Shown: in pieces, positions 1-64,000 of the stretch
Numbering within the stretch: the first letter of the stretch is position 1
Layout of the letters: every line of letters starts with the position of its first letter
Assembly (NCBI GenBank): GCA_902774115.1
Contig: CACYHH010000001.1
Location: forward strand, 186,001-250,000
Source of the DNA: an uncultured Spirochaetales bacterium
GTDB lineage: Bacteria > UBP6 > UBA1177
Reading direction: 5' to 3'
DNA length: 64,000 nt
Translations under genes and position numbers: made by a program
Notes under the pieces: generated by a model
Seen by the model: the letters and a program-made list of their open reading frames with translations, nothing else
Database searches by the model: none
What the model was told of the DNA's origin: nothing

Positions 1-316
1 CTTGTTCCGTAAAGGCATAAGGCAGATATTTAACATTGCTTCCTCGGCTTTTTTTATCGTTCAAGATCACAAATTGTGATCTTGAACGTGATTCATCAAG
101 CAATAACATTTCCTCTTTAGTAAGTTGAAACATAAAGCGTTCAGGAAATCTTTCCAGATTCCTTTTCACTGCTTGATTCAAAAGTCTGGTTTCAACACCG
201 TAAAGTTCAGCTAAGTCTCGATCAAGCATCACCTGTTGTCCGCGAATAACTAAAATTTTGCTTTCAATGTCGAGTTTGGGTTGATTCTCGTTGTGAATTA
301 CTATCTCGTTTTCCAT
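1..316 (-). CDS. ORF6N-domain protein, 3' part cut off by window edge
   Basis: This is an open frame of 105 codons from ATG (316-314) that runs off the left edge, so the C-terminus is missing. The product begins [20 protein letters not shown] and contains the ORF6N signature blocks [37 protein letters not shown] and [12 protein letters not shown]6N is a small DNA-binding-type domain related to KilA-N/Bro-N proteins and is common in phages and mobile islands. It is a close paralogue of the gene at 10851-11744, which suggests the missing part is a PLD-like domain (inference). The residues between FQLTKEE and YLPYAF differ strongly between the copies, and that stretch holds a perfect palindrome (58-88). 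Its exact role is unknown; a transcription or mobile-element regulator is plausible. Confidence 0.85.
58..88. repeat. perfect palindrome inside ORF6N coding sequence (copy A)
   Basis: The arms are 58-72 and 74-88: 15 bases each, perfectly complementary, with one unpaired base at 73. The core is TCACAA/TTGTGA. It lies at the same codons (RSQ-x-V) as the palindrome at 11502-11530 in the paralogue, but the outer arm sequence differs. Confidence 0.95.
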
Positions 317-340
317 ATTTAAAGACCAAAGACAAATTTT

Positions 341-378
341 TCACATCAATATTGTGATTAAATTTGAAGAATTATCAA
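341..378 (-). promoter_or_regulatory. putative promoter with overlapping dyad, ORF6N gene A
   Basis: Read on the minus strand, TTGATA (378-373), a 16-base spacer and CACAAT (356-351) form a plausible promoter 35 bases before the ATG. A dyad TCACA, 7 bases, TGTGA (341-357) covers the -10 element. It shares its half-site core with the palindrome inside the gene, so an autoregulatory operator is possible (inference). Confidence 0.45.
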
Positions 379-583
379 ATATATTTTGATTTAAAATTAA
401 AATTTAGCGTTTTTACTTAGCAGTGTAACATAAACACCACTCGCATCTCCTCATTCTCCGAGTCAAGATTGTCTAACATCTAAATTCCAAAATCATTCAA
501 TAAAATTAGATTGTTACGCTATTGAAATAAGAAAGGGGATTTTTTATAGTGCGGCGGGTTTTGGGTCGTCAAGGAGAGTTTGC

Positions 584-3028
584 ATGGCAAAGAAAGAAGT
601 TAAAACCGATTTATGGGTTCACGATTTACTGAAAGAAGCCGGAATAGAATTAGATGCACAGGGAAGCGAAATAAAAGAAATTGATGAGGCTTTAAAAACA
701 GCGTCAAAACGCGGCACTGGCAAAGTCGGTTTTCCTGAATATGTGGGCGTTGTAAAAGATTTTATTATTGTAATTGAAGATAAGCCGAAACTCGAAAATC
801 ATGTGAAATACGATTCAAATAAACTTATCAGCCTTGAGACTAAAGATGTTGTTGAGTTTGCCGTGAACGGCGCGTTGTTCTATGCGAAACATTTGATTCA
901 GAATACGACTTATAAAAAAGTTTTTGCTTTGGGAGTTTCCGGAAATGAAAAAAATCATCGGATTACTCCGCTTTTTGTTGATGACAGGCAAAATCTGTTT
1001 GACCAGCTTGAAGATGTTGAATCTTTTATTTCGTTTAATGAAAAAAATATCGACGAGTATTATCTTTGCGATGTCCTGAAGGAATCGAGCGACAAAGAAA
1101 AAGAACTGGAAGAGATCTTGGCGGATGCAAAAGTATTGCACGAGCATTTGAGAAACTACGGTAATATGAAAGATGAAGAAAAACCGCTTGTTGTTTCGGG
1201 AATTCTTCTTGCTTTGCGTGAGCGTGACCATGGAAATTTCAGTATTGATTCACTAAACGGAGACACTTTCGTAACTGACGGACAGAAAATTTACAATGCG
1301 ATTGAATCAAGTTTCAAAAGAACGGATTTATCGCCGATAACAAAAATCGATAAAATTCTTTCGCAGTTCGCAATCATAAAAGACAGTACAAAGTTAAACG
1401 AAAAAAATGCGACTCTTGGCGAAACTCCGCTGAAATTCTTTGCAAAGTTTCTGGACGAAAAACTTTATAAGTCAATCAAATATACAAAATCGGCTGAGGA
1501 TTATCTCGGTCGTTTTTACGGCGAGTTTATGCGTTATTCTGGCGGCAGCGGTCAGACTTTGGGAATCGTTTTGACACCTCGGCACATTACGGAACTTTTC
1601 TGCGATTTGCTTGATTTGAAAACTACCGACAGAATTTTTGACCCGTGCTGTGGAACTGGCGGCTTTCTTGTTGCGGCTCTTCACGCAATGCTTTCAAAAA
1701 GTTCAAGTGAAGCTGAAAAACAGCATATCCGCAAAAATCAGCTTTACGGAATCGAACTTCGTCCAGATATGTTCACGGTTGCCACAACGAATATGATTTT
1801 GCGTGGCGACGGAAAGAGCAATTTGCACTGTGATGATTTTCTTGCTAAAAATCCGAAACAGCTTCAGACAGACTTCAGAGCAACAGTCGGAATGTTGAAT
1901 CCGCCTTATTCTCAGGGAACAAAAAAAGATCCGAGTCTTTATGAAATTGCTTTTACGGAACATCTTTTGGATTCACTTCTTCCAAATTCAAGATGTGCTG
2001 TGATAGTTCCTCAAAGTTCAATGACTGGAAAATCAAAGGAAGAACAGCAGATAAAAGAGTCGATTTTGAAAAAGCACACGCTCGAAGGCACGATTATGCT
2101 TCAGAAAGATACCTTTTATGGCATCGGCGTAATTCCGTGCATTGCTGTTTTTACGGCTGGAGTTCCGCATGACAAAGAGAAGATATGCAAATTCGTGAAT
2201 TTTGAGGATGACGGCTTTAAGGTGTCTCCACATATCGGGCTTTTGGAGACAGAGAGCGCAAAAGACAAAAAGCAGCATTTGCTTGATGTGTGGTTTAACC
2301 GCCTTGAAGCTCCGACGAAGTTCTGCGTAAAAACGACAATCACAGCGGAAGATGAATGGCTGCACAGTTTTTATTATTTCAATGACGAGATTCCTACCGA
2401 CAAGGATTTTGAAAAGACTGTCGGCGATTACCTTACGTTTGAGTTTTCAATGATCATGCAAGGTAGAAAATATCTTTTTGAGAATAAAAAAACAGAATAT
2501 GCAGACATTAAATGCATAAAAATTGAAAAATTGGAATATAAGGAATGGAAAGGTTTCCGCCTTACAGATATTTTTGAAATAAAAGCCGGAAAACGATTGA
2601 CTGCCGCAAATATGACAAGTGGTGATAGGCCGTTTATTGGAGCTTCTGATTCGAATAATGGAATTACAAATTTTGTGTCAAATAAGAATAACTCTATTGA
2701 TAAAAATGTTCTTGGTGTAAATTATAACGGAAGTGTCGTTGAGAATTTCTATCATCCTTATGAATGTATATTTTCAGATGATGTAAAAAGGTTTCACTTG
2801 AAAAAGTGGCAAGATAATAAATTTTCATTGTTATTTATGAAAACAATTATTTTACAACAGAGATCGAAATTTTTGTATGCATATAAATTCAATGAAAAAC
2901 GAATGAAAGCTCAGACCATAATGCTTCCTACGGATTCAAACGGCAATCCCGACTATGCATATATGGAAAACTACATCAAAAATCTTATGGTCGTAAAATA
3001 TCAAGAGTATTTGGAGTTCAAGAAGTAA
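584..3028 (+). CDS. single-chain restriction-modification-specificity protein (Type IIG/BcgI-like)
   Basis: This 814-residue fusion would cut, methylate and recognise DNA in one chain. The N-terminal part (about 1-170) resembles the HsdR_N-type PD-(D/E)XK nuclease: D59 ... E65-D-K67 within KDFIIVIEDKPK. The middle is an N6-adenine methyltransferase, with SAM motif FDPCCGTGGF (about 351-360) and catalytic NPPY (about 439-442). The C-terminal ~170 residues, from WKGFRLTDIFEIKAGKRL, look like one type I S-type target recognition domain. A strong ribosome site AAGGAGAG (571-578) fixes the ATG. No separate hsdR or hsdS gene follows; decayed gene starts and a RAYT follow instead, which suggests a mobile or defence locus. 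The recognition site cannot be read from the sequence. All catalytic motifs appear intact. Confidence 0.88.
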   Translation: MAKKEVKTDLWVHDLLKEAGIELDAQGSEIKEIDEALKTASKRGTGKVGFPEYVGVVKDFIIVIEDKPKLENHVKYDSNKLISLETKDVVEFAVNGALFYAKHLIQNTTYKKVFALGVSGNEKNHRITPLFVDDRQNLFDQLEDVESFISFNEKNIDEYYLCDVLKESSDKEKELEEILADAKVLHEHLRNYGNMKDEEKPLVVSGILLALRERDHGNFSIDSLNGDTFVTDGQKIYNAIESSFKRTDLSPITKIDKILSQFAIIKDSTKLNEKNATLGETPLKFFAKFLDEKLYKSIKYTKSAEDYLGRFYGEFMRYSGGSGQTLGIVLTPRHITELFCDLLDLKTTDRIFDPCCGTGGFLVAALHAMLSKSSSEAEKQHIRKNQLYGIELRPDMFTVATTNMILRGDGKSNLHCDDFLAKNPKQLQTDFRATVGMLNPPYSQGTKKDPSLYEIAFTEHLLDSLLPNSRCAVIVPQSSMTGKSKEEQQIKESILKKHTLEGTIMLQKDTFYGIGVIPCIAVFTAGVPHDKEKICKFVNFEDDGFKVSPHIGLLETESAKDKKQHLLDVWFNRLEAPTKFCVKTTITAEDEWLHSFYYFNDEIPTDKDFEKTVGDYLTFEFSMIMQGRKYLFENKKTEYADIKCIKIEKLEYKEWKGFRLTDIFEIKAGKRLTAANMTSGDRPFIGASDSNNGITNFVSNKNNSIDKNVLGVNYNGSVVENFYHPYECIFSDDVKRFHLKKWQDNKFSLLFMKTIILQQRSKFLYAYKFNEKRMKAQTIMLPTDSNGNPDYAYMENYIKNLMVVKYQEYLEFKK

Positions 3029-3052
3029 AAATGTTTTAAGTGCGGGTTGAAA

Positions 3053-3193
3053 ATGGACACCCAAAACAAAGGTTTCATTTATATTTTCACAAATCCTTCG
3101 TTTGAGAATGATTTTCTAAAATCAAGTCAAAATAATACAAAATTCAATTTGACTTTTTCGATAAATACAATAAATTTTGCTGAGATTGTTTGA
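3053..3193 (+). pseudogene. truncated start of a GIY-YIG/T5orf172-type nuclease gene
   Basis: A 46-codon frame begins MDTQNKGFIYIFTNPSFEND. This matches the usual opening of T5orf172 (GIY-YIG related) proteins, with the beta strand IYIFTNPSF. After about 22 residues the similarity ends abruptly and continues as an unrelated AT-rich tail to a stop. The rest of the nuclease, including its catalytic region, is absent. I read it as the 5' remnant of a deleted gene; this relies on family memory and no alignment was run. Confidence 0.5.
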
Positions 3194-3209
3194 AATTGGA
3201 GCAAACCCA

Positions 3210-3302
3210 ATGACACCACTCAATAAACTCAAATCCGGCGCATTCACCCTTGAATTTAAGCAGGAACTTCCGCAGAATGCGGAGAAGATTGGGGGCAAAT
3301 AG
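3210..3302 (+). pseudogene. truncated start of an AlbA_2-like (Schlafen-type) gene
   Basis: A 30-codon frame reads MTPLNKLKSGAFTLEFKQEL and continues PQNAEKIGGK, then stops. The part FTLEFKQELPQNAEKI resembles the N-terminus of AlbA_2-domain DNA-binding/ATP-binding proteins, which normally continue for 150-500 residues. Only the first block is present. It is the second broken gene in a row between the restriction gene and the RAYT, consistent with deletions in an unstable island. Confidence 0.45.
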
Positions 3303-3321
3303 ATGTTGAAGGAAATATAAT

Positions 3322-4374
3322 ATGGCTAACGACCCGGATAAATGGCATTGGCAGGAGCGCGGCACAGCGTGGAAAGGGGTCGGTCTCTATCATATAACAC
3401 TGACTATACCGTCAAGACAACCGCTTCTTGGAACACTCGTCATTCCGGAAAATGACCCGAAGAGCGCAAAAGTTGAGGCTCGTCCATTAGGGAGAATTTT
3501 AGTAAACACCCTTTGGGAAGTACCCAAATATCACCCTGAAATACAAGTGATTCATTATTGTCTGATGCCGGATCACTTGCATGCAGTGTGGTATGTTCGG
3601 CAAGAAATGCTGCGTGGTATCAAAAGTGCAGTGCAGGGGTTTTGGCAGGGTGTGAAAAAATTCGGACGGGCATATTCTTTTCTTGCGCCGACTGATAGTC
3701 GGGAAAACTACCAAAAATTACAGAAACAACTGACAGAAACCGCCGCTTTCCTTCGAGGTCATTTGGGAGATAAGCCATATTATCAACTTGACCCTGTTTT
3801 CACCGAAATGCCTTTCATCCGACCGATGGGGCAAAGACGGCAATTGCCGGCAACTATACGCTATATAGACATGAACCCGCAGCGTCTTGCCACCAAACAC
3901 CTTAAGCCAGGCTTTTTCCGCGTGCAAACCGGCATAGAGATAGCCGGCAGAACTTATTCCGGAGTCGGCAATGTGTCACTGCTGCAAGCTGGGCATTTTG
4001 CACCAGTGCATGTCCGCCGTACAATGGTCGAGGCTGCTGAACGTGGCGATAATCAACAGCTTCGTGACTACATGAACGGATGTGTTGTTGCCGCCCGCAA
4101 CGGTACCGTTATGGTCTCTCCGTTCATTTCGCCGCAGGAGCGGCAGGTAATGGAAGTTCTGCTGAAAGAAAAACTGCCGTTCATATATTTGGCGGACAAT
4201 GGTTTTCGTGAATATTACAAACCGCAGGATAACCTCTTCGATGCTTGTGCTGCAGGAGAGCTGCTTATCCTCAGTCCATGGGAATATGATGCCAGCAAAC
4301 GGCATATCAGCCGCAATGATTGTGTTATGCTGAATAATATGGCGGCAGAAATAGCGAATGAATGTAAAAAATAG
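3322..4374 (+). CDS. REP-associated tyrosine transposase (RAYT, Y1_Tnp family)
   Basis: The 350-residue product has the RAYT pattern: opening strand YHITLTIP (about 23-30), metal-binding HUH motif in MPDHLHAVW (His85 and His87), and the later box RYIDMNPQRL. RAYTs are single-strand endonucleases related to IS200/IS605 TnpA and are linked to REP palindromes bearing a GTAG/GGAG foot. The C-terminal ~120 residues (from about 230) are not part of the core domain, as in long RAYT subgroups. The ribosome site is a modest AAGGAAA. A GTAG-footed palindrome lies 230 bases downstream (4606-4630) and similar ones occur elsewhere in the window, so this enzyme is a candidate for having mobilised them (inference). 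Confidence 0.88.
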   Translation: MANDPDKWHWQERGTAWKGVGLYHITLTIPSRQPLLGTLVIPENDPKSAKVEARPLGRILVNTLWEVPKYHPEIQVIHYCLMPDHLHAVWYVRQEMLRGIKSAVQGFWQGVKKFGRAYSFLAPTDSRENYQKLQKQLTETAAFLRGHLGDKPYYQLDPVFTEMPFIRPMGQRRQLPATIRYIDMNPQRLATKHLKPGFFRVQTGIEIAGRTYSGVGNVSLLQAGHFAPVHVRRTMVEAAERGDNQQLRDYMNGCVVAARNGTVMVSPFISPQERQVMEVLLKEKLPFIYLADNGFREYYKPQDNLFDACAAGELLILSPWEYDASKRHISRNDCVMLNNMAAEIANECKK

Positions 4375-4478
4375 ACGGAGCAAAACTAATGACCACCATG
4401 AATGCTTGGAAATATAAATGGAAATCATGATTCAGAAATCATTTGAAGAAGTTAGTTCGATTATTTCCGAAGTAACCA

Positions 4479-4505
4479 AATTGTGCAGTTTCAGACTGCA
4501 CAATT
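4479..4505. repeat. palindrome, 11-base arms, 5-base loop
   Basis: Arms 4479-4489 and 4495-4505 are perfectly complementary (AATTGTGCAGT type). No T-tract follows, so it is not an obvious terminator. Its size and GTGCA core are reminiscent of the palindromes inside the ORF6N genes. Confidence 0.9.
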
Positions 4506-4555
4506 AGCAATACCTCTGCAAGCTAACTCCCCAAGATAATTCCCATTTCCGTTCG

Positions 4556-4574
4556 AGGTGCAAAAATTGCACCT
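4556..4574. repeat. palindrome AGGTGCAA / TTGCACCT
   Basis: Arms 4556-4563 and 4567-4574 flank a 3-base loop. In one frame the sequence reads SRCKNCTLDED, reminiscent of the LRxQxxTL segment that carries the palindrome in ORF6N proteins. It may be a leftover of such a gene (weak inference). Confidence 0.85.
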
Positions 4575-4605
4575 TAGACGAAGACCTATTTTTTTCTGAT
4601 TTCGC

Positions 4606-4630
4606 GAGACGTTTCAGGAAACGCCTCTAC
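4606..4630 (-). repeat. REP-like GTAG palindrome, copy 1
   Basis: On the minus strand this reads GTA followed by arms related to GAGACGTTTC and GAAACGTCTC around a CT loop; one arm base differs. The GTAG at the hairpin foot and the CT are hallmarks of REP sequences handled by RAYT enzymes. Other copies are at 30782-30806, 58842-58866 and 58938-58962. Confidence 0.8.
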
Positions 4631-4642
4631 AGATTCTCGGCG

Positions 4643-4673
4643 CCCCTGAGACAGGGGAGCTGCCGCAAGCGGC
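4643..4673. repeat. double GC-rich hairpin (dispersed intergenic repeat type)
   Basis: CCCCTG/CAGGGG (4643-4648, 4652-4657) is followed by GCCGC/GCGGC (4662-4666, 4669-4673). The arrangement resembles the 49403-49439 element, which also has a CCCCT...AGGGGAG hairpin next to a second stem. Confidence 0.7.
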
Positions 4674-4705
4674 TGAGGAGTCAGATTTTCGAAATAATTG
4701 GAACG

Positions 4706-6040
4706 TTATCTGTTGATCACCACGATGAAATCACGTCCGTTGCGGTTTATCGTGAAGAGGAGTTTCTTTGACGAATTTATGATCTTGTTGGCTTCAGCCG
4801 CGGTTTTGACACGTCTTTTATTGATCGCGACGATCACATCTCCCTGCATGATGCCGGCCGACTGAGCGAGCGAACCCTGCTCGACGTTGGAAACGGTGAT
4901 CTTTCCCTTGTTGTCGGTGAGCGTGATGCCGATTTCGTCCATGACTTTCTGGTCGATTTCCTGCGGACTTTCCGAAAGCTGGTAGTCTTTGTCGAGGACG
5001 ACTTCAAGTTTCATCGGTTTGCCGTTACGGATGATCTCAAGCGGTATCTTCTTGCCGTAAGGGCTGAAAGCGACCGCTGTTCTGAACTGCGAAACGTTCT
5101 CGACTTCCTTGCCGTCAAACTTCGTGATGAGGTCATATTGCTGAAGTCCTGCCTTTGCCGCAGGGCTTTTCGCTTCGACGCTGGAAACAAGGATACCGTT
5201 CACGCTTTTATCGATCTCAAAGTAGCTGCGGAGGTCGTCGTTGAGTTCCTGAATGACGATCCCCATCATCGCACGCTGTATCTTTTTGCCGGTTTTGAGC
5301 TGCTGTGTGATGTCTTTGACCATGTTTGCAGGCACTGCAAGGCCGATTCCCATGTATCCGCCTGACTGCGAAAGGATAGCAGTGTTCATGCCGATGACTT
5401 CGCCTTCGATGTTGAGGAGCGGTCCGCCCGAGTTTCCGGGGTTTATCGCCGCATCTGTCTGGATGAAGTCCTCGTAGTCGGTTACACGCATTCCGCTCCT
5501 CCCTTTTGCCGAGACGATACCGAATGTTACGCTGTTGGAAAGGCCGAACGGGTTTCCTATCGCGATGGCAAAACTTCCGACCTTGATTTTGTCGGAATCT
5601 GCAAACTTGAGTTCCTGGATCTCTCCTTTTTTGAATTCTTCTATTTTTATGAGGCCGACATCGGTGTGCGGATCCGTGCCGATAAGTTTGGCGCTGAAAG
5701 TCTTGCCGTCGATCATGACTTCTATTTTTTCGGCTTTCTGGACGACGTGGTTGTTCGTGACGATAAAACCTTCCTTGTCATCGATTACGAAACCCGAGCC
5801 CTGAGCCTGGCTTTTTCTGCTGCGCGGCTGCATCGGATTGCCGAAAAAGAAGTCAAAAAACGGATCACGCATCCTCTGCTGCTCGGTTATCTCGACTTTG
5901 ATCGAAGCGACGCTTTTTTTCGCTTTTTCCGAGATTTTGATGAGTTCGTCTTCGAGGCCGTGCATGTCGGAAGCACTCATCCCGGCGAAAGAGAAAAGCA
6001 AAAACAACGGTAAAAACAAGAACTTGATTAAGTTTTTCAT
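4706..6040 (-). CDS. periplasmic HtrA/DegP-type serine protease
   Basis: The 444-residue product has a signal peptide (MKNLIKFLFLPLFLLFSFAG), a trypsin-like domain and two PDZ domains. The triad is visible: His98 in TNNHVV, Asp127 in PHTDVGL and Ser204 in GNSGGPL. PDZ1 spans roughly 255-345 and PDZ2 the last ~80 residues. HtrA proteins degrade or refold misfolded envelope proteins and assemble as trimers or larger cages. The start at 6040 is chosen because GGAGGAT sits just upstream; an upstream TTG in frame would overlap that ribosome site. The transcript start region shows GCG followed by seven T, as in other promoters here. The gene is monocistronic and converges with the RAYT locus. Which Deg paralogue it represents cannot be said. 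Confidence 0.95.
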   Translation of the reverse strand: MKNLIKFLFLPLFLLFSFAGMSASDMHGLEDELIKISEKAKKSVASIKVEITEQQRMRDPFFDFFFGNPMQPRSRKSQAQGSGFVIDDKEGFIVTNNHVVQKAEKIEVMIDGKTFSAKLIGTDPHTDVGLIKIEEFKKGEIQELKFADSDKIKVGSFAIAIGNPFGLSNSVTFGIVSAKGRSGMRVTDYEDFIQTDAAINPGNSGGPLLNIEGEVIGMNTAILSQSGGYMGIGLAVPANMVKDITQQLKTGKKIQRAMMGIVIQELNDDLRSYFEIDKSVNGILVSSVEAKSPAAKAGLQQYDLITKFDGKEVENVSQFRTAVAFSPYGKKIPLEIIRNGKPMKLEVVLDKDYQLSESPQEIDQKVMDEIGITLTDNKGKITVSNVEQGSLAQSAGIMQGDVIVAINKRRVKTAAEANKIINSSKKLLFTINRNGRDFIVVINR

Positions 6041-6139
6041 ATCATCCTCCACAAAAAAACGCTCAATAAACAAAATCCACCTTTTATTTATTTCCGTTTT
6101 GCAGAAAGAAAAGGGGAGATGGAGAAAATATTTTACCGA

Positions 6140-7069
6140 TTAATAGTAAAACCCTGCGACAAGGAGATATCCGATATCTTTGTGTGTCGATTTTGAGCCG
6201 TCGTTGTTTCTGAATTCTGCCGAACCGAGAACGCCGACCCCGAGTTTCGGGCGGATCCTGCCTGCGATCTCAAACGGAAGGACATAAGACATGCTTGCGG
6301 CGTATTCAAGAAAATTCTGCTTAACATCTGCTTTGTCGAAAACGTATTTTCCAGATCTTTTTTTGAGTACGGCCGACTTGTATTTTGCCTGCCAGAACGA
6401 AAAACTGCCGCTCAGAAGTATTCCGCCGAAAGGTGAGAAATCGAAAAGCAGTTCGTCGGAAAGTTCGATCGCCGGGACCTGCCATTTTACCGAATCGGTC
6501 TGATAGACGCGGGCCGTGATAGGCTTGAAAAGCATCGTCTGGTCGGTGAAAAGGCAGTAGGTCGGATAGAAAACGAAGAGAAAGCGGTTGTTTGTTCGTT
6601 CGGTGTATTTGTCGATCCTTATTTTGAGGAAGGGGAAGATCATGTCGAGCCGTGTCGTGTCTTCGAAAGTGACAGTCGAATCTTCGAGGTCGAAAAAGCC
6701 GAATTCTTCGTTTTTCAGCCGTTTGTATTCGACTCCTAAACTTAATGCAAAAAACGCAGGCTGTTTCGCGACGTAAAACCCGATAACGTCCGCTCCGACA
6801 ACGAAAGTCCTTGAAAAAAGGGCATATTTGCTGTTTTCATACTTCTCCAAAGTCTTTTTTTCGGCGGTGATGTAGTAGTTGCCGTAGAGCGACGAGAAGA
6901 CAGTGTCGGTGTAATGCCAGAGAATGTCGGCCGCCGGAATGAAGCCCGAAGTCTGGCTGTACTGGATGTTCACGCTGAATTTGTTCTGCGGTTTAGCTTC
7001 TTCTTTCGCCGAAAGAGCAAAAACGGAAAGTATGATGAAAATAAAAAATAAGTATTTGATTTTGTTCAT
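6140..7069 (-). CDS. secreted protein, probable outer-membrane beta-barrel
   Basis: The 309-residue protein has a signal peptide (MNKIKYLFFIFIILSVFALSA) and then many alternating polar and aromatic strands such as FSVNIQYSQTSG and FFALSLGVEYKRL. It ends GYLLVAGFYY, an aromatic C-terminus typical of barrels inserted by BAM. No specific family is recognised. Its ATG overlaps the stop of the preceding gene by one base (TAATG), so the two are translationally coupled. The context, a large Cys-rich lipoprotein upstream and HtrA downstream, fits an envelope role. Function unknown. Confidence 0.65.
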   Translation of the reverse strand: MNKIKYLFFIFIILSVFALSAKEEAKPQNKFSVNIQYSQTSGFIPAADILWHYTDTVFSSLYGNYYITAEKKTLEKYENSKYALFSRTFVVGADVIGFYVAKQPAFFALSLGVEYKRLKNEEFGFFDLEDSTVTFEDTTRLDMIFPFLKIRIDKYTERTNNRFLFVFYPTYCLFTDQTMLFKPITARVYQTDSVKWQVPAIELSDELLFDFSPFGGILLSGSFSFWQAKYKSAVLKKRSGKYVFDKADVKQNFLEYAASMSYVLPFEIAGRIRPKLGVGVLGSAEFRNNDGSKSTHKDIGYLLVAGFYY

Positions 7070-8721
7070 TATTTACTCATATCTATAATCCAGAAATCGA
7101 GATCGTTTTTGTGAAGGTAAGATGTCGTCTGCGAGTTCATGTATACTGTTTTCGCCTGAGATTCCTGATTGTTAGGTTCATAGTTGGAAACATCGGTGAA
7201 AGTCTCGCGGTCGGAATTCCATTTCCCGTTATCCCACGAACCGACGCCGATAGAGTAGACTCCTTCGGTATTGAGGGAAAGGCTCTGCGCGATGAGCTTG
7301 TATTTCGCATCGGGACGGTATGGAACCCATACGACGCTCGACATGCTGACGATCTCGCGGTGCGGCGAAAGGAGGATGAACGGGTTCGACATCGTGGAAT
7401 AAAGATATATCGGCACCGCTTTTCTGAAGATCCGCAGAGTTATGACATCTTCCCAGACTTCGTTGTTTATGTCCTTGAGCGAAACTAAAAACTCGACATC
7501 GTGATAGACCGCGTTTTTCAAATCAGTTATCTTTGAAAAGGGGATAGTTTCGATTGAAAAATCGTATGAAACATAATTTTCGGGTTCGATAGTGCCAAGA
7601 ATTTCGTCTTTCGCATCAACTTTGACTGAGGTGTCATCGGTTTTCAGCGAAATCGTAGTCGCCGAAGCATCCTGATTTCCCAAATTGTGAACGCGTAGAT
7701 GAACCGTGTATCTGTTGCCAACATCACTGTTGTCGCGGTCTTCGGCGTAATATACTTCGTTTGTCGAGTTGAGAAGGGCCTTGTAGATGTAGCCGTTGGG
7801 TGAAAAGTAGAAATTCCCGGCATTGAGGTGGTCGGAGATAGTCTGCGTCACGCTCGTATTTCCGACAGAAATCGTGTATTCGCCCGAAACGATATCGTCA
7901 AACTGCGTGCTGCCGTCGCTTCCCGACTGTTTTTCGTAGGTTTCGCCCGGATCCTGCGTGTTTTCGATTATGACATCGACTCCGCCGACACCATTTCCAG
8001 ACGGCGATTTCAAGAAATTTCCAGCACGTTTGACGTTCAGTTTAAGAGTCGCGTCGGTAATGCTGTTGCGGATGAGCCTGAACGTTTCGCCGTTGCCTGT
8101 GATTTCCAGCATGTTGTCGTCGATTTTTGTGATAGAATCCGGAATGAACTGGCTGTTGTAGGAACCTCGCGTGATGCCGTTTGTTCCAAGATAGAAATCG
8201 GTGCTGTTATCGAGTCTCAGCCACTTTCCGCGGAAAGCTTTCTTGATTTTCGGAACGCACTTCGGCTCGTAGTATTCATTTTCAGAGGTGCATGAGCCGC
8301 TTTCAACGACTTCGTTTTCCCTGAAGAGAGAGTCGCAGTTTCTGATGTTTTCCCAGATGTGGCCGTTGTAATGGTCAAGACTTTCGCATTTTTCGGCATT
8401 GTTCCCGTTGCAGCGGTATGTTCCGCCACGCTCGCAGACATACTGCGACTGGACCGAGCATGTGCAGGTCGAAGCGGCGCACGAGGGATTTCCGATTTCC
8501 GAGGGGCATCCTGTGATGCAGTTTTTGTATTCAGTCCAACTGTATCCTCCGTCGCTGTAGACGCACTGTTCGACAGACAACCCGTTGCAGCGTGTTGAGT
8601 ATGAGTTTGAACTCGAGCAGTCGTTGAAGATGTCACAGGAGGAAACGGAGAAGATAAGCAATAGAACGAAAATCAGAAAAAATCCGTATTTATATCTCGA
8701 AATTATTGGACTTTTTATCAT
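7069..8721 (-). CDS. large Cys-rich lipoprotein with CARDB-like region
   Basis: The 550-residue product has a long hydrophobic leader ending in the lipobox FSVSSC. Residues about 30-135 contain many cysteines in repeated patterns (CNGLSVEQC, CNGNNAEKC), probably disulfide-linked modules. A segment near GVGGVDVIIENTQDPGETYEK looks like a carboxypeptidase-regulatory or SpaA-like strand domain. The segment VHLRVHNLGNQDASATTISL is typical of CARDB/APHP adhesion-type domains. The C-terminus ends KNDLDFWIIDMSK, reminiscent of a pre-peptidase (PPC) C-terminal fold. GAGGGAAA precedes the ATG. It is coupled by TAATG to the barrel-like gene downstream, so the pair may form a surface complex (inference). 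Confidence 0.7.
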   Translation of the reverse strand: MIKSPIISRYKYGFFLIFVLLLIFSVSSCDIFNDCSSSNSYSTRCNGLSVEQCVYSDGGYSWTEYKNCITGCPSEIGNPSCAASTCTCSVQSQYVCERGGTYRCNGNNAEKCESLDHYNGHIWENIRNCDSLFRENEVVESGSCTSENEYYEPKCVPKIKKAFRGKWLRLDNSTDFYLGTNGITRGSYNSQFIPDSITKIDDNMLEITGNGETFRLIRNSITDATLKLNVKRAGNFLKSPSGNGVGGVDVIIENTQDPGETYEKQSGSDGSTQFDDIVSGEYTISVGNTSVTQTISDHLNAGNFYFSPNGYIYKALLNSTNEVYYAEDRDNSDVGNRYTVHLRVHNLGNQDASATTISLKTDDTSVKVDAKDEILGTIEPENYVSYDFSIETIPFSKITDLKNAVYHDVEFLVSLKDINNEVWEDVITLRIFRKAVPIYLYSTMSNPFILLSPHREIVSMSSVVWVPYRPDAKYKLIAQSLSLNTEGVYSIGVGSWDNGKWNSDRETFTDVSNYEPNNQESQAKTVYMNSQTTSYLHKNDLDFWIIDMSK

Positions 8722-8808
8722 TTTCCCTCGAATCTCAGTAAAAAACTAAAAGTTGTTTATTTTAAGAAATCAGCTGAAATAGTCAAGATGGAGTAAGGGT
8801 GCGGTTTC

Positions 8809-10662
8809 TTAGCTGTTTTCCTTGAGGCTTTCCATGTATTCTTTGCCGCGCATCGCGTGACGCAGAGCGGCTGAAAGAACGGTTTTTCTGAGTCTGAGCG
8901 AGTTCGGGGTGACTTCGACGAGTTCGTCTTCGTTGATGAAATGTATCGCCCTTTCCAAAGTCATCGGTTTTACAGGCGTGAGTGTTACTGCATCGTCTTT
9001 TCCAGCTGCACGCATATTGGTGAGTTTTTTCGCTTTGCACGGGTTGACGTCGATATCGAGGTCTTTCGAGTGCTCGCCGATGATCATTCCTTCATAAACC
9101 GGCATTCCGGGTGTGATAAAGAGTTCGCCGCGCGGCTCAAGGTTGAAAAGTGCATAAGCTATGGCTTCGCCCTGTCTGTCGGAAACAATCGAACCCGTGA
9201 ATCTGACGGGGAAGTTGCCGCGGTATTCTTCATATCCTTCGAAAAGTGTGTTGAGAGTTCCGGTCCCTTTTGTGTCTGTGAGGAACTGGTCGCGGTAGCC
9301 GATAAGTCCGCGTGAAGGAACGGTAAATTCCATGAAAGCGCGTTCGTTAGCCGAGTTGACTAGGTTGGTCATTCTTCCTTTTCTTGCCGAAAGTTTCTCG
9401 GTTACGATGCCTGTGAACATTTCGTGACATTCGATGTAGACATGCTCGATCGGCTCGTATTTTTTGCCGTCGATCTCTTTGTAAATAACGGTCGGTCTGC
9501 CGACGCAGAGTTCGAAGCCTTCACGTCTCATCTGCTCGACGATGATCGCCATCTGGAGCTCGCCGCGCCCTTTGACGATAACGTAATCGTTGGTTTCGGG
9601 TTCTTCCAGCCTGATCGAAACGTTCATCAGAGTCTCTTTGTGAAGTCTCTCTTTGATTTTTCTGAGCTGGACGTATTTTCCTTCTTTTCCCGCAAGAGGA
9701 CCGTTGTTTATCGTGAAAACCATGCTGACAGTCGGCTCGTCGACTTTGATCCTCGGAAGCGCTACTGGCTGATCGATCGTTGCAACTGTATCACCGATGT
9801 GGACATCTTCGATTCCGGCAAGAATTACGATGTCGCCTGGTTCTACGATCTCGGCATCGACAAGTTTGACGCCCTGATAAAGCTGGAGTTTCGAGACTTT
9901 AAGGCGTGCCTGAACATCGTTTTCCTTTATGCAGACAAGCGATTCGTTGCAGTGTACGCTGCCGTTTACGACTTTTCCAATGGCAAGTCTGCCGAGATAA
10001 TCGTTGTAGCTGAGATCGGTGACAAGCATCTGGAAAGGCTGTTCCGGGTCGTAGAGCGGACCTTTCGTGAATTCGATGATCTTATCCATGAGGATATGAA
10101 GGTTTTCGCCTTTTTCTTCAAGAGTTTCCTGAGCGATTCCGTCACGTCCTATCGCATAGAGAACAGGGAAGTCAAGCTGCTCGTCGTCAGCACCTAAGTC
10201 TATGAAAAGATTGCCGATTTCGTTAAGAACTTCCTGAGGTCTCGCATCTTTTCTATCGATTTTATTGATGACTACCATGATCTGAAGTTTTGCTTCGAGA
10301 GCTTTGCGAAGAACAAATCTCGTCTGCGGAAGCGGACCTTCCGAAGCATCGACAAGGAGTATCGCGCTGTCTGCCATGAAAAGCGCACGTTCGACTTCAC
10401 CGCCGAAATCGGCGTGTCCGGGAGTGTCGATAATGTTTATTTTGACCCCTTTCCAGACGACCGAGCAGTTTTTCGCAGCGATCGTGATGCCGCGCTCGCG
10501 CTCGAGATCCATGTTGTCCATGATCCTGTCGTTTACGATTTCGCCTTCGCGGAATACGCCGCTCTGCTTGAACATTGCGTCAACAAGTGTTGTTTTGCCG
10601 TGGTCAACGTGAGCGATGATCGCCACGTTCCTGATTTTGTCGTTTCTTACTAAATTGCCCAT
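8809..10662 (-). CDS. typA: ribosome-associated GTPase TypA/BipA
   Basis: The 617-residue translational GTPase has G1 AHVDHGKTT (about 17-25), the switch region with [10 protein letters not shown]3 [11 protein letters not shown] and G4 NKIDR, then domains II-V and the BipA C-terminal region ([18 protein letters not shown]). The family binds 70S ribosomes and assists large-subunit assembly, mainly in stress and cold. The start [15 protein letters not shown] at 10662 is supported by AGAAGGA a few bases upstream; the frame stays open further but runs into a hairpin repeat. A promoter with a 16-base spacer lies at 10706-10733. Length and motifs are normal. Confidence 0.97.
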
Positions 10663-10705
10663 CTGATTCCTTCTAAAAAAAGACCATCTTAAAAAAAACG
10701 CGCGT

Positions 10706-10733
10706 AATTTATTTAGAGTTTTTGCAATTTCAA
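10706..10733 (-). promoter_or_regulatory. putative sigma-70 promoter for typA
   Basis: Minus strand: TTGAAA (10733-10728), 16 bases, TAAATT (10711-10706), then ACGCGCG and eight T. This is the window's recurring start-site pattern. Confidence 0.6.
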
Positions 10734-10761
10734 GAAAAATATTGAATTTTGTTTTGCGGAG

Positions 10762-10814
10762 CGGGAACGGTTGCCTTGCCTCTCCCGAAGTGAGAGGCAA
10801 GGCAACCGTTCCCG
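10762..10814. repeat. 23-base perfect inverted repeat, 7-base loop
   Basis: Arms 10762-10784 and 10792-10814 are fully complementary, with loop CCGAAGT. The arm includes direct repeats of TTGCC. It sits between the ORF6N gene's stop and the typA promoter. There is no T-tract on either side, so it is more likely a REP/MITE-like element than a standard terminator. The adjoining sequence GGTCATTGAGTGAAGTCGAA resembles ACTGAGCTTAGTCGAAG at 49499-49515. Confidence 0.92.
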
Positions 10815-10850
10815 GTCATTGAGTGAAGTCGAAATGAACGATCGCAGACC

Positions 10851-11744
10851 TCACAAATTTCTAATAATTTCCGCAATCCAAGATGAATCCATGATTTCGA
10901 AACCGAAACATTTTTTGCCCAGATCTTTTAGCGAAGCACCAATATGGTAAAGAATTTTATTGTCGATAATCAAAAATCTGTCGTGGATTTTTTCTGTATG
11001 TTTCAGAACAAGAGTCGGATATTGTTCATTAAATTTCTGGATATCAAGAGATGTGATTTTTGTCTTGGGATAAGTAAAAATCGTGACTTTCACGCCGTTT
11101 TTCTTCTTGGTGAAGCGTTCAAGAACTGTTAAATCGACATAGTTATCTATCAGAACAATTTCTTTTTCAGCTTCGGCGATAAAAGATTCGAATTTCGCGT
11201 AGGCATCAAAAATCTGACCTTGGAAGAAGATTCCATGTCTGTCTTCAATTTTATATCTGTCCATTTTGTCGAAAAGTTCGTCGATTTTTCTATCGGATTC
11301 AATCGCATGTTTTTTTAAGTAGTCGATTTCAGTGAAAATTTTAGAATTGTTCTGTAGAAACCGGCGAAAAGCAACAAAAGCATCAATAATCATTATACTC
11401 GTCAGTACCGCAGTATCGCTTTTAAGAACCGCAGAAAGCATCGCCACTCCTTGTTCTGTAAAGGCATAAGGCAAATATTGACGTCCTCCTCTTGTTTCCG
11501 TTTTTGAGGTCACAGTTTGTGACCTCAAAAATTCGAACTCTTTTTCATTCAGCTGGAACATAAATCTTTCCGGAAACCGCTCGATATTTCTTTTTACCGC
11601 TTGATTCAGAACTTTTGTCTCGACACCGTAAAGTTCGGCCAGGTCACGGTCAATCATCACATGCTGCCCTCGAATGGCTAAAATTTTACTTTCGATGTCG
11701 AGTTTTGGTTGATTTTTGTCACAAATAATAATCTCGCTTTTCAT
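10851..11744 (-). CDS. ORF6N domain protein with PLD-like C-terminal domain
   Basis: The 297-residue product has an N-terminal ORF6N domain (about 15-105), with [39 protein letters not shown] and [19 protein letters not shown] coiled linker follows (about 120-165), then a PLD/HKD-like domain (about 175-297) with IVLIDNYVD and HDRFLIID. The second domain has only one partial HxK-type motif (H-D-R), so catalysis is uncertain. The family is frequent in mobile islands; a DNA-binding regulator or toxin-like effector has been suggested, but no firm function is known. The codons for LRSQTVTSK form a palindrome (11502-11530). A promoter at 11779-11806 overlaps a dyad. It is a paralogue of the gene at the window's left edge. 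Confidence 0.85.
   Translation of the reverse strand: MKSEIIICDKNQPKLDIESKILAIRGQHVMIDRDLAELYGVETKVLNQAVKRNIERFPERFMFQLNEKEFEFLRSQTVTSKTETRGGRQYLPYAFTEQGVAMLSAVLKSDTAVLTSIMIIDAFVAFRRFLQNNSKIFTEIDYLKKHAIESDRKIDELFDKMDRYKIEDRHGIFFQGQIFDAYAKFESFIAEAEKEIVLIDNYVDLTVLERFTKKKNGVKVTIFTYPKTKITSLDIQKFNEQYPTLVLKHTEKIHDRFLIIDNKILYHIGASLKDLGKKCFGFEIMDSSWIAEIIRNL
11502..11530. repeat. perfect palindrome inside ORF6N coding sequence (copy B)
   Basis: Arms 11502-11514 and 11518-11530 (13 bases, TTTTGAGGTCACA and its complement) flank a 3-base centre. It occupies the same codons as 58-88 in the paralogue; four base pairs differ and all four are compensated. Confidence 0.95.
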
Positions 11745-11765
11745 ATTTTACTCATAAAACAAAAG

Positions 11766-11806
11766 TTAACTGATAATGTTAATATAAATTTTAGAATTTT
11801 TGTCAA
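11766..11806 (-). promoter_or_regulatory. putative promoter with overlapping dyad, ORF6N gene B
   Basis: Minus strand: TTGACA (11806-11801), 16 bases, TATTAA (11784-11779). A dyad TTAAC, 7 bases, GTTAA (11766-11782) overlaps the -10. Geometry and placement match the dyad at 341-357 in front of the paralogue, but the half-site differs. Confidence 0.5.
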
Positions 11807-11903
11807 TAAATATTTAATTGTTTGATAGAATGCGGTGGAGTGCAACGCAGAACATTACCTACGAAAGTTTATTTTCTGACTTGATGATACTCAACGTGCG
11901 GAA

Positions 11904-12803
11904 TCAGAAGAGAAAAACGGTAGAAAGCATGAAGTTGTAGCTCTGCATTTCGTGTGTCGCACCGAAAAGACCGAGTTCGATGTGAGTCGGAGAGACGTTG
12001 AAGGAAGCGGCGGCTTCAAACCATTTTATCCGGTATGCCAGCCTGAAAACGAAAAATTCACGGTGGAAAAGAACGCTTTTTGCGCTGTAAAGGGCGAGTT
12101 CGAAGCCTGTGGAGAAGCGGACGTTGTAGAGGTCGATTATGTCGAACTGGAGATTCAGGCTGTATGATTCCCACGGAACTGAGTTGTCTGCAAGTTTCAG
12201 GTTTATCCCTTTTTTGAAGCGTGCCCCGGCGCGCAGAAAAGAGAAACCTACCGAAAATTTGAGTCCGAAAGCCCATTTTTCTTCTGAAGTTGCGAAAAGC
12301 GAAACCCCGAACCTGTCGCTTTTTTTCGCCCACGGGAAAAATTCGATCCTGTCGGTCACTTTGATGCCGCCTTTCAGGAAAATCGGCTTCGGTTTTTCCT
12401 CTGTTTCCGGCTTTTCTTCAGCATAAAAACTTTCTTTGAACTCGTCTTTCTGCCACTTTGAAGATAGATTTTTGATTTTTGCCAACTTCTCGGAATCTTT
12501 AGGTATTTTGTCTTGATTTTCCTCTTTTTCGTATATTACGGCGACCATCTCTTCCATGAGGTTGCAGACATCTTCGGCAGTTATTTCCTTTATCGGCAGG
12601 GTTCTTACGAAACCGTTTTCGGCAACGATCGAAAGATGGTTTTCGTCGGGCATTTCGATTAGGAAATTTATCGTGTTTTTCTTTTCTTTGTAGAATGCCG
12701 TGATTTTGCTGCGCAGCTCTTCGGGTATATTTTCATCGAAAAAAATGTTTCCGAAAAGTGAGAATGAAAAAAGTAAACATAAAACAAAGAAAAATGCTTT
12801 CAA
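11904..12803 (-). CDS. secreted protein with C-terminal beta-barrel-like region
   Basis: The 299-residue product starts with TTG at 12803 (no ATG is available near the signal peptide): MKAFFFVLCLLFSFSLFG. Residues 20-120 are charged and probably periplasmic. From about 150 on, alternating strands (FGVSLFATSEEKWAFGLKFS, FELALYSAKSVLF) lead to a C-terminal NFMLSTVFLF, a typical barrel end. No family is recognised. It is the last gene of a six-gene minus-strand operon and starts 11 bases after the preceding lipoprotein gene, with only a weak ribosome site, so it may rely on coupling. Outer-membrane location is inferred. Confidence 0.6.
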   Translation of the reverse strand: MKAFFFVLCLLFSFSLFGNIFFDENIPEELRSKITAFYKEKKNTINFLIEMPDENHLSIVAENGFVRTLPIKEITAEDVCNLMEEMVAVIYEKEENQDKIPKDSEKLAKIKNLSSKWQKDEFKESFYAEEKPETEEKPKPIFLKGGIKVTDRIEFFPWAKKSDRFGVSLFATSEEKWAFGLKFSVGFSFLRAGARFKKGINLKLADNSVPWESYSLNLQFDIIDLYNVRFSTGFELALYSAKSVLFHREFFVFRLAYRIKWFEAAASFNVSPTHIELGLFGATHEMQSYNFMLSTVFLF

Positions 12804-12814
12804 ATCAAAATCCG

Positions 12815-13339
12815 TCAGTCGTGTTTTTGAATAAATCCCATATTTTCCGAAGTTTCCAGAACATCGGGGTTGGTTCGGTCTATTCTGAGCATAACATCCG
12901 AGAAAAACTTTGCTTTTTCAATATTTTTTTCTTCAATAGCCTTCCGCATATTGACAAATGCGATGTGGGGGAAAACAATTTTACCGTTTGTCAGTTTAAC
13001 GTGTTCGATATTTTTCGTCATGTAGAAAGTATAAAGTTCATCGCTTCCTTTCTTATATTTTTTGTCGTAGAAAGTGTAGGAAATAGGCGTGTATCCGTTC
13101 TCTTCCGGCATAATTTCGAATTCTGACGGTTTGAAAACGAAGCAGTATTCTTCAAAATCATGCTCCGAAAAGACCTCCTGAGTGGTTTTATCAAGCAGAA
13201 TGTAGGCCTGATGCGTATTTCCGTCGGTTCGCGCCTGCATGAACTGCGTTACTGGGTCCCGCGGTTTTTCGGCTTTGGAACATGATGCAAAAAATATAGG
13301 CAAAAATATGAAAACAAGGAAAAATCTCTTTAAAATCAT
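12815..13339 (-). CDS. small lipoprotein, unknown function
   Basis: The 174-residue product has a signal sequence ending in the lipobox FFASC, then KAEKPRDPVTQFMQARTDGN. The mature part (tandem DxxTQEVF/EHDFEEYCF and a strand-rich middle) has the general feel of an NTF2-like or DUF4878-type envelope domain, in which a helix carrying QFMQAxxxG is followed by a curved sheet; this is a weak inference. It starts 4 bases after the deoC stop. It is surrounded in the operon by deoC and a barrel-like protein. Confidence 0.65.
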   Translation of the reverse strand: MILKRFFLVFIFLPIFFASCSKAEKPRDPVTQFMQARTDGNTHQAYILLDKTTQEVFSEHDFEEYCFVFKPSEFEIMPEENGYTPISYTFYDKKYKKGSDELYTFYMTKNIEHVKLTNGKIVFPHIAFVNMRKAIEEKNIEKAKFFSDVMLRIDRTNPDVLETSENMGFIQKHD

Positions 13340-13343
13340 GCTG

Positions 13344-14117
13344 TTACCAGTTTTCCATTATAGAAACCGAGCTGCTGCATCCGATTCTGTCGGCACCTGC
13401 CTGCATCATTGCGATCAATGTTTCTTTGTCTCTGATCCCGCCGGCAGCCTTGACTCCGAGCCTTTTTCCTGCAACAGCTCTCAAAAGTTTCACATCTTCG
13501 ACAGTTGCCTTTCCGTTTACTCCGGTCGAAGTTTTGAGCATGTCTGCTCCTGCAAAGACCGCGATAAGCGCTGCATCGATTTTTTCTTCTTCCGAAAGTG
13601 CCGATGTTTCAAGAATAACTTTTATGTAAGCCTTTGTTTTTGTTGTGCTTTTCAAAAGTTTAAAGCACTCTTTCAGTTTTCTGCTTTTGATAAGCCCGAT
13701 GTTTATTACGACATCGATTTCGTCGGCTCCGTCAAGTGCCGCTGTGACCGATTCAGCCGTTTTTGCCGCTGCGGTTGATGCGCCTAGCGGGAAATCTATG
13801 ACTGTCGCGATGAGAAATTTTGCATTGTTTTCACTTCTGAAAGCGGCTGCGGTTTTAACCCACATCGGATTTATGCAGACTGCCTTGAAACCGAAATCAC
13901 GGGCTTCGCGGCATATTCTTAGAACGTCTTCTTCAGCCGCGTTGAATGAAAGGATCGTGTGGTCGATTGCATTGGCAGCAGTTTTTTTGGAAATTTTGGG
14001 TGCAGAGTATGAAAAAGAGAGGTTTTCTTCGATTTTTTCTGCTTCAACGGGTGAAATTTCAAGGATTTTCACAAGTTCCTTGGCTCTTTTTGCTATCTTT
14101 TTTTTCAGATTTTCCAT
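13344..14117 (-). CDS. deoC: deoxyribose-phosphate aldolase
   Basis: The 257-residue class I aldolase cleaves 2-deoxyribose-5-phosphate to glyceraldehyde-3-phosphate and acetaldehyde in deoxynucleoside catabolism. Family blocks are present: IDHTILSF, KAVCINPMWV, IDFPLGAST, DEIDVVINIG, the Schiff-base lysine in GADMLKTSTG, and VKAAGGIRDKET. The ribosome site GGAGAC is spaced correctly from the ATG. It lies inside a mixed operon with a deacetylase and GNAT upstream and two envelope proteins downstream; no other nucleoside catabolism gene is nearby. The ~40-residue N-terminal helix before AIDHT is slightly longer than in E. coli-type enzymes. Confidence 0.93.
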   Translation of the reverse strand: MENLKKKIAKRAKELVKILEISPVEAEKIEENLSFSYSAPKISKKTAANAIDHTILSFNAAEEDVLRICREARDFGFKAVCINPMWVKTAAAFRSENNAKFLIATVIDFPLGASTAAAKTAESVTAALDGADEIDVVINIGLIKSRKLKECFKLLKSTTKTKAYIKVILETSALSEEEKIDAALIAVFAGADMLKTSTGVNGKATVEDVKLLRAVAGKRLGVKAAGGIRDKETLIAMMQAGADRIGCSSSVSIMENW

Positions 14118-14127
14118 TTTTGTCTCC

Positions 14128-15066
14128 TTATTTAATGGTTCCTTTAAGTTTCATTTCTGCCACTTCGCAGAGCGTTTTGAAAGTGAATCCGTTGTTTTTG
14201 TAAAAATCTATAACATGCTGGAATCTTTTCATTTTTCTTTCAAGAGAGAATGCAAGGTCAGGCTGCTTTCCTTTCAAAGGGTCAAAGTGCTGCGATTCAT
14301 CAGCGCCGCAGAGGTCTATTCCGTGGGCTTCGATGTTGATGAAAGTTCTGCTTTTCGAGATTTTCAGCATCCATTCGAGCAGGAATGCGGGGAAGGCGAT
14401 TATCGAAGTGCCGATCAGCGGAATGTTTGCGAGCGGGAAAAGGGTAGTCATCGGAAGTTCGACGAAAGTTCCGTCCTTTTTTGTGTCGCGCACGGTTTTA
14501 TCAATAAATTCAGGTGTGTATCTGCCGAAAGCATCGGCAAAAGATGAAATAATAGACTTTGATTCGTGCCCCGAAAGTTTTTTCAGGTGAATGAGAAGCC
14601 ACTTTGCGAGGTAGTATGAAATTGACGGGAAAAGTGAGGAATCGTAAGTGTAACCGACTGATTTTAATACGGAAATCAAATCAGCTGAAGAGTTGTATCC
14701 CGGGCTTCTGAAACCTTTGCAGACTATCCCGGACATATCTTCAAGGAAATCCTTGTTCTTTTTTATCTCCTGAAAAATTTCATCTTTCGGAAGTCTCGTC
14801 AGCTGGTAGTTATGCGAAAAGGAATGATCTGCGATTTCGTGTCCGCTGTGTACGATTTCTCTTAAAATTTCGCTGTTTTTTTCGGAAAATCCGTAAGATG
14901 TGATAAAAAAAGTTCCTTTTATCGAGTTTTTATCGAAAAGTTCGATGAATCTTCTTATTCCGTTGAGATATATAGGATCATCGCTGATCCCCGAAGTTCC
15001 GATTCCGTGGATTGCGTAGTAGCAGATCAAAGGATCGACATCGACGTTTATGCAGGCGATTTTCAT
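14128..15066 (-). CDS. polysaccharide deacetylase (NodB-type)
   Basis: The 312-residue product has a NodB-fold opening (MKIACINVDVDP) with the catalytic/metal aspartates, the TFFITSYG strand, the metal-binding motif HSFSHN in the ADHSFSHNY block, and FRSPGY. The family removes N- or O-acetyl groups from cell-surface or exopolysaccharide sugars. No signal peptide is visible, so it is probably cytoplasmic, like deacetylases acting on lipid-linked or precursor sugars. The ATG overlaps the GNAT stop (TAATG), with GAGG upstream. Pairing with an acetyltransferase suggests acetylation editing of a sugar, but the substrate is unknown. Confidence 0.85.
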   Translation of the reverse strand: MKIACINVDVDPLICYYAIHGIGTSGISDDPIYLNGIRRFIELFDKNSIKGTFFITSYGFSEKNSEILREIVHSGHEIADHSFSHNYQLTRLPKDEIFQEIKKNKDFLEDMSGIVCKGFRSPGYNSSADLISVLKSVGYTYDSSLFPSISYYLAKWLLIHLKKLSGHESKSIISSFADAFGRYTPEFIDKTVRDTKKDGTFVELPMTTLFPLANIPLIGTSIIAFPAFLLEWMLKISKSRTFINIEAHGIDLCGADESQHFDPLKGKQPDLAFSLERKMKRFQHVIDFYKNNGFTFKTLCEVAEMKLKGTIK

Positions 15067-15515
15067 TAAAACCTCAATTTTTTCAAATCTTTTCTCATTT
15101 CAAAATAGGGGAGATCCGTCATCTGGCATACTCCGTTTCCGGTTATTTCAAAACCGTGTTTTCTGTAAAAATTAAGAGCTCTTTTATTGTCTGCGTAAAC
15201 TTGCAGAAAAACTTCGTCTTTTCCTGCAGTTGCATAGTTTAAAAGCTCGGTTCCGATTCCTCTGTTCCAGAATTCCGGCAGGACAAAAAGCCCTTCAATG
15301 CAGTCTGCGGAAGTGGAAATCACGCCGACCACTTTTCCTTCAAGTTCGTAAACTGAGTTTTTGCAGCTGCGGAGTGTCGAAGAGGTGAATTTTTTTTTGT
15401 CTTTTTTAAAAAAACCGGAAGTTACTTTCAGAGCAAGAGCGTTGTTCGATTTTTCGTAAACGGTTTCGATATCGTGTATATCGGATTCTTTAAAATTCCT
15501 TATCACTTCACGCAA
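15066..15515 (-). CDS. GNAT-family N-acetyltransferase
   Basis: The 149-residue single GNAT domain has ESDIHDIETVYE near the start, strand 4 IEGLFVLPEFWNRGIGTELL with the acetyl-CoA loop RGIGT, and the C-terminal YADNKRALNFYRKHGFE block. The substrate is unknown. The start is either TTG at 15515 or GTG at 15506; neither has a strong ribosome site. It begins about 20 bases after the giant ankyrin gene and is coupled by TAATG to the deacetylase, so the genes are probably cotranscribed. Confidence 0.85.
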   Translation of the reverse strand: MREVIRNFKESDIHDIETVYEKSNNALALKVTSGFFKKDKKKFTSSTLRSCKNSVYELEGKVVGVISTSADCIEGLFVLPEFWNRGIGTELLNYATAGKDEVFLQVYADNKRALNFYRKHGFEITGNGVCQMTDLPYFEMRKDLKKLRF

Positions 15516-15534
15516 CCAGCTAAATTTATTGCGA

Positions 15535-18414
15535 TTATTCGTAGGCTCCGGCTCTTTTCAGCATATCTACGATCTGATAGTTCCCGGTGTATTGAGCCCT
15601 TGTGAGAGCCGTTCTTCCTTTATCGTCTTTTGCGTTGACATCGACTTTTCTGGAAATCAGAAACTGGACGACTTTCTCGAAACCTCTGCTTGCAGCGATC
15701 ATGAGCGGAGTGCTTTTCTGCTTGTCGAGGATATTGTAGTTCGCCCCTTTGTTGAGGATCGTGAGGACTACCTGTTCTTCTCTTTTTGCACAGGCATAAA
15801 GGAGAACCGTTTCGCCTTCTTTGCTTTTTGCTTCAAGATCTGCGCCGGCCGCAAGGAGCATGTCGATCATTTTTGCATTGCCGTTGCGCACCGCGTACCA
15901 GAGCGGGAAGAGACCGTCGGAAAATCTGCGGTTTACCGAGATCTGACGCTGTATCAGATTTTCTGCAATATCGTGATAGTTGTTCAGAACGGCGTAGGCC
16001 ATAAGTTCATCCTGTTCGGAACGTTTTTCTATAAGCGCCTCTTTATTGAGAAGGTAGAGAACGACATCGTGCCTGTTCTCTCTTTTTGCGAGAATGAGCG
16101 CCGTGTCGCCGTTTTTGTCGGCTGAATCAATTGTCGCCCCTTTTTCAACGAAGACTTTGACGAATTTTATGTGACCTTTTTTGGCTGCGACGATGAGCGG
16201 TGTTTCACCGTTGTTATTTGCCTTGTTGAGGTCAGCGTCTTTCGAAAGAAGGAGTTCCGTTATGTCGTCAAAATTCTTGTGAAGCGAGATCAGAAGCGGA
16301 GTGTTGCCGAAGAGATCGGATGCGTTCAGGAAAGCTCCGTGTTCAAGGAAAAGTTTTACGAGACCGATGTTTCCGCGTGATGCCGCGACAAGGAGAGGTG
16401 AATTGCCTTCGCTGTCCTTGAGATCGATCTGGGCATTGTTTTTAACGAGCATGTGAACCATTCTCGGTTTGTCTGCAATGACTGCGGAGAGAAGGGCGGT
16501 TCTTTTTTTGTTGTCCATAAGGTTGACGTTTGCGCCGTGCGTGATGAGTGTATTGGCAACCTCTTTTTTATCGTTTTCAACTGCCCACATGAGGACGGTT
16601 TTGCCGTTTTTGTCCTTGATGTTCATGTTTGCCTTGCCATCGGCGAGAACTTCGATCATGTCGCGGTTGTTCGTGAAGGCTGCGATCCAGAGCGCGCTGA
16701 GACCGTCGCTGAACTTGGTGTTTACGTTTACACCGAGCTCTATCAGTGTTTTTACAAGTTCTCCGTCACCGATAACAAGACCGCGCTGGAGCAGGAAAAT
16801 GGAATCTTTGGGTTTGAGCTGCGCATTGTGTTTTTTGAGGAGTTTCGCCATTTCGTATTTGCGTCTCTCAACACAGTAGGTGATGAGATTTTTGCCGGTT
16901 TTGTCGACTGTATCAGCCTTTGCGCCGGCATTCAGGAGAAGTTCCGCAATATCGGCTCTTTCCTTGACTGCGGCATACCAGAGCAGCGTGAGTCCGTCTT
17001 CGTAAACTTTGTTGACATTTGCTTTGAGAAGGGTGAGCGATCTGACCCTGTCAACATCTTCGTTTATGACGGCCTGTTTGAGCATGGTATCCGCGTCTGC
17101 CGAAGCAAAGCGGACTCCGAATTTCGTGAGTCTGTTGATTACTTCGACATTTCCGGTGTCTATCGCCCAAGCCAGAAGCGTCTGGCCTGCGGAATCCTTG
17201 ATGTTGACGTTGACACCGCCTTTGAGGTATTCGTCGAAAGCGTTCCATGAATTTTTCATCGCGGCAAGCCAGAGAACTGTACGGCCGTTTTCAAAAGTGA
17301 GGTTGAGCATTGTTTTCTGTTTCGTAACGATTGAGGCAAGCCACGGATCGTTCTTTTCAACTGAAACACGCATAAGAGCCGAGCACTCAGTCGATGAAAG
17401 CAGTGCACCTCTGCCGGTGAAGTATCCAGCCATGACCTTCTGACCGCCAAGAACTGCGGCGAGAAGCGGGGAAAGACCCGATTGATCGTGGTAATTTATG
17501 CTTGCACCTTTCGACAGAAGATCTTTTGCAAGGTCAAGGTCACCTGATTTGGCTGCCGCTACAAGTTCGTTGTTGACCTCTTCCAGACTTTTGATTATCG
17601 GAATGATCGTTATTTTCTTTTCTGTCTTTTTGCCTGACTGGATCTCGATTGCCTCGTCTTTAGTGGTGTGGCCTGCAAGTTCGAATCTGACAGTGTGTGT
17701 GCCGGGTTCGATATCGCTGATCGTGCATGGAGCCGTGCAGCTTTTCGGAGAAGTTCCGGAAACATCGAGAGTGACTTTTACGCCTTGTTTTTCGGATGAA
17801 AATGATGCTGAACCCGGAAGAATGACAACAGGAGCCGGAGCGGCTGCAACAGGTTCTTCGGGAACGACATACTCTTTCGGAGCCGCTTCCTTAAAGTTTT
17901 CAGCTTTGTATTTTTCAAGTTCTTTGTTCTCTTCCACGAAAACGGGAGTTTCGGTTTTTTTGCCGTGGATCATTGAAACTACTGCTTCGAGAGCTTTTTT
18001 CATTCCGGCTGCAGTGCCGTTGAAATCGGTTGCGCCGGCCTCAGTCTTTCTTTTGCCGTCAACATAGATGTAGTTTACTGTCAGCGTGAATATGCCCGCA
18101 AAGTATTCGATAGATGGAAGGACTACGATGTCGGCTTTCAGAGCTTTTCCGATTTCGACCTGACATTCCATCTGGTTGCAGTTCGACCATTCCGGAGAAC
18201 GTTTTTTTACATCGTTCACGGTGTTGTCGGAAATGATCGTATATTTGCCGATGCTTCCTAAAAGTTTGGTGAAGTATTCTTTGGAGCCTTTGACGACATC
18301 GGGGTGGATCTTGCCGGTATTGTCAGAAGTGTCCATTACTACGAGTGTTTCTGCAAATAAACCGGTAAAAGAAACGATAAAAACAATGAATATGAGTCCC
18401 AGCAGTTTTTTCAT
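15535..18414 (-). CDS. giant secreted ankyrin-repeat protein with PEGA domain
   Basis: The 959-residue product has a signal peptide (MKKLLGLIFIVFIVSFTGLFA). An N-terminal domain (about 25-165) starts TLVVMDTSDNTG and includes NCNQMECQVEIGKALKADIV, a pattern seen in CsgG-like/TolB-N type envelope domains. A PEGA-like domain (about 200-275) shows CTAPCTISDIEPGTHTVRF. Roughly 20 ankyrin repeats then run to the C-terminus (GLSPLLAAVLGG, GETPLIVAAKKGH, KSTPLMIAASRG). The start at 18414 is fixed by GGAGG five bases upstream; an in-frame TTG at 18426 overlaps it. Ankyrin stacks bind proteins, and secretion plus PEGA suggests periplasmic or surface scaffolding. A hairpin element with 8-base units lies just upstream (18482-18537), and a similar one precedes the ankyrin gene at 63182. 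Confidence 0.9.
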   Translation of the reverse strand: MKKLLGLIFIVFIVSFTGLFAETLVVMDTSDNTGKIHPDVVKGSKEYFTKLLGSIGKYTIISDNTVNDVKKRSPEWSNCNQMECQVEIGKALKADIVVLPSIEYFAGIFTLTVNYIYVDGKRKTEAGATDFNGTAAGMKKALEAVVSMIHGKKTETPVFVEENKELEKYKAENFKEAAPKEYVVPEEPVAAAPAPVVILPGSASFSSEKQGVKVTLDVSGTSPKSCTAPCTISDIEPGTHTVRFELAGHTTKDEAIEIQSGKKTEKKITIIPIIKSLEEVNNELVAAAKSGDLDLAKDLLSKGASINYHDQSGLSPLLAAVLGGQKVMAGYFTGRGALLSSTECSALMRVSVEKNDPWLASIVTKQKTMLNLTFENGRTVLWLAAMKNSWNAFDEYLKGGVNVNIKDSAGQTLLAWAIDTGNVEVINRLTKFGVRFASADADTMLKQAVINEDVDRVRSLTLLKANVNKVYEDGLTLLWYAAVKERADIAELLLNAGAKADTVDKTGKNLITYCVERRKYEMAKLLKKHNAQLKPKDSIFLLQRGLVIGDGELVKTLIELGVNVNTKFSDGLSALWIAAFTNNRDMIEVLADGKANMNIKDKNGKTVLMWAVENDKKEVANTLITHGANVNLMDNKKRTALLSAVIADKPRMVHMLVKNNAQIDLKDSEGNSPLLVAASRGNIGLVKLFLEHGAFLNASDLFGNTPLLISLHKNFDDITELLLSKDADLNKANNNGETPLIVAAKKGHIKFVKVFVEKGATIDSADKNGDTALILAKRENRHDVVLYLLNKEALIEKRSEQDELMAYAVLNNYHDIAENLIQRQISVNRRFSDGLFPLWYAVRNGNAKMIDMLLAAGADLEAKSKEGETVLLYACAKREEQVVLTILNKGANYNILDKQKSTPLMIAASRGFEKVVQFLISRKVDVNAKDDKGRTALTRAQYTGNYQIVDMLKRAGAYE

Positions 18415-18481
18415 AAAATCCTCCAAACAGAAAAAGACTGAGAACTATAACTTAAAAGAATTTTTTTAAAAGAAAATTGTA

Positions 18482-18537
18482 GCGCGCCTGTTGTCGTGAC
18501 GACGTAACGGCGTAACTACGTGACTTCGAAGGCGCGC
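18482..18537 (-). repeat. hairpin element with four 8-base units (copy 1)
   Basis: The outer stem GCGCGCCT/AGGCGCGC (18482-18489, 18530-18537) encloses four 8-base units (18496-18527). On the minus strand these read GTCACGTA, GTTACGCC, GTTACGTC, GTCACGAC. A related element is at 63094-63163. Confidence 0.88.
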
Positions 18538-18540
18538 GCC

Positions 18541-19167
18541 TCAAAGTTTTTCAATGAGTGATTCAAAATCGTCATTTCCGCTGCGTTTCATGATTTTTGC
18601 CACGTATTTTCCCAGAATGTCGAATTCGAGATTGACTTCAGCGCCGGTTTTGAGTGTTCCGGCAAATGAAGTCCGTTTCATAGTTTCGGGAATGAGCGAG
18701 ATTTTGAATGTATTTCCGTCAAGTTCAGCGATCGTGAGGCTGACTCCGTTGACTGTTACCGAGCCGCGAGGAACTGTGAAATCGGCAAATTTTCTGTCGA
18801 AAGTGATTTTTATTTCGGTTCCGTCTCCGATTTTTTTCACTTCGGCGATTTTTCCGCACGAATCGACATGACCCTGCACGATGTGTCCGTCAAATCTGCC
18901 GTTTGCAGCCATTGCACGCTCTAAATTTACGGTCGAACCTGTGACGTATTTTGCCGCGATAGTCTTTTCGAGAGTCGATTTCGAAACGAAAAACGAAATA
19001 TTTTCTCCGGTAAAACTTTCAACGGTGAGACAGACTCCGTCAACCGCTATCGAATCGCCCGTTTTTATCTCGTGTCCGAACGGATTCTTAAGGCTGATGC
19101 GGCATTCCGAGCTTTTTTTTTCGATTTTTGTTACTGCTGAGACCGCTTCGATTATTCCGGTGAACAT
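18541..19167 (-). CDS. ribE: riboflavin synthase, alpha subunit type
   Basis: The 208-residue product forms riboflavin from two 6,7-dimethyl-8-ribityllumazine molecules. It begins with the invariant MFTGIIE and consists of two similar lumazine-binding barrels: SIAVDGVCLTV in the first and VTVNGVSLTI in the second, with the interdomain stretch DGHIVQGHVD. AGAGGAAAA precedes the ATG and a clear promoter lies at 19203-19230. No other rib gene and no FMN riboswitch was recognised next to it. Length and motifs are normal. The symbols ribE and ribC are both in use for this enzyme. Confidence 0.96.
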   Translation of the reverse strand: MFTGIIEAVSAVTKIEKKSSECRISLKNPFGHEIKTGDSIAVDGVCLTVESFTGENISFFVSKSTLEKTIAAKYVTGSTVNLERAMAANGRFDGHIVQGHVDSCGKIAEVKKIGDGTEIKITFDRKFADFTVPRGSVTVNGVSLTIAELDGNTFKISLIPETMKRTSFAGTLKTGAEVNLEFDILGKYVAKIMKRSGNDDFESLIEKL

Positions 19168-19202
19168 TATTTTTTCCTCTCATCGATCGATAAAACCCTT
19201 CT

Positions 19203-19230
19203 AATTTATGTGAAGACGCCGTTTTGTCAA
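19203..19230 (-). promoter_or_regulatory. putative sigma-70 promoter for riboflavin synthase
   Basis: Minus strand: TTGACA (19230-19225), 16 bases, TAAATT (19208-19203), then AGAAGGGTTTT. Confidence 0.65.
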
Positions 19231-19283
19231 ATAAGCCTGAAGAGAGGAAAAAGAAGAAAAAAATTTCTAAAACATTTTTATTG

Positions 19284-19342
19284 TTGACTTTTAATTTTTG
19301 CCAATTAGTATCGCGTCACCTTGAGAAATAGTTCTCAGGGTG
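19284..19342 (+). promoter_or_regulatory. promoter plus 5' leader hairpin of RRM gene
   Basis: TTGACT (19284-19289), 16 bases and TAGTAT (19306-19311) are followed by CGCG. Right after, an 11-pair stem (19317-19327 with 19332-19342, one G-U pair, ATAG loop) would form at the 5' end of the transcript, about 30 bases before the start codon. No T-tract follows, so a stability or temperature-responsive leader is more likely than a terminator (inference). Confidence 0.6.
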
Positions 19343-19373
19343 TGTTTTACAATTGTTTTTTGAGAGAAGAGAC

Positions 19374-19646
19374 ATGAACATTTATGTTGGAAACCTTGCG
19401 TACAAAATGAGTGAAGAAGAACTTAGATCTGCTTTCGAAGCTTACGGAACAGTTGATTCCGCAAGATTCGTAATCGATCGCGAAACCGGTCGTTCCAAAG
19501 GATTCGGTTTTGTTGAAATGCCGGTAAAAGAAGAAGCTATGGCTGCGATCGAAGGTCTCAACGGAACCGAACTTGCAGGCAGAACCGTTACTGTCAACGA
19601 AGCACGTCCGCGCGAAGAGAGACCGAGAGGCAATTTCAGAAAGTAA
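19374..19646 (+). CDS. small RRM RNA-binding protein
   Basis: The 90-residue product is almost entirely one RNA recognition motif: RNP2 IYVGNL (3-8) and RNP1 KGFGFVEM (about 41-48), with a basic tail EARPREERPRGNFRK. Bacterial single-RRM proteins of this size (Rbp type) bind single-stranded RNA and are often cold-induced or act as RNA chaperones. The ATG at 19374 is preferred over an in-frame TTG seven codons upstream because AGAAGAG precedes it and RRM proteins normally start MNIYVGN. It is monocistronic, with its own promoter, leader hairpin and terminator. Confidence 0.93.
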   Translation: MNIYVGNLAYKMSEEELRSAFEAYGTVDSARFVIDRETGRSKGFGFVEMPVKEEAMAAIEGLNGTELAGRTVTVNEARPREERPRGNFRK

Positions 19647-19690
19647 TTCTTTAATTCGTCACAAATAGATCACGCACATTTTTGTTTCTT

Positions 19691-19720
19691 GCCTGAGTTT
19701 TTTAGCTCAGGCATTTTTTT
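19691..19720 (+). terminator. rho-independent terminator after RRM gene
   Basis: Stem GCCTGAG/CTCAGGC (19691-19697, 19706-19712), 8-base loop, then A and seven T. Confidence 0.9.
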
Positions 19721-19786
19721 ATCTTTTTTTGTAGTTTTCGTCACTTTTTTATGCTATAAGCGCACGCCTTTTTGAGGGAGAAGAAG

Positions 19787-20665
19787 ATGATTACCGAATG
19801 TCCGAACTGCAATAAAGCAATATCGGTCACAAACAGCGGAATGGTCAGATGTCCGAAGTGCGGAGCCCTTGTTTTTATAGGAGATCCGCTGAAAGACGAA
19901 AAAAACAGTGTTGTCGATTCCGCGCCTGAAGAACGCAAAGAGAGCGGGAAGGAACCTGAAATAAACGAGAATATCAAGAAAATCCGTTCCGTTCTTAAAA
20001 AGATAACGATCGTGACTGATTCGGGAACGCCCTGGGACCGCGTTTCGCAGATCGGTTTTGCCGATGCGTTTTTCCTTACGACAAAAGAACTTCTGCTTAC
20101 CCCGGAAGCATTTTTTTATAAGATGAAAGTCTGCAAAAAGCCGTCGTTTCTGCCTCTTTACGGCATAATAGCAGCTCTTGCGGCATCGCTTTTCCAGATT
20201 TTCTGGGCTTTGAAGTTCTTTCAGTCGGCTTTCCCCGATTTCGCGTCATTCAAAGCCGCGGTCTCTTCATTCGGAACCGATGCTATGCCTCTGCTGAACG
20301 ATGAAAACGCGTTGAAGGCGATTTTCGGCATGATGAATCCGGAGCCGTCGATGCTTTTTTTCCAGATAGTCCTTTCACCTTTCATGGCGATAGTTTTTAC
20401 GGCTTTTATTCTCCACACCGGAAGCACTCTTTTGGGGTCGAACACCCGTCTTGTTCATTTCTACAGGATGTCGAGTTTTATCATGGTGACGGGATTGCTT
20501 AATATTATTCCTGTATTAGGCAATGCAGTGTCTTTTGTGTGGCGCGCAGTTCTCGTTTACAAAGGGGGAAGGATCCTGAACGGATTCAACGAAAGAAAAG
20601 CGAGAGTTTTTCTCGTTTTTTATATTTTTATGCAGATTCTTTTTATCGGATTGGGGATGATATGA
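19787..20665 (+). CDS. zinc-ribbon plus Yip1-type membrane protein
   Basis: The 292-residue product starts with a zinc ribbon (CPNC at about 5-8, CPKC at about 24-27), followed by a charged linker. A Yip1/YIF1-like membrane domain (about 105-290) then has about five hydrophobic segments, for example LYGIIAALAASLFQIFWAL and MAIVFTAFILHTGSTLLG. The ribbon style MITECPNCNKAISVTNSG resembles the MJ0042-type ribbons common in delta-proteobacteria. Start ATG at 19787 with AGGGAGAAG upstream; the frame extends to a TTG at 19772. The stop overlaps the ispF start (ATGA). Function unknown; it is the first gene of a five-gene operon. Confidence 0.85.
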   Translation: MITECPNCNKAISVTNSGMVRCPKCGALVFIGDPLKDEKNSVVDSAPEERKESGKEPEINENIKKIRSVLKKITIVTDSGTPWDRVSQIGFADAFFLTTKELLLTPEAFFYKMKVCKKPSFLPLYGIIAALAASLFQIFWALKFFQSAFPDFASFKAAVSSFGTDAMPLLNDENALKAIFGMMNPEPSMLFFQIVLSPFMAIVFTAFILHTGSTLLGSNTRLVHFYRMSSFIMVTGLLNIIPVLGNAVSFVWRAVLVYKGGRILNGFNERKARVFLVFYIFMQILFIGLGMI

Positions 20666-21144
20666 ATTTAAGGGTAGGCAGCGGATTCGATGTCCATAAA
20701 TTTGAAGAGGGAAGAGATCTTTTTTTAGGCGGTATTCTGATTGAAAACCACATCGGACTTGCAGGTCACAGCGATGCCGACGTGCTGATCCACGCGATAA
20801 TCGACGCTCTTCTCGGGGCGGCTGCGATCGGCGACATCGGAGAACTTTTTCCCGATACCGACAACGCTTTCAAAAACATAAGAAGCACGATCCTTCTTGA
20901 AAAAGTCGTTTCCGAGCTTTCTTCGCGCGGCTGGCAGATCGTAAATGTAGATTCGACCGTTATCTGCGAAACGCCGAAAATAAGTAAATATAAACTTCAG
21001 ATGAGAGAAAAATTAGCTGAAATAATGCGGATTCCGGCTGACTGCGTAATGGTCAAGGGAAAAACCACGGAAAAACTCGGTTTTACAGGCAGGAAAGAGG
21101 GGATTGCGGCTATGTCCACAGCACTTTTGGAGAAAAAATCATGA
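20662..21144 (+). CDS. ispF: 2-C-methyl-D-erythritol 2,4-cyclodiphosphate synthase
   Basis: The 160-residue enzyme of the MEP isoprenoid pathway cyclises CDP-ME 2-phosphate to MEcPP with release of CMP. Motifs: RVGSGFDVHKF (metal Asp and His), GHSDADVLIHAIIDALLGA, GDIGELFPDTD and the C-terminal VKGKTTEKLGFTGRKEGIAA. The ATG (20662) overlaps the upstream stop by ATGA, and its own stop overlaps the next start, so it is coupled on both sides. An in-frame extension upstream is rejected because MNLRVGSGFDVH is the normal IspF N-terminus. The usual partner ispD is not in the window. Confidence 0.97.
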   Translation: MNLRVGSGFDVHKFEEGRDLFLGGILIENHIGLAGHSDADVLIHAIIDALLGAAAIGDIGELFPDTDNAFKNIRSTILLEKVVSELSSRGWQIVNVDSTVICETPKISKYKLQMREKLAEIMRIPADCVMVKGKTTEKLGFTGRKEGIAAMSTALLEKKS

Positions 21145-21755
21145 AAAAAATCAGTTTTTATGTAGGAAAAAAGAATTACATCACATTTATAATCGCTTCG
21201 CTGATTCTGCTTTATGCGATCTACTCTTTTTCCGACAACGTGATCTATTTCTTTTCAAACGACACGCCGATAGATTTAGGCGATGCACTTGAACTGAATA
21301 CAGAAAATTTCGCGAAAGTTAAGGACGGAGATTATGTTCAGATCAAGGGGATTACGTCAGTTCAGGGCGGAAATATCAAAAAAGGTATAACCGGTGAGCG
21401 TCACGTCGTCTACTATCTCAACGGTTCTTCAAAATTCATAATTGATTCAGCCGTTACCGGTGAAGATTCGTTCTCCGGTCCGCATTACAGAACTGTGAAG
21501 GGGCGTGCATTCGCTTTCAAAACCAATTCCAAGGCTGCCAAAATGCAGTCTTTTTTTGCAAATTCGCTTTTCCTTGAGATGAAGGACGACGGTTTTTTCA
21601 TTGAGGACGGCGTTATTCCGCGCACAGATTTTGCCGGACTTTTCATGTTCGCTTTTTTCATGCTTCTTATGATTCTGAATATCGTTTTCTTCATAAAGCC
21701 GATGAAGCGTGAAGCAACTCAGGAAGAGATCGACAGGGAAATCGACGCACTTTGA
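21141..21755 (+). CDS. membrane protein of unknown function, two TM segments
   Basis: The 204-residue product has one N-terminal helix (FIIASLILLYAIYSF, about 15-30) and one near the C-terminus (FAGLFMFAFFMLLMILNIVFFI, about 164-186), enclosing an extracytoplasmic domain of about 130 residues. That domain includes GDYVQIKGITSVQGGNIKKG and RHVVYYLNG, a pattern slightly like E3-ligase/GIDE-type or DUF3592-like strand domains (weak). Its ATG overlaps the ispF stop (ATGA). It sits between ispF and a TMTC-like membrane protein. Confidence 0.7.
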   Translation: MKKISFYVGKKNYITFIIASLILLYAIYSFSDNVIYFFSNDTPIDLGDALELNTENFAKVKDGDYVQIKGITSVQGGNIKKGITGERHVVYYLNGSSKFIIDSAVTGEDSFSGPHYRTVKGRAFAFKTNSKAAKMQSFFANSLFLEMKDDGFFIEDGVIPRTDFAGLFMFAFFMLLMILNIVFFIKPMKREATQEEIDREIDAL

Positions 21756-21767
21756 TTGGAGAAATTG

Positions 21768-23774
21768 ATGGCAGACAAAACTGATAAAAAACAGATTTTT
21801 TTTCTCGTTCTGGCGGTAGTTTTCGTCTATTTCAACTCGCTGCCGAACGAATTTATTTTCGACGATGTTCCTCTTGTCCAGAATTCTCTTTGGATAACTT
21901 CGGGAAATTTTGCCGATATTCTGCGTTCATACAGGCCGCTGCGTTATGTTTCCTATGCTCTTGACTACCGCATTTTCGGTATGAATCCGGCCGGCTTCAG
22001 GCTGATGAACATAATTTATCATACGATTTCGGTGTTCGCTCTTTTCTGGGCACTCAAAATGTTCGGGCTCTCGAAGCGTGCGGCATTCGCTGCGGCTCTG
22101 ATTTTTGCGGTCCATCCGGTAAATACCGATGCAGTCGCCTACATTTCCGGCAGAAGAGATGTCCTCATGGGGCTTTTTTACATTCTGAGTATCGGCTGCT
22201 TTTTTAAATTCTACAGAACTGTTTCTCCGGCGGAAAGGGCGGAGAGCGGTGCAGTAAAAAAGCAGTGGGGGATGCTTATCCTTTCTCTTGTTTTTATGGT
22301 CGTTTCGATTTCGTCGAAAGAGATGGGAGCAACGATTCCGCTTGTTTTCATAATGTATGTCGCATATAAAGACGGAGCTGCGCTTCTTAAAAAGCCGTGG
22401 TTTTATTTCATTGCAATGGTTTTCCTCATTCTATTTTCATTTTTTGCATTTCTCGCCATATCAGGCGGCGGCAGCGCTCTGGTTTCGCTTAAGGGCATCC
22501 GTTTCCATGGCAATTCGCCCGAAGTCCACTATCTGACGGCTGCAACGATATTTCTGCACTATCTGAAACTGACGGTTTTTCCGTGGAAGCTAATTCTCGA
22601 CAATGCAGGATATCCGCTTGTCATGGATTGGAATTTCGAAGTCTTCTTCTCGATCCTTTCTATGTTTGTTCTCGTTTTTCTCGTATGGTCTCTTCTTACG
22701 ACTTCCAGGAAGAATAAAACAAATTCAACGGCGGAACGTCTTGAAATGAGGCACGGGGTAGCATTCTGGATAGTTTTTTTCATCGTTTCGCTGGCACCTG
22801 TCCTTCAGATAATCCCGCTTCACGAAATTGTCGCGGTTCACTATCTTTATGTTCCGATCACGGGATTTTGCGCGATTGCCGGACTTCTTTTTGACTACTT
22901 TGCAGGAAATGAAAATACTGAGTTTTCTCAGATGTTTGACTTCTCAAAAAACAGGAAAAGAGCTGTTGCAGCGCTTTGCATGACTCTTCTTTTCTCGCTT
23001 TTCTCTATTCGGACGATTTCGCGCAACTTCGAGATGAAAAACATCTGGACGGTGCTTCACGCCGATGCCGAAAAGCAGCCGCTCTCTTTCCGCGGACTTT
23101 TTACGATCGGCGCCGAATATCTCAACATGAAATTCCCCGACAAAGCGTGGGAATATTACCAGAAATCGATTGATACGGGCTACTGGGACCCGAATCTTTT
23201 GAGCAATATCATCGGTTACCGCATTGTCAAAGGGCAGCATGACGAAGCTATTCTGTTCTATAAAGAAATGGTGAAAAAAGGAGAGTACATAACTTCAAGC
23301 GGAGTTTTGAACATTGCCGCACTCTATATGATCCGCGGAGACTGCGACACCGCTATAAAAATGGCAAACAGTGTTGTTCCTGATGCTTCTGAGATCAAGC
23401 GGGCAGACCGCCTGAAGAAATGCAGGGAATACGATTTTGAAAAGTTTGACGACGGCAATCTTTACGATGTTTACGAGAAGCAGAAACTTATGAAGGACAA
23501 CGATATAAACGTAGAACGGAAGCCGTACCTCAAGAAACTGATCGAAAGCGGCGAATTCGAAGGTGATAGACTGATAGAGCTCGTTTCCGATCTTGCCGCG
23601 GTAGACTTTATTTCGGACATTCCCGAAGCTGTAAAGTACTACAGATACGAAGTCGAACTTTATGAAAAAGCTGGAAAACCGGTGCCGGAAGTTGCTCTCC
23701 GCTCTATAGCCGTTCTTGAAGATTATTCACGCAAAGTTCTTGACGAAGGGAAGTATCTTCCGCTTGAATTTTAG
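21768..23774 (+). CDS. TMTC-like GT-C membrane glycosyltransferase
   Basis: The 668-residue product has about 10-11 membrane helices in its first ~430 residues, followed by a soluble region with TPR-like helices (AWEYYQKSIDTGYWDPNL, DEAILFYKEMVKKGEY). The opening has the GT-C style first-loop acidic pair FIFDDVPLV. Conserved TMTC-type strings follow: HPVNTDAVAYISGRRDVLMG and SKEMGATIPL. Eukaryotic TMTCs are O-mannosyltransferases; bacterial homologues are assumed to use polyprenyl-linked sugars on envelope proteins (family inference). The start ATG at 21768 has TTGGAG upstream. Gene order with ispF (isoprenoid supply) may be functional or accidental. Confidence 0.82.
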   Translation: MADKTDKKQIFFLVLAVVFVYFNSLPNEFIFDDVPLVQNSLWITSGNFADILRSYRPLRYVSYALDYRIFGMNPAGFRLMNIIYHTISVFALFWALKMFGLSKRAAFAAALIFAVHPVNTDAVAYISGRRDVLMGLFYILSIGCFFKFYRTVSPAERAESGAVKKQWGMLILSLVFMVVSISSKEMGATIPLVFIMYVAYKDGAALLKKPWFYFIAMVFLILFSFFAFLAISGGGSALVSLKGIRFHGNSPEVHYLTAATIFLHYLKLTVFPWKLILDNAGYPLVMDWNFEVFFSILSMFVLVFLVWSLLTTSRKNKTNSTAERLEMRHGVAFWIVFFIVSLAPVLQIIPLHEIVAVHYLYVPITGFCAIAGLLFDYFAGNENTEFSQMFDFSKNRKRAVAALCMTLLFSLFSIRTISRNFEMKNIWTVLHADAEKQPLSFRGLFTIGAEYLNMKFPDKAWEYYQKSIDTGYWDPNLLSNIIGYRIVKGQHDEAILFYKEMVKKGEYITSSGVLNIAALYMIRGDCDTAIKMANSVVPDASEIKRADRLKKCREYDFEKFDDGNLYDVYEKQKLMKDNDINVERKPYLKKLIESGEFEGDRLIELVSDLAAVDFISDIPEAVKYYRYEVELYEKAGKPVPEVALRSIAVLEDYSRKVLDEGKYLPLEF

Positions 23775-23782
23775 GTGAAAAT

Positions 23783-25915
23783 ATGAGCTCGGAAGTTGAA
23801 ATTCTTGCACCTGCCGGCAGTTTTGAAGCCGCTGTTGCCGCTTTCGAAGGCGGAGCCGATGCGGTTTATCTCGGTTTAAGCGATTTTTCGGCAAGAAAGG
23901 CTGCGAAAAATTTCTCGAAAGAGGAGCTCCGTTCTCTGAAAACACTTGCTGTGCGTCAGGGAAAAAAGATTTTTGCAGCCCTGAATACCGTGATCAAAAG
24001 TTCCGAAATCGACAGTGCTCTTGATGCGGCAAGGTTTTTAAGCGATATAAAAGCCGATGCCGTCATTTTGCAGGATATAGGTTTTGCTTCGATTCTTAAA
24101 AAACTTTTTCCCGATATGGCGCTTCACGCTTCCACCCAGATGGCTGTTCATACTGTCGAAGGAGTCAAGTTTTTAAAATCGCATGGTTTTTCCAGAGTCG
24201 TTCTGAGCCGGGAAGTGCCGCTTGATCTCATTGCGAAAATAAAAAAGGAAGTGCCCGATATGGAGCTTGAAGTCTTTGTTCACGGAGCTCTCTGCTACTC
24301 TTTTTCGGGGCTCTGCCTTGCAAGCGGCATTGTACTCGGGCGTTCCGGAAACCGCGGAATGTGTGCCCAGCTCTGCCGGAGCTACTACGAGACCGAAGAC
24401 GGGAAAAAGGGATATTTCTTTTCGTGCAATGACCTTGAGTACAAGGATTTCGTGCAGCAGTTGAAATTCGCCGGTGTCGATTCGTTCAAAATAGAAGGGC
24501 GCATGAAGTCTCCGGAATATGTTTTCCACACTTCGGCTTTATACCGCGCCATGCTTGACAGAAGCGACTACTTCGACGCTTTGAAAAACAGCCGTATCTG
24601 CTTCGCGAGAGCTGAGACACTTGGTTATCTAAAAAATTTTTCGGGCGAAAATCTTGTGAGTTCAAAATATCCGGGGCATCGCGGAGTAAAGATAGGAGTC
24701 TGCGAAAAAAAGCTGAAAGACCGCTTTTTTATCAAAACCAAATATTCGCTCGGAATACACGACGGGCTTCTTTTCTTCAAAAACAACGATGAATCCAGGC
24801 CTTTCAACTGCTCGGTCGAGGAAATCACCTCGGCTTCGGGCAAAAATCTCAAAATCGTGGGCGACAGTTCGAGAGTTTATGTCAAAACTGCTGATTTGCC
24901 TGAAGTCGGGGACGAGATTTATCTTGTAAGTTCGCGCTCTCTCGAAAGAAAAAAGGTGAATTTTGCCAGTTTTCCGCAGTGGAAGAAAAATATTTCTCTT
25001 TCTGTTTCAGTCAGGGACGGCAGATTTATTCAGATAAAAAGCGGAGATTTTTCCTGTGAATCTGAAGAAATTGCGGTCGAACAATCGGAAAATCAGAACG
25101 GTTTCAAGGATAAGTTCGTAGAAATACTGAAAAATTCAGCTGATTCATTTTATTTTTCAGAAGAAGTTTCTTTTGGTGAAAGCTGTGAAAACATTTTTGT
25201 CGTTCCGAGTATTCTCAAAAAAATAAGAACAGATTTTTATGAAAAATACGCGGAGTTCTGTGACACTGTTTTTGAAGAAAAAAAGAGCAAGGTTTTGAAT
25301 TCGTTTTCAGTGCCGGAAAACGGCAGTGTTCCCGAAATTTTCCGCGAAAGAGCGTTGATGAATCCAGACGGTGAAATCCCGTTTTTCATGCCTGCCGATC
25401 CTGAAAATTTGCTTAAAACAGTCGGCGGATTCCTGACGGTTCCGCTTCTTCCGCTGATGAAAGAAAGTGAAAAATATCTCAATAAAATTAACATTATAAT
25501 TGCTGAAAACAGTGATAAGAAAATCCTTGTCGGACTCTCGAATTTAGGCCAGCTCAATTTTGCGCTGGAACACTTGAAAGACGAAAATATTTTCTTCTTT
25601 ATAGATTTTTCGCTTTATATCGCAAACGAATTTTCATACTCTTTTTTCAAAAATCTCCTCGGAGAAAAACTCCTTTTCGGTTACTATTGGATCGAGGAAA
25701 AAGAGGATGTTCCGCAGTTCTCGCCTGAAATCATTACTCTTTCAGGCTTCAATCCCCCTCTTTTTGTGAGCGCAGGCTGCTTCGAACGCTCGAACGGCTT
25801 CAAAAAATGCTCGGAATGCGGCGGAAAGCGGAGTGAAAGAATCCTCAAAAACTGCGGCAGAGTGTTCAAAGTCGTCTCCAAAAACTGTGTCACGTTCATG
25901 TTTATGAAAACATGA
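23783..25915 (+). CDS. U32-family peptidase/hydroxylase-like protein (RlhA/YhbU group)
   Basis: The 710-residue product has the U32 TIM-barrel start VEILAPAGSFEAAVAAFEGGADAVYLGL. The signature EVFVHGALCYSFSGLCLAS contains cysteines that, with CAQLCR and later ones, probably bind an Fe-S cluster. Long U32 members such as RlhA hydroxylate C2501 of 23S rRNA and others act on tRNA or in ubiquinone synthesis; the old peptidase label is doubtful. Residues about 290-700 form the C-terminal extension typical of the long form, ending in a Cys-rich segment (KKCSECGGKRSERILKNC). It starts 8 bases after the TMTC-like stop and ends the operon. Confidence 0.88.
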   Translation: MSSEVEILAPAGSFEAAVAAFEGGADAVYLGLSDFSARKAAKNFSKEELRSLKTLAVRQGKKIFAALNTVIKSSEIDSALDAARFLSDIKADAVILQDIGFASILKKLFPDMALHASTQMAVHTVEGVKFLKSHGFSRVVLSREVPLDLIAKIKKEVPDMELEVFVHGALCYSFSGLCLASGIVLGRSGNRGMCAQLCRSYYETEDGKKGYFFSCNDLEYKDFVQQLKFAGVDSFKIEGRMKSPEYVFHTSALYRAMLDRSDYFDALKNSRICFARAETLGYLKNFSGENLVSSKYPGHRGVKIGVCEKKLKDRFFIKTKYSLGIHDGLLFFKNNDESRPFNCSVEEITSASGKNLKIVGDSSRVYVKTADLPEVGDEIYLVSSRSLERKKVNFASFPQWKKNISLSVSVRDGRFIQIKSGDFSCESEEIAVEQSENQNGFKDKFVEILKNSADSFYFSEEVSFGESCENIFVVPSILKKIRTDFYEKYAEFCDTVFEEKKSKVLNSFSVPENGSVPEIFRERALMNPDGEIPFFMPADPENLLKTVGGFLTVPLLPLMKESEKYLNKINIIIAENSDKKILVGLSNLGQLNFALEHLKDENIFFFIDFSLYIANEFSYSFFKNLLGEKLLFGYYWIEEKEDVPQFSPEIITLSGFNPPLFVSAGCFERSNGFKKCSECGGKRSERILKNCGRVFKVVSKNCVTFMFMKT

Positions 25916-25953
25916 ATTTTTGAATTTTACGTTGACAACAGCACGGTAAACTC

Positions 25954-25981
25954 TTGCCTTTTTTCGGTTTTTCACTAAAAT
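25954..25981 (+). promoter_or_regulatory. putative promoter for smpB operon
   Basis: TTGCCT (25954-25959), 16 bases, TAAAAT (25976-25981), then AATGCG and five T. Confidence 0.6.
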
Positions 25982-26010
25982 AATGCGTTTTTGATTTTTT
26001 GGTATTTGAA

Positions 26011-26466
26011 ATGGACAGAATAAAATCGGTTGCTAAAAATAAAAAGGCTTTCAGAGCTTACGAGATCCTTGATAAACTCGAAGCGGGAATTGTCCTGCAG
26101 GGAACCGAAATCAAGTCGATCCGCGACGGTAATGTTTCGTTCAGAGACAGTTTTATCGACATTATAAACGGCGAAATGTGGCTGGTAGGCTTTTACATCG
26201 CGCCGTACAATGCCGGAAGCATCTGGAATCACACGTCGGACAGGCGCAGAAAACTGCTTTTAAACAAAAGAGAAATCAGAAAATGGGATGCCAAAGTGCG
26301 TGAAAAAGGTTTTACGGTCGTTCCGATAGAGCTTTATTTCAAAAACGGCAGGGCGAAAATGGAGATCGGACTTGCGCGGGGCAAAACTTCGTTTGACAGA
26401 AAGGACGATCTGAAAGAGCGCGAAATCAGGAAAGATAACGAGAGATTTACCGAGAAATACAAATGA
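26011..26466 (+). CDS. smpB: SsrA-binding protein SmpB
   Basis: The 151-residue protein binds tmRNA and brings it to stalled ribosomes for trans-translation. It has the standard OB-fold blocks: NKKAFRAYEILDKLEAGIVLQGTEIKSIR, FYIAPY, HTSDRRRKLLLNKREI and the basic C-terminal tail DLKEREIRKDNERFTEKYK. The ATG at 26011 is preferred over a TTG four codons earlier because the family normally begins just before the KxxxxNKKA block; no clear ribosome site is present. The stop overlaps yraN by ATGA. No ssrA (tmRNA) gene was recognised in the window. Confidence 0.96.
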   Translation: MDRIKSVAKNKKAFRAYEILDKLEAGIVLQGTEIKSIRDGNVSFRDSFIDIINGEMWLVGFYIAPYNAGSIWNHTSDRRRKLLLNKREIRKWDAKVREKGFTVVPIELYFKNGRAKMEIGLARGKTSFDRKDDLKEREIRKDNERFTEKYK

Positions 26467-26843
26467 ACACTCGCGAATCAGGAGCTGAAGCCGAATCTTT
26501 TACGGCAGACTGGCTTATAAAACAAGGCTGGGAAATTCTCGACAGAAATTTCTTCATGAAAGGCGGTGAGCTTGATATCGTCGCGAAGAAGAACGACACG
26601 CTCGCTTTTGTCGAGGTAAGAAGCTGGGATCATCAGTTCTGGGACGGCGGTACTCCGCTTGAAACGATTCACCCTGCAAAGATAAAACACATAATAAAAA
26701 CAGCGGTTTATTATATGAAAATCAAAAAAATCAACCTTCAGGATTTCAACATCCGCTTTGATGTTGCAGGTCTCATAAAAAAGGATGACGGCACTTTTGA
26801 TATAGACTATATCGAAGCCGCTTTTGACGCAACGGGGTACTGA
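26463..26843 (+). CDS. YraN/UPF0102 nuclease-fold protein
   Basis: The 126-residue product has the UPF0102 layout: GAEAESFTADWLIKQGWEIL, RNFFMKGGELDIVAKKNDTLAFVEVRS, which carries the PD-(D/E)XK-like E..D...E-V-R core, and ETIHPAKIKHIIKTAVYYM. The family is thought to be a Holliday-junction-resolvase-like nuclease but its role is unproven. It is coupled by ATGA to smpB and separated by one base from the next gene, rsmI, a common genomic neighbour. Confidence 0.9.
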   Translation: MNTRESGAEAESFTADWLIKQGWEILDRNFFMKGGELDIVAKKNDTLAFVEVRSWDHQFWDGGTPLETIHPAKIKHIIKTAVYYMKIKKINLQDFNIRFDVAGLIKKDDGTFDIDYIEAAFDATGY

Positions 26844-26844
26844 A

Positions 26845-27639
26845 ATGGCTGGAACTCTTTTCGTAACTGCAACACCGATCGGAAACATGGGAGATATTAC
26901 GGCGAGAGCAGTGTCAGTTCTTGAAAGCTGCGACATCGTGCTTGCCGAGGACAGCCGCGTTTCGGGAAACATGCTGAGCCGCCTCGGAATAAAAAAACCT
27001 GTTTTTTCATATCACAAATTTACAGAAAAAAAGTTCTTGGAGCAGCATCTCGTTGAGCTTAAAAGCGGAAAAAACATAGCTCTCATAAGCGACGCCGGAA
27101 CTCCTGCGGTCAGTGACCCCGGAAAATTTCTGGTTAGAGAGGCTCTCGACGAAAACATTCCAGTTGTGCCGGTTCCCGGTGCAAGTGCCGCTGTTTCGGC
27201 TTTTTCATGCTGCGGCTCACTTGAAAATTCGTTCGTTTTTGCCGGGTTCCTCCCGTCAAAAGGGGCTGAAAGGATCCGCGAATGCGAAAAATTCCTCTCT
27301 TTCGGGCTGCCTGTCGTTTTTTACGAGGCTCCGACAAGAATAAAAGATCTGCTTGAAATGATTAAAGAAAAGTGCTCAAGAATAGTCGTGGCGCGGGAAC
27401 TTACGAAGCAGTTCGAGGAAATTTTCGTCTACACCGGAGGCGAAGTTAAGGAGAAAGGGGAGTTTACGGTCGTTGCCGAGCCTTTGAAAAAAGAGGAAAA
27501 AGTTGCAGAAATTGATGAAGAATTGCTCAATTTGGTTGCAAAATCGGGAATTTCGGCTAAAACTGCGTGTGAAATTGTTTCCCGGGTTTATCCCGGATTG
27601 AAAAAAAACGATTTGAAAAAGTTTTTTATGAATAACTAA
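26845..27639 (+). CDS. rsmI: 16S rRNA 2'-O-ribose C1402 methyltransferase
   Basis: The 264-residue SAM-dependent tetrapyrrole-methylase-fold enzyme modifies C1402 of 16S rRNA in the P site. Signature blocks: GTLFVTATPIGNMGDITARA, EDSRVSGNML, ALISDAGTPAVSDPG, VPVPGASAAVSAF and VFYEAPTRIKDLL. The start ATG at 26845 follows the yraN stop by one base; an in-frame TTG seven codons upstream lies inside yraN and is rejected. The C-terminal helical tail (LNLVAKSGISAKTACEIV) is present, so the gene looks complete. Confidence 0.95.
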   Translation: MAGTLFVTATPIGNMGDITARAVSVLESCDIVLAEDSRVSGNMLSRLGIKKPVFSYHKFTEKKFLEQHLVELKSGKNIALISDAGTPAVSDPGKFLVREALDENIPVVPVPGASAAVSAFSCCGSLENSFVFAGFLPSKGAERIRECEKFLSFGLPVVFYEAPTRIKDLLEMIKEKCSRIVVARELTKQFEEIFVYTGGEVKEKGEFTVVAEPLKKEEKVAEIDEELLNLVAKSGISAKTACEIVSRVYPGLKKNDLKKFFMNN

Positions 27640-27664
27640 CTTATTAATTTGATTGGAGATTCAA

Positions 27665-28699
27665 TTGGAAGTTGTCCGCAGATTCAGAAATCACTACTTT
27701 CTTTACTGTTACCTGCTTTTCCTTTGCATTATAGGTTCGTGTAACCTCAAAAATTCACATCAGGATCCGGAAGAAAGGGAAGGGGTCGAGGATATTGACG
27801 AAGATCTTGGCGAAGACGATGACGGTGTTGCCGGTTTCGATGCGGCAAATACCGGAAACGATACCGCTTTTGATGAAAGAGACGATATTGAAGTTGAAGA
27901 TGAGGCAATTTTGACTGATGATGACGCCGTTTATGATGATGAAGTTGTGAATAACGACGATACCGGAAAGGATTTTCCCGATATGACCGGAGCATGGGCA
28001 AATCTCACGATTTTTAAAGGTTCGGCAAAGGTTCCTCTTTTGGGTTCAACTCTTCCTGCCTGGGCGGTAATGGTTTCAAAAGTTGACATATATTCGCAGG
28101 AAAACAGTACTTTGAAAGCGCACACGGAAATGTGCCGCCTGAAAGCCGGAACGGCAACTGATCTGGTTTATCCGTATTTGCCGGACAGCTATGCTGAAAG
28201 CCTCGGAAATGTAGATAAAACATTTTATCTTTCGTACGGTGAAAACGGTGAAATCAGATTCCGTCAGGATAAGTTGTGGGAAGTCCGATCGTGTACGCTT
28301 GACGATCCTGAAAACGATCCTCTTCCGACCGATATAAACGACGAAAGGGTTTTTGATGCCGACAATTCAGGAATGAACGGACTTTATATGGGAATGGTCG
28401 GAAAAGCGAGCGGCAGAGCCGAAATCGTGCAGAAAGTAAGTACTATACTTGACGGAGAGTTCAACGAAAACGGTGAAGTTTACGGTATTACGACATGGTT
28501 CGAAGCCCAGAGTGTACTTTGGACAGATACTTTTCTGCTTGAAAACGGTGCACCGACTTCTCCGGCAGGTGCCGATCCGAGTGAAAGCGTTTTTATTTTC
28601 AAGAGAATAGATCCTTCGTGGGATTGTCATGCGGTAAAAGAAAACAGTGCCGCGCTTTTTCCGGAACAGGCTGCACTTTATCCGAATGAATTTAAATAG
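27665..28699 (+). CDS. Asp-rich lipoprotein, unknown function
   Basis: The ~344-residue product probably starts at TTG 27665, six bases after GGAG; no ATG exists upstream of the signal sequence. The leader NHYFLYCYLLFLCIIGSC ends in a lipobox. A linker of about 80 residues very rich in Asp and Glu (DEDLGEDDDGVAG, DDDAVYDDEVVNNDD) follows, then a globular domain of about 240 residues with few cysteines (MTGAWANLTIFKGSAKVPLLG, WDCHAVKENSAALF). The domain is not recognised. The same plan of lipobox plus acidic linker plus distinct domain recurs at 37929, 49599 and 59572. It sits between rsmI and an epimerase gene, probably in one transcript. Confidence 0.75.
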   Translation: MEVVRRFRNHYFLYCYLLFLCIIGSCNLKNSHQDPEEREGVEDIDEDLGEDDDGVAGFDAANTGNDTAFDERDDIEVEDEAILTDDDAVYDDEVVNNDDTGKDFPDMTGAWANLTIFKGSAKVPLLGSTLPAWAVMVSKVDIYSQENSTLKAHTEMCRLKAGTATDLVYPYLPDSYAESLGNVDKTFYLSYGENGEIRFRQDKLWEVRSCTLDDPENDPLPTDINDERVFDADNSGMNGLYMGMVGKASGRAEIVQKVSTILDGEFNENGEVYGITTWFEAQSVLWTDTFLLENGAPTSPAGADPSESVFIFKRIDPSWDCHAVKENSAALFPEQAALYPNEFK

Positions 28700-28708
28700 G
28701 AGGAAAAA

Positions 28709-29746
28709 ATGAGAGTTCTTATCACAGGCGGAGCGGGATTTTTCGCGCTTCACATGACAAAAAAATGTGTTGAAATGGGTTGTGACGTTACGCTTCTCGA
28801 CATTGCCGAATACCATGCCGAGGATTACGACAAATCGGTCAAACTGGTAAACGGTGATGTCCGCGACGAAAAGAAAATGGACGAACTCATCTCGCAGACA
28901 GACTGGGTCATCCACGCTGCTGCGGCTCTTCCCCTCGCAACGAGAGAAGAGATTTTCTCGACAAACGTTGACGGCAGCAGAAACGTTCTTTCGCTCTGCT
29001 ACAAACACAAAGTCAAAAGAGTTGTCGTTATCTCATCGACCGCGGTTTACGGTGTTCCGGATCATCATCCGCTTTTTGAAACGGACAAACTTGAAGGTGT
29101 CGGCAACTACGGCGAAAGCAAGGTCGCACTTGAAGGGATCTGCAACGAATTCCGCGAAAAAGGGCTCTACATTTCGACGATCAGACCAAAAACCTTCATC
29201 GGAACTTACCGCCTCGGCGTTTTCCAGATCCTTTACAACTGGGTCGAGGAAGGACACAAGATCCCGCTCATCGGAAACGGCAAAAACAGATACCAGCTTC
29301 TTGAAGTCGACGATCTCTGCGACGCGGTTTATCTCGCACTTTCGCACGAAGGCGACGACGCGAACGATATCTTCAACATCGGCGCGGTCAGCACGCTCAC
29401 CGAAAACGAGTATGTCGGAGCACTCTGCGAATATGCGAAAAGCGGTTCAAGAGTAATGCATACTCCGGTCTGGCTTGTAATTCCGGCACTCACGATTTTT
29501 GAAAAACTTCATCTTTCGCCGCTTTACAAGTGGGTTTACGGCACTGCTCACACAGACAGTTTCGTTTCCGTCGACAAGGCTCGTAAAGTTCTCGGCTGGG
29601 AACCGAAATACGACGAATCTCAGGCTCTGATCAGAAGCTATCAGTGGTATATCGACAATAAAGGTTCGATTGCGAAAGGAACGGGAACGACCCACAGGAT
29701 CGCATGGGCTCAGGGAATTCTCGCACTTTTCAAAAAATTCCTTTAA
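28709..29746 (+). CDS. NAD-dependent epimerase/dehydratase (extended SDR)
   Basis: The 345-residue product has a Rossmann start MRVLITGGAGFFALHMTKKC, D-to-GDVRD loop NGDVRDEKKM, HAAAALPL, and the catalytic Ser/Thr...YxxxK in SSTAVYGVP and YGESKVALE. The overall pattern (VDDLCDAVYLALSH, FNIGA) fits sugar epimerases or the 3-beta-HSD-like branch; the substrate is not readable. The ribosome site AGGAGG is excellent. It starts 9 bases after the lipoprotein and is followed by tsaD after 12 bases. A C-terminal basic helix (GTTHRIAWAQGILALFKKFL) may associate with the membrane. Confidence 0.85.
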   Translation: MRVLITGGAGFFALHMTKKCVEMGCDVTLLDIAEYHAEDYDKSVKLVNGDVRDEKKMDELISQTDWVIHAAAALPLATREEIFSTNVDGSRNVLSLCYKHKVKRVVVISSTAVYGVPDHHPLFETDKLEGVGNYGESKVALEGICNEFREKGLYISTIRPKTFIGTYRLGVFQILYNWVEEGHKIPLIGNGKNRYQLLEVDDLCDAVYLALSHEGDDANDIFNIGAVSTLTENEYVGALCEYAKSGSRVMHTPVWLVIPALTIFEKLHLSPLYKWVYGTAHTDSFVSVDKARKVLGWEPKYDESQALIRSYQWYIDNKGSIAKGTGTTHRIAWAQGILALFKKFL

Positions 29747-29758
29747 TTCCGGCTTGAA

Positions 29759-30778
29759 ATGAGTGAAAACTATATTCTCGGCATAGAAAGCAGCTGCGAT
29801 GATACTTCGGTCTCGGTGGTTTCGTCCGATTATCATGTTCTATCTGTAAAAACCGTTTCCCAGACGAGCGTTCACAGGCTTTTCGGCGGTGTCATTCCCG
29901 AAATCGCTTCAAGAAACCATCTCGCGTGGGTTATTCCGGCAGTCAATGCGGCGCTTAAAGATTCCGGCAGAACGCAAGAGGATATTTCTGCGATTGCAGT
30001 TACGAACTATCCCGGACTGACGGGCAGTCTTCTTATCGGCGTCAGTGCGGCGAAAGGGCTCGCTTTGGGCTGGAAAAAGCCGGTAATTGCGGTCAATCAC
30101 CTGAATGCGCACATCGCTTCAGCTTTTCTCGAAAGGGAGAAACGGCCTGAATTTCCGTATCTCGCTCTCGTTGTTTCGGGCGGACACACATCTCTCATAG
30201 ATATTTCGGAAAACGAAAGAACAGTTCTCGGCGAAACGATGGACGATGCGGCTGGAGAGGCTTTCGACAAAATCGCGAAGATGGCTGATCTCGGCTATCC
30301 GGGAGGTCCGATAATCGACAAAATGGCGGCAACAGGCGATGCAAAGAAATATAATCTGCCGTATTTATTGAAAAATAATAACAAATATGCCGATGATATC
30401 GTTTTTTCGTTCAGCGGAATAAAATCTGCCGTAAAACGCTTTCTTGACGAAGGAGAGGTAGATATGCCTTCTCTTATGGCTTCGTTCCAGAACCGGATCG
30501 TCGAACTTATTGAAAGAAAAGTTAAACTCGCTTTAAGCAGAAAAAAATATACCGCTTTCGTTGTTTCGGGCGGCGTCAGTGCAAACAGCGCTGTCAGAAA
30601 AATGGCTGAAAACATCGCTTCAAAATACGGGCTTGCACTCTATATGCCTGAACTCAAATACTGTCAGGATAACGGAGCAATGGTCGCAGCAGCGGCAATG
30701 CCGGATTTTTTCAAAGGAAATTTCTCGAACCTCGATTTTGATGTCGCTCCGACAGTCAGACCGAAAATCCACGGTTAA
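29759..30778 (+). CDS. tsaD: tRNA t6A37 threonylcarbamoyltransferase TsaD
   Basis: The 339-residue ASKHA-fold protein transfers the threonylcarbamoyl group to A37 of ANN-decoding tRNAs, with TsaB and TsaE. Motifs: ILGIESSCDDTSVSVV, GGVIPEIASRNH, metal-binding HLNAHIASAF, VVSGGHTSL, GEAFDKIAKMADLGYPGGP and the C-terminal CQDNGAMVAAAA. The gene is complete and of usual length. It ends 4 bases before a REP-like palindrome lying between this gene and the convergent pilR. Confidence 0.97.
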   Translation: MSENYILGIESSCDDTSVSVVSSDYHVLSVKTVSQTSVHRLFGGVIPEIASRNHLAWVIPAVNAALKDSGRTQEDISAIAVTNYPGLTGSLLIGVSAAKGLALGWKKPVIAVNHLNAHIASAFLEREKRPEFPYLALVVSGGHTSLIDISENERTVLGETMDDAAGEAFDKIAKMADLGYPGGPIIDKMAATGDAKKYNLPYLLKNNNKYADDIVFSFSGIKSAVKRFLDEGEVDMPSLMASFQNRIVELIERKVKLALSRKKYTAFVVSGGVSANSAVRKMAENIASKYGLALYMPELKYCQDNGAMVAAAAMPDFFKGNFSNLDFDVAPTVRPKIHG

Positions 30779-30781
30779 AGT

Positions 30782-30806
30782 GAGACGTTTCAGGAAACGT
30801 CTCTAC
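30782..30806 (-). repeat. REP-like GTAG palindrome, copy 2
   Basis: On the minus strand it reads GTA plus perfect arms GAGACGTTTC and GAAACGTCTC around a CT loop. It fills the gap between the convergent tsaD and pilR stops, where it may also act as a bidirectional transcription barrier (inference). Confidence 0.85.
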
Positions 30807-30816
30807 ATTTTCAGGG

Positions 30817-32244
30817 TTATTCTTTATCGTCTTTGATGCCGAGTTTGCTCATTCTGTATCTGAGCATTCTTTCAGTCAGATTGAGCAGGACGCATGTGTC
30901 GTGACGGTTATAGTTTGTCTTTTTAAGTGCTTGAATTATATAGCGTTTTTCAATATCAGCCAGAATTTCGTCAAGATCTACATTGTGTGAGAGATCAACT
31001 TCGAAAGGATTTGACTCAGCACTCTGCGGTTTCGGCATTGAAGGCATCGTTTTTTCGAAATGTGTCTCGGTAACGAGCCCGTCATGAGCGAAAATCGTGC
31101 CTCGCTCGACGATATTTTTGAGCTCTCTGACGTTTCCCGGGAAGGTGTAGTGATTAAGAAAATCAAGAGTTTCTTCGGAAAATCTGAAATTTGTTCCTGT
31201 TTTTTTTGAAAACTGATCCAAAAACATGTTGGCAAGCGGCATGATATCTGCGTGCCTTTCGGAAAGCGGCGGGATATAAAGCTCGATTACGTTCAGTCTG
31301 AAGTAGAGGTCTTCACGGAACTTTCCTTTTTTGATCTGTTCCTGAAGATTTTTGTTTGTTGCCGCGATAAGGCGTACCCCGGTCGGTATTTTTTCTGTTC
31401 CGCCGACACGTGTGAAAACGCGTTCCTGAAGAACTCTGAGCAGTTTTACCTGCATGTTTTCTCCGAGTTCGCCGATTTCATCAAGAAAAAGAGTACCGTT
31501 TCCGGCAACTTCAAAGTAACCTTTTTTTGTCTGGTATGCGCCGGTGAAAGAGCCTTTTTCGTGACCGAAGAGCTCGCTTTCAAGAAGGTTTTCGGGGATC
31601 GCGCCGCAGTTTATCGGATACCACGGAAGATCGCCTCTGCCGCTGTGTTTGTGGATGAAGTTGGCAAGGACTTCTTTTCCCGTTCCGCTGTCGCCGGTTA
31701 TAAGGACTGTGCTGTCTGTCGGGGCGATGCGGAGCGCAAGTTCGAGGATTTTTTTCATCTGAGGGCTTTGTGCCACGATTCCTGTTTCTTCAGGAATATT
31801 CTGAAAACCGGTGTCGGTCCGTTTTGTCTGCGCGGTTTTTACCGGTTCATTGTTTTTCTGTGTTTGTGCCGCGGCAACGCACTTTTTTACGATGTCGCGT
31901 ATTTCTGCGACGTTGAACGGCTTGCTGACATAGTCGACTGCACCGAGTTCGATTGCTTTTATGGCCTGTTCTGTCGAAGCATAAGCGGTGATGACGATTA
32001 CCTGCGATTTCGGGCTTGTATGAAGCAGTTCGTTCAGAAGATCGATACCGTCTATCGCTTCCGGCATATTGTAATCCATTAAAATTACTGTAAATTTTTC
32101 TTCTTTCAGCTTCCTTAGGGCGATTTCTCCATTTTCTGCCGTGGTGACATCGTATCCGTCTTTTTTCAGCAGGATCTGTAAAAACTGCCGCATACTGAGT
32201 TCGTCGTCGATAACTAAAATTTTAACTTTTTCGGAAGATTCCAT
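30817..32244 (-). CDS. pilR: sigma-54-dependent response regulator, PilR-like
   Basis: The 475-residue NtrC-family activator has a receiver domain (1-120) with phospho-acceptor Asp57 in ILMDYNMP, an AAA+ domain (about 165-400) with Walker A GDSGTGKE and Walker B GTLFLDEIGEL, and a Fis-type HTH at the C-terminus (IIQALKKTNYNRHDTCVLLN). The sigma-54 contact loop reads GSFTGA instead of the usual GAFTGA. Its position directly after a PilS-like kinase in the pilBTC block identifies it as the pilin-gene activator. The ATG overlaps the kinase stop (TAATG). No pilA gene is in the window. Confidence 0.9.
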   Translation of the reverse strand: MESSEKVKILVIDDELSMRQFLQILLKKDGYDVTTAENGEIALRKLKEEKFTVILMDYNMPEAIDGIDLLNELLHTSPKSQVIVITAYASTEQAIKAIELGAVDYVSKPFNVAEIRDIVKKCVAAAQTQKNNEPVKTAQTKRTDTGFQNIPEETGIVAQSPQMKKILELALRIAPTDSTVLITGDSGTGKEVLANFIHKHSGRGDLPWYPINCGAIPENLLESELFGHEKGSFTGAYQTKKGYFEVAGNGTLFLDEIGELGENMQVKLLRVLQERVFTRVGGTEKIPTGVRLIAATNKNLQEQIKKGKFREDLYFRLNVIELYIPPLSERHADIMPLANMFLDQFSKKTGTNFRFSEETLDFLNHYTFPGNVRELKNIVERGTIFAHDGLVTETHFEKTMPSMPKPQSAESNPFEVDLSHNVDLDEILADIEKRYIIQALKKTNYNRHDTCVLLNLTERMLRYRMSKLGIKDDKE

Positions 32245-33815
32245 TATTTTGCCTTGGGTTTGAAATCAATAATAATTCTGGCACCTTTTTCGGTATTTGT
32301 CGCTTTTATCGAGCCACTGTGCTTAGTTATGATCCTGTAAACGAGAGCGAGCCCGAGACCTGTTCCGCGCTTTTTTGTCGAAAAAAACGGATCAAAAATC
32401 TTGTCTATATTTTTTTCTATAAAACCGGGACCGGTGTCGTCAAAATAGAGTTTGAAAGAGTTTTCCGAGAGCTCTGAAAATATGTTGATTTCTCCTTCGT
32501 CATTCATCTCTTCAGCGCTGTTTGTCATGATGTTCCAGAAGACCTGTTTCAACTTTTCTGCGTCTCCCAGAACTGAAAACTCGTCAACTTTGCAGGTGAT
32601 TTTGACTTTCGGATGTCCGAGTCTGAAAAGCGTTACGACATCGTTCAGAATCGAGCTCGGAACACATTCCATCAGAGTGTAGGAAGTCTCTTCGGTATAT
32701 CTGAAAAGAGAGTCGAGCAGGGTTTTGACACGCGTTCCTTCGCGCCGAATGATGTCAATGAGCTCGGTCGTATCCGATTCCGGCTGTATTTCCTGGATCT
32801 CGGAAAACATGAGTTCGCTCGCTCCGATGAGACTTGTGAGCGGGTTTTTTATCTCGTGGGCGATGGTTGCCGTGAGTTTTCCGATAGTCGCTAATTTTTC
32901 CTGAAGTTCAAAACTTTCCTCCTGTTTTCTGATAGCCGTAAGGTCTGAAAATATAACGACTTTCTGGTTTTCTATGTAGGGCATTACCGTGTAGGAGAGC
33001 CAGATTCCGTTGATTTTTTTCTCCGACCACGCGCCGTTTGAAGCGGTGTCTTTTGTTGCTTCGGCCAAGAATTTGTCGAGAATCTCTTCGAATTGTTCCG
33101 CGTATCTGTTTACGTAAAATTTTGTTGTTTCGTCAAAAATTACAATACCGATGTTTATCTGCGAAAATATTGCGAAAAAGTGTTTTTCCATCTCTTTGTT
33201 TCTGCGCGTTGATTCGATAAGCGAGCTGTTCGCCTGACGGAAACTTTTTGTTATTCTGCTTGCCACGAAACCAGTGAAAGAGAAGAAGAGAAGGTAGGTA
33301 AAAAGGCGCGAAAAGTATGATTCCCACGAAGCAGAGTAGATTTTAACAAGCTCGGAAGTTATAAGCGGAAGAAAGGAAAACTTTACGAAAACACCTTGTA
33401 GAAGCAGCAGAAAAAATGCGTATAGAGTTGTAATTATTGCCCCTTTTTCGCGCATCAGAATGCCGGCGTAAATAATGTTTATGATGATTACGTAAAGGTA
33501 AGGCGAACTTATGCCGCCGCTTATGTATGAAACCATTACCCAGAACGAAATTTCAACTACAAACTGCAGGTATGCGAAAAGAGTGAGATATTTCTCACGC
33601 ATGAAACGGTTGACTGTCAGCGAAAAGATGTTGAAAACGAGCATAAAGAATGCCGAGAGGAGAAAAAGTTTGTTGGAGAATGAAAAAATATCGTTGTTTT
33701 CTCGTATGAAAGGAAAAAGGAAAAACGAAAATATGACAGTGAAAATGAAGAAGAATCGTATTATGAGATAGTAACTCAGGTGATTGCGGAATTCGTCCGC
33801 CGAGAGAAGGTTCAT
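32244..33815 (-). CDS. pilS: PilS-like sensor histidine kinase
   Basis: The 523-residue membrane kinase has about six N-terminal hydrophobic helices (roughly 15-195), as in PilS, and a PAS-like region around IVIFDETTKFYVNRYAEQFEE. HisKA follows with the phospho-His in TIAHEIKNPLTSL, then an HATPase with DDTGPGF and KRGTGLGLALV. PilS senses membrane pilin and controls PilR. The start overlaps the pilC stop by ATGA and its stop overlaps pilR, so expression is coupled to the pilus motor genes. Confidence 0.9.
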   Translation of the reverse strand: MNLLSADEFRNHLSYYLIIRFFFIFTVIFSFFLFPFIRENNDIFSFSNKLFLLSAFFMLVFNIFSLTVNRFMREKYLTLFAYLQFVVEISFWVMVSYISGGISSPYLYVIIINIIYAGILMREKGAIITTLYAFFLLLLQGVFVKFSFLPLITSELVKIYSASWESYFSRLFTYLLFFSFTGFVASRITKSFRQANSSLIESTRRNKEMEKHFFAIFSQINIGIVIFDETTKFYVNRYAEQFEEILDKFLAEATKDTASNGAWSEKKINGIWLSYTVMPYIENQKVVIFSDLTAIRKQEESFELQEKLATIGKLTATIAHEIKNPLTSLIGASELMFSEIQEIQPESDTTELIDIIRREGTRVKTLLDSLFRYTEETSYTLMECVPSSILNDVVTLFRLGHPKVKITCKVDEFSVLGDAEKLKQVFWNIMTNSAEEMNDEGEINIFSELSENSFKLYFDDTGPGFIEKNIDKIFDPFFSTKKRGTGLGLALVYRIITKHSGSIKATNTEKGARIIIDFKPKAK

Positions 33816-35005
33816 CCGACAGCTTTACCCATGCTGAACATCGGCAGGTACATAGCGACCATCATTGTTCCGACGATGCCGCCGATAACGACCATAAGTA
33901 TAGGCTCGATCATTGAAGTTAAACCGTCAACTGCAACGTCAACTTCCTCTTCATAAAAGTCTGCGATTTTATTAAGCATTGTATCCATTGCACCAGTTGC
34001 CTCGCCGACACCGATCATCTGAACGACCATAGACGGGAAAACACCTGCTTCGGTAAGTGGTGTTGTCATGTCGCTTCCTTCGATAACTTTCTGTCTGACG
34101 AAAATAATAGCTTTTTCGATCATTAAATTACCGGAAGTTCTTGAAACGACTTCAAGCCCGTCAACAAGCGGAACACCTGAACTTACAAGGGTTCCGAGAG
34201 TTCTTGTAAATCTTGCAACGGCCGATTTTCTGATGAGGTCGCCGACTATTGGAGCGTTAAGGGCATATCTGTGGAAGGCGAAACGGAATTTTGGGTTTTT
34301 CATCAGCATTTTAAATCCGATAATGAGACCGACAATAGCTCCGATGATTAAGAGAATATTGTTTTGAACCCATTCACTCATATCAACAATGACCTGCGTC
34401 AGGCCAGGAAGCTGCTGACCGTTACTCATAAAGAGCTGTGAGAAAGTCGGAACAACGTAGTAAAGAAGGACGATGGTAATCAAAATAGTCGCTATTGTAA
34501 CGACTGCCGGATATTTCATCGCACTCTTGATTTTTGCCGTAGTTGCCGCGTTCTTTTCAAGGAATATTGCAAGACGATCGAGAATCGTATCCAAGATACC
34601 ACCGACTTCGCCTGCAGCAACAAGGTTGACATAAAGGTCTGTAAAAACCTTGTGGTCTTTGAGTGAGTCGCTGAGCGATTTACCTTCCTCAACAGAGTTT
34701 TTGACCTTTCTCAAAATACTGCGGAAATAAGGTGTTTCGGACTGAGCTGCAAGGATTTCAAGCCCCTGGATAATCGAAAGACCGGCGTTGATCATCGTTG
34801 CAAACTGACGCGTGAAGATAACGAGCTCTTTCGGCTTCATTCCGCCACCGCCGAGCTCTATCTTTGTCCAGTCTTTTTTCAGGGAGTCAACTCTGACACC
34901 TTGTGCCAGCAAGGCCTGTCTTGCTCCTTTTTCGTCATCGGCATCGATTGAACCTTTGACGGTTTCGCCCTTTTTGTTGACACCGGCATACTTGTAAAAA
35001 GGCAT
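33812..35005 (-). CDS. pilC: type IV pilus inner-membrane platform protein PilC
   Basis: The 397-residue GspF/PilC-family protein has two cytoplasmic T2SSF domains, each followed by membrane segments (about 170-195, 215-245 and 370-395). Typical strings: MPFYKYAGVNKKGETVKGSI, FTRQFATMINAGLSIIQGLEIL and VVQMIGVGEATGAMDTMLNKIADFYEEEV. It anchors the PilB and PilT motors beneath the growing pilus. The ribosome site GAGGAGG is strong, and the start lies 3 bases after the pilT stop. Confidence 0.95.
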   Translation of the reverse strand: MPFYKYAGVNKKGETVKGSIDADDEKGARQALLAQGVRVDSLKKDWTKIELGGGGMKPKELVIFTRQFATMINAGLSIIQGLEILAAQSETPYFRSILRKVKNSVEEGKSLSDSLKDHKVFTDLYVNLVAAGEVGGILDTILDRLAIFLEKNAATTAKIKSAMKYPAVVTIATILITIVLLYYVVPTFSQLFMSNGQQLPGLTQVIVDMSEWVQNNILLIIGAIVGLIIGFKMLMKNPKFRFAFHRYALNAPIVGDLIRKSAVARFTRTLGTLVSSGVPLVDGLEVVSRTSGNLMIEKAIIFVRQKVIEGSDMTTPLTEAGVFPSMVVQMIGVGEATGAMDTMLNKIADFYEEEVDVAVDGLTSMIEPILMVVIGGIVGTMMVAMYLPMFSMGKAVG

Positions 35006-35008
35006 TTT

Positions 35009-36106
35009 TTACCTCCTCGTTTGGGTTGTTCTTGCGAGAATAGCCTGGAACTCGTCCAAATGCGGAACCAGTGTCAAGGCATCTTCCATGCTGATGACAT
35101 CGTTTCTGACCAGTCTGGCGAGATCCTGTGTCATGGTCTGCATTCCGCTGTCGTTCTGACCTGACTGCATACTGGAATAAATCTGCTGGAGCTTTTCTTC
35201 GCGGATAAGGTTTCGTATAGCAGCGTTCGGAACCATGACTTCGCAGGCGATAACACGTCCGCCGCCGTATTTCTTCGGGACGAGCGTCTGAGCGACGATC
35301 CCCTGAAGAACGAAGCTGAGCTGGGCTCTGACCTGGTTCTGCTGGTTTACGGGGAACATATCGATGATTCTGTTTATCGTTTCGATCGTGCTGTTCGTGT
35401 GAAGCGTCGCAAGTGCCAGGTGACCTGTTTCCGAAACGCTGAGCGCCGTAGACATAGTCTCGATATCACGGATTTCACCGATGAGAACGATATCCGGGTC
35501 CTGCCTGAGGACAACGCGGAGAGCCGATGCGAAAGAACCTGTGTCGGCGCCGACTTCACGCTGGTTTACGATGCAGTTTTTATGCGAGTGGATGAACTCG
35601 ATAGGATCTTCGATCGTGACGATATGCCCGTGACGGTTGCGGTTGATGTAGTCGACCATCGAAGCAAGTGTCGTAGATTTGCCGCTTCCGGTAGGTCCTG
35701 TTACAAGGATGAGTCCTTTCGGTTTCTTTGCGAGTTCTTCGACTATCGGCGGAAGACCGAGCTGTCTGAAATCGAGGATTTTATATGGAATGACACGGAT
35801 CGCGGCACTGACTGCGCCTCTCTGCATAAAGACGTTCGCTCTGAAACGGCTCAGATTTTTGACACCGAAACTGAGGTCGAGTTCGTTCTTTTCCTCAAAA
35901 ACCTTTTTCTGCTTTTCTGTCAGAATGCTGTATGCAAGTTTTTTCGTATCTACCGGAGAGAGCGGCGGCACGTTTACCGGCCGAAGATTTCCGTCGATTC
36001 TGAGCTGGGGCGGCGAACCGCTTGTAATGTGAAGGTCGGATGCTCCCTGTTCAATCATCAGAGAGAGCAGATCCTGCAGAGAAACTGTAGCATTGGGATT
36101 TTCCAT
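35009..36106 (-). CDS. pilT: type IV pilus retraction ATPase PilT
   Basis: The 365-residue hexameric ATPase depolymerises pili and powers twitching motility. Visible: the N-terminal ASDLHITSGSPPQLRIDG block, Walker A GPTGSGKST, ASP box VTIEDPIEFIH, Walker B DPDIVLIGEIRD, the His box TGHLALATLHTN, and the PilT-specific AIRN motif in AIRNLIREEKLQQIYSS. AAGAGG precedes the ATG. It lies between pilB and pilC, as in Myxococcus-type pil loci. Confidence 0.97.
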   Translation of the reverse strand: MENPNATVSLQDLLSLMIEQGASDLHITSGSPPQLRIDGNLRPVNVPPLSPVDTKKLAYSILTEKQKKVFEEKNELDLSFGVKNLSRFRANVFMQRGAVSAAIRVIPYKILDFRQLGLPPIVEELAKKPKGLILVTGPTGSGKSTTLASMVDYINRNRHGHIVTIEDPIEFIHSHKNCIVNQREVGADTGSFASALRVVLRQDPDIVLIGEIRDIETMSTALSVSETGHLALATLHTNSTIETINRIIDMFPVNQQNQVRAQLSFVLQGIVAQTLVPKKYGGGRVIACEVMVPNAAIRNLIREEKLQQIYSSMQSGQNDSGMQTMTQDLARLVRNDVISMEDALTLVPHLDEFQAILARTTQTRR

Positions 36107-36117
36107 TTTTATACCTC

Positions 36118-37863
36118 TTAAGCGTTTTCATCCGGTGCCGTGTTTCTTAAAACTTCGGCTATACTTGTCGTTCCTTCGAGAAGCCTTAAGTTAGCGCTCA
36201 TTCTCATGGTTTTCATACCGAGCTTTATTGCGAGCTCTTTGAGTTCCATGGAGCTTGCGCCGTTGAGTATTGCGTCTTTCAAAGGATCTGTCATTTTCAT
36301 AACTTCGTAAAAAGCGATTCGGCCTTTATAGCCTGTTCCGTTGCAGACTTCGCAGCCTTTGCCCTGGTAAATCTGGTAGCCGTCGGCGATCTGTTCTTCC
36401 TTGATTCCGAGTTTCAGAAGTTCAGATTTCGGCACATCTATCGGCTCTTTGCAGTTGTAGCATATCTTTCTGCCGAGACGCTGAGCCATGATGCAGTTGA
36501 CGGAAGACGTAACAAGGAAACTTTCAACACCCATGTTGATCAGACGGGTAATGGTCGAAGGTGCATCGTTCGTGTGAAGCGTACTCAGAACCATGTGACC
36601 CGTGATAGCCGCCTTTACCGCGATGTCGGCCGTTTCGAAGTCACGGATTTCACCGACCATCATGATATCAGGGTCCTGACGGAGGAATGAACGGAGTGCC
36701 GAAGCGAAGGTAAGACCTACCTGCTCACGGATCGCAACCTGGTTGATTCCTTCGAGGTTGAACTCGACCGGGTCTTCAGCCGTCGAAATGTTGACGTCCT
36801 CTTTGTTGAGGTCTGAAAGGGCGGAGTAAAGCGTCGTCGTTTTTCCGGAACCGGTAGGACCGGTAACGAGCATCATTCCGTAAGGTTTGTATATCGCTTC
36901 TTTGAAGATTTCGAGCTGATCGGGGAAGAAACCGAGCTTGGTCATGTCGAGCTGAAGGTTGCTCTTATCGAGAAGTCGGAGAACGACTTTTTCGCCGAAA
37001 ATGACGGGGCAGACCGAAACACGGAAGTCCATGTCCTCGCCCTGGCCGATCTTGATTTTGATACGGCCGTCCTGAGGAATACGTTTTTCTGCGATATCAA
37101 GGTTTGCCATGACTTTGAGTCTGGCTACGATCGCATCCATCGTGTTTCTCGGCGGATGAACGACGTCATACAAGACACCGTCCATTCTGAGACGGATCCT
37201 GAAGCTCTTTTCGTAAGGTTCAACGTGAATATCGGACGCTTTCTTCTTGATTGCGTCAAGGAGAACCATGTTGACGAAACGGATGACCGGCGCCTCTTCC
37301 GAGTTGCGGATCATGTCTTCAAGAGATGTGCTTTCGTCAAAATTTGTCTCGCTCAGCTTTACATCGTCTGCCTCGCTGAGGAGAGCTTCCATGTCGAAAC
37401 TGATGTCGCCGTATTTCTTGTCGTCTTTTTTTGCCGATTCACCGTAATATTTAGCGATTGCGGCTTCGATATCGGTTGCCGAGGCTATTACGACTTCGAC
37501 ATTGTAGTCGGTCAGGAACTTGATGTCGTCCTGTGCGTTCATGTTCGAAGGATCGGCCATTGCGACAGTGAGAGTGTTGCCGATTCTCGAAATAGGAATG
37601 ACGTTGTAGCGCGTTACGATCTGCTCGTTGAGCAGGGCAATGACTTCTGGCTGGATCTCAAGTTCAGAAAGGTCTATCTTCGGAACATTGTACTGTTCGC
37701 TGAGAATGTCTACAAGCTGGTTTTCATTGAGTTTGTTTTCCTTAAAAAGGATGTCTTTTATGCTTTCTCCCGATTCTATCGAGAGTTCTTCGAGAGATTT
37801 CAGTTCCGGCAGGGAAATGATCCCTCTCTTTATCAGCATTCCTGTTAATTGTCTGTTGTTCAA
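36118..37863 (-). CDS. pilB: type IV pilus assembly ATPase PilB
   Basis: The ~581-residue GspE/PilB ATPase has N1 (MshEN-like, NNRQLTGMLIKRGIISLPEL) and N2 regions. The catalytic core has Walker A GPTGSGKTT, ASP box TAEDPVEFNL, Walker B DPDIMMVGEIRD and a tetracysteine zinc site (CYNCKE...CEVCNGTGY). TTG at 37863 is chosen because GGAG sits five bases upstream; a GTG at 37875 would overlap that ribosome site. It leads the pilBTCSR operon from a strong promoter (37900-37927). Confidence 0.95.
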   Translation of the reverse strand: MNNRQLTGMLIKRGIISLPELKSLEELSIESGESIKDILFKENKLNENQLVDILSEQYNVPKIDLSELEIQPEVIALLNEQIVTRYNVIPISRIGNTLTVAMADPSNMNAQDDIKFLTDYNVEVVIASATDIEAAIAKYYGESAKKDDKKYGDISFDMEALLSEADDVKLSETNFDESTSLEDMIRNSEEAPVIRFVNMVLLDAIKKKASDIHVEPYEKSFRIRLRMDGVLYDVVHPPRNTMDAIVARLKVMANLDIAEKRIPQDGRIKIKIGQGEDMDFRVSVCPVIFGEKVVLRLLDKSNLQLDMTKLGFFPDQLEIFKEAIYKPYGMMLVTGPTGSGKTTTLYSALSDLNKEDVNISTAEDPVEFNLEGINQVAIREQVGLTFASALRSFLRQDPDIMMVGEIRDFETADIAVKAAITGHMVLSTLHTNDAPSTITRLINMGVESFLVTSSVNCIMAQRLGRKICYNCKEPIDVPKSELLKLGIKEEQIADGYQIYQGKGCEVCNGTGYKGRIAFYEVMKMTDPLKDAILNGASSMELKELAIKLGMKTMRMSANLRLLEGTTSIAEVLRNTAPDENA

Positions 37864-37899
37864 AAGCAACTCCACAAGCGGTTGTCATTCACCGGCGGC

Positions 37900-37927
37900 A
37901 TTATATTTTTATAAATTACAACGTCAA
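37900..37927 (-). promoter_or_regulatory. promoter of the pilBTCSR operon
   Basis: Minus strand: TTGACG (37927-37922), 16 bases, perfect TATAAT (37905-37900), then GC-rich GCCGCCGG. The -35 lies just outside the adjacent lipoprotein's stop codon. Confidence 0.75.
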
Positions 37928-37928
37928 G

Positions 37929-38957
37929 TTAAATGCAGGATTCGCCGTTCCATTTGAAAGCGGCTTTGCATTTGAAGCGGCATTCGCTGCCGATTTCTAT
38001 ACGGCACTGGTATTTTTCATCGTCAAAATAGAGTTCGCCGGAGCATTTGTAGCATTTTCCGGTCTCTTTGCCGTATTCATAACCGTCATTGCAGGAAATC
38101 GCCGGTTTGCAGACCCATGTGTCCGTAGAGGTTACAGTGCCGCCCTCAGTTAGCGAAGCGGCGTATTCCATCGGGTTGACTGCCGGATCGTATGTTTCCT
38201 GAATATCGCCCGATTTGCTGAATTTATAGATCGGTTTGCCGCAGCAGCAGGGAGCCTGCTCGCTTGACGTGCTGGCCTCTTTAAAGCATGAAGAAGTCGG
38301 ATCCTGCTTGTAGACAAGTGTTCCGTTTTTGGTCGTGAAATGCATGACGTAGGCATACTGACCGCAGCCCGTGTATTCGCAGAGTCCGTCAACGTCGCCT
38401 GTTCCTTCAGGGCAGTCCGGAGGCAGCGGCTCTTTGGAAGAAGGAGTCGTGTTTTCAAATGTCGAAGAAGCTGCTTCTGTATTGTAGGTCCCGGCAGTTG
38501 AAGGAGTGAAACCTTCGTCTCCGCAAACCTGCCGCACATATTCCGCAGTGTTCCAGACAGCGTTTTGAGGAAGGTCAGTGCATTTTTTTGTTCTGGTCGT
38601 TCCGTTTTCACATTCGCTGCCGTCGTCCGGTTCTTCCGCGGTGTCAGTATCGTCTTCGGAAACGGAATCGGTATCATCAGTAATTGTGTCTCCGTCGTCA
38701 TCCGCTGTCGAATCACTATCGTCATCCGGCACGGAATCGGCGTCATCTTTCACGGTGTCAGAATCATCCGGAAGAGTGTCTTCTTCATCAGGTTTCGTAT
38801 CTCCTTCATCGGTTGCCGGATCCGTGTCTGCATCGTTGTCTGTCTGAGTTTCTTCCTGTTCTTGTTCTGATTCTTTTTCTCCGATTTTCATGGCGCCGCC
38901 GCCGCAGGAAACGGCGAAGATCAGAATCAGAAAGATGATCAAAAGTGATTTTTTCAT
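37929..38957 (-). CDS. Asp-rich, Cys-rich lipoprotein
   Basis: The 342-residue product has a leader MKKSLLIIFLILIFAVSC with lipobox AVSC. A linker of about 90 residues follows, made of short Asp/Thr/Ser/Glu units (DDSDTVKDDADSVPDDDSDS style), then a globular region with about 20 cysteines (CENGTTRTKKC, EQAPCCCGKP, CYKCSG) ending in AAFKWNGESCI. The cysteine spacing suggests several small disulfide domains. No family is recognised beyond the acidic-linker lipoprotein type seen three more times in the window. It is divergent from the giant surface protein gene at 39163. Confidence 0.75.
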   Translation of the reverse strand: MKKSLLIIFLILIFAVSCGGGAMKIGEKESEQEQEETQTDNDADTDPATDEGDTKPDEEDTLPDDSDTVKDDADSVPDDDSDSTADDDGDTITDDTDSVSEDDTDTAEEPDDGSECENGTTRTKKCTDLPQNAVWNTAEYVRQVCGDEGFTPSTAGTYNTEAASSTFENTTPSSKEPLPPDCPEGTGDVDGLCEYTGCGQYAYVMHFTTKNGTLVYKQDPTSSCFKEASTSSEQAPCCCGKPIYKFSKSGDIQETYDPAVNPMEYAASLTEGGTVTSTDTWVCKPAISCNDGYEYGKETGKCYKCSGELYFDDEKYQCRIEIGSECRFKCKAAFKWNGESCI

Positions 38958-38993
38958 TTCAGACTCCCTTGTAAATTCATCAAATACTGCAAT

Positions 38994-39129
38994 ATATTAG
39001 AGATTTTTTGTAAAAAGTAAATTTTTCGAGTTTGTTTCTTTCCGTTAGTGATTGTGCTGTGCTGAGAAGACGTATCGTTTTTGTTTTTTTACTTAAAATT
39101 GTTGATTATATTTTTTAGACTTTTAAAGT
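38994..39129. promoter_or_regulatory. divergent promoters between lipoprotein and surface protein genes
   Basis: Plus strand: TTGATT (39102-39107), 16 bases, TAAAGT (39124-39129), then ATTCCG and seven T. Minus strand: weaker TTTACT (39021-39016), 16 bases, TAATAT (38999-38994). Confidence 0.5.
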
Positions 39130-39162
39130 ATTCCGTTTTTTTGGATTTTTATGGAGGACTCT

Positions 39163-42100
39163 ATGAAAAAGTTTTTATCTCTTCTGGTTTTTCTGTTTCC
39201 GGTATTTCTTTTTGCTGTTATCGGTCAGAACGGTATTTCCATTGCTCCCGACGGCACTCTGCTGAAATGGGAGGAAGGTGCGTGGGACTTCTTCATTATG
39301 CACAAATCGGTTCTTGAAAGAAGCCCTGAACACAATGCCGAAATCAATGATGACGGAACCCCAGGCGAAGATCCCAGCAATCCTCAGGCAGACTCAGTTG
39401 TCGACCCGGCAGTAGGAACGACTTACACTCTTACTTCAAAGCACATTCCGCCGGATGCCGATGTCTCCAGAGCATTCCTCATCTGGCTTGCGGATGTTGA
39501 TCCCTATAAACTTGACCAGCCGACAAAAAATTCGGTAACGCTCACTTTCACGAATGCTGCAGATCCCACTCTTACTTATTCTCAGGAAGTCAAGGCCTCC
39601 TATCAAGGCGATATTTCAAAAGACAGCAAGGGTGTGTTTGAATACGAAGCCGTCCGCGACAGTGTTGCTCCGCAGCTCAACAAGGAACCTTACTGTCCCG
39701 GAGAAACCGCTGGATACACCGGCTACTACACATACAGAGTCGAAGTTTCCGACTTCATGAAAAAAATCGTCGCGATGGGTGAAGAAAGAGGCATGCAGCC
39801 GGGCGAAGCCCTTTACGGCGACTACAATGTCAAAGGGATAGAATCATCAAACCACTGCCTGTACATGAAACAAAGTTCGATGGCAGGCGGCTGGGCGCTT
39901 CCTTTCGTCTACACTTCTTCAAACATCCGCGCTAAGAAGATTTACTTCTATCACGGTCTTGAAGCTTACCAGGCCAAAAATGCTTTCATAACGGTCAGCG
40001 GTTTCGAACTCCCAGACGACGCGGTCATCAGACTCGGTCTTGTCGTTTTTGAAGGCGATCCGGGCAGAGCCAGAACAGGCAACGGCATTACAACTTTTCC
40101 TCCTGAAGGTCTTTCCGTCAGCGGCTTTGCGACCCCGAATGATTACAAAATTCTTTTCAACAAGTGCAATCCGCCTAAAACTGAACCGCTCAACTACACT
40201 GAAATTTACAACTCTATATCGTCAATCTTCGGCTGGCAGGACAGCGAGGAAACCTGCATCGGCAATCCTGACACACCGCTGGATCCTGCGAACCCGATTG
40301 AGTATGCAATCGATGCCGACACTTTCCTTGTAGATTCGAGATTCCCGCCTTTCGACACGATGTTCAGCAAAGGCGACATGCAGTTCGGTCTTAAGATCGG
40401 TGCCAACCAGGATCAGATTCTTACGAACTTCCTTGTTGTCAGCGTTGATACCAGACCTCCGCAGTTTGATATTCCTGAAAACAGATTCACCCCGAACGGA
40501 AGAGAGAAAGACTCCTGCTCATGCGCGAAAGATCCTGATACTTTCTGTGCGGACAGACCTTTCTACTACATGATCAAAGTTCAGAACTGGGGTGAGGATT
40601 CGGCAACGGGTGTAATGCTTCAGGACAAACTTCCGTTCCAGGTCGAATATGTTCCCGGCACTACTGAAATTGCTACTAAAATCAACGAAGAAGGGCTCGG
40701 CACCGACTGGGAAATCATTCCGGATGTTGACGGAAAATTCCCGTTCGAAGAACCGAGAGTGGTTGCAGACGTGCTTGGACACTGCCGGCAGAGCGACTCG
40801 GTATGCGAACAGAGCGCATGGGTAAGATTTGTCGTCAGACCGAAAGCAAACCTTGCGAAAAACGAAGTTATTAAAAATATGGCTTCAATCACTTCAAACG
40901 AGACCTCCGGAGCTGTTTTCAATACGAACAGCAATATTCCGCTCAGACTCAAACAAGGTTCGTGCCCTGCTGTTTCGGAATGCGAACTTCCTCCGAAATC
41001 ACAGTGCGGCGGCGTAAAAATCGAAGGCAACGACAACTACTGCACCAGAGATGAAGAGTGCGGAAACGGTAAAAAATGTATCGACAACGAATGTAAGGAT
41101 GATGTTTCCGGCAACCTTTCGAAAGGCGCTGAAGTAACTTTCGGCGAAGGGGTCAACTCTCCTTCCAACGAAGGTTCGGTTATACTTATTCCTTCTTCGA
41201 GCGAAGGAATTGTCTTAGGTCAGTTCTACCTTGCGGCTGACGGCGGCGAAGGCCAGTCCTATAAGTTCGGCAAACTTATGGTCAAATTCCAAGCCGACAG
41301 CGACATCGAGGCGAAGAACTTCAAACTTTACAAAGATGTGAACAGCGACGGCAAAGTCGACGGCGGCGATACGGAGATCGCTTCCGCAGATGCACCGAAA
41401 AACTCTTATGTAACTTTTAATATCGGCGAAGCTAACAGCCTTGTTTCCGCAAAAGGCAAAACCAACTTCATCGTTACGACAGACGCATCGACGAATTCAG
41501 ATTCTCACCCCGGCAAATTCAGCATGATCATCGAAGGACCTGAATCGTTCAACCTCGAAGATTCCGAAAAAATAGAAGCCAAGGGAAGCAGGGTAGAGTT
41601 TGTTGAATACCAGTTCGAGCCGACGGAAGGCTTTATCATCACAAAAGGAAATATGGATCCGAAAGTTCCTTCATACAAAGATTTCAACGGTGAGCACGAA
41701 ATGCTTCAGATCAGGACGAAATCTAAAGGAGCAGCTGATTCTGTAACTTCGATAACTCTCAAAACTCCGGGCAGTTATGTCAAATTCGGCGACGGCATCA
41801 AATCGGTTTCCGTAATTATCGACAAAGACGGAAACGGACAGCAATCCAACGGCGACGAAGTCATCGCGAAAATCACCAGTTTTGACGGTTCATCTTCAGT
41901 TGTCATCGACAATCTCGGAGATCTTCTCAAGTATGAAAAGGATGAGGAGAAATACCTTGTTTTCAAAGTCGAGTTCAAAATGTCGGCAGGCGAGAAGGCG
42001 AAGATTCAGGTTTCAGGCGTAAAAGTAAAGAGCGGCAATCCTGTAGTCGAACTTCCCGTATCGTCAAACGAATTTGCTTACGAATGCGACAGCTCAGACC

Positions 42101-42246
42101 CGAATATGTGCGCTGAAGAAGATGACGGCGGCTGCGCGATATCGGAACTTCCAGAAGACAACAGCTCCGCGGTTTACATGCTCATTGCGGCTTTCATGTC
42201 GGTTCTCGCATTTGCTTTCGTAAAAGTTTACGGACTCAGAAAGTAA
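39163..42246 (+). CDS. giant surface protein with DUF11-like domain and C-terminal anchor
   Basis: The 1,027-residue product has a signal peptide (MKKFLSLLVFLFPVFLFA). An N-terminal ~420-residue region of unknown fold contains WEEGAWDFFIMHKS and TYRVEVSDFMKKIVAMGEE. A DUF11-type repeat follows (PFYYMIKVQNWGEDSATGVM), then a Cys-rich EGF-like patch (CTRDEECGNGKKCIDNEC) and Ca-binding-like loops (DVNSDGKVDGGD, DKDGNGQQSNGDE). It ends with DDGGCAIS, a membrane helix and GLRK, like MYXO-CTERM sorting tails that are cut and anchored at Cys. The start at 39163 is set by GGAGG; the upstream in-frame ATG overlaps it. It is a convergent paralogue of 42518-45583. A surface adhesin or sheath role is inferred. 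Confidence 0.82.
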   Translation: MKKFLSLLVFLFPVFLFAVIGQNGISIAPDGTLLKWEEGAWDFFIMHKSVLERSPEHNAEINDDGTPGEDPSNPQADSVVDPAVGTTYTLTSKHIPPDADVSRAFLIWLADVDPYKLDQPTKNSVTLTFTNAADPTLTYSQEVKASYQGDISKDSKGVFEYEAVRDSVAPQLNKEPYCPGETAGYTGYYTYRVEVSDFMKKIVAMGEERGMQPGEALYGDYNVKGIESSNHCLYMKQSSMAGGWALPFVYTSSNIRAKKIYFYHGLEAYQAKNAFITVSGFELPDDAVIRLGLVVFEGDPGRARTGNGITTFPPEGLSVSGFATPNDYKILFNKCNPPKTEPLNYTEIYNSISSIFGWQDSEETCIGNPDTPLDPANPIEYAIDADTFLVDSRFPPFDTMFSKGDMQFGLKIGANQDQILTNFLVVSVDTRPPQFDIPENRFTPNGREKDSCSCAKDPDTFCADRPFYYMIKVQNWGEDSATGVMLQDKLPFQVEYVPGTTEIATKINEEGLGTDWEIIPDVDGKFPFEEPRVVADVLGHCRQSDSVCEQSAWVRFVVRPKANLAKNEVIKNMASITSNETSGAVFNTNSNIPLRLKQGSCPAVSECELPPKSQCGGVKIEGNDNYCTRDEECGNGKKCIDNECKDDVSGNLSKGAEVTFGEGVNSPSNEGSVILIPSSSEGIVLGQFYLAADGGEGQSYKFGKLMVKFQADSDIEAKNFKLYKDVNSDGKVDGGDTEIASADAPKNSYVTFNIGEANSLVSAKGKTNFIVTTDASTNSDSHPGKFSMIIEGPESFNLEDSEKIEAKGSRVEFVEYQFEPTEGFIITKGNMDPKVPSYKDFNGEHEMLQIRTKSKGAADSVTSITLKTPGSYVKFGDGIKSVSVIIDKDGNGQQSNGDEVIAKITSFDGSSSVVIDNLGDLLKYEKDEEKYLVFKVEFKMSAGEKAKIQVSGVKVKSGNPVVELPVSSNEFAYECDSSDPNMCAEEDDGGCAISELPEDNSSAVYMLIAAFMSVLAFAFVKVYGLRK

Positions 42247-42317
42247 TCACAAAATAATCTTTCAGCATCTCCTCTGTTATAAATCATAAATCACAAAATC
42301 CCGGTCGTAAGTACAGT

Positions 42318-42353
42318 CTGTAATATCTGTAATATCTGTAGTATTTGTAATAT
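42318..42353. repeat. four tandem 9-base repeats between convergent paralogues
   Basis: Four near-identical units: CTGTAATAT, CTGTAATAT, CTGTAGTAT, TTGTAATAT. The rest of the 271-base spacer (42247-42517) holds no gene, and I see no clear terminator in it. Confidence 0.9.
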
Positions 42354-42517
42354 CCCTTAAATATCCGCTATCTCTTATCTCTGTAACGCTCAATATTGCA
42401 ATATCGACTGCTGCCGGAATAAGCAGAGTAGTAGTGGATAGTGATGAAATTGCTGATTAGGATTGAGATGTTGTCTGGTTTATTTTGGATTTTTAGGATC
42501 AGGAAAGAAAGCGGGAA

Positions 42518-45500
42518 TTATTTTTTGGAAGCGAAAACTTTGACACCTGCAAGAGCGAGAAGCGCTGCAAATGCTGCGAAAACAATGTAAAGCGTGCTGC
42601 TGTCGCTTTCTTCAACTGCTGAAATTGCACAGCCGCTGCTGTCATCGTCGCCGGAAGCGCATGAAGTCGGGTCGGTTTCGTCGCATTCATAGGTAAATTC
42701 CTTCGAAGTGAGAGGAACGCCGACAGCAGAGCCGGTACCTGTTTTTACGCTTGAAATCGTGATTCTTGCCGTTTCGCCGACAGACATTTTGAACTCGGCT
42801 TTGAAGATTAGGTATTTTTCTTCGTTTTCGCCGTACTGAAGAAGTTCGTCAAGGTCTTCGAAAGACATCTGGGTGGAGTTATCGAATGAACTTACCTTCT
42901 GAAGTACCGTGTCGCCTTCCGACTGAACGCCGTTGCCGTCTCTGTCAAGAATGAGAGAGATAGACTTGATGCCTTCGCCGAATTTTGCAAAACTGCCGGA
43001 CGTTTTGAGTTTTATCGTCTTGATTTTATCAGATGCACCGATCGATTTTGTTCTGACCTGAAGCATCTCGTGCTCGCCGTTGAAAGTTTTGTATGAAGGA
43101 ACAGGCGGATCGAACTGACCTGTGGTGAATACAAAACCTTCAAACGGTTCGAATCTGAATGTAGCGAAATCCGTTCTTTTGCCGTTTACCTCGATTTTTC
43201 CGCCTGATTTGAGCGCGAAAGATTCCGGACCTTCGATTGTCATGCTGAATTTGCCGGGCTGACCTGAAGTAGCGGTTGTCTTGACATCGGCAGTGACGAT
43301 GAAGTATGTCTTTTCAGCGGTTTTTATCTGTCTGTTTGCCGCATCGGTGATCGAGAACTCAACAGATGAGTTCTTAATTTCAGCGGTACCAAGTTCAGGG
43401 TCACCTTCATCGACTTTTGCGTTACCGTTTGCGTCTTTGAAAAGTTTGAAATTTTCCGCTTTGACATCTGCGTCTTTGTTAAATTTGAACAGCGCCTTGA
43501 CGATCTCGTAGGATTTGTCTTTGTCACCGTCTGAAAGGAGGTAGAACTGACCGAGAACGAGTTTTTCGCTCGGAGACGAGATAAGGATTTCGTTGTCGCT
43601 TCCGCTTCCCGGGCTGTCTTTGCCCATATCGAAGGAAACAGTCAAATCATTCGTTGCCAGATCGCCGCTGCCGCCTTCGGAAACACACTCGTTGTTTCTG
43701 CATTTTTTGCCGTCTTTGCAGTCTTTGTCTTCAGAACAATAGTTGTCGTTGCCTTCGATTCTGACACCGCCGCACTGAGCTTTCGGAGGAAGTTCGCATT
43801 CGGTAATAAGCGGGCATTTTCCGAGTTTGAGTCTGAGCGGGATGTTACTGTTCGAATTATACGGCATGCTGTCGCCTGTGATTACGGCAGTATTTCTGAT
43901 AACTTCGTTTTTGGAAAGGTTTGCTTTCGGTCTGACTACGAATCTTACCCATGCACCCTGGCTGCAGTAATCGGGTTCGTTGAGTTTGTCGCAGTGCTGC
44001 GTCATAACGTCGGTGATCATCTGCGGGTTGGTGTAGGGGAATCCGCCGTTTACATCGGGAACAGCCGTCCAGTCAGTTCCGTTGCCGTTTTCATCGAATT
44101 TTGTTGCGATTTCAGTTGTTCCTGCAACATATTCGACCTGAGCCGGAAGCGTATCCTGAAGCATTACGTTGCCAGCCTGGTTTTCACCCCAGTTCTGGAT
44201 TTTGATCGTGTAGTAGAAAGGTCTGTCGGAGCAGACTGCATCTTCGTCAGTCGAGCATGAGCAGTAGTCTTTCTCTCTGCCGTTCGGGGTTTTCGGGTTT
44301 GCCGGAATATCGAATTTCGGTGCTTTCGTATCAACGCTGACGACAAGAAGGTTCGTGTAAACCTGATCCTGGTTTGCGCCGATTTTGAGGTTAAGCATCG
44401 TATCGCCTTTGTTGAATTTGCCGTAGAAAGGACCGGTAGGACCTGAGTCGACCATAAGAATGTCGGCATCGATCGCGTATTCGATCGGGTTGCTCGTATC
44501 GCTTGGATTATCGGGGTTGCCGATGCACCAGTAGTTTTCACTGTCTTCCCAACTGAAAATAGAGGAAATCGAGTTGAAGATTTCAGTATAGTTGAAAGCC
44601 TGTCCCAAGCTGTCCTGATATCTCGGCGGGTTGCAGTTGTTGAAAAGAAGAGCGAAGTCGTTCGGATTGCTCTGACCGCTTACTGAAAGAGCTTCAGGTT
44701 CAGCCTGACCGAAAAGAGTTGTTCCGGTCGCGCTTGCAAGTCCGGGGTCGCCTTCAAAAACTACAAGACCGAGTTTGATGACTGCTTCAGCCGGAAGTTC
44801 GAAACCTTGAACAGGGAATGTCTCTGCCTGGAAACGGTATGCTGCGAGACCGTTGTAGAAGTAGATTTTCTTCGGATTGATGTTAGCTGAAGTGTAGACG
44901 AAAGGCATGAACCAGCCGCCGACCAAGCCGCTTGTCGTAAGGTAGTTCTGGTGATTGGAGCACTCCATACCCTTTACGTTGTAGTTACCGTAAAGAGCTT
45001 CACCTGGTTTCATACCTGCAGCTTCACCCATTGCGATGATTTCTTTCATGAAGTCGGAAACTTCGACTCTGTATGTGAAAACGCCTGTTGCTCCTGTTGC
45101 CGAATCGGCAGGCATGTTGAGAGCTTCGTATTCAAAGTTGCCGATCTGTGTCGTTGCAAGGTTGCCCTGTGTTGAAGCAGTGATTTCTCTCGAAAGAGTA
45201 ATCGAAGGATCTGATGCGTTCGTGAATGTAAGTGTTACGGAATTGTCTGTTGGACCGTTGAGATTATCCGGATCCTGCGGAGCAAGCCATACGAGGAAAG
45301 CTCTGTCAATGTCTGCATCCGGCGGGATGTGTTTCGCTTCAAGTTTATAGGTCGAGCCGATCTCCTGCTCGATGCATGTGTCTGCCTGCGGGTTGCCTGC
45401 AGTGGTGCTTGCTGATCCAGTGACCTGTTTGATCAAAGATTTGTGCATGATGAAGAAGTCCCACGCACCCTCTTCCCATTTGATTTCATTACCGTTGGAA

Positions 45501-45583
45501 TCGCGGGAGATACCGTTGCTGCCTAGTGCCGCAAAGAGCATTACCGGAACAAAAACCATAAGAACAAGTAAGAATTTTTTCAT
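42518..45583 (-). CDS. giant surface protein, paralogue of 39163-42246
   Basis: The 1,021-residue product has the same architecture as its convergent neighbour: signal peptide, long N-terminal region (WEEGAWDFFIMHKSLIKQ), DUF11-like repeat (PFYYTIKIQNWGENQAGNVM), Cys-rich EGF-like patch (CSEDKDCKDGKKCRNNEC), Ca-loop-like DANGNAKVDEGD and DRDGNGVQSEGD, and the tail SSGCAIS, membrane helix, ASKK. ATG 45583 has GGAGG five bases upstream; a GTG two codons earlier is less likely. Its promoter (45618-45645) is the best in the window. The two copies differ throughout, so the duplication is old, but the block order is fully kept. Confidence 0.82.
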   Translation of the reverse strand: MKKFLLVLMVFVPVMLFAALGSNGISRDSNGNEIKWEEGAWDFFIMHKSLIKQVTGSASTTAGNPQADTCIEQEIGSTYKLEAKHIPPDADIDRAFLVWLAPQDPDNLNGPTDNSVTLTFTNASDPSITLSREITASTQGNLATTQIGNFEYEALNMPADSATGATGVFTYRVEVSDFMKEIIAMGEAAGMKPGEALYGNYNVKGMECSNHQNYLTTSGLVGGWFMPFVYTSANINPKKIYFYNGLAAYRFQAETFPVQGFELPAEAVIKLGLVVFEGDPGLASATGTTLFGQAEPEALSVSGQSNPNDFALLFNNCNPPRYQDSLGQAFNYTEIFNSISSIFSWEDSENYWCIGNPDNPSDTSNPIEYAIDADILMVDSGPTGPFYGKFNKGDTMLNLKIGANQDQVYTNLLVVSVDTKAPKFDIPANPKTPNGREKDYCSCSTDEDAVCSDRPFYYTIKIQNWGENQAGNVMLQDTLPAQVEYVAGTTEIATKFDENGNGTDWTAVPDVNGGFPYTNPQMITDVMTQHCDKLNEPDYCSQGAWVRFVVRPKANLSKNEVIRNTAVITGDSMPYNSNSNIPLRLKLGKCPLITECELPPKAQCGGVRIEGNDNYCSEDKDCKDGKKCRNNECVSEGGSGDLATNDLTVSFDMGKDSPGSGSDNEILISSPSEKLVLGQFYLLSDGDKDKSYEIVKALFKFNKDADVKAENFKLFKDANGNAKVDEGDPELGTAEIKNSSVEFSITDAANRQIKTAEKTYFIVTADVKTTATSGQPGKFSMTIEGPESFALKSGGKIEVNGKRTDFATFRFEPFEGFVFTTGQFDPPVPSYKTFNGEHEMLQVRTKSIGASDKIKTIKLKTSGSFAKFGEGIKSISLILDRDGNGVQSEGDTVLQKVSSFDNSTQMSFEDLDELLQYGENEEKYLIFKAEFKMSVGETARITISSVKTGTGSAVGVPLTSKEFTYECDETDPTSCASGDDDSSGCAISAVEESDSSTLYIVFAAFAALLALAGVKVFASKK

Positions 45584-45603
45584 TGTCACCTCCGAAGTTT
45601 AAC

Positions 45604-45645
45604 AAAAAAAACGCTTTATTATAATGATTTCAAAAATTGAGTCAA
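45604..45645 (-). promoter_or_regulatory. strong promoter of the second giant surface protein
   Basis: Minus strand: TTGACT (45645-45640), 16 bases, TATAAT (45623-45618), AAAGCG, then eight T (45611-45604). Confidence 0.85.
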
Positions 45646-45672
45646 CTGTTAATGGAAAATAGGACGATAAAG

Positions 45673-48165
45673 TTAATCGATCGTGAGAAGCGAACAGCCG
45701 CCGCCATCTTTTTTCAACGGTTTGATGCAGGTGTTTTCAGTGCCGCATATCAGACCTTTGTTACATGTTCCGTTCGGATAGCATTCACCGCCGTATTCTC
45801 CCTGGTTGTTTTCGGGAGTTGTATTGCCGGAATCGTCGCTGTCATCCCCTGAAATATCATCTTCGTCAGCAATGTTGTTATCTTCATCTTCAATAGAATC
45901 AGAATCGTCGTTGTCAGTCAAATCGGAATCGTCGTCACTGCCGCCGCCTGCACATGTGCTTGTGTCGTAGCCGGTGCATTCATAGTTGCAGAAGGCTGTT
46001 CCGTCCGTAAAGCTGCTGTCAATTTCGGTACACGGTTTGTAATCGCCGTCGCACTCTTCGCCTTCTTCCTTTACATTGTTTCCGCAGTTCGGTTCAGGAT
46101 CGGCTTCTTTCGGAAGGATCTTGTCGTCAATGCAGCCGTAACCTTCGCGGCTCTCGTTGTATGAACATTTTGCTATACACTGTCCTTCGTAACATTCGAC
46201 TTTGCTGTTTCCGTTGTAACAGTCTTTGTTTTTTGTGCACTCCGCCGAGCAGTAGCCGTTTTTCCACTCCGCATCCCTGATACATTTAGGATTGACCGCC
46301 GTGTTTATGCAGTCTGAATCCGCTGAACACGCGTCCCCCGCTTTTCCGTTTCCGCCGTTTGAACAATCATTGTCAATAATTCCGTCGCAGTCGTCATCCC
46401 TGTCGTAGTAAGCGGTGTAGCAGCCGTCGACCGACGCAGTGGCGATACATTCGATGCAGGTTCCGTCTGTCGCGTTTCTGACCATAGCGTTTGCGTCGAC
46501 GATACCGAATCCGAAGCATGGCGAATGTTCTTTTGATCCGTCTGTGATCCAGTTGTCGTCCTGTGTCGTCCATGAACCTTCGTCGCAGCTTGCAGAGGGT
46601 TTGCGGGCGGACGATTTTACGCAGTTCATTGCACCGGAAAATGTGAGATCTGGATTCGCGGCGAGCATCAATGCAACGGCTCCGGCTGCAACCGGTGTGG
46701 CAGCGCTGGTCCCGCTCATTCCGCTTGTGTAGTCACCGTTGTTGTCAAGGCTGTCGCGAAGGTTGTTGCCGTAACCTTTGTAGGCATAACCGTATTGTGT
46801 TCCCTGAATATCGGTCGTGTTGTTTCCGGCTCCTGCCGAAATGTCGATTTCCTTGCCGTAATTCGAGTAGTCTTCCATCTTGTCGGACTCTCCGAGTGCG
46901 CTGACTGTAAGAAAATCGTTGTCTTTGAGGAAACCGTTCATGCTTGTATCGCAGTGAGAATTTCCGGCAGCCCACAGAAAAATCGTTCCCTTGCCGTTTC
47001 TTCCGTTTGATCTGCCGTAGTCGACACCTTGTGAAGTGTTGTCGTCTGCCGGAGTGTTTATGCAGTTGCCGTAATCATCCGTGTCGTCAGCGCCCCAGCT
47101 GTTGCTTACGACCCATGCGCCGTTGTCTACGGCATACTTCATTGCCTGATAATGAGCTGTGGCGAGAGCATATTCCTCAGTATCGGAAATAAGCCTGATC
47201 GGAATGATAGGACATCCCCAGCATGTGGCAGCAACACCTGCATTGTTGTTGGTTTTTGCAGCAGCGAGACCTGCACACGCCGTTCCGTGCGGAACTCCGT
47301 AATGGTCGCTGCCGTTTTCTTCGGTGTTGGGCGCACCGTCCAGATCACCTATAAAGTCTTTGCCGAGATCAGCCAGAACATTGAGATCGGGGTGGGTGAG
47401 ATCGACGCCTGTATCGACGATTGCGATTCTTACATTTTTGCCGTTTGCGGTTTCGATATCCCACGCTTCAGGCGCGTTTATCTGAGTCAAATGCCACTGT
47501 TGTGAAAAATATGAGTCGTTCGGAGTCGTAGAAAGAACTCTTCTGCGCCACAGCCAGTTCGGCTGAGCCCAGCGGACAAACTGCCGTTCAAAAAGCGAGT
47601 TGGCGATTGCGAAAGGATCGGAACCTGCCGGAAGCGAAACTGTGTAGAAATTATTTTCTTCGTCAACGATTTCAATAACTTTAAGTCCGTAGATATTCAG
47701 TATTTTTTCCTGCTCGGCTTTGCTCGTATGTTTCGGAAAAACAAGGTTCATCGTTCCGTCAAGAACGACCGGAGAGTTTTTTGCGTGATAGGTGAGGACC
47801 GGCCATGCTCCGATGCCGTTTTTTGCAAGGATATTGCGGATCTGCATCCAGTTTTTTCGGTCGGATCTGTCAAGATTGATTTTGAAAGCCCTGAAATTCT
47901 GCACATCAAAAGTTACATGCGAAATCATTTCGGAAAATTTGATTCCGTTGAAATGCAAATTCCGAAGATTATTCAGACTGACCGAATGCGGAATGGCGAT
48001 TTCATCGTATTTCTGCATGAGATACTGCGGAATGCCGTCAATGCTGTAATAGAAAGTGTCGTAAAGCCGGCCGTTTCTTTCGACAAGTTGACCGAGAACC
48101 GGTTGTTTTTCGGCTGATAAAATAAATGAAAAACAAATTATAAAAGAAAGCAGGATCTTTTTCAT
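45673..48165 (-). CDS. secreted subtilisin-family serine protease (S8)
   Basis: The 830-residue product has a signal peptide (MKKILLSFIICFSFILSA), a prodomain (to about 210) and the mature start NDSYFSQQWHL. The triad is intact: Asp251 in VDTGVD, His293 in PHGTACAG, Ser487 in GTSAATP. After the catalytic domain a Cys- and Asp-rich region (about 570-830) contains DRDDDCDGIIDNDC, several EGF-like CxxxxxCxx patches, and an Asp-rich linker, ending KKDGGGCSLLTID. The end looks like a Gly-Cys sorting motif without the membrane helix. The start at 48165 has GGAGG five bases upstream. It could process surface proteins such as the giant neighbours (inference). Confidence 0.93.
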   Translation of the reverse strand: MKKILLSFIICFSFILSAEKQPVLGQLVERNGRLYDTFYYSIDGIPQYLMQKYDEIAIPHSVSLNNLRNLHFNGIKFSEMISHVTFDVQNFRAFKINLDRSDRKNWMQIRNILAKNGIGAWPVLTYHAKNSPVVLDGTMNLVFPKHTSKAEQEKILNIYGLKVIEIVDEENNFYTVSLPAGSDPFAIANSLFERQFVRWAQPNWLWRRRVLSTTPNDSYFSQQWHLTQINAPEAWDIETANGKNVRIAIVDTGVDLTHPDLNVLADLGKDFIGDLDGAPNTEENGSDHYGVPHGTACAGLAAAKTNNNAGVAATCWGCPIIPIRLISDTEEYALATAHYQAMKYAVDNGAWVVSNSWGADDTDDYGNCINTPADDNTSQGVDYGRSNGRNGKGTIFLWAAGNSHCDTSMNGFLKDNDFLTVSALGESDKMEDYSNYGKEIDISAGAGNNTTDIQGTQYGYAYKGYGNNLRDSLDNNGDYTSGMSGTSAATPVAAGAVALMLAANPDLTFSGAMNCVKSSARKPSASCDEGSWTTQDDNWITDGSKEHSPCFGFGIVDANAMVRNATDGTCIECIATASVDGCYTAYYDRDDDCDGIIDNDCSNGGNGKAGDACSADSDCINTAVNPKCIRDAEWKNGYCSAECTKNKDCYNGNSKVECYEGQCIAKCSYNESREGYGCIDDKILPKEADPEPNCGNNVKEEGEECDGDYKPCTEIDSSFTDGTAFCNYECTGYDTSTCAGGGSDDDSDLTDNDDSDSIEDEDNNIADEDDISGDDSDDSGNTTPENNQGEYGGECYPNGTCNKGLICGTENTCIKPLKKDGGGCSLLTID

Positions 48166-48239
48166 CGCAACCTCCATTTTTAGCCGCCGCTGATTTTCTG
48201 CCGATATTTCGACATTCCGAGGCGGCAAATCAAACAATC

Positions 48240-48317
48240 AAAAAACGCCGCATTATACTCAAATTTTCATAAAATGCGAGTTGTTTTCCTTGCTAAAACA
48301 AATTCATGTCTTATACT
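48240..48317. promoter_or_regulatory. divergent promoter region, subtilase and pta
   Basis: Minus strand: TATAAT (48257-48252), GCGGCG and six T; no good -35. Plus strand (pta): TTGCTA (48290-48295), 16 bases, TATACT (48312-48317), then CGCGC. Confidence 0.6.
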
Positions 48318-48378
48318 CGCGCAAAAATTGCTCTTTAATTGTTTTGAACTTTTAATAACTTTTTTGAAGGAGAAAAAA

Positions 48379-49374
48379 ATGAATTTTATCGAAACTTTGC
48401 GTGAAAAGGCAATCAAGGTCCAGAAAACGATAGTTCTTCCGGAAGGAACAGAACCGAGAACTCTCAAGGCGACTCAGATCATTCTTGAAAAGAAGATCGC
48501 GAAACCGATCCTCATCGGAAATCCCGAAAAGATCAACGCTGCGGCAAAAGAACTCGGCGTAAAAATCGACGGTGCAAGAATAGTTGATCCGGTAAACAGC
48601 GAATATTACGAAGATTTCGTCAACACTTTCTACGAAATGAGAAAGGCGAAAGGCGTCGATATGGAAAAAGCACGCAAAATGATGGCTGACGAAGTTTACT
48701 TCGCAACGATGATGGTCAAGAAAGACGTCGCTGACGGTCTTGTAAGCGGTGCAATCCACTCGACAGGCGACACGATCCGTCCGGCACTTCAGATCATAAA
48801 GACGAAACCCGGCATCAAATCGGTTTCCAGCGCGTTCGTTATGATAGTTCCCAACTGCGAGCTCGGCAGCAACGGAATGTTCCTTTTCGGAGACTGCGCA
48901 GTCAATCCGAACCCGACATCGGCTGAACTTGCAGAGAGCGCGATCCTCACGGCCCAGACCGCAAAATCATTCTGCGACATGGATCCGAAAGTTGCACTGC
49001 TGAGCTTCTCGACATACGGCAGCGCAAAACACGAGTTCGTAGACAAAGTCGTCGAGGCAGTAAAAATCGTTCACGAAACAGCTCCCGACCTTGCAGCTGA
49101 CGGCGAGATCCAGGCTGACGCGGCAATGGTTGCAAGCGTAGGCAAGACAAAATGCCCGTCGAGCCCGATCGCAGGACAGGCTAACGTCATGATTTTCCCC
49201 GACCTTCAGAGCGGAAACATCGGCTACAAACTCGTTCAGAGACTTGCAAAGGCAGAAGCAGTCGGTCCTTTCCTTCAGGGAATCGCAAAACCGGTCAACG
49301 ACCTTTCGAGAGGATGCTCTGTTGACGATATCGTAAACGTAGTCGCTGCAACTGCGATCCAGGCTGCAAACTAA
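48379..49374 (+). CDS. pta: phosphate acetyltransferase
   Basis: The 332-residue short (class I) Pta interconverts acetyl-CoA and acetyl phosphate, for acetate fermentation or assimilation. Family strings: KTIVLPEGTEPRTLKA, KPILIGNPEKI, GLVSGAIHSTGDTIRPALQII, LLSFSTYGSAKHE and NVMIFPDLQSGNIGYKLVQRLAKAEAVGPFLQG. The start MNFIETLREKA follows AAGGAGAAAA; an in-frame extension towards 48274 is rejected. The companion ackA is not in the window. A GC-rich repeat follows 29 bases after the stop. Confidence 0.96.
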   Translation: MNFIETLREKAIKVQKTIVLPEGTEPRTLKATQIILEKKIAKPILIGNPEKINAAAKELGVKIDGARIVDPVNSEYYEDFVNTFYEMRKAKGVDMEKARKMMADEVYFATMMVKKDVADGLVSGAIHSTGDTIRPALQIIKTKPGIKSVSSAFVMIVPNCELGSNGMFLFGDCAVNPNPTSAELAESAILTAQTAKSFCDMDPKVALLSFSTYGSAKHEFVDKVVEAVKIVHETAPDLAADGEIQADAAMVASVGKTKCPSSPIAGQANVMIFPDLQSGNIGYKLVQRLAKAEAVGPFLQGIAKPVNDLSRGCSVDDIVNVVAATAIQAAN

Positions 49375-49402
49375 AATTCAAACCTCACCCGGACCTCTCA
49401 GT

Positions 49403-49439
49403 CTCTCTGCGAGAGCCAGCTCCCCTACATCAGGGGAGC
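49403..49439. repeat. double hairpin, dispersed intergenic repeat type
   Basis: CTCTC/GAGAG (49403-49407, 49411-49415) then GCTCCCCT/AGGGGAGC (49419-49426, 49432-49439). It resembles 4643-4673. About 60 bases on, ACTGAGCTTAGTCGAAG (49499-49515) resembles the sequence beside the 10762-10814 hairpin. It may help terminate pta transcription. Confidence 0.7.
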
Positions 49440-49522
49440 CGAGAAGAGGTTTCGTTTCTAAGCCTCTCCATTGTGGCGAGGGAAAATAAATCCCGATTAC
49501 TGAGCTTAGTCGAAGCAAAAAC

Positions 49523-49550
49523 TTGTTGTTTTCTTAAAACTCCTTAAAAT
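49523..49550 (+). promoter_or_regulatory. putative promoter of lipoprotein gene
   Basis: TTGTTG (49523-49528), 16 bases, TAAAAT (49545-49550), then ATTGCGG and five T. Confidence 0.55.
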
Positions 49551-49598
49551 ATTGCGGTTTTTGAGGCTGAAACATTGAATAGTTTTTGGGAGGCTGTC

Positions 49599-50588
49599 AT
49601 GAAAAAGTCTTTGATTTTTGTTTTCGTTATTTTCGCGGTTATCGCTTGCGGAAAAGAAAGCCAAAAGGAAGATGAAACAGACTGCGGCGATACAAGTGGC
49701 GATATTGAAAATCAGGAAATGTCAGACTCGGAACAAAATGATGAAGATTCCGAAATTATTGATGATTCTGGCACAACAGATGATGATTCGGATAGAAATG
49801 AAACAGAAATCAAGGAAGGCTGCATAAGTGTTTCCGGCAATTATTACGGGCTCGGCGGAGAAGGATGCAGTTATACGGTAAACGGCGGAGAGCAACACAG
49901 AGAGCCCTCTCTTTCTCACGAATGCAAACCGGATTGCGGCGATTACGACTATTCCGGCAACTGTTATGTCAGCTTCAAAGTTAAGGAGCTTGATCAGGCG
50001 TCGGACAATGTCATGATCAAAGGAACTTGTCTTGATAAAGATGGCATGGAAACCGATAAAGAGGCAATTTTGAGTTATCCGAAATACAGCACTGATCCAC
50101 AGATTCCGGAAACGCTCGTCGGCGTAGAAATCCGCAGTTTGTCCATTTCATATCCGACCGGTCAGTTCTATGCGCTGAAAACCGGTCGCGGAGAATTGAT
50201 TTTTGTTCATGCCGGAGGACTCTGGCACTGGGACATAGCACAGAATTTTATACCGGATCTAAAAGCGGAACAGAAAATCATTCCAACCTGCGAAAGTGTC
50301 TGCCTGATGTCTGAGACTTGCAACTACGAGCCGTGTGACGAGGAACCTTATTACGATTACGTCTATTTCCCGCCGATTGAGTTCACTTTTGAGGGAAAAG
50401 AACCAGTTCTGGTAAGCATGGGTGATGTTGTTGAATCGGAAGGCTGCGAATATTATCTTTTTTCCAGCAAAATGGTCGCACCGGAAGATCCGGATCAGCA
50501 GTTTTATTCAAATCCATCCGCCGAAATGCCTGCCGGAATAAGCAGTGAAATGCAATTCTACATTTTCAACATAAACGCTTTGAAGTAA
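49599..50588 (+). CDS. acidic-linker lipoprotein, unknown domain
   Basis: The 329-residue product has a leader MKKSLIFVFVIFAVIAC with lipobox VIAC, an acidic linker (about 25-75: DSEQNDEDSEIIDDSG), then a domain of about 250 residues with paired cysteines (CKPDCGDYDYSGNCYVSFKV, CESVCLMSETCNYEPC). The start is set by GGGAGG six bases before the ATG at 49599; an ATT/TTG-led extension is unlikely. The domain is not recognised. It stands alone between pta and the ABC exporter leader. Confidence 0.75.
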   Translation: MKKSLIFVFVIFAVIACGKESQKEDETDCGDTSGDIENQEMSDSEQNDEDSEIIDDSGTTDDDSDRNETEIKEGCISVSGNYYGLGGEGCSYTVNGGEQHREPSLSHECKPDCGDYDYSGNCYVSFKVKELDQASDNVMIKGTCLDKDGMETDKEAILSYPKYSTDPQIPETLVGVEIRSLSISYPTGQFYALKTGRGELIFVHAGGLWHWDIAQNFIPDLKAEQKIIPTCESVCLMSETCNYEPCDEEPYYDYVYFPPIEFTFEGKEPVLVSMGDVVESEGCEYYLFSSKMVAPEDPDQQFYSNPSAEMPAGISSEMQFYIFNINALK

Positions 50589-50670
50589 TTTTACTTGTAT
50601 TGTTTTGCGGATCCAGGCAACAAAATCACAAAATTTACCGCTTTAACTTTTTTCGATTTGTAATCAGTCG

Positions 50671-50762
50671 GATTTCTTGCTTTCCGTTTTCTTTTCCCTA
50701 TTTTTTTTCGAGTATTTTTGCGCTGAGGGGGTGAAACCATGAGAAAATTTCTGGAGGAATAA
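50671..50762 (+). promoter_or_regulatory. duplicated leader with 7-codon mini-gene (MRKFLEE)
   Basis: About 70 bases (50671-50741) closely match the leader of the 54724 gene (54658-54726), including GATTTCTTGCTTTC, TATTTTTT, TTTTTGCGCT and GTGAAACCATGA. Likely promoter: TTGCTT (50677-50682), 16 bases, TATTTT (50699-50704). The copied ATG at 50739 opens MRKFLEE and stops at 50760-50762, directly touching the ABC gene's ATG; the mini-gene contains that gene's ribosome site GGAGGAA. This looks like an old gene start captured as leader. Confidence 0.7.
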
Positions 50763-51470
50763 ATGGATTCGGTTTTGGAGTGTTTCAATCTGACGAAAAA
50801 ATATCTTGCAAAAACCGCTTTGGACGGGATCAGTCTCTCTGTTCCGAAAGGTACGGTCGTCGGTCTGCTCGGTCCTAACGGCAGCGGAAAGACAACGCTT
50901 CTCAAACTTGCCGCAGGTCTTTTGCAGCCGACAGAAGGTTATATCACGGTATGCGGTTTTGATCCCGGAGTCGAATCTAAGGAAGCGTCTGCCTATCAGC
51001 CTGACCGCGTTTATCTGAACGATTGGATGACGGTCGGCGACCTTGTAAAAATGATGTCTGATTTCTATCATGATTTCCGCACTGACAGGGCGCATGAAAT
51101 GCTGAAAGACCTGAATATAGAGCTTGATAGCAAGCTCAAAAGCCTTTCAAAAGGAAACAAGGAAAAGGTGCAGCTGATTCTTACGATGAGCCGCGATGTT
51201 AAGCTTTACATGCTTGACGAGCCGATCGGCGGCGTTGATCCGGCGGCGCGGGATTACATTCTTGAAACGATAATTGCCAACCGCGATAAAGATGCAACCG
51301 TAATTATTTCGACTCATCTTATCAGCGATATCGAGCCGTTTTTGAATTACGTGCTGTTTCTGAAGGATGGCCGGTTGATCCGTCAGGGTGAAACTGACAA
51401 AATACGCACAGAAACCGGAATGTCGATAGACGCGCTTTTCCGCGAAGATTTCAAGTTAAGGCAGAATTAA
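50763..51470 (+). CDS. ABC transporter ATP-binding protein (YtrB-like)
   Basis: The 235-residue ATPase has Walker A GLLGPNGSGKTTLLKL (about 34-49), a Q-loop replaced by SAYQPDRVYLNDWMTV, signature SLSKGNKEKVQL instead of LSGGQ, Walker B LYMLDEPIGGVDP and H-loop STHLIS. The variant signature KGNKEK is usual in the YtrB/BcrA-like exporter branch paired with a six-helix permease, as here. It is coupled to the mini-gene upstream (stop and start abut) and followed after 12 bases by the permease. Substrate unknown; drug or antimicrobial peptide export, or stress-related roles, are typical of the branch. Confidence 0.9.
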   Translation: MDSVLECFNLTKKYLAKTALDGISLSVPKGTVVGLLGPNGSGKTTLLKLAAGLLQPTEGYITVCGFDPGVESKEASAYQPDRVYLNDWMTVGDLVKMMSDFYHDFRTDRAHEMLKDLNIELDSKLKSLSKGNKEKVQLILTMSRDVKLYMLDEPIGGVDPAARDYILETIIANRDKDATVIISTHLISDIEPFLNYVLFLKDGRLIRQGETDKIRTETGMSIDALFREDFKLRQN

Positions 51471-51482
51471 AGGAGGATTTCT

Positions 51483-52226
51483 ATGGAAAAAACAAAATCG
51501 GTCAGGAATCCTTTCCCATGGATCTGGAAGATATTCAAATATGAAATGAAAAATTCAGCGCGTATCCTTCTGCCGATATATTTCATTACTCTTGTTACCG
51601 CATTTCTGTGCAATATGTTTTTGATAGATAAAATCGAAAGGGATTCTGTTTTCGGCATATTGGAGATTTTTCAAATCCTTTACTACGTGGTTTTAATCAC
51701 TTCCGGAGTTGTTACTGTAGTTGTTCTTGCAAGGCGTTTTAAAATCGGTCTTCTTGGAGATGAAGCATACCTTAACCTTATGCTTCCGGTTACGATCGGA
51801 GAACATCTTTGTGGAAGGATTTTGTCGGTTGTCGCGTGGATCCCGGTCTGTCTGGGAACAGGATTTGTTTCTTTGCTTATTTTATCTGCAACAAAATCGG
51901 TAACTTCAGAAATATATCATTTTGATTTATGGTTCTCGCTTGCAGCAATTTTCATAATTGTGGTTTTGTTTGCAGATCTTGTTAACGCTGTGGGGCACCT
52001 TGCGAAAAGACACAGGACGATTGTGAAAATTGTTGCGGTTACCGTGATTCTGAGCGCGACTTTAAGGATTTTGGTTGGCGTGGAGGATATTGTAAGAGAT
52101 ATGGTCGAATTCGAGTTCAGATATAAATATAATAGTTACATTATATCATTGACTTTGTTAGTCTTTTCCGCAATTTACGGCGTTGCGACATACTTTATAC
52201 TGAAGTACAGGCTGAATTTGGAATAG
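51483..52226 (+). CDS. ABC transporter permease, six membrane helices
   Basis: The 247-residue product has about six hydrophobic segments (ILLPIYFITLVTAFLC, ILYYVVLITSGVVTVVVLA, ILSVVAWIPVCLGTGFVSLL, FSLAAIFIIVVLFADLV, KIVAVTVILSATLRILVG, SLTLLVFSAIYGVATYFIL). No soluble domain is present. An excellent ribosome site AAGGAGG precedes the ATG, and the gene follows the ATPase gene closely, so the two probably form one exporter. It is not clearly similar to a named permease. Confidence 0.82.
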   Translation: MEKTKSVRNPFPWIWKIFKYEMKNSARILLPIYFITLVTAFLCNMFLIDKIERDSVFGILEIFQILYYVVLITSGVVTVVVLARRFKIGLLGDEAYLNLMLPVTIGEHLCGRILSVVAWIPVCLGTGFVSLLILSATKSVTSEIYHFDLWFSLAAIFIIVVLFADLVNAVGHLAKRHRTIVKIVAVTVILSATLRILVGVEDIVRDMVEFEFRYKYNSYIISLTLLVFSAIYGVATYFILKYRLNLE

Positions 52227-52236
52227 CGGTGAAACC

Positions 52237-53097
52237 ATGAAAAAATTCTTGTTTTTAGTCCTTTGGGTAGCGGTATTTCTTTGCGGATGTGCCTCGGCCG
52301 AGAAAACCGAAGAAAAAAACGGGGTCAAAAATAATGTTCATCACCTGCAGTGGTCGAGCCGGTCACCTGAAAAACTGGATTGGCAGGGAGCTTTAAATTA
52401 TTGCAAAAATGTCACGGACGGCGGTTTCAAAGACTGGAGACTGCCGAATATCGACGAACTTCGCGATAGCATAGAAAACTGTTCCAAAACAGAAGCCGGC
52501 GGCGGGTGCAAAGTCAGTGATAAAAACGGATGTCTTTCATCGGAGTGCAGAAATCCTAAAGGTTCGTGTGCCTGTGAGAGAAAAAATAAAAGTGTTTACA
52601 GCAAATTTGACGGATACGATATTGGTTTATGGTCATCATCAGAGCTTTCCGATAATCCTGACAGTGCGTGGGGTGTGGTTTTTTACAGCGCAATGATCGG
52701 CAGTAACAAAAAAAGCGGAGAATTTTATGTCAGATGTGTGAGAACGCCAGATGAAAACGATAAGAGGTTTTGGGTTGAAGATAAAACCATTGTTATGGGA
52801 GCTCTTAACAGAAGGGACATCGACGCATATATAAGGAGAAATTTGGCTAAGGTTTTGTGGTGTTATCAAAAGGGTCTTGAAAAAAATCCTGAACTTGTCG
52901 GAATAGTTGTTTTCAATTTCATTATTTCTGAAAGCGGCGACGTAAGTTCCGTAAAAGTGCATAGAACCACGCTGGGTAGTGCCGAAGTCGAAAACTGCGT
53001 TGCCGAACAAATCAAAAAAATCAAATTTCCTGCTCCGAAAGGCGGCGGAATAGTTATCGTGAACTACCCCTTCACATTCAAGAACAAGGAAGAGTGA
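52237..53097 (+). CDS. lipoprotein with DUF1566 and AgmX/PglI-type C-terminal domain
   Basis: The 286-residue product has a leader ending in lipobox FLCGC. A DUF1566 (Lcl C-terminal-like) domain spans about 38-165: LDWQGALNYC, DWRLPNIDELRD, CSKTEAGGGCKVSDKNGC, GLWSSSELS, FYVRCVR. The C-terminal AgmX/PglI TonB-like domain (about 185-284) shows IDAYIRRNLAKVLWCYQKGL, VENCVAEQIKKIKFPAPKGGG. Each domain has conserved paired cysteines. It starts 10 bases after the permease gene, so it may be cotranscribed with the exporter. It is one of four AgmX-type paralogues within 7 kb. An envelope-spanning or surface-binding role is inferred; TonB-like domains usually engage outer-membrane partners. Confidence 0.82.
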   Translation: MKKFLFLVLWVAVFLCGCASAEKTEEKNGVKNNVHHLQWSSRSPEKLDWQGALNYCKNVTDGGFKDWRLPNIDELRDSIENCSKTEAGGGCKVSDKNGCLSSECRNPKGSCACERKNKSVYSKFDGYDIGLWSSSELSDNPDSAWGVVFYSAMIGSNKKSGEFYVRCVRTPDENDKRFWVEDKTIVMGALNRRDIDAYIRRNLAKVLWCYQKGLEKNPELVGIVVFNFIISESGDVSSVKVHRTTLGSAEVENCVAEQIKKIKFPAPKGGGIVIVNYPFTFKNKEE

Positions 53098-53261
53098 TGT
53101 GTTAATCAATATTTGCACTTCCTAAATTTTTTCGAAAAAATCCGATAAAAAGACGAAAATCGTGACGATTATCCGCGTTATGTACTATGGTCGGGATATT
53201 GAAAAACAATTGGATTCGATACTTTAACAAAACTACAAAATTTGCTTAACTGCCGGATAAC

Positions 53262-54503
53262 TCACACAAAATCAGCCGGGATCGCCAAAGCTGACGTTTC
53301 ACCTTTTTTGACGGAAACGACTTTGTCCGTGCAGCAGATGACTGTAGACTGACCGATCTGAACATCTTTCAGGCGGCCTGTTATGAAAAAGTTCTTTGCG
53401 TCGTCGGAATTAGGCGTTGCGGTCTTTTTGATTTCAACGGGATAAATTATGCTATTCTGTTCGATGATGAGGTCGATTTCGATTTTGTCTTTGTCTCGGT
53501 AAAAATAAATCGGAGCTTCAACGCCGTTGTTGGCAAACGATTTGATTATTTCACTCACAATGTAGGTTTCAAAAAAAGCTCCCGCCATCGCACCTGTCTG
53601 CATGACGAGCGGGCTTGTCCACTTGGTGAGATACGCGGCAAGTCCGGTATCCATGAAGTAAAGTTTCGGAGTTTTTACGACCCGCTTTTCAACTTTTGTC
53701 GAGTATGGCTTCAGAAGGTAGACGATTCCCGAAGTCGTGAGCAGTGACATCCATTTTTTTGCAGTTCCCTCGCTGATCCCGCATTCCTGTGCCATGTCAG
53801 TGTAGTTCAGAAGCTGGCCCGTTCTCGATGCCGCTATCGTTATGAACTGCAAAAACTGCATTTCGTCGGCGACCTGAGTCAGGCTTCTGATGTCGCGCTC
53901 TATGTAGGTTTTAAGGTATGATGCGTAAAAATCTTTCGGATCGACATTTCCTTTTACGACTTCGGGATAACCGCCGGTATAGATGCGCTCCCAGATTTTC
54001 TGAGTAGAAAAAGTGCGGTTTGAAAGGGCGTTGTTCCGTTCCAGAATATACTCTTTTGTCGGAATAAAGTTGTCGGAAAAACCGTCGCGGCGGATCTCCC
54101 GCGCCGAAAGCGGATAAAGCTGGACGATACCGATCCTTCCAGAAAGGCTTTCGGTTGCCGCTTCCATCAGTCTGAACTGCTGGCTTCCGGTGAGATAAAA
54201 CATGCCGTTTTTACGGTTTTTGTCGATCTCAATTTTAAGATAACGGAAAAAATCGGGTACATACTGGACTTCATCAAACATATACGGACTCGGATGGAGT
54301 TCGAGAAAGGTTTTCGGATCAGTTTTTGCCGACCGCTCTTCCGCAATGTCGTCAAAAGTGGTGCTCCTCACCGATTTCGCATCGGTCATTTTCTTTAAAA
54401 GGGTGGTCTTTCCCGTCTGTCTCGCGCCGGTCACGAGAACTGCCGGAAATGAAGATTCGAGCCGTGTTAAAGTCTTTTCCGCATGCCGTTCAAAAAAAGC
54501 CAT
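53262..54503 (-). CDS. AAA+ ATPase with DUF4143 (AAA_14 family)
   Basis: The 413-residue product has Walker A VTGARQTGKTTLLKK (about 24-38), Walker B PYMFDEVQYVPDF, sensor LTGSQQF, a winged-helix-like middle (GISEGTAKKWMSLLTTSGIVYLL) and a C-terminal DUF4143 with a nuclease-like strand pattern DLIIEQNSIIYPVEIKK. The family is widespread, often acquired, and of unclear function; links to toxin-antitoxin or defence loci are only suggested. It is on the opposite strand within a run of plus-strand paralogues, so it looks inserted. Its promoter overlaps a dyad (54531-54563). Confidence 0.87.
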   Translation of the reverse strand: MAFFERHAEKTLTRLESSFPAVLVTGARQTGKTTLLKKMTDAKSVRSTTFDDIAEERSAKTDPKTFLELHPSPYMFDEVQYVPDFFRYLKIEIDKNRKNGMFYLTGSQQFRLMEAATESLSGRIGIVQLYPLSAREIRRDGFSDNFIPTKEYILERNNALSNRTFSTQKIWERIYTGGYPEVVKGNVDPKDFYASYLKTYIERDIRSLTQVADEMQFLQFITIAASRTGQLLNYTDMAQECGISEGTAKKWMSLLTTSGIVYLLKPYSTKVEKRVVKTPKLYFMDTGLAAYLTKWTSPLVMQTGAMAGAFFETYIVSEIIKSFANNGVEAPIYFYRDKDKIEIDLIIEQNSIIYPVEIKKTATPNSDDAKNFFITGRLKDVQIGQSTVICCTDKVVSVKKGETSALAIPADFV

Positions 54504-54530
54504 TTTTCACCTCCATTATCTGCAAAATTT

Positions 54531-54581
54531 GGGATAATCCGCAGTCACGTTTTATATTATCCCATAAAATTGAGATGTCAA
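54531..54581 (-). promoter_or_regulatory. promoter with operator-like dyad for AAA/DUF4143 gene
   Basis: Minus strand: TTGACA (54581-54576), 16 bases, TAATAT (54559-54554). GGGATAAT (54531-54538) and ATTATCCC (54556-54563) form an inverted repeat covering the -10, consistent with repressor binding. Confidence 0.65.
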
Positions 54582-54723
54582 CAGTGCTTTTTACACTTCG
54601 ACTCGAATTATTTTTGCGGATTCCGCATTTTTTGTCCGACCTGTGACTTATCAATCTGATTTCTTGCTTTCTGTTTTCATTTTCTCTATTTTTTCCGTGT
54701 TTTTGCGCTTACGGAGTGAAACC

Positions 54724-55965
54724 ATGAAAAAACTTTTGTTTTTAGTCCTTTTGATTTCAGCTTTTTTGACAGTTGTGTTATTTGCCGATGCAGAAAAAAA
54801 GGAAGAAAAAGCCGAAACTAGTGACAAAACTATTGCAAGAGGATTGACAACTATAGAAATCCCGCATTCAGCTACGGTAAAAGGAGCCCTTGATAAAAAA
54901 GTAATAGAGGAGCATGTCAGGAAAATTCTGCCAAAACTCAGATTTTGCTATGAAAACGGAGTTCGTAAACATCCTGAAATCGCCGGAATAGTCGTTCTCA
55001 ACTTCGTTATCCAGCCAACGGGAGATGTCAGTGAAGCAAAGGTCGCGACAACAACGATGAATGATTCAGGTGTCGAAAAATGTGTTGCTGATCAGGTAGG
55101 CAAAATCAGATTTCCTGCTTCGAAAGACGCAGGTACTGTTGTTGACAACTATTCTTTTGTATTCAGAAACGCGGTGGTCGAGGAAAAAGTTTCGGATAAC
55201 AATAAAACCTTCCTGTGGTCCGACCGTTCTCCAGAAAAGATGACTTGGAACGATGCTGTGAACTACTGCAAAAATCTGTCGGAAAAAGGTTCGGGCGGCT
55301 GGCATCTTCCGAATATCGACGAATTGAGAAAAGGGATAATCGGATGTTCGAAAACCGAGTCCGGCGGCGAGTGCAGAGTGAGCGAGAAAAACGGTTGTCT
55401 TTCTTCCGAGTGCAAAAACCCGAAAGGTTCGTGCAGCTGCGAGAGGATCGCAAAAGGGAGTTTTTACAGTGCCAACTGCGATGAAGACAATATCGCTCTC
55501 TGGTCTTCATCAACTCTTTCCGACAATCCGGACAGTGCGTGGGGCATCGTTTATTACAGCGCAATGGTCGGCAGCAACAAAAAAAGCGGAAAATTTTATG
55601 CGAGATGCGTTAAGGAAGTGGATTTAAAAGAAGAATCCGTTTCCCATGAGACTCCGGTAATAATGGGTGCTTTAAACAGATGCACGATCGATTCGTATGT
55701 CAGAAAAAGTGTCGGTAAAATAAGACAATGTTATGAAAACGGACTTGCGAAAGATAAGAAACTTGCCGGAAGAATCCTCATCAACTTCATTATTTCGGCA
55801 AGCGGCGATGTGAGTTCTGCCAAAGTGCAGAGAACGACGATGGGCAATGCCGAAGTCGAAAACTGCGTTGCCGGAGTAATCAAAAAAATCAAATTTCCTG
55901 CTCCGAAAGGGGGCGGAATAGTTATCGTGAACTATCCGTTCGTGTTCAAACCCGAAAAAAAGTGA
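54724..55965 (+). CDS. secreted protein AgmX-domain / DUF1566 / AgmX-domain
   Basis: The 413-residue product has a signal peptide (MKKLLFLVLLISAFLTVVLFA), a first AgmX/PglI-type domain (about 55-155: HVRKILPKLRFCYENGV, VEKCVADQVGKIRFPASK), a DUF1566 domain (about 165-300: MTWNDAVNYC, WHLPNIDELRKG, ALWSSSTLS) and a second AgmX-type domain (about 315-410: KIRQCYENGLAKDKKL, VENCVAGVIKKIKFPAPKGGG). The second domain is nearly identical over its end to that of 52237-53097, pointing to duplication or gene conversion. GGAG precedes the ATG. No lipobox Cys. Its leader is the twin of 50671-50741. Confidence 0.82.
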   Translation: MKKLLFLVLLISAFLTVVLFADAEKKEEKAETSDKTIARGLTTIEIPHSATVKGALDKKVIEEHVRKILPKLRFCYENGVRKHPEIAGIVVLNFVIQPTGDVSEAKVATTTMNDSGVEKCVADQVGKIRFPASKDAGTVVDNYSFVFRNAVVEEKVSDNNKTFLWSDRSPEKMTWNDAVNYCKNLSEKGSGGWHLPNIDELRKGIIGCSKTESGGECRVSEKNGCLSSECKNPKGSCSCERIAKGSFYSANCDEDNIALWSSSTLSDNPDSAWGIVYYSAMVGSNKKSGKFYARCVKEVDLKEESVSHETPVIMGALNRCTIDSYVRKSVGKIRQCYENGLAKDKKLAGRILINFIISASGDVSSAKVQRTTMGNAEVENCVAGVIKKIKFPAPKGGGIVIVNYPFVFKPEKK

Positions 55966-55985
55966 ATGTGCAGAGGCAATTCTTT

Positions 55986-57560
55986 ATGACTCAAAAATCC
56001 CCGTCGATCTTCAAAAAAAGTTCTGATTTGGCGGTTCTCACGGTAATTTCGCGTATTTTGGGCTTGGTGAGGGAGTCTGTCACGGCAGCTTTTTTAGGAA
56101 CGGGGGCTTTGTCCGACGCTTTTGCGGTCGCTTTCACGATCCCCAATGTCGTGCGGAGGCTTTTTGCCGACGGAGTCATTTCATCGGCTTTCATTCCGCG
56201 TTTTAAAGGGCTTCTCGCAGAAAACAAAAAGGGTGAGGCAGCCGAATTTCTGAGTGCGCTTTTCACTCTTGTGAGCCTTGTTTCGTTTGTTTTTGTCGCG
56301 GTTGCATTCGTTTTTTCGGGCGGAATAACGGCGATTTTGGCTCCGACGCTTGAAGAAAACGCGGCGGCAGAGGCTGCACTTCTTGCGAAAATAATGTTTC
56401 CTTACGTTTTTTTCATTTCGCTTGCAGCTCTTACGCAGAGTGTCCTCAACAGTTCGGGGATCTTCAGGCCGAGCGGAGCTTCTCCGATAGTTTTCAACAT
56501 CTCATTCATAACGCTTGCATTTCTCCTTGCGCCTCTTACCGAAAATCCGGCGCGTGCTCTTGCAGTCGGAGTTTTTGCAGGCGGATTCATGCAGCTTGCG
56601 ATACAGCTTCCTTTCATGGCGAAAACACTTTTCAAGTTTACTTTTACGAGCCTGAAAAAAGCGTTTGCGAACCCGAACATCGCAAAATCGGGAAAGATGG
56701 TCTTAGCCGCGCTTTTCGGCACGGGCGCATACCAGCTGAACATTCTTCTCACGACAAACATGGCTAACAGAGCGGGGGAAGGCGTTGTCAGCAGCCTTAG
56801 ATTTTCGGCGAGAATCGAAGAACTTGTGATAGGTGTTTTCGTCGTGACGCTGAGCACGGTGATCCTGCCGGAACTTGTAGAAAACGCGAAAAACAGGAAT
56901 TTTGCAAAACTTACGGAAAACCTTGACTCAGCCTTGAAATTCGTCGCGTTCGTATCGATTCCGGCTGTAGTTTTCACGCTCGTCAATTCGACTGAAATGG
57001 TGCGACTTCTTTTCGGATTCGGCAAATTTGACGAAAAATCGGTAGGACTTACTGCTTTTGCCCTCGATTTCAGGATCGCCGGGCTCTTTTTTCTTGCACT
57101 TTCAAGGATCCTGAACTCGTTTTTCTACGCTCTTGAAAAAACGAAACTTCCGGTTTTTGCAGGGCTTGTCTCGATTGCGGTGAACTTTGTCGCTGCATAT
57201 TTTCTCGTTGACCCCCTTGCCGGAGGCGGTGTCGCGCTTGCATCATCGCTTGCATCGCTTGCGGCGGCGGTCATACTTTTTGCCGCAGTTTTCAAATTTT
57301 TCAAAGGCGGTTCTAATTTCGGGAAAGCGATTCTTTATTTTGCTAAAATATCAATAATTTCAGTTGTTTCCGTTTTACATTTATTCTTTTTGAAAGGGCA
57401 TGTATATGCTTTTTTCAGTTCGATTTTCACGAACGCCAAAATAAGCGAACTCTGCTCGTTTGCAGTTTCCGCGGCTGTTTTCGGAGTGCTTTTCATCACA
57501 ATTTCTGCTCTTCTGAAAGACGAAACCCTTGCACTTGCAAAAGAAGCGTTTAAAAAGTAA
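55986..57560 (+). CDS. murJ: lipid II flippase MurJ/MviN
   Basis: The 524-residue MATE-like/MOP-fold protein has about 14 membrane helices. Signature strings: ISRILGLVRESVTAAFLGTG, SDAFAVAFTIPNVVRRLFADG, SSAFIPRF and LSRILNSFFYALEKTKLPV. It flips lipid II across the inner membrane for peptidoglycan synthesis. Start: ATG 55986 with AGAGG nine bases upstream, or GTG 55962 overlapping the previous stop (GTGA); the ATG places the start just before the usual MurJ N-terminus. It is embedded among the DUF1566/AgmX paralogues, probably by position only, though coupling would make it cotranscribed. Confidence 0.93.
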   Translation: MTQKSPSIFKKSSDLAVLTVISRILGLVRESVTAAFLGTGALSDAFAVAFTIPNVVRRLFADGVISSAFIPRFKGLLAENKKGEAAEFLSALFTLVSLVSFVFVAVAFVFSGGITAILAPTLEENAAAEAALLAKIMFPYVFFISLAALTQSVLNSSGIFRPSGASPIVFNISFITLAFLLAPLTENPARALAVGVFAGGFMQLAIQLPFMAKTLFKFTFTSLKKAFANPNIAKSGKMVLAALFGTGAYQLNILLTTNMANRAGEGVVSSLRFSARIEELVIGVFVVTLSTVILPELVENAKNRNFAKLTENLDSALKFVAFVSIPAVVFTLVNSTEMVRLLFGFGKFDEKSVGLTAFALDFRIAGLFFLALSRILNSFFYALEKTKLPVFAGLVSIAVNFVAAYFLVDPLAGGGVALASSLASLAAAVILFAAVFKFFKGGSNFGKAILYFAKISIISVVSVLHLFFLKGHVYAFFSSIFTNAKISELCSFAVSAAVFGVLFITISALLKDETLALAKEAFKK

Positions 57561-57597
57561 AGTACCGCGCTTTATGTTTTTGTGACGAGGTGAACTC

Positions 57598-58650
57598 ATG
57601 AGAAAAATTTTGTTTTTTATGTTTGTGACTGCGGCGTTTTTTACGGCTGCGCTTTTTGCCGATGCAGAGCAAACCGCAGAAAAACCGGCGGAAGGGGTTA
57701 AAACTGAAGAAAGTGCTGAACCGCAGGGCGAGCCTCAGGCTGAAGCAGCGTCTGAAAAAGAGAATGAGCTTGAGATCGAAGAAGCAGCTGCCGCAATACA
57801 GGGCGATTCTGCGGCAGAAGGTGGAATCGAAATCGTGGAGAGTGAGGGAAATTTCATCTTCTCGGCCCGTTCTTTAAACAAAATGACGTGGAACGAGGCT
57901 CAGAATTACTGCAAAAAACTCGAATTCTGGGGTGAAACGTGGCGTCTGCCGAATATTGACGAAATCAGGGAGCTTATGCGGAACTGCCCTGCGACAGAGC
58001 CTGGCGGAAGCTGCCGCGTGAGCGATGAAGGAAACTGTCTTGCCGGAAACTGCTCAAGTCCGAAAAATTCATGCACTTGCGAGAGAATGCCGAAAAACAG
58101 AGGTCACTACAGCATGTTCGGTGATGCGGATTACATCGGATTGTGGTCCGGATCAACGCTTTCCGATGATGACAAAAAGGCTTGGGGCGCAGTTTTTTAC
58201 AGCGGAATGATAGGCAGTGTCAGCAAAGAGTCGAAACTCTATGTAAGATGTATTGCAAGGTCTGACTGGTCTTTTGCTGAAAAAGATGAAGATAAGGATG
58301 AGAAAAAGGATGAAGAATCTGACAAAAAAAATGAATCCGCTTTTTCAGCTCTCAGTAAAAAAGACATAAATAAACAGTTCGACAGAAAGATGAGAGATTT
58401 TTCATTCTGCATTTACAAAGGGAAGCAGGAGGACAGCGACATGAAACACGGACGTGTCACTATCGACTATACGGTTTCTCCTAAAGGCGAAGTTCTCTAC
58501 TCCGGCGTGCTGATGAGCACATTCGGCAATCTTACCGTTGAAAATTGTGTCGCGACCAAAGTTAGGGAGATGAAATTTCCTGCTCCGAAACGCGGTGCCA
58601 CGGTTTTTCTAAGCCATTCGATTCTGTTGTATCTGAGAAAAGATGAATAG
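57598..58650 (+). CDS. secreted DUF1566 protein with divergent AgmX-type domain
   Basis: The 350-residue product has a signal peptide (MRKILFFMFVTAAFFTAALFA). A Glu/Ala-rich segment (about 22-80) is followed by DUF1566 (about 82-220: MTWNEAQNYC, WRLPNIDEIRELM, CPATEPGGSCRVSDEGNC, GLWSGSTLS, LYVRCIA), a charged Lys/Asp/Glu linker (KDEDKDEKKDEESDKKNE type) and a C-terminal domain (about 250-347) that keeps the paired Cys (FSFCIYKG, VENCVATKV) but has lost part of the helix found in paralogues. The ribosome site is GAGGTG. It is the third paralogue sharing a GTGAAxxCATG start context. Confidence 0.78.
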   Translation: MRKILFFMFVTAAFFTAALFADAEQTAEKPAEGVKTEESAEPQGEPQAEAASEKENELEIEEAAAAIQGDSAAEGGIEIVESEGNFIFSARSLNKMTWNEAQNYCKKLEFWGETWRLPNIDEIRELMRNCPATEPGGSCRVSDEGNCLAGNCSSPKNSCTCERMPKNRGHYSMFGDADYIGLWSGSTLSDDDKKAWGAVFYSGMIGSVSKESKLYVRCIARSDWSFAEKDEDKDEKKDEESDKKNESAFSALSKKDINKQFDRKMRDFSFCIYKGKQEDSDMKHGRVTIDYTVSPKGEVLYSGVLMSTFGNLTVENCVATKVREMKFPAPKRGATVFLSHSILLYLRKDE

Positions 58651-58751
58651 CCGTTTCAGGTCGTATTCGACGATTTTTCTGGAAATTTCCTAAGATATTC
58701 CTAAAATAACGCGTTTTTTTGATTAAGGTCTTTTTGAAAGAAGAGGTAAAA

Positions 58752-59471
58752 ATGAAAAAAGTTCTTGTTATCGTTACTGTAATCGTAATAATAGCGCTCT
58801 TTGCCGCTTACAAATGCAGCAGAAGCCGCGGTGCTGAAAATGTAGAGACGTTGCCTGAAACGTCTCAGCCGGCACCAGCAGCAGAACCCGCTCCTAAGGC
58901 GGAAGAACCGGCTCCCGCTGCTGAAGAACAAAAACCTGTAGAGACGTTACCTGAAACGTCTCAAACTGAGCAGAAAGAACCGGCTGCAACTCCCGCAAAA
59001 GAGCCGAAAAAAGAAGGCAGGAAAGCGAAACCTGCTGCGGAAAAGGCTGAAAAAGTAGAAAAAACTGAAAAAGAAGCTCCGAAAGCTGCTCCGGCTGAAA
59101 AGAAACCGGTGTCCAGAGAAGAAAAGGCAGCACCGGAGAGACCGATGGCTGAGGTGAAACGCGCTCCGAATGAAGCGAACATCGACTCGGCAGGTGTTAC
59201 GAAAGTCATCAACGTAAGCCGTTCAGCCATAAAAAGATGCTACGACAAAGCTTTGATCTCAAATCCTCAGCTTAAAGGAAAAATGTCGATAAAAATCGTG
59301 ATCAATAAGGATGGAAGAGTTGACAAAACTGAAATCGTTGATGACACGCTCCATGATGCCGAAGTTGCAAAGTGCGTTAAAGGCGTTATCGGCAGGCTTC
59401 GTTTCCCGAAACCGGCAGAAGGCACAGCTACAGTTACTTTCCCGTTCGCTTTTGATCCGAAAAATCAATAA
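58752..59471 (+). CDS. membrane-anchored AgmX/TonB-like protein with REP-derived segments
   Basis: The 239-residue product has an N-terminal anchor (VLVIVTVIVIIALFAAY), a long Pro/Ala/Glu/Lys-rich periplasm-spanning linker (about 30-140) and a C-terminal AgmX/PglI-type domain (about 145-237) with VSRSAIKRCYDKALISNPQL and VAKCVKGVIGRLRFPKP. This is a TonB-like layout. The linker contains VETLPETSQ twice (residues about 31-39 and 63-71), each encoded by a copy of the GTAG palindrome found in spacers. Start ATG 58752 with AGAGG upstream. Transcription probably starts from TAAAAT (58702-58707) followed by AACGCG and seven T. Confidence 0.85.
   Translation: MKKVLVIVTVIVIIALFAAYKCSRSRGAENVETLPETSQPAPAAEPAPKAEEPAPAAEEQKPVETLPETSQTEQKEPAATPAKEPKKEGRKAKPAAEKAEKVEKTEKEAPKAAPAEKKPVSREEKAAPERPMAEVKRAPNEANIDSAGVTKVINVSRSAIKRCYDKALISNPQLKGKMSIKIVINKDGRVDKTEIVDDTLHDAEVAKCVKGVIGRLRFPKPAEGTATVTFPFAFDPKNQ
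58842..58866 (+). repeat. REP-like GTAG palindrome, copy 3, in frame inside a gene
   Basis: GTAGAGACGTT, then GCCTGAAACGTCTC. The arms pair with one mismatch (G for T). The frame reads VETLPETSQ. Confidence 0.88.
58938..58962 (+). repeat. REP-like GTAG palindrome, copy 4, in frame inside a gene
   Basis: GTAGAGACGTT, then ACCTGAAACGTCTC. It is 96 bases after copy 3, in the same frame and orientation, and again encodes VETLPETSQ. Confidence 0.88.
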
Positions 59472-59506
59472 ATTCACATAAATACTGCAAATCACAAAAA
59501 AATCGG

Positions 59507-59534
59507 TTGATAATATTTCTGAAAGATTTACAAT
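59507..59534 (+). promoter_or_regulatory. putative promoter of lipoprotein gene
   Basis: TTGATA (59507-59512), 16 bases, TACAAT (59529-59534). Confidence 0.6.
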
Positions 59535-59571
59535 TGAAAAGTTGTTTTGGTGTCTTTTATGGAGAATGAAA

Positions 59572-60651
59572 ATGCGAAAATTCTTCTTTTTATTTTTGGC
59601 TTTCATCTTAGTTTCATGCAGCGGCGAGGCTATGAAACGGCTGACTCCGGTAGCTGATGAACCTTCCGGATCAGGAGAAAATGTGACTGATGAAAACAAT
59701 GAAAACCCTGATGAAAGTGTTGTTCCGCCGGAAAAAGACGGCGATAACGGCGAAGTTCAGGATGAAAACAAGCCTGTAACAGACGAGGAGAATCCTGAAA
59801 ATCCCGATGAGGAAGAAAAGCCCGTAAACGATTCAGACACTTCGGTTCCAGATGAAGAAAATCCGGAGAATGATTCTGAAAGTGTTTCTGATGATGATAC
59901 TGCACCGGAAAATCCGGACGATGTCTGGTCTGTATGCGGAACAGTTTTCAACGGTTCCAACTGCATAGCTTCTTCGTGCGACACCGATGCCGACTGCTGC
60001 GAAGCCGATCTTTGCGTTGCAACGGACGGATGCGGCGGTGCGAAAGTTTGCAGAACAGCTTTCTTCAAAGAGAATTTCGATTCTTACACGGCAGGATCTT
60101 TTCCGCCTAAAAGTTCCGGCTGGACACTGAAATATCAGGGACAGAGCCAGTGGTATCAGATAGTTACGTCCGAACGTTATTTCTCTGCTAAAAACAGCAT
60201 GCACCTTTTGGGCAATCAGCAGAAGAACTATTCTGCAATCATGACCGCAGCTTTGCCGCAGGTTCCCGATGTAATAAACGTAGAAATGAAGATGAACACT
60301 GAAGGAGACGATGTTTCTTTCGCTCTCTGCTCATTTGAGAGGGAAGACGGCCGCACAAACTGGGGCGATATGTACTTGAAAGTCGAGTTTGCTGACGGAA
60401 AAATCCGCTATCAGATTCCGGAGTGGATAGTTTACGATGTAGCGCCTTCATACGAAGCAAACGAGTGGTATAAACTCCGCGTTAAAATGAACCAGACGGC
60501 AAAAACTATTTCTGTCTGGGTCAATGACGAGCTGAAAGTTGAAAATCAGGCGTTTAATCTTGATTCGTGGTCGATTCCTAACCTCTGTCTCGCATCGAAC
60601 AAAAATTATAAAAAAGTCTGGTTTGACGATATCTTTGTTTGGGAAGAATAA
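59572..60651 (+). CDS. acidic-linker lipoprotein with jelly-roll (LamG-like) domain
   Basis: The 359-residue product has a leader MRKFFFLFLAFILVSC with lipobox LVSC, an acidic linker (about 25-115: Asp/Glu/Asn/Pro-rich, ENPDEEEKPVNDSD type) and a small Cys knot (CIASSCDTDADCCEADLC). A domain of about 190 residues then resembles concanavalin A-like/3-keto-disaccharide hydrolase sandwich folds (ENFDSYTAGSFPP, NEWYKLRVKMNQTAKTISVWVND, VWFDDIFVWEE). ATG 59572 is chosen because GGAGA lies six bases upstream; ATG 59566 is too close. Carbohydrate binding at the cell surface is the best guess. Confidence 0.77.
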   Translation: MRKFFFLFLAFILVSCSGEAMKRLTPVADEPSGSGENVTDENNENPDESVVPPEKDGDNGEVQDENKPVTDEENPENPDEEEKPVNDSDTSVPDEENPENDSESVSDDDTAPENPDDVWSVCGTVFNGSNCIASSCDTDADCCEADLCVATDGCGGAKVCRTAFFKENFDSYTAGSFPPKSSGWTLKYQGQSQWYQIVTSERYFSAKNSMHLLGNQQKNYSAIMTAALPQVPDVINVEMKMNTEGDDVSFALCSFEREDGRTNWGDMYLKVEFADGKIRYQIPEWIVYDVAPSYEANEWYKLRVKMNQTAKTISVWVNDELKVENQAFNLDSWSIPNLCLASNKNYKKVWFDDIFVWEE

Positions 60652-60660
60652 TATATTTCT

Positions 60661-61551
60661 TTAATATTTTCCTGACGTTATCTTTTCTGACAGCGCTTTG
60701 ATGTGTTCCGGCGTTGTCCCGCAGCAGCCGCCGACGATTTTAGGTTCGAATTTCTGAATAAGTCCTGATATTTTTTGAGAAAATTCAGCCGGAGTCGTTT
60801 TGTAGACGAACTTTCCGCCGATGTTTTCGGGCAGTCCTAAATTGGGCATGATCGAAAGCGGAAAACTAGAAATTTTCTTAATTGTTTCAGCATCTTTTTC
60901 TATTTCTGCAAAATCTTCGCAGTTGATGCCGAGCGCAAACAAATCATATTTCGAGATTTCGCTGATGATTTCTTCGAACGGTGTCCCGGTATGGGTTTTT
61001 CCGTTTTTCCCTGAAAGAGAAACGATGAGCGGAATACCTTTGTTGATTTTTTTTGCAGATGCAAGTGCTGAATTTAATTGGATAATATCCTGCATGGTCT
61101 CAAAAATAAGCAGATCGGCTCCGCCTTCAAGAAGTGCTGAGATCTGAGTTGAATACGCTTCAAAAAGAAGAGCTTCATCCTGCTGCAATGAGCCGTTTCG
61201 GTTAAAAACAGGGCCGACTGAGCCTGCAACGAAGCGCGGTTTTTCCGGAGTCGAAAATTTGTTAGCCGCTTTTTTGGCTAAAATTGCAGAAATTTTTGCA
61301 CATTCGTAAGCTGATTTTTTTGATCCGAAACTTTCAAATACAAGCGGATTCGAGTTGAAAGAATTCGTTTCGACAACATCACAGCCAGCTTCGAAGTATT
61401 CTTCATGCAGGGCGAGCACTATTCCCGGGCGTTTCAGCGAAAGAATGTCGGGAAGAATCACTGAATTATCTTCTGAAAGCAGGTTTGAACCCGTTGCGCC
61501 GTCAAAAAGGATCGTTTTTTTAGTGCCTGCGAAATCTGAAAACGAAATCAT
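60661..61551 (-). CDS. homocysteine S-methyltransferase domain protein
   Basis: The 296-residue product is a Zn-dependent methyltransferase barrel like the N-terminal module of MetH or stand-alone MmuM. Strings: ILFDGATGSNLL, EAGCDVVETNSFNSNP, AGSVGP, GGADLLIFETMQDI, LGINCED and VGGCCGTTPEHI, which contains the zinc cysteines. It lacks the pterin, cobalamin and activation modules of MetH. Its ATG (61551) overlaps the stop of the ThyX-like gene (ATGA), so the two are coupled and probably both concern folate or one-carbon metabolism. The methyl donor cannot be read from the sequence. The frame is open further upstream inside the neighbour, which is rejected as a start. Confidence 0.88.
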   Translation of the reverse strand: MISFSDFAGTKKTILFDGATGSNLLSEDNSVILPDILSLKRPGIVLALHEEYFEAGCDVVETNSFNSNPLVFESFGSKKSAYECAKISAILAKKAANKFSTPEKPRFVAGSVGPVFNRNGSLQQDEALLFEAYSTQISALLEGGADLLIFETMQDIIQLNSALASAKKINKGIPLIVSLSGKNGKTHTGTPFEEIISEISKYDLFALGINCEDFAEIEKDAETIKKISSFPLSIMPNLGLPENIGGKFVYKTTPAEFSQKISGLIQKFEPKIVGGCCGTTPEHIKALSEKITSGKY

Positions 61552-63005
61552 TTTTCGGGGAATATTTTTGAAAAATGTTCGCGGTAGCTGCTTTTGCCGC
61601 AAAGAAGCATCGCGGTGAGTGGATGGACCGATCTGACGAAATTTTCTGCCTCTTTCGCGCTGTTGCGGATATCCCACTGAGCGTGTTCGTCGTCACGCAG
61701 CGAAATGAAGTGGTAAAGCTCTCTTGCGTTGATTTTAAGGAGAACTCTGCGCCTGTGTGCGTTTGATAAAATGTAATTTCCGGAGTAGGGGAAAACTTTC
61801 GCGAAATCGTAGTAAAAGTCGTTGATTTTATTGATTGTTTCGTTGAAAAACGCCTCTTTGCCGATAGCCTTTATCGATTCTGGAAGAGTGCAGCCGAGAT
61901 TCGGATCGTAATCCTGAACAAGCTGGGTAGTCATTCTGTGGCGCTTGAGCTGAGCATAGTTTGTGGCGCTTACGATGAGCTCGAAAGTGTAGTCGATCGT
62001 CTCGAAGGCGCGGTCCACTTTTTCAAAACTTTCTTTCGAAGCAAGAGCCTGTTTTATCAAGGTTTCTTTCGCTTCGAAGCTCATATTCCGAGCGTGGGCA
62101 AGGCAGCTTTCGAAATTTTTGTTTGAATATGCGTAAAGAAGCGCCGCTACAAGCTCTGTGTCTGCGTCTTTCGAATATGAAACCGGTGAAAAATCGCAAT
62201 TATTTACGTTGGTTGAGCCTTTTACGGCAAGAGCTGCTTCCAGAAGAGCACTTTTTTTGGCTGCCTCGTGTTTTGTCGGCTCGACATATTTGATGAGCGA
62301 AGGAGCGAGCGATTTCACTTTCTCAAAAAGTTTCGCAGAAAGTTCGCGAACTTCGGCAAGATCAGACGAATTGAACTGCCTCAGCATATTTTCAAGCGAA
62401 CGTGCGTTGACGGTCATTCCGAACTGCGATTTCGTGGCGAGTGCGACTATGTATCTCGCGTCTTCTTTCGCCTTTGTCTCCAAATCAATAGCATCGCGTT
62501 TTGTCTTTATTTTATCTGCGTTTTTCGCGAGAAGATCTTCTTTCAAAGCCTCAAAAAGGGTGAAATAGGCATCGTTCTGCATTTTTATAACTTGCGAAAA
62601 TCTCTCGGCGAAAGGGGAGCAATTTATCTCTTCCGGCATTATGAAATCGCCGTCAAGAGTGATGTAACGCTGACTTTTTTCGGTGAAGGAGGCAAGCCTG
62701 AACTTCTGAACTTCCTCAGTCGCGAGCCTTGAAATTCCGGTTATATCGAAGTTGAAAACGGCGTGTTCCGCAACGCTCGAATGACCGAGACCGAAAATTA
62801 TCGTTTCGTTCGACTTCCTCGATTTCGCCACCTCGGTGCGCGAGATTTTTCTCAGTTCGCCGATATTCGCAGGATCGCGTGAGATCCTGGCGTAAGCCGC
62901 GCTCAAAGTTTCCGGCGTGACATTGTCCTCGGTCCAGCCTGCGCGGTTTTTGAGTTCCTCGATTATCGAAGAATCGATGTTGTATCCGGATAAAGTTACG
63001 TTCAT
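61548..63005 (-). CDS. tandem-domain ThyX-like (FAD-dependent thymidylate synthase family) protein
   Basis: The 485-residue product is about twice the usual ThyX length. The first half has GHSSVAEHAVF (74-84), a ThyX-motif relative KFRLASFTEKSQRY (101-114, with the leading R-H changed to K-F) and ARYIVALATKSQFGMTVNAR (183-202). The second half has RHRMTT (355-360, lacking the usual S-x-N-E-x-S) and NARELYHFISLRDDEHAQWD near the C-terminus. ThyX methylates dUMP with CH2-folate and FADH2. Start ATG 63005 with GGGGAGAG upstream. It is coupled to a homocysteine methyltransferase gene. The two halves seem to have kept different active-site parts; activity is uncertain. Confidence 0.8.
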   Translation of the reverse strand: MNVTLSGYNIDSSIIEELKNRAGWTEDNVTPETLSAAYARISRDPANIGELRKISRTEVAKSRKSNETIIFGLGHSSVAEHAVFNFDITGISRLATEEVQKFRLASFTEKSQRYITLDGDFIMPEEINCSPFAERFSQVIKMQNDAYFTLFEALKEDLLAKNADKIKTKRDAIDLETKAKEDARYIVALATKSQFGMTVNARSLENMLRQFNSSDLAEVRELSAKLFEKVKSLAPSLIKYVEPTKHEAAKKSALLEAALAVKGSTNVNNCDFSPVSYSKDADTELVAALLYAYSNKNFESCLAHARNMSFEAKETLIKQALASKESFEKVDRAFETIDYTFELIVSATNYAQLKRHRMTTQLVQDYDPNLGCTLPESIKAIGKEAFFNETINKINDFYYDFAKVFPYSGNYILSNAHRRRVLLKINARELYHFISLRDDEHAQWDIRNSAKEAENFVRSVHPLTAMLLCGKSSYREHFSKIFPEK

Positions 63006-63046
63006 TTTTCTCTCCCCAAAAAAGCCGCTTGTCTTTACCATAATTT

Positions 63047-63074
63047 TTGAAGCAATAAAATTTTTTGTTATAAT
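63047..63074 (+). promoter_or_regulatory. putative promoter of ankyrin gene
   Basis: TTGAAG (63047-63052), 16 bases, perfect TATAAT (63069-63074), then GCCGGCGG and five T. Confidence 0.65.
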
Positions 63075-63093
63075 GCCGGCGGTTTTTGATTCA

Positions 63094-63163
63094 CCCGCGC
63101 CGACACCGCGCCATCGGCGTCACGTTGTCACGTCGTTACGTCGTTACGACGACACGGCGCGGG
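63094..63163 (+). repeat. hairpin element with four 8-base units (copy 2)
   Basis: The outer stem CCCGCGCC/GGCGCGGG (63094-63101, 63156-63163) encloses the units GTCACGTT, GTCACGTC, GTTACGTC, GTTACGAC (63119-63150). It lies between the promoter and the ribosome site, so it should be part of the 5' leader. Confidence 0.88.
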
Positions 63164-63181
63164 AAAGAAAAAGGAGGTTTA

Positions 63182-64000
63182 ATGAAGAAATTTTCCCTTT
63201 TCTTAATATTTTTTTCATTTTTTCTTTCTGCCGATGAGCTGAACGAGTCTTTTGCGGCTGCGGTTCAGGCTGGAAATGTGAAAACAGCAACGGAAGTGTT
63301 CGCAAAAGGTGCCGACATCAATTTTGTGGACGAGGACTGGCCTCTTTTTGTGACCGCTGTCACTTCGGGCGATGTCGCGATGACCGAATTTTTCATCAAA
63401 AACGGTGTCAACCTTGAGCTCAAAGGGCCTGACGGAAAAACGGCTCTTCTTCACGCTATTTCGCTGAAAAACAAAAAGATTGTCGAAATGCTGCTTGCGG
63501 CCGGAGCCGAGATAAAAACAGAGGATGCAGCCGGAAAGGATACTTTGATGTATGCCGCGGAAGCCAATAACGCCGAACTGATGAACAAACTTCTCAGGCA
63601 GGGTTTTGACGAAAAGAAAAAATCGAAGGCCGGAAAGACTGCTCTCGACTACGCGATCGATGCAAGAGCGCAGGAAACATACAGGATCCTGAGCAAAAAG
63701 AACACGCTTCCGATGGATTTCATAAACGCGGTGGAGAAGGGCGACGCGAAAGCTGTCAAAGCCCTGATTTCGGAAGGCGCCGATGTCAAAACAAAAGATA
63801 AAAACGGAAAGGCGGCAATAGTCATAGCGACTGAAAAAGGGTATACCGAAGTTGTAAAACTTATTCTTGAAAACGGTGCCGACCCCAATGGAAAATATTT
63901 CAAAAATCCGAAAGCCAGCCTTTTTGTGATGGCTATGCACAACAATCATTTGGATGCCGCGCTTGTTCTTTTGAAATCAGGCGCAAACGCAGATTTTAAC
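63182..64000 (+). CDS. secreted ankyrin-repeat protein, cut by window edge
   Basis: The open frame of 273 codons runs off the right edge with no stop. ATG 63182 follows a strong AAGGAGG. The signal peptide MKKFSLFLIFFSFFLSA is followed directly by ankyrin repeats (ESFAAAVQAGNVKTATEVF, GKTALLHAISLKNKKIVEML, GKAAIVIATEKGYTEVVKLI). At least seven repeats are visible. Unlike the giant protein at 15535-18414 there is no N-terminal CsgG/PEGA part. It is divergent from the ThyX-like gene and shares its upstream 8-base-unit hairpin type with the other ankyrin gene. Confidence 0.9.
   Translation, partial: MKKFSLFLIFFSFFLSADELNESFAAAVQAGNVKTATEVFAKGADINFVDEDWPLFVTAVTSGDVAMTEFFIKNGVNLELKGPDGKTALLHAISLKNKKIVEMLLAAGAEIKTEDAAGKDTLMYAAEANNAELMNKLLRQGFDEKKKSKAGKTALDYAIDARAQETYRILSKKNTLPMDFINAVEKGDAKAVKALISEGADVKTKDKNGKAAIVIATEKGYTEVVKLILENGADPNGKYFKNPKASLFVMAMHNNHLDAALVLLKSGANADFN

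Follow-up and report, generated by a model that had tools for sequence, protein, structure and literature searches.

How does a short palindromic repeat come to be used twice as coding sequence in one gene, and does the peptide that it encodes come from the DNA element or from the protein? This question is raised by a TonB-like gene in a stretch of 64,000 nucleotides from an uncultured rumen bacterium of candidate phylum UBP6, the whole of which is called the window below.

Two copies of the repeat in a TonB-like gene

The initial annotation described a 25-base element in two spacers of the window and two further copies inside the gene at 58752, in frame, in the same orientation and 96 bases apart, each encoding VETLPETSQ in the Pro/Ala/Glu linker of a TonB-like protein. 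All these positions turned out to be exact (Table 1), and translation from the ATG start codon returned the same peptide for copy 1 (GTAGAGACGTTGCCTGAAACGTCTC) and copy 2 (GTAGAGACGTTACCTGAAACGTCTC). A search of the window for the core with at most 3 mismatches gave 8 matches (4 places on both strands), while 0.00 were expected from 100 dinucleotide shuffles. Each in-gene copy is predicted to fold into an 8-bp hairpin of about -11 to -12 kcal/mol (z about -4.7). The description of the host was also fair: a hydrophobic segment at the N-terminus is followed by a linker of Pro/Ala/Glu/Lys and a C-terminal AgmX/PglI (TonB-like) domain, residues 145-234 of the protein matching NF033768 (E=1.6e-26).

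Table 1. Location of the host gene, its domain and the repeat copies in the window
Feature	Position	Strand	Evidence
Host gene, TonB-like	58752..59471	+	ORF and NF033768 match
AgmX/PglI C-terminal domain, 3' of the copy-bearing linker	59184..59453	+	NF033768
GTAG REP copy 1, in frame, VETLPETSQ	58842..58866	+	Sequence, shuffles, fold; orthologues
GTAG REP copy 2, in frame, VETLPETSQ	58938..58962	+	Sequence, shuffles, fold; orthologues
GTAG REP copy, intergenic	4606..4630	-	One core mismatch
GTAG REP copy, intergenic, between convergent genes 29759-30778 (+) and 30817-32244 (-)	30782..30806	-	Sequence

Orthologues without the insertion, the comparison proposed in the initial annotation, were obtained for copy 2, which is shared with G004 and missing from the five genomes G003, G009, G011, G006 and G014. 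Copy 1 has orthologous copies in G003, G004, G009 and G011; in G006 and G014 its site reads VETTPATV with other codons and nearly unchanged length, so that copy 1 alone is not a clean empty/filled pair. The VETTPATV state may be due to decay or to replacement.

Several other repeats were noticed in the window. Paralogous secreted or TonB-like proteins with repeats in common are clustered at 52600-59470, a strong inverted repeat with arms of 26 nt and a loop of 7 nt is located at 10759-10817, and a large diverged inverted-repeat block, which probably represents two opposed paralogous genes, extends over 39153-45593.

Structure and distribution of the repeat family

The 25-base unit is a GTAG-type REP. 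The GTAG tag stands at one end of the stem-loop in nearly all copies (GTAGAGACG...CGTCTC), dozens of dispersed copies occur in the 2.5-Mb genome to which the window belongs, and inverted dimers are present, with a length of 79 bp in MmeI genes, others being intergenic. Position 8/15 of the 22-bp core is paired in 102 of the 114 sampled UBP6 copies (TA 57, GC 22, AT 12 and CG 11), and this covariation indicates that the mobile form is under a real constraint to keep the hairpin. The RAYT-type repeat named in the initial annotation is in agreement with these GTAG REP hallmarks and with the RAYT genes of the same genome, which are flanked by the same palindrome.

The repeat was found in all 15 genomes of the genus and in none of the 26 searched genomes outside it. 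Further carriers of the exact pattern are many MAGs of rumen Bacteroidales and three cyanobacterial ones; in Bacteroidales there are, in addition, variants that have the same ends (GTAGAGAC...GTCTC) and different inner stems. Spread by viruses was considered and rejected, as the exact pattern had no match among IMG/VR viral contigs.

DNA origin of the encoded peptide

A codon test on copies picked by their DNA pattern is circular, and the peptide was therefore searched first. In this DNA-blind search of UBP6 ORFs, 51 ETxxET peptides were found against 3.1 expected; in 30 of the 51 the codons are precisely those of the element, and the remaining VETxPET peptides are for the most part only a few base changes away from it. 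These results show that the peptide is derived from the DNA element, as was claimed when the repeat was first said to supply protein sequence. LPET as a sortase signal was rejected, since the copies are internal linkers and not C-terminal signals.

Coding share and reading frame

The name REP implies an extragenic position. To summarize the copies in the sampled loci (stretches around copies in MAG assemblies), 49 of 114 in UBP6 and 28 of 90 in rumen Bacteroidales are coding, while 65 and 62 respectively lie outside the ORFs called by a home-made codon-score caller; the loci were picked for holding the repeat, and these are shares of copies, not of genes.

Nearly all coding copies of both groups (76 of 77) are in phase 0. 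The forward unit is open in this one frame only, GTA GAG ACG TYN CCT GAR ACG TCT, and its reverse complement encodes nearly the same peptide in the same phase, VETF[P/Q]ETSLQ. Coding copies in reverse orientation could use any of three open core frames, but 26 of 27 use phase 0 (p=7e-12 for an expectation of one third), and the reverse frames that read DVSGNVST, which is also polar, are nearly unused except in RAYT genes. The spacing of neighbouring copies (at most 130 bases apart) is divisible by 3 in 15 of 15 coding pairs, compared with 3 of 10 intergenic pairs. Position 8 is T or C in 37 of the 38 coding forward copies and A in none; in intergenic copies it is often A or G, which leads to a stop in the forward frame. 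As for the surroundings, disorder-promoting residues are more frequent in the flanks than in the protein as a whole for 48 of 49 copies in UBP6 and for 13 of 28 in Bacteroidales, and the latter count means that linkers are not the whole explanation.

RAYT transposases and their embedded repeats

With NF047646, two RAYTs were identified within REP clusters of the window's own genome (contigs C3 and C7 of G000), which overturned the reading, taken from a null result with Pfam Y1_Tnp (PF01797), that this genome has no RAYT. Matches were also obtained in 20 of 25 further genomes, while the G000 RAYT as query had no match in 6 of the 15 genus genomes, some of which are incomplete. The own-genome matches score below the NCBIfam cut-off, as do most proteins of the genus, partly because an insertion splits the match, and this insertion is the REP itself.

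In an alignment of ten RAYT ORFs of the genus, an in-frame REP occupies a single site between KKRDIP and QSWLS, just past the HUH domain. The proteins contain MPNHIH, which we take to be the HUH motif, and ITEYIENNV, presumably with the downstream tyrosine of RAYT. The embedded copy belongs to subtype GTGACCTGACAC, TTTCCTGAAA or TTTCATGAAA, and the great majority of the ten ORFs are flanked by the subtype that they embed, forming three RAYT clades each flanked by its own REP subtype; RAYT specificity is thereby made testable. The genes with their own cognate in-frame REP are L246 (G000:C3:183935-184624), L255 (G000:C7), L247-L253 and L262. In the two own-genome RAYTs the embedded copies are in phases 1 and 2, and the codon use is too unusual for the ORF caller. 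None of the 27 well-scoring Bacteroidales RAYT matches, which belong to other clades, has an embedded REP, so it was rejected as a general RAYT trait and is clade-specific. One Bacteroidales RAYT with 43% identity has another GTAG palindrome in its ORF.

It is conceivable, although rather doubtful, that the embedded cognate REP is a working part of the RAYT, for instance in autoregulatory self-binding or as a mark that ties the RAYT to its repeat. If true, RAYTs with an embedded REP might seed coding sequence efficiently.

Host proteins with and without the repeat

The hosts in the own genome include the window gene, FtsY, a SPOR protein, an M23 peptidase, a MORN protein, a TonB-dependent receptor, an ankyrin tail, an HlyD-like protein, three MmeI-type enzymes, the two RAYTs and a protein with a YbbR-like tail, which was assigned by eye and has no Pfam match. 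In Bacteroidales, the hosts are GH3, AnmK, transglutaminase, HU-CCDC81, T9SS sorting domains and others. With in-frame copies in such unrelated protein genes and a conserved reading frame, the likeness to gene entry by Rickettsia palindromic elements (RPE), drawn in the initial annotation, holds.

Between conserved flanks, the linker of HlyD-like orthologues contains a dimer, a single copy, another subtype or none. The 79-bp dimers are absent from MmeI paralogues and from the solved MmeI 5hr4, and dimers wholly within coding sequence add about 21 residues. These are many natural occupied/unoccupied pairs, in which the gain of bacterial coding sequence from mobile DNA could be studied.

Two observations were made besides. 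An MmeI paralogue on G000:C1 (L220) carries a repeat-like insert, CCCCTCTAAGCTAGAGGGG..., in the first inter-domain linker, where paralogues hold the REP dimer, and a seemingly similar sequence follows the REP at 4640-4680 of the window. In T9SS C-terminal sorting domains, related proteins have insertions at a common site, the loops being oppositely oriented (L295 and L296 in G046; L271 and L323).

Probable insertion filtered by tolerance, and its alternatives

The observations are best accounted for by selfish insertion with tolerance as the filter: we hold it highly probable that the GTAG REP was moved, most likely by RAYT, inserted widely, and left in genes those copies that were tolerated. 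The element, single or as an inverted pair (REPIN-like), would be mobilized by the RAYT (HUH tyrosine) transposases of the same genome, and in-gene copies would be kept if the net insertion is in frame and stop-free and the peptide is tolerated. Because only one forward frame is open and the reverse complement gives nearly the same peptide in the same phase, survivors would read VETxPETS or ETxQxTSL, and in UBP6 most of them would lie in linkers of Pro/Glu/Lys/Ala. Copies in linkers would then multiply by tandem duplication, flanks included, and slowly decay, and the inserted peptide probably has no specific function. The near-absence of DVSGNVST frames outside RAYT genes is not predicted by simple tolerance.

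The essential gene ftsY bears on two alternatives. FtsY linkers of 13 genus genomes contain 0 to 4 copies, from the plain PEPEPE of G005 without a copy to the four copies, in 69-bp units, of its relative G010. One copy in the ftsY loci (L226-L238), VQTFPETSQ, is invariant over 27 nt among six species whose NG domains diverge by 10-35% at synonymous codons, and this identity hints at constraint or gene conversion. If the hairpin were kept in genes for a function (mRNA structure, translation pausing or a protein-binding linker), the frame bias might result from that; the constant FtsY copy, the stable mRNA hairpin of the predicted fold and a frame bias exceeding what stop codons alone demand agree with such a function, but the copies change in number and place between FtsY relatives, the hosts share no common function, and the position 8/15 pair is lost in some coding forward copies (CA in 4 and GA in 1 of 38), which makes it improbable. 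Less probable still is that copies spread chiefly when similar linkers recombine or undergo gene conversion, and not by transposition: FtsY copies do have duplicated flanks, in units of 69 and 75 bp, and a long identical block surrounds the copy of the six species, but copies are found in unrelated contexts (MmeI, GH3 and T9SS domains) with no common flanks beyond the element or dimer.

The view that VETxPETS arose as a useful protein linker motif, its intergenic likeness being coincidental or derived, is largely refuted and hardly credible, for although VETTPATV in other codons at the copy 1 site goes part of the way to the unrelated codons that the initial annotation named as the sign of protein-level origin, and native PETAQE-like repeats adjoin element copies in one protein in some cases, the peptide-first search speaks for DNA origin, the intergenic copies have covarying stems and forward-unreadable subtypes (TGA, TAA), and the host proteins are unrelated and entered in both orientations.

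Relation to known repeats

GTAG REPs and their RAYTs were defined, and copies inside genes reported, by Di Nocera et al. 2013 (PMC3733652), and in-gene GTAG REPs as a kind are already known from that work, where the repeats are mostly intergenic and come from Proteobacteria, Cyanobacteria, Chloroflexi and the PVC group. The rumen repeat shares with them the GTAG tag at one end, the short stem-loop, complementary stem variants, inverted dimers, flanking RAYT genes and some in-gene copies, the dimers described there encoding 20-30 aa. It differs by its hosts (UBP6 and Bacteroidetes are not reported there), by a coding share of about a third to four tenths in almost one frame, and by the internal copy in the RAYT genes of the genus. 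RPE are alike in behaviour, as small palindromes in frame in many unrelated genes, and no membership is claimed; RPE-4 and RPE-6 are described in PMC3733652 as CGTC type without a dedicated transposase. In REPINs, first described in Pseudomonas fluorescens (PMC3116915), the unit is a pair of inverted REPs separated by a spacer, which the 79-bp MmeI dimers fit, whereas some rumen dimers lie wholly in coding sequence.

No report of the UBP6/Bacteroidales family, its near-fixed frame or a RAYT-embedded cognate REP was found in the open-licence papers searched. New within this scope are the cross-phylum distribution in the rumen, the high coding share with a near-fixed frame, the copies in ftsY and the RAYTs with their own in-frame cognate REP. 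In two rumen phyla that are not related to each other, a mobile palindrome has repeatedly supplied protein sequence, almost always in the same frame, and the conserved FtsY is among the recipients.

A second GTAG palindrome of Bacteroidales, GAGACGCACGGCCGTGCGTCTC, was also observed, which is read in frame as VETHGRASLQ in AnmK and other proteins (L285, L286, L287, L289 and L280).
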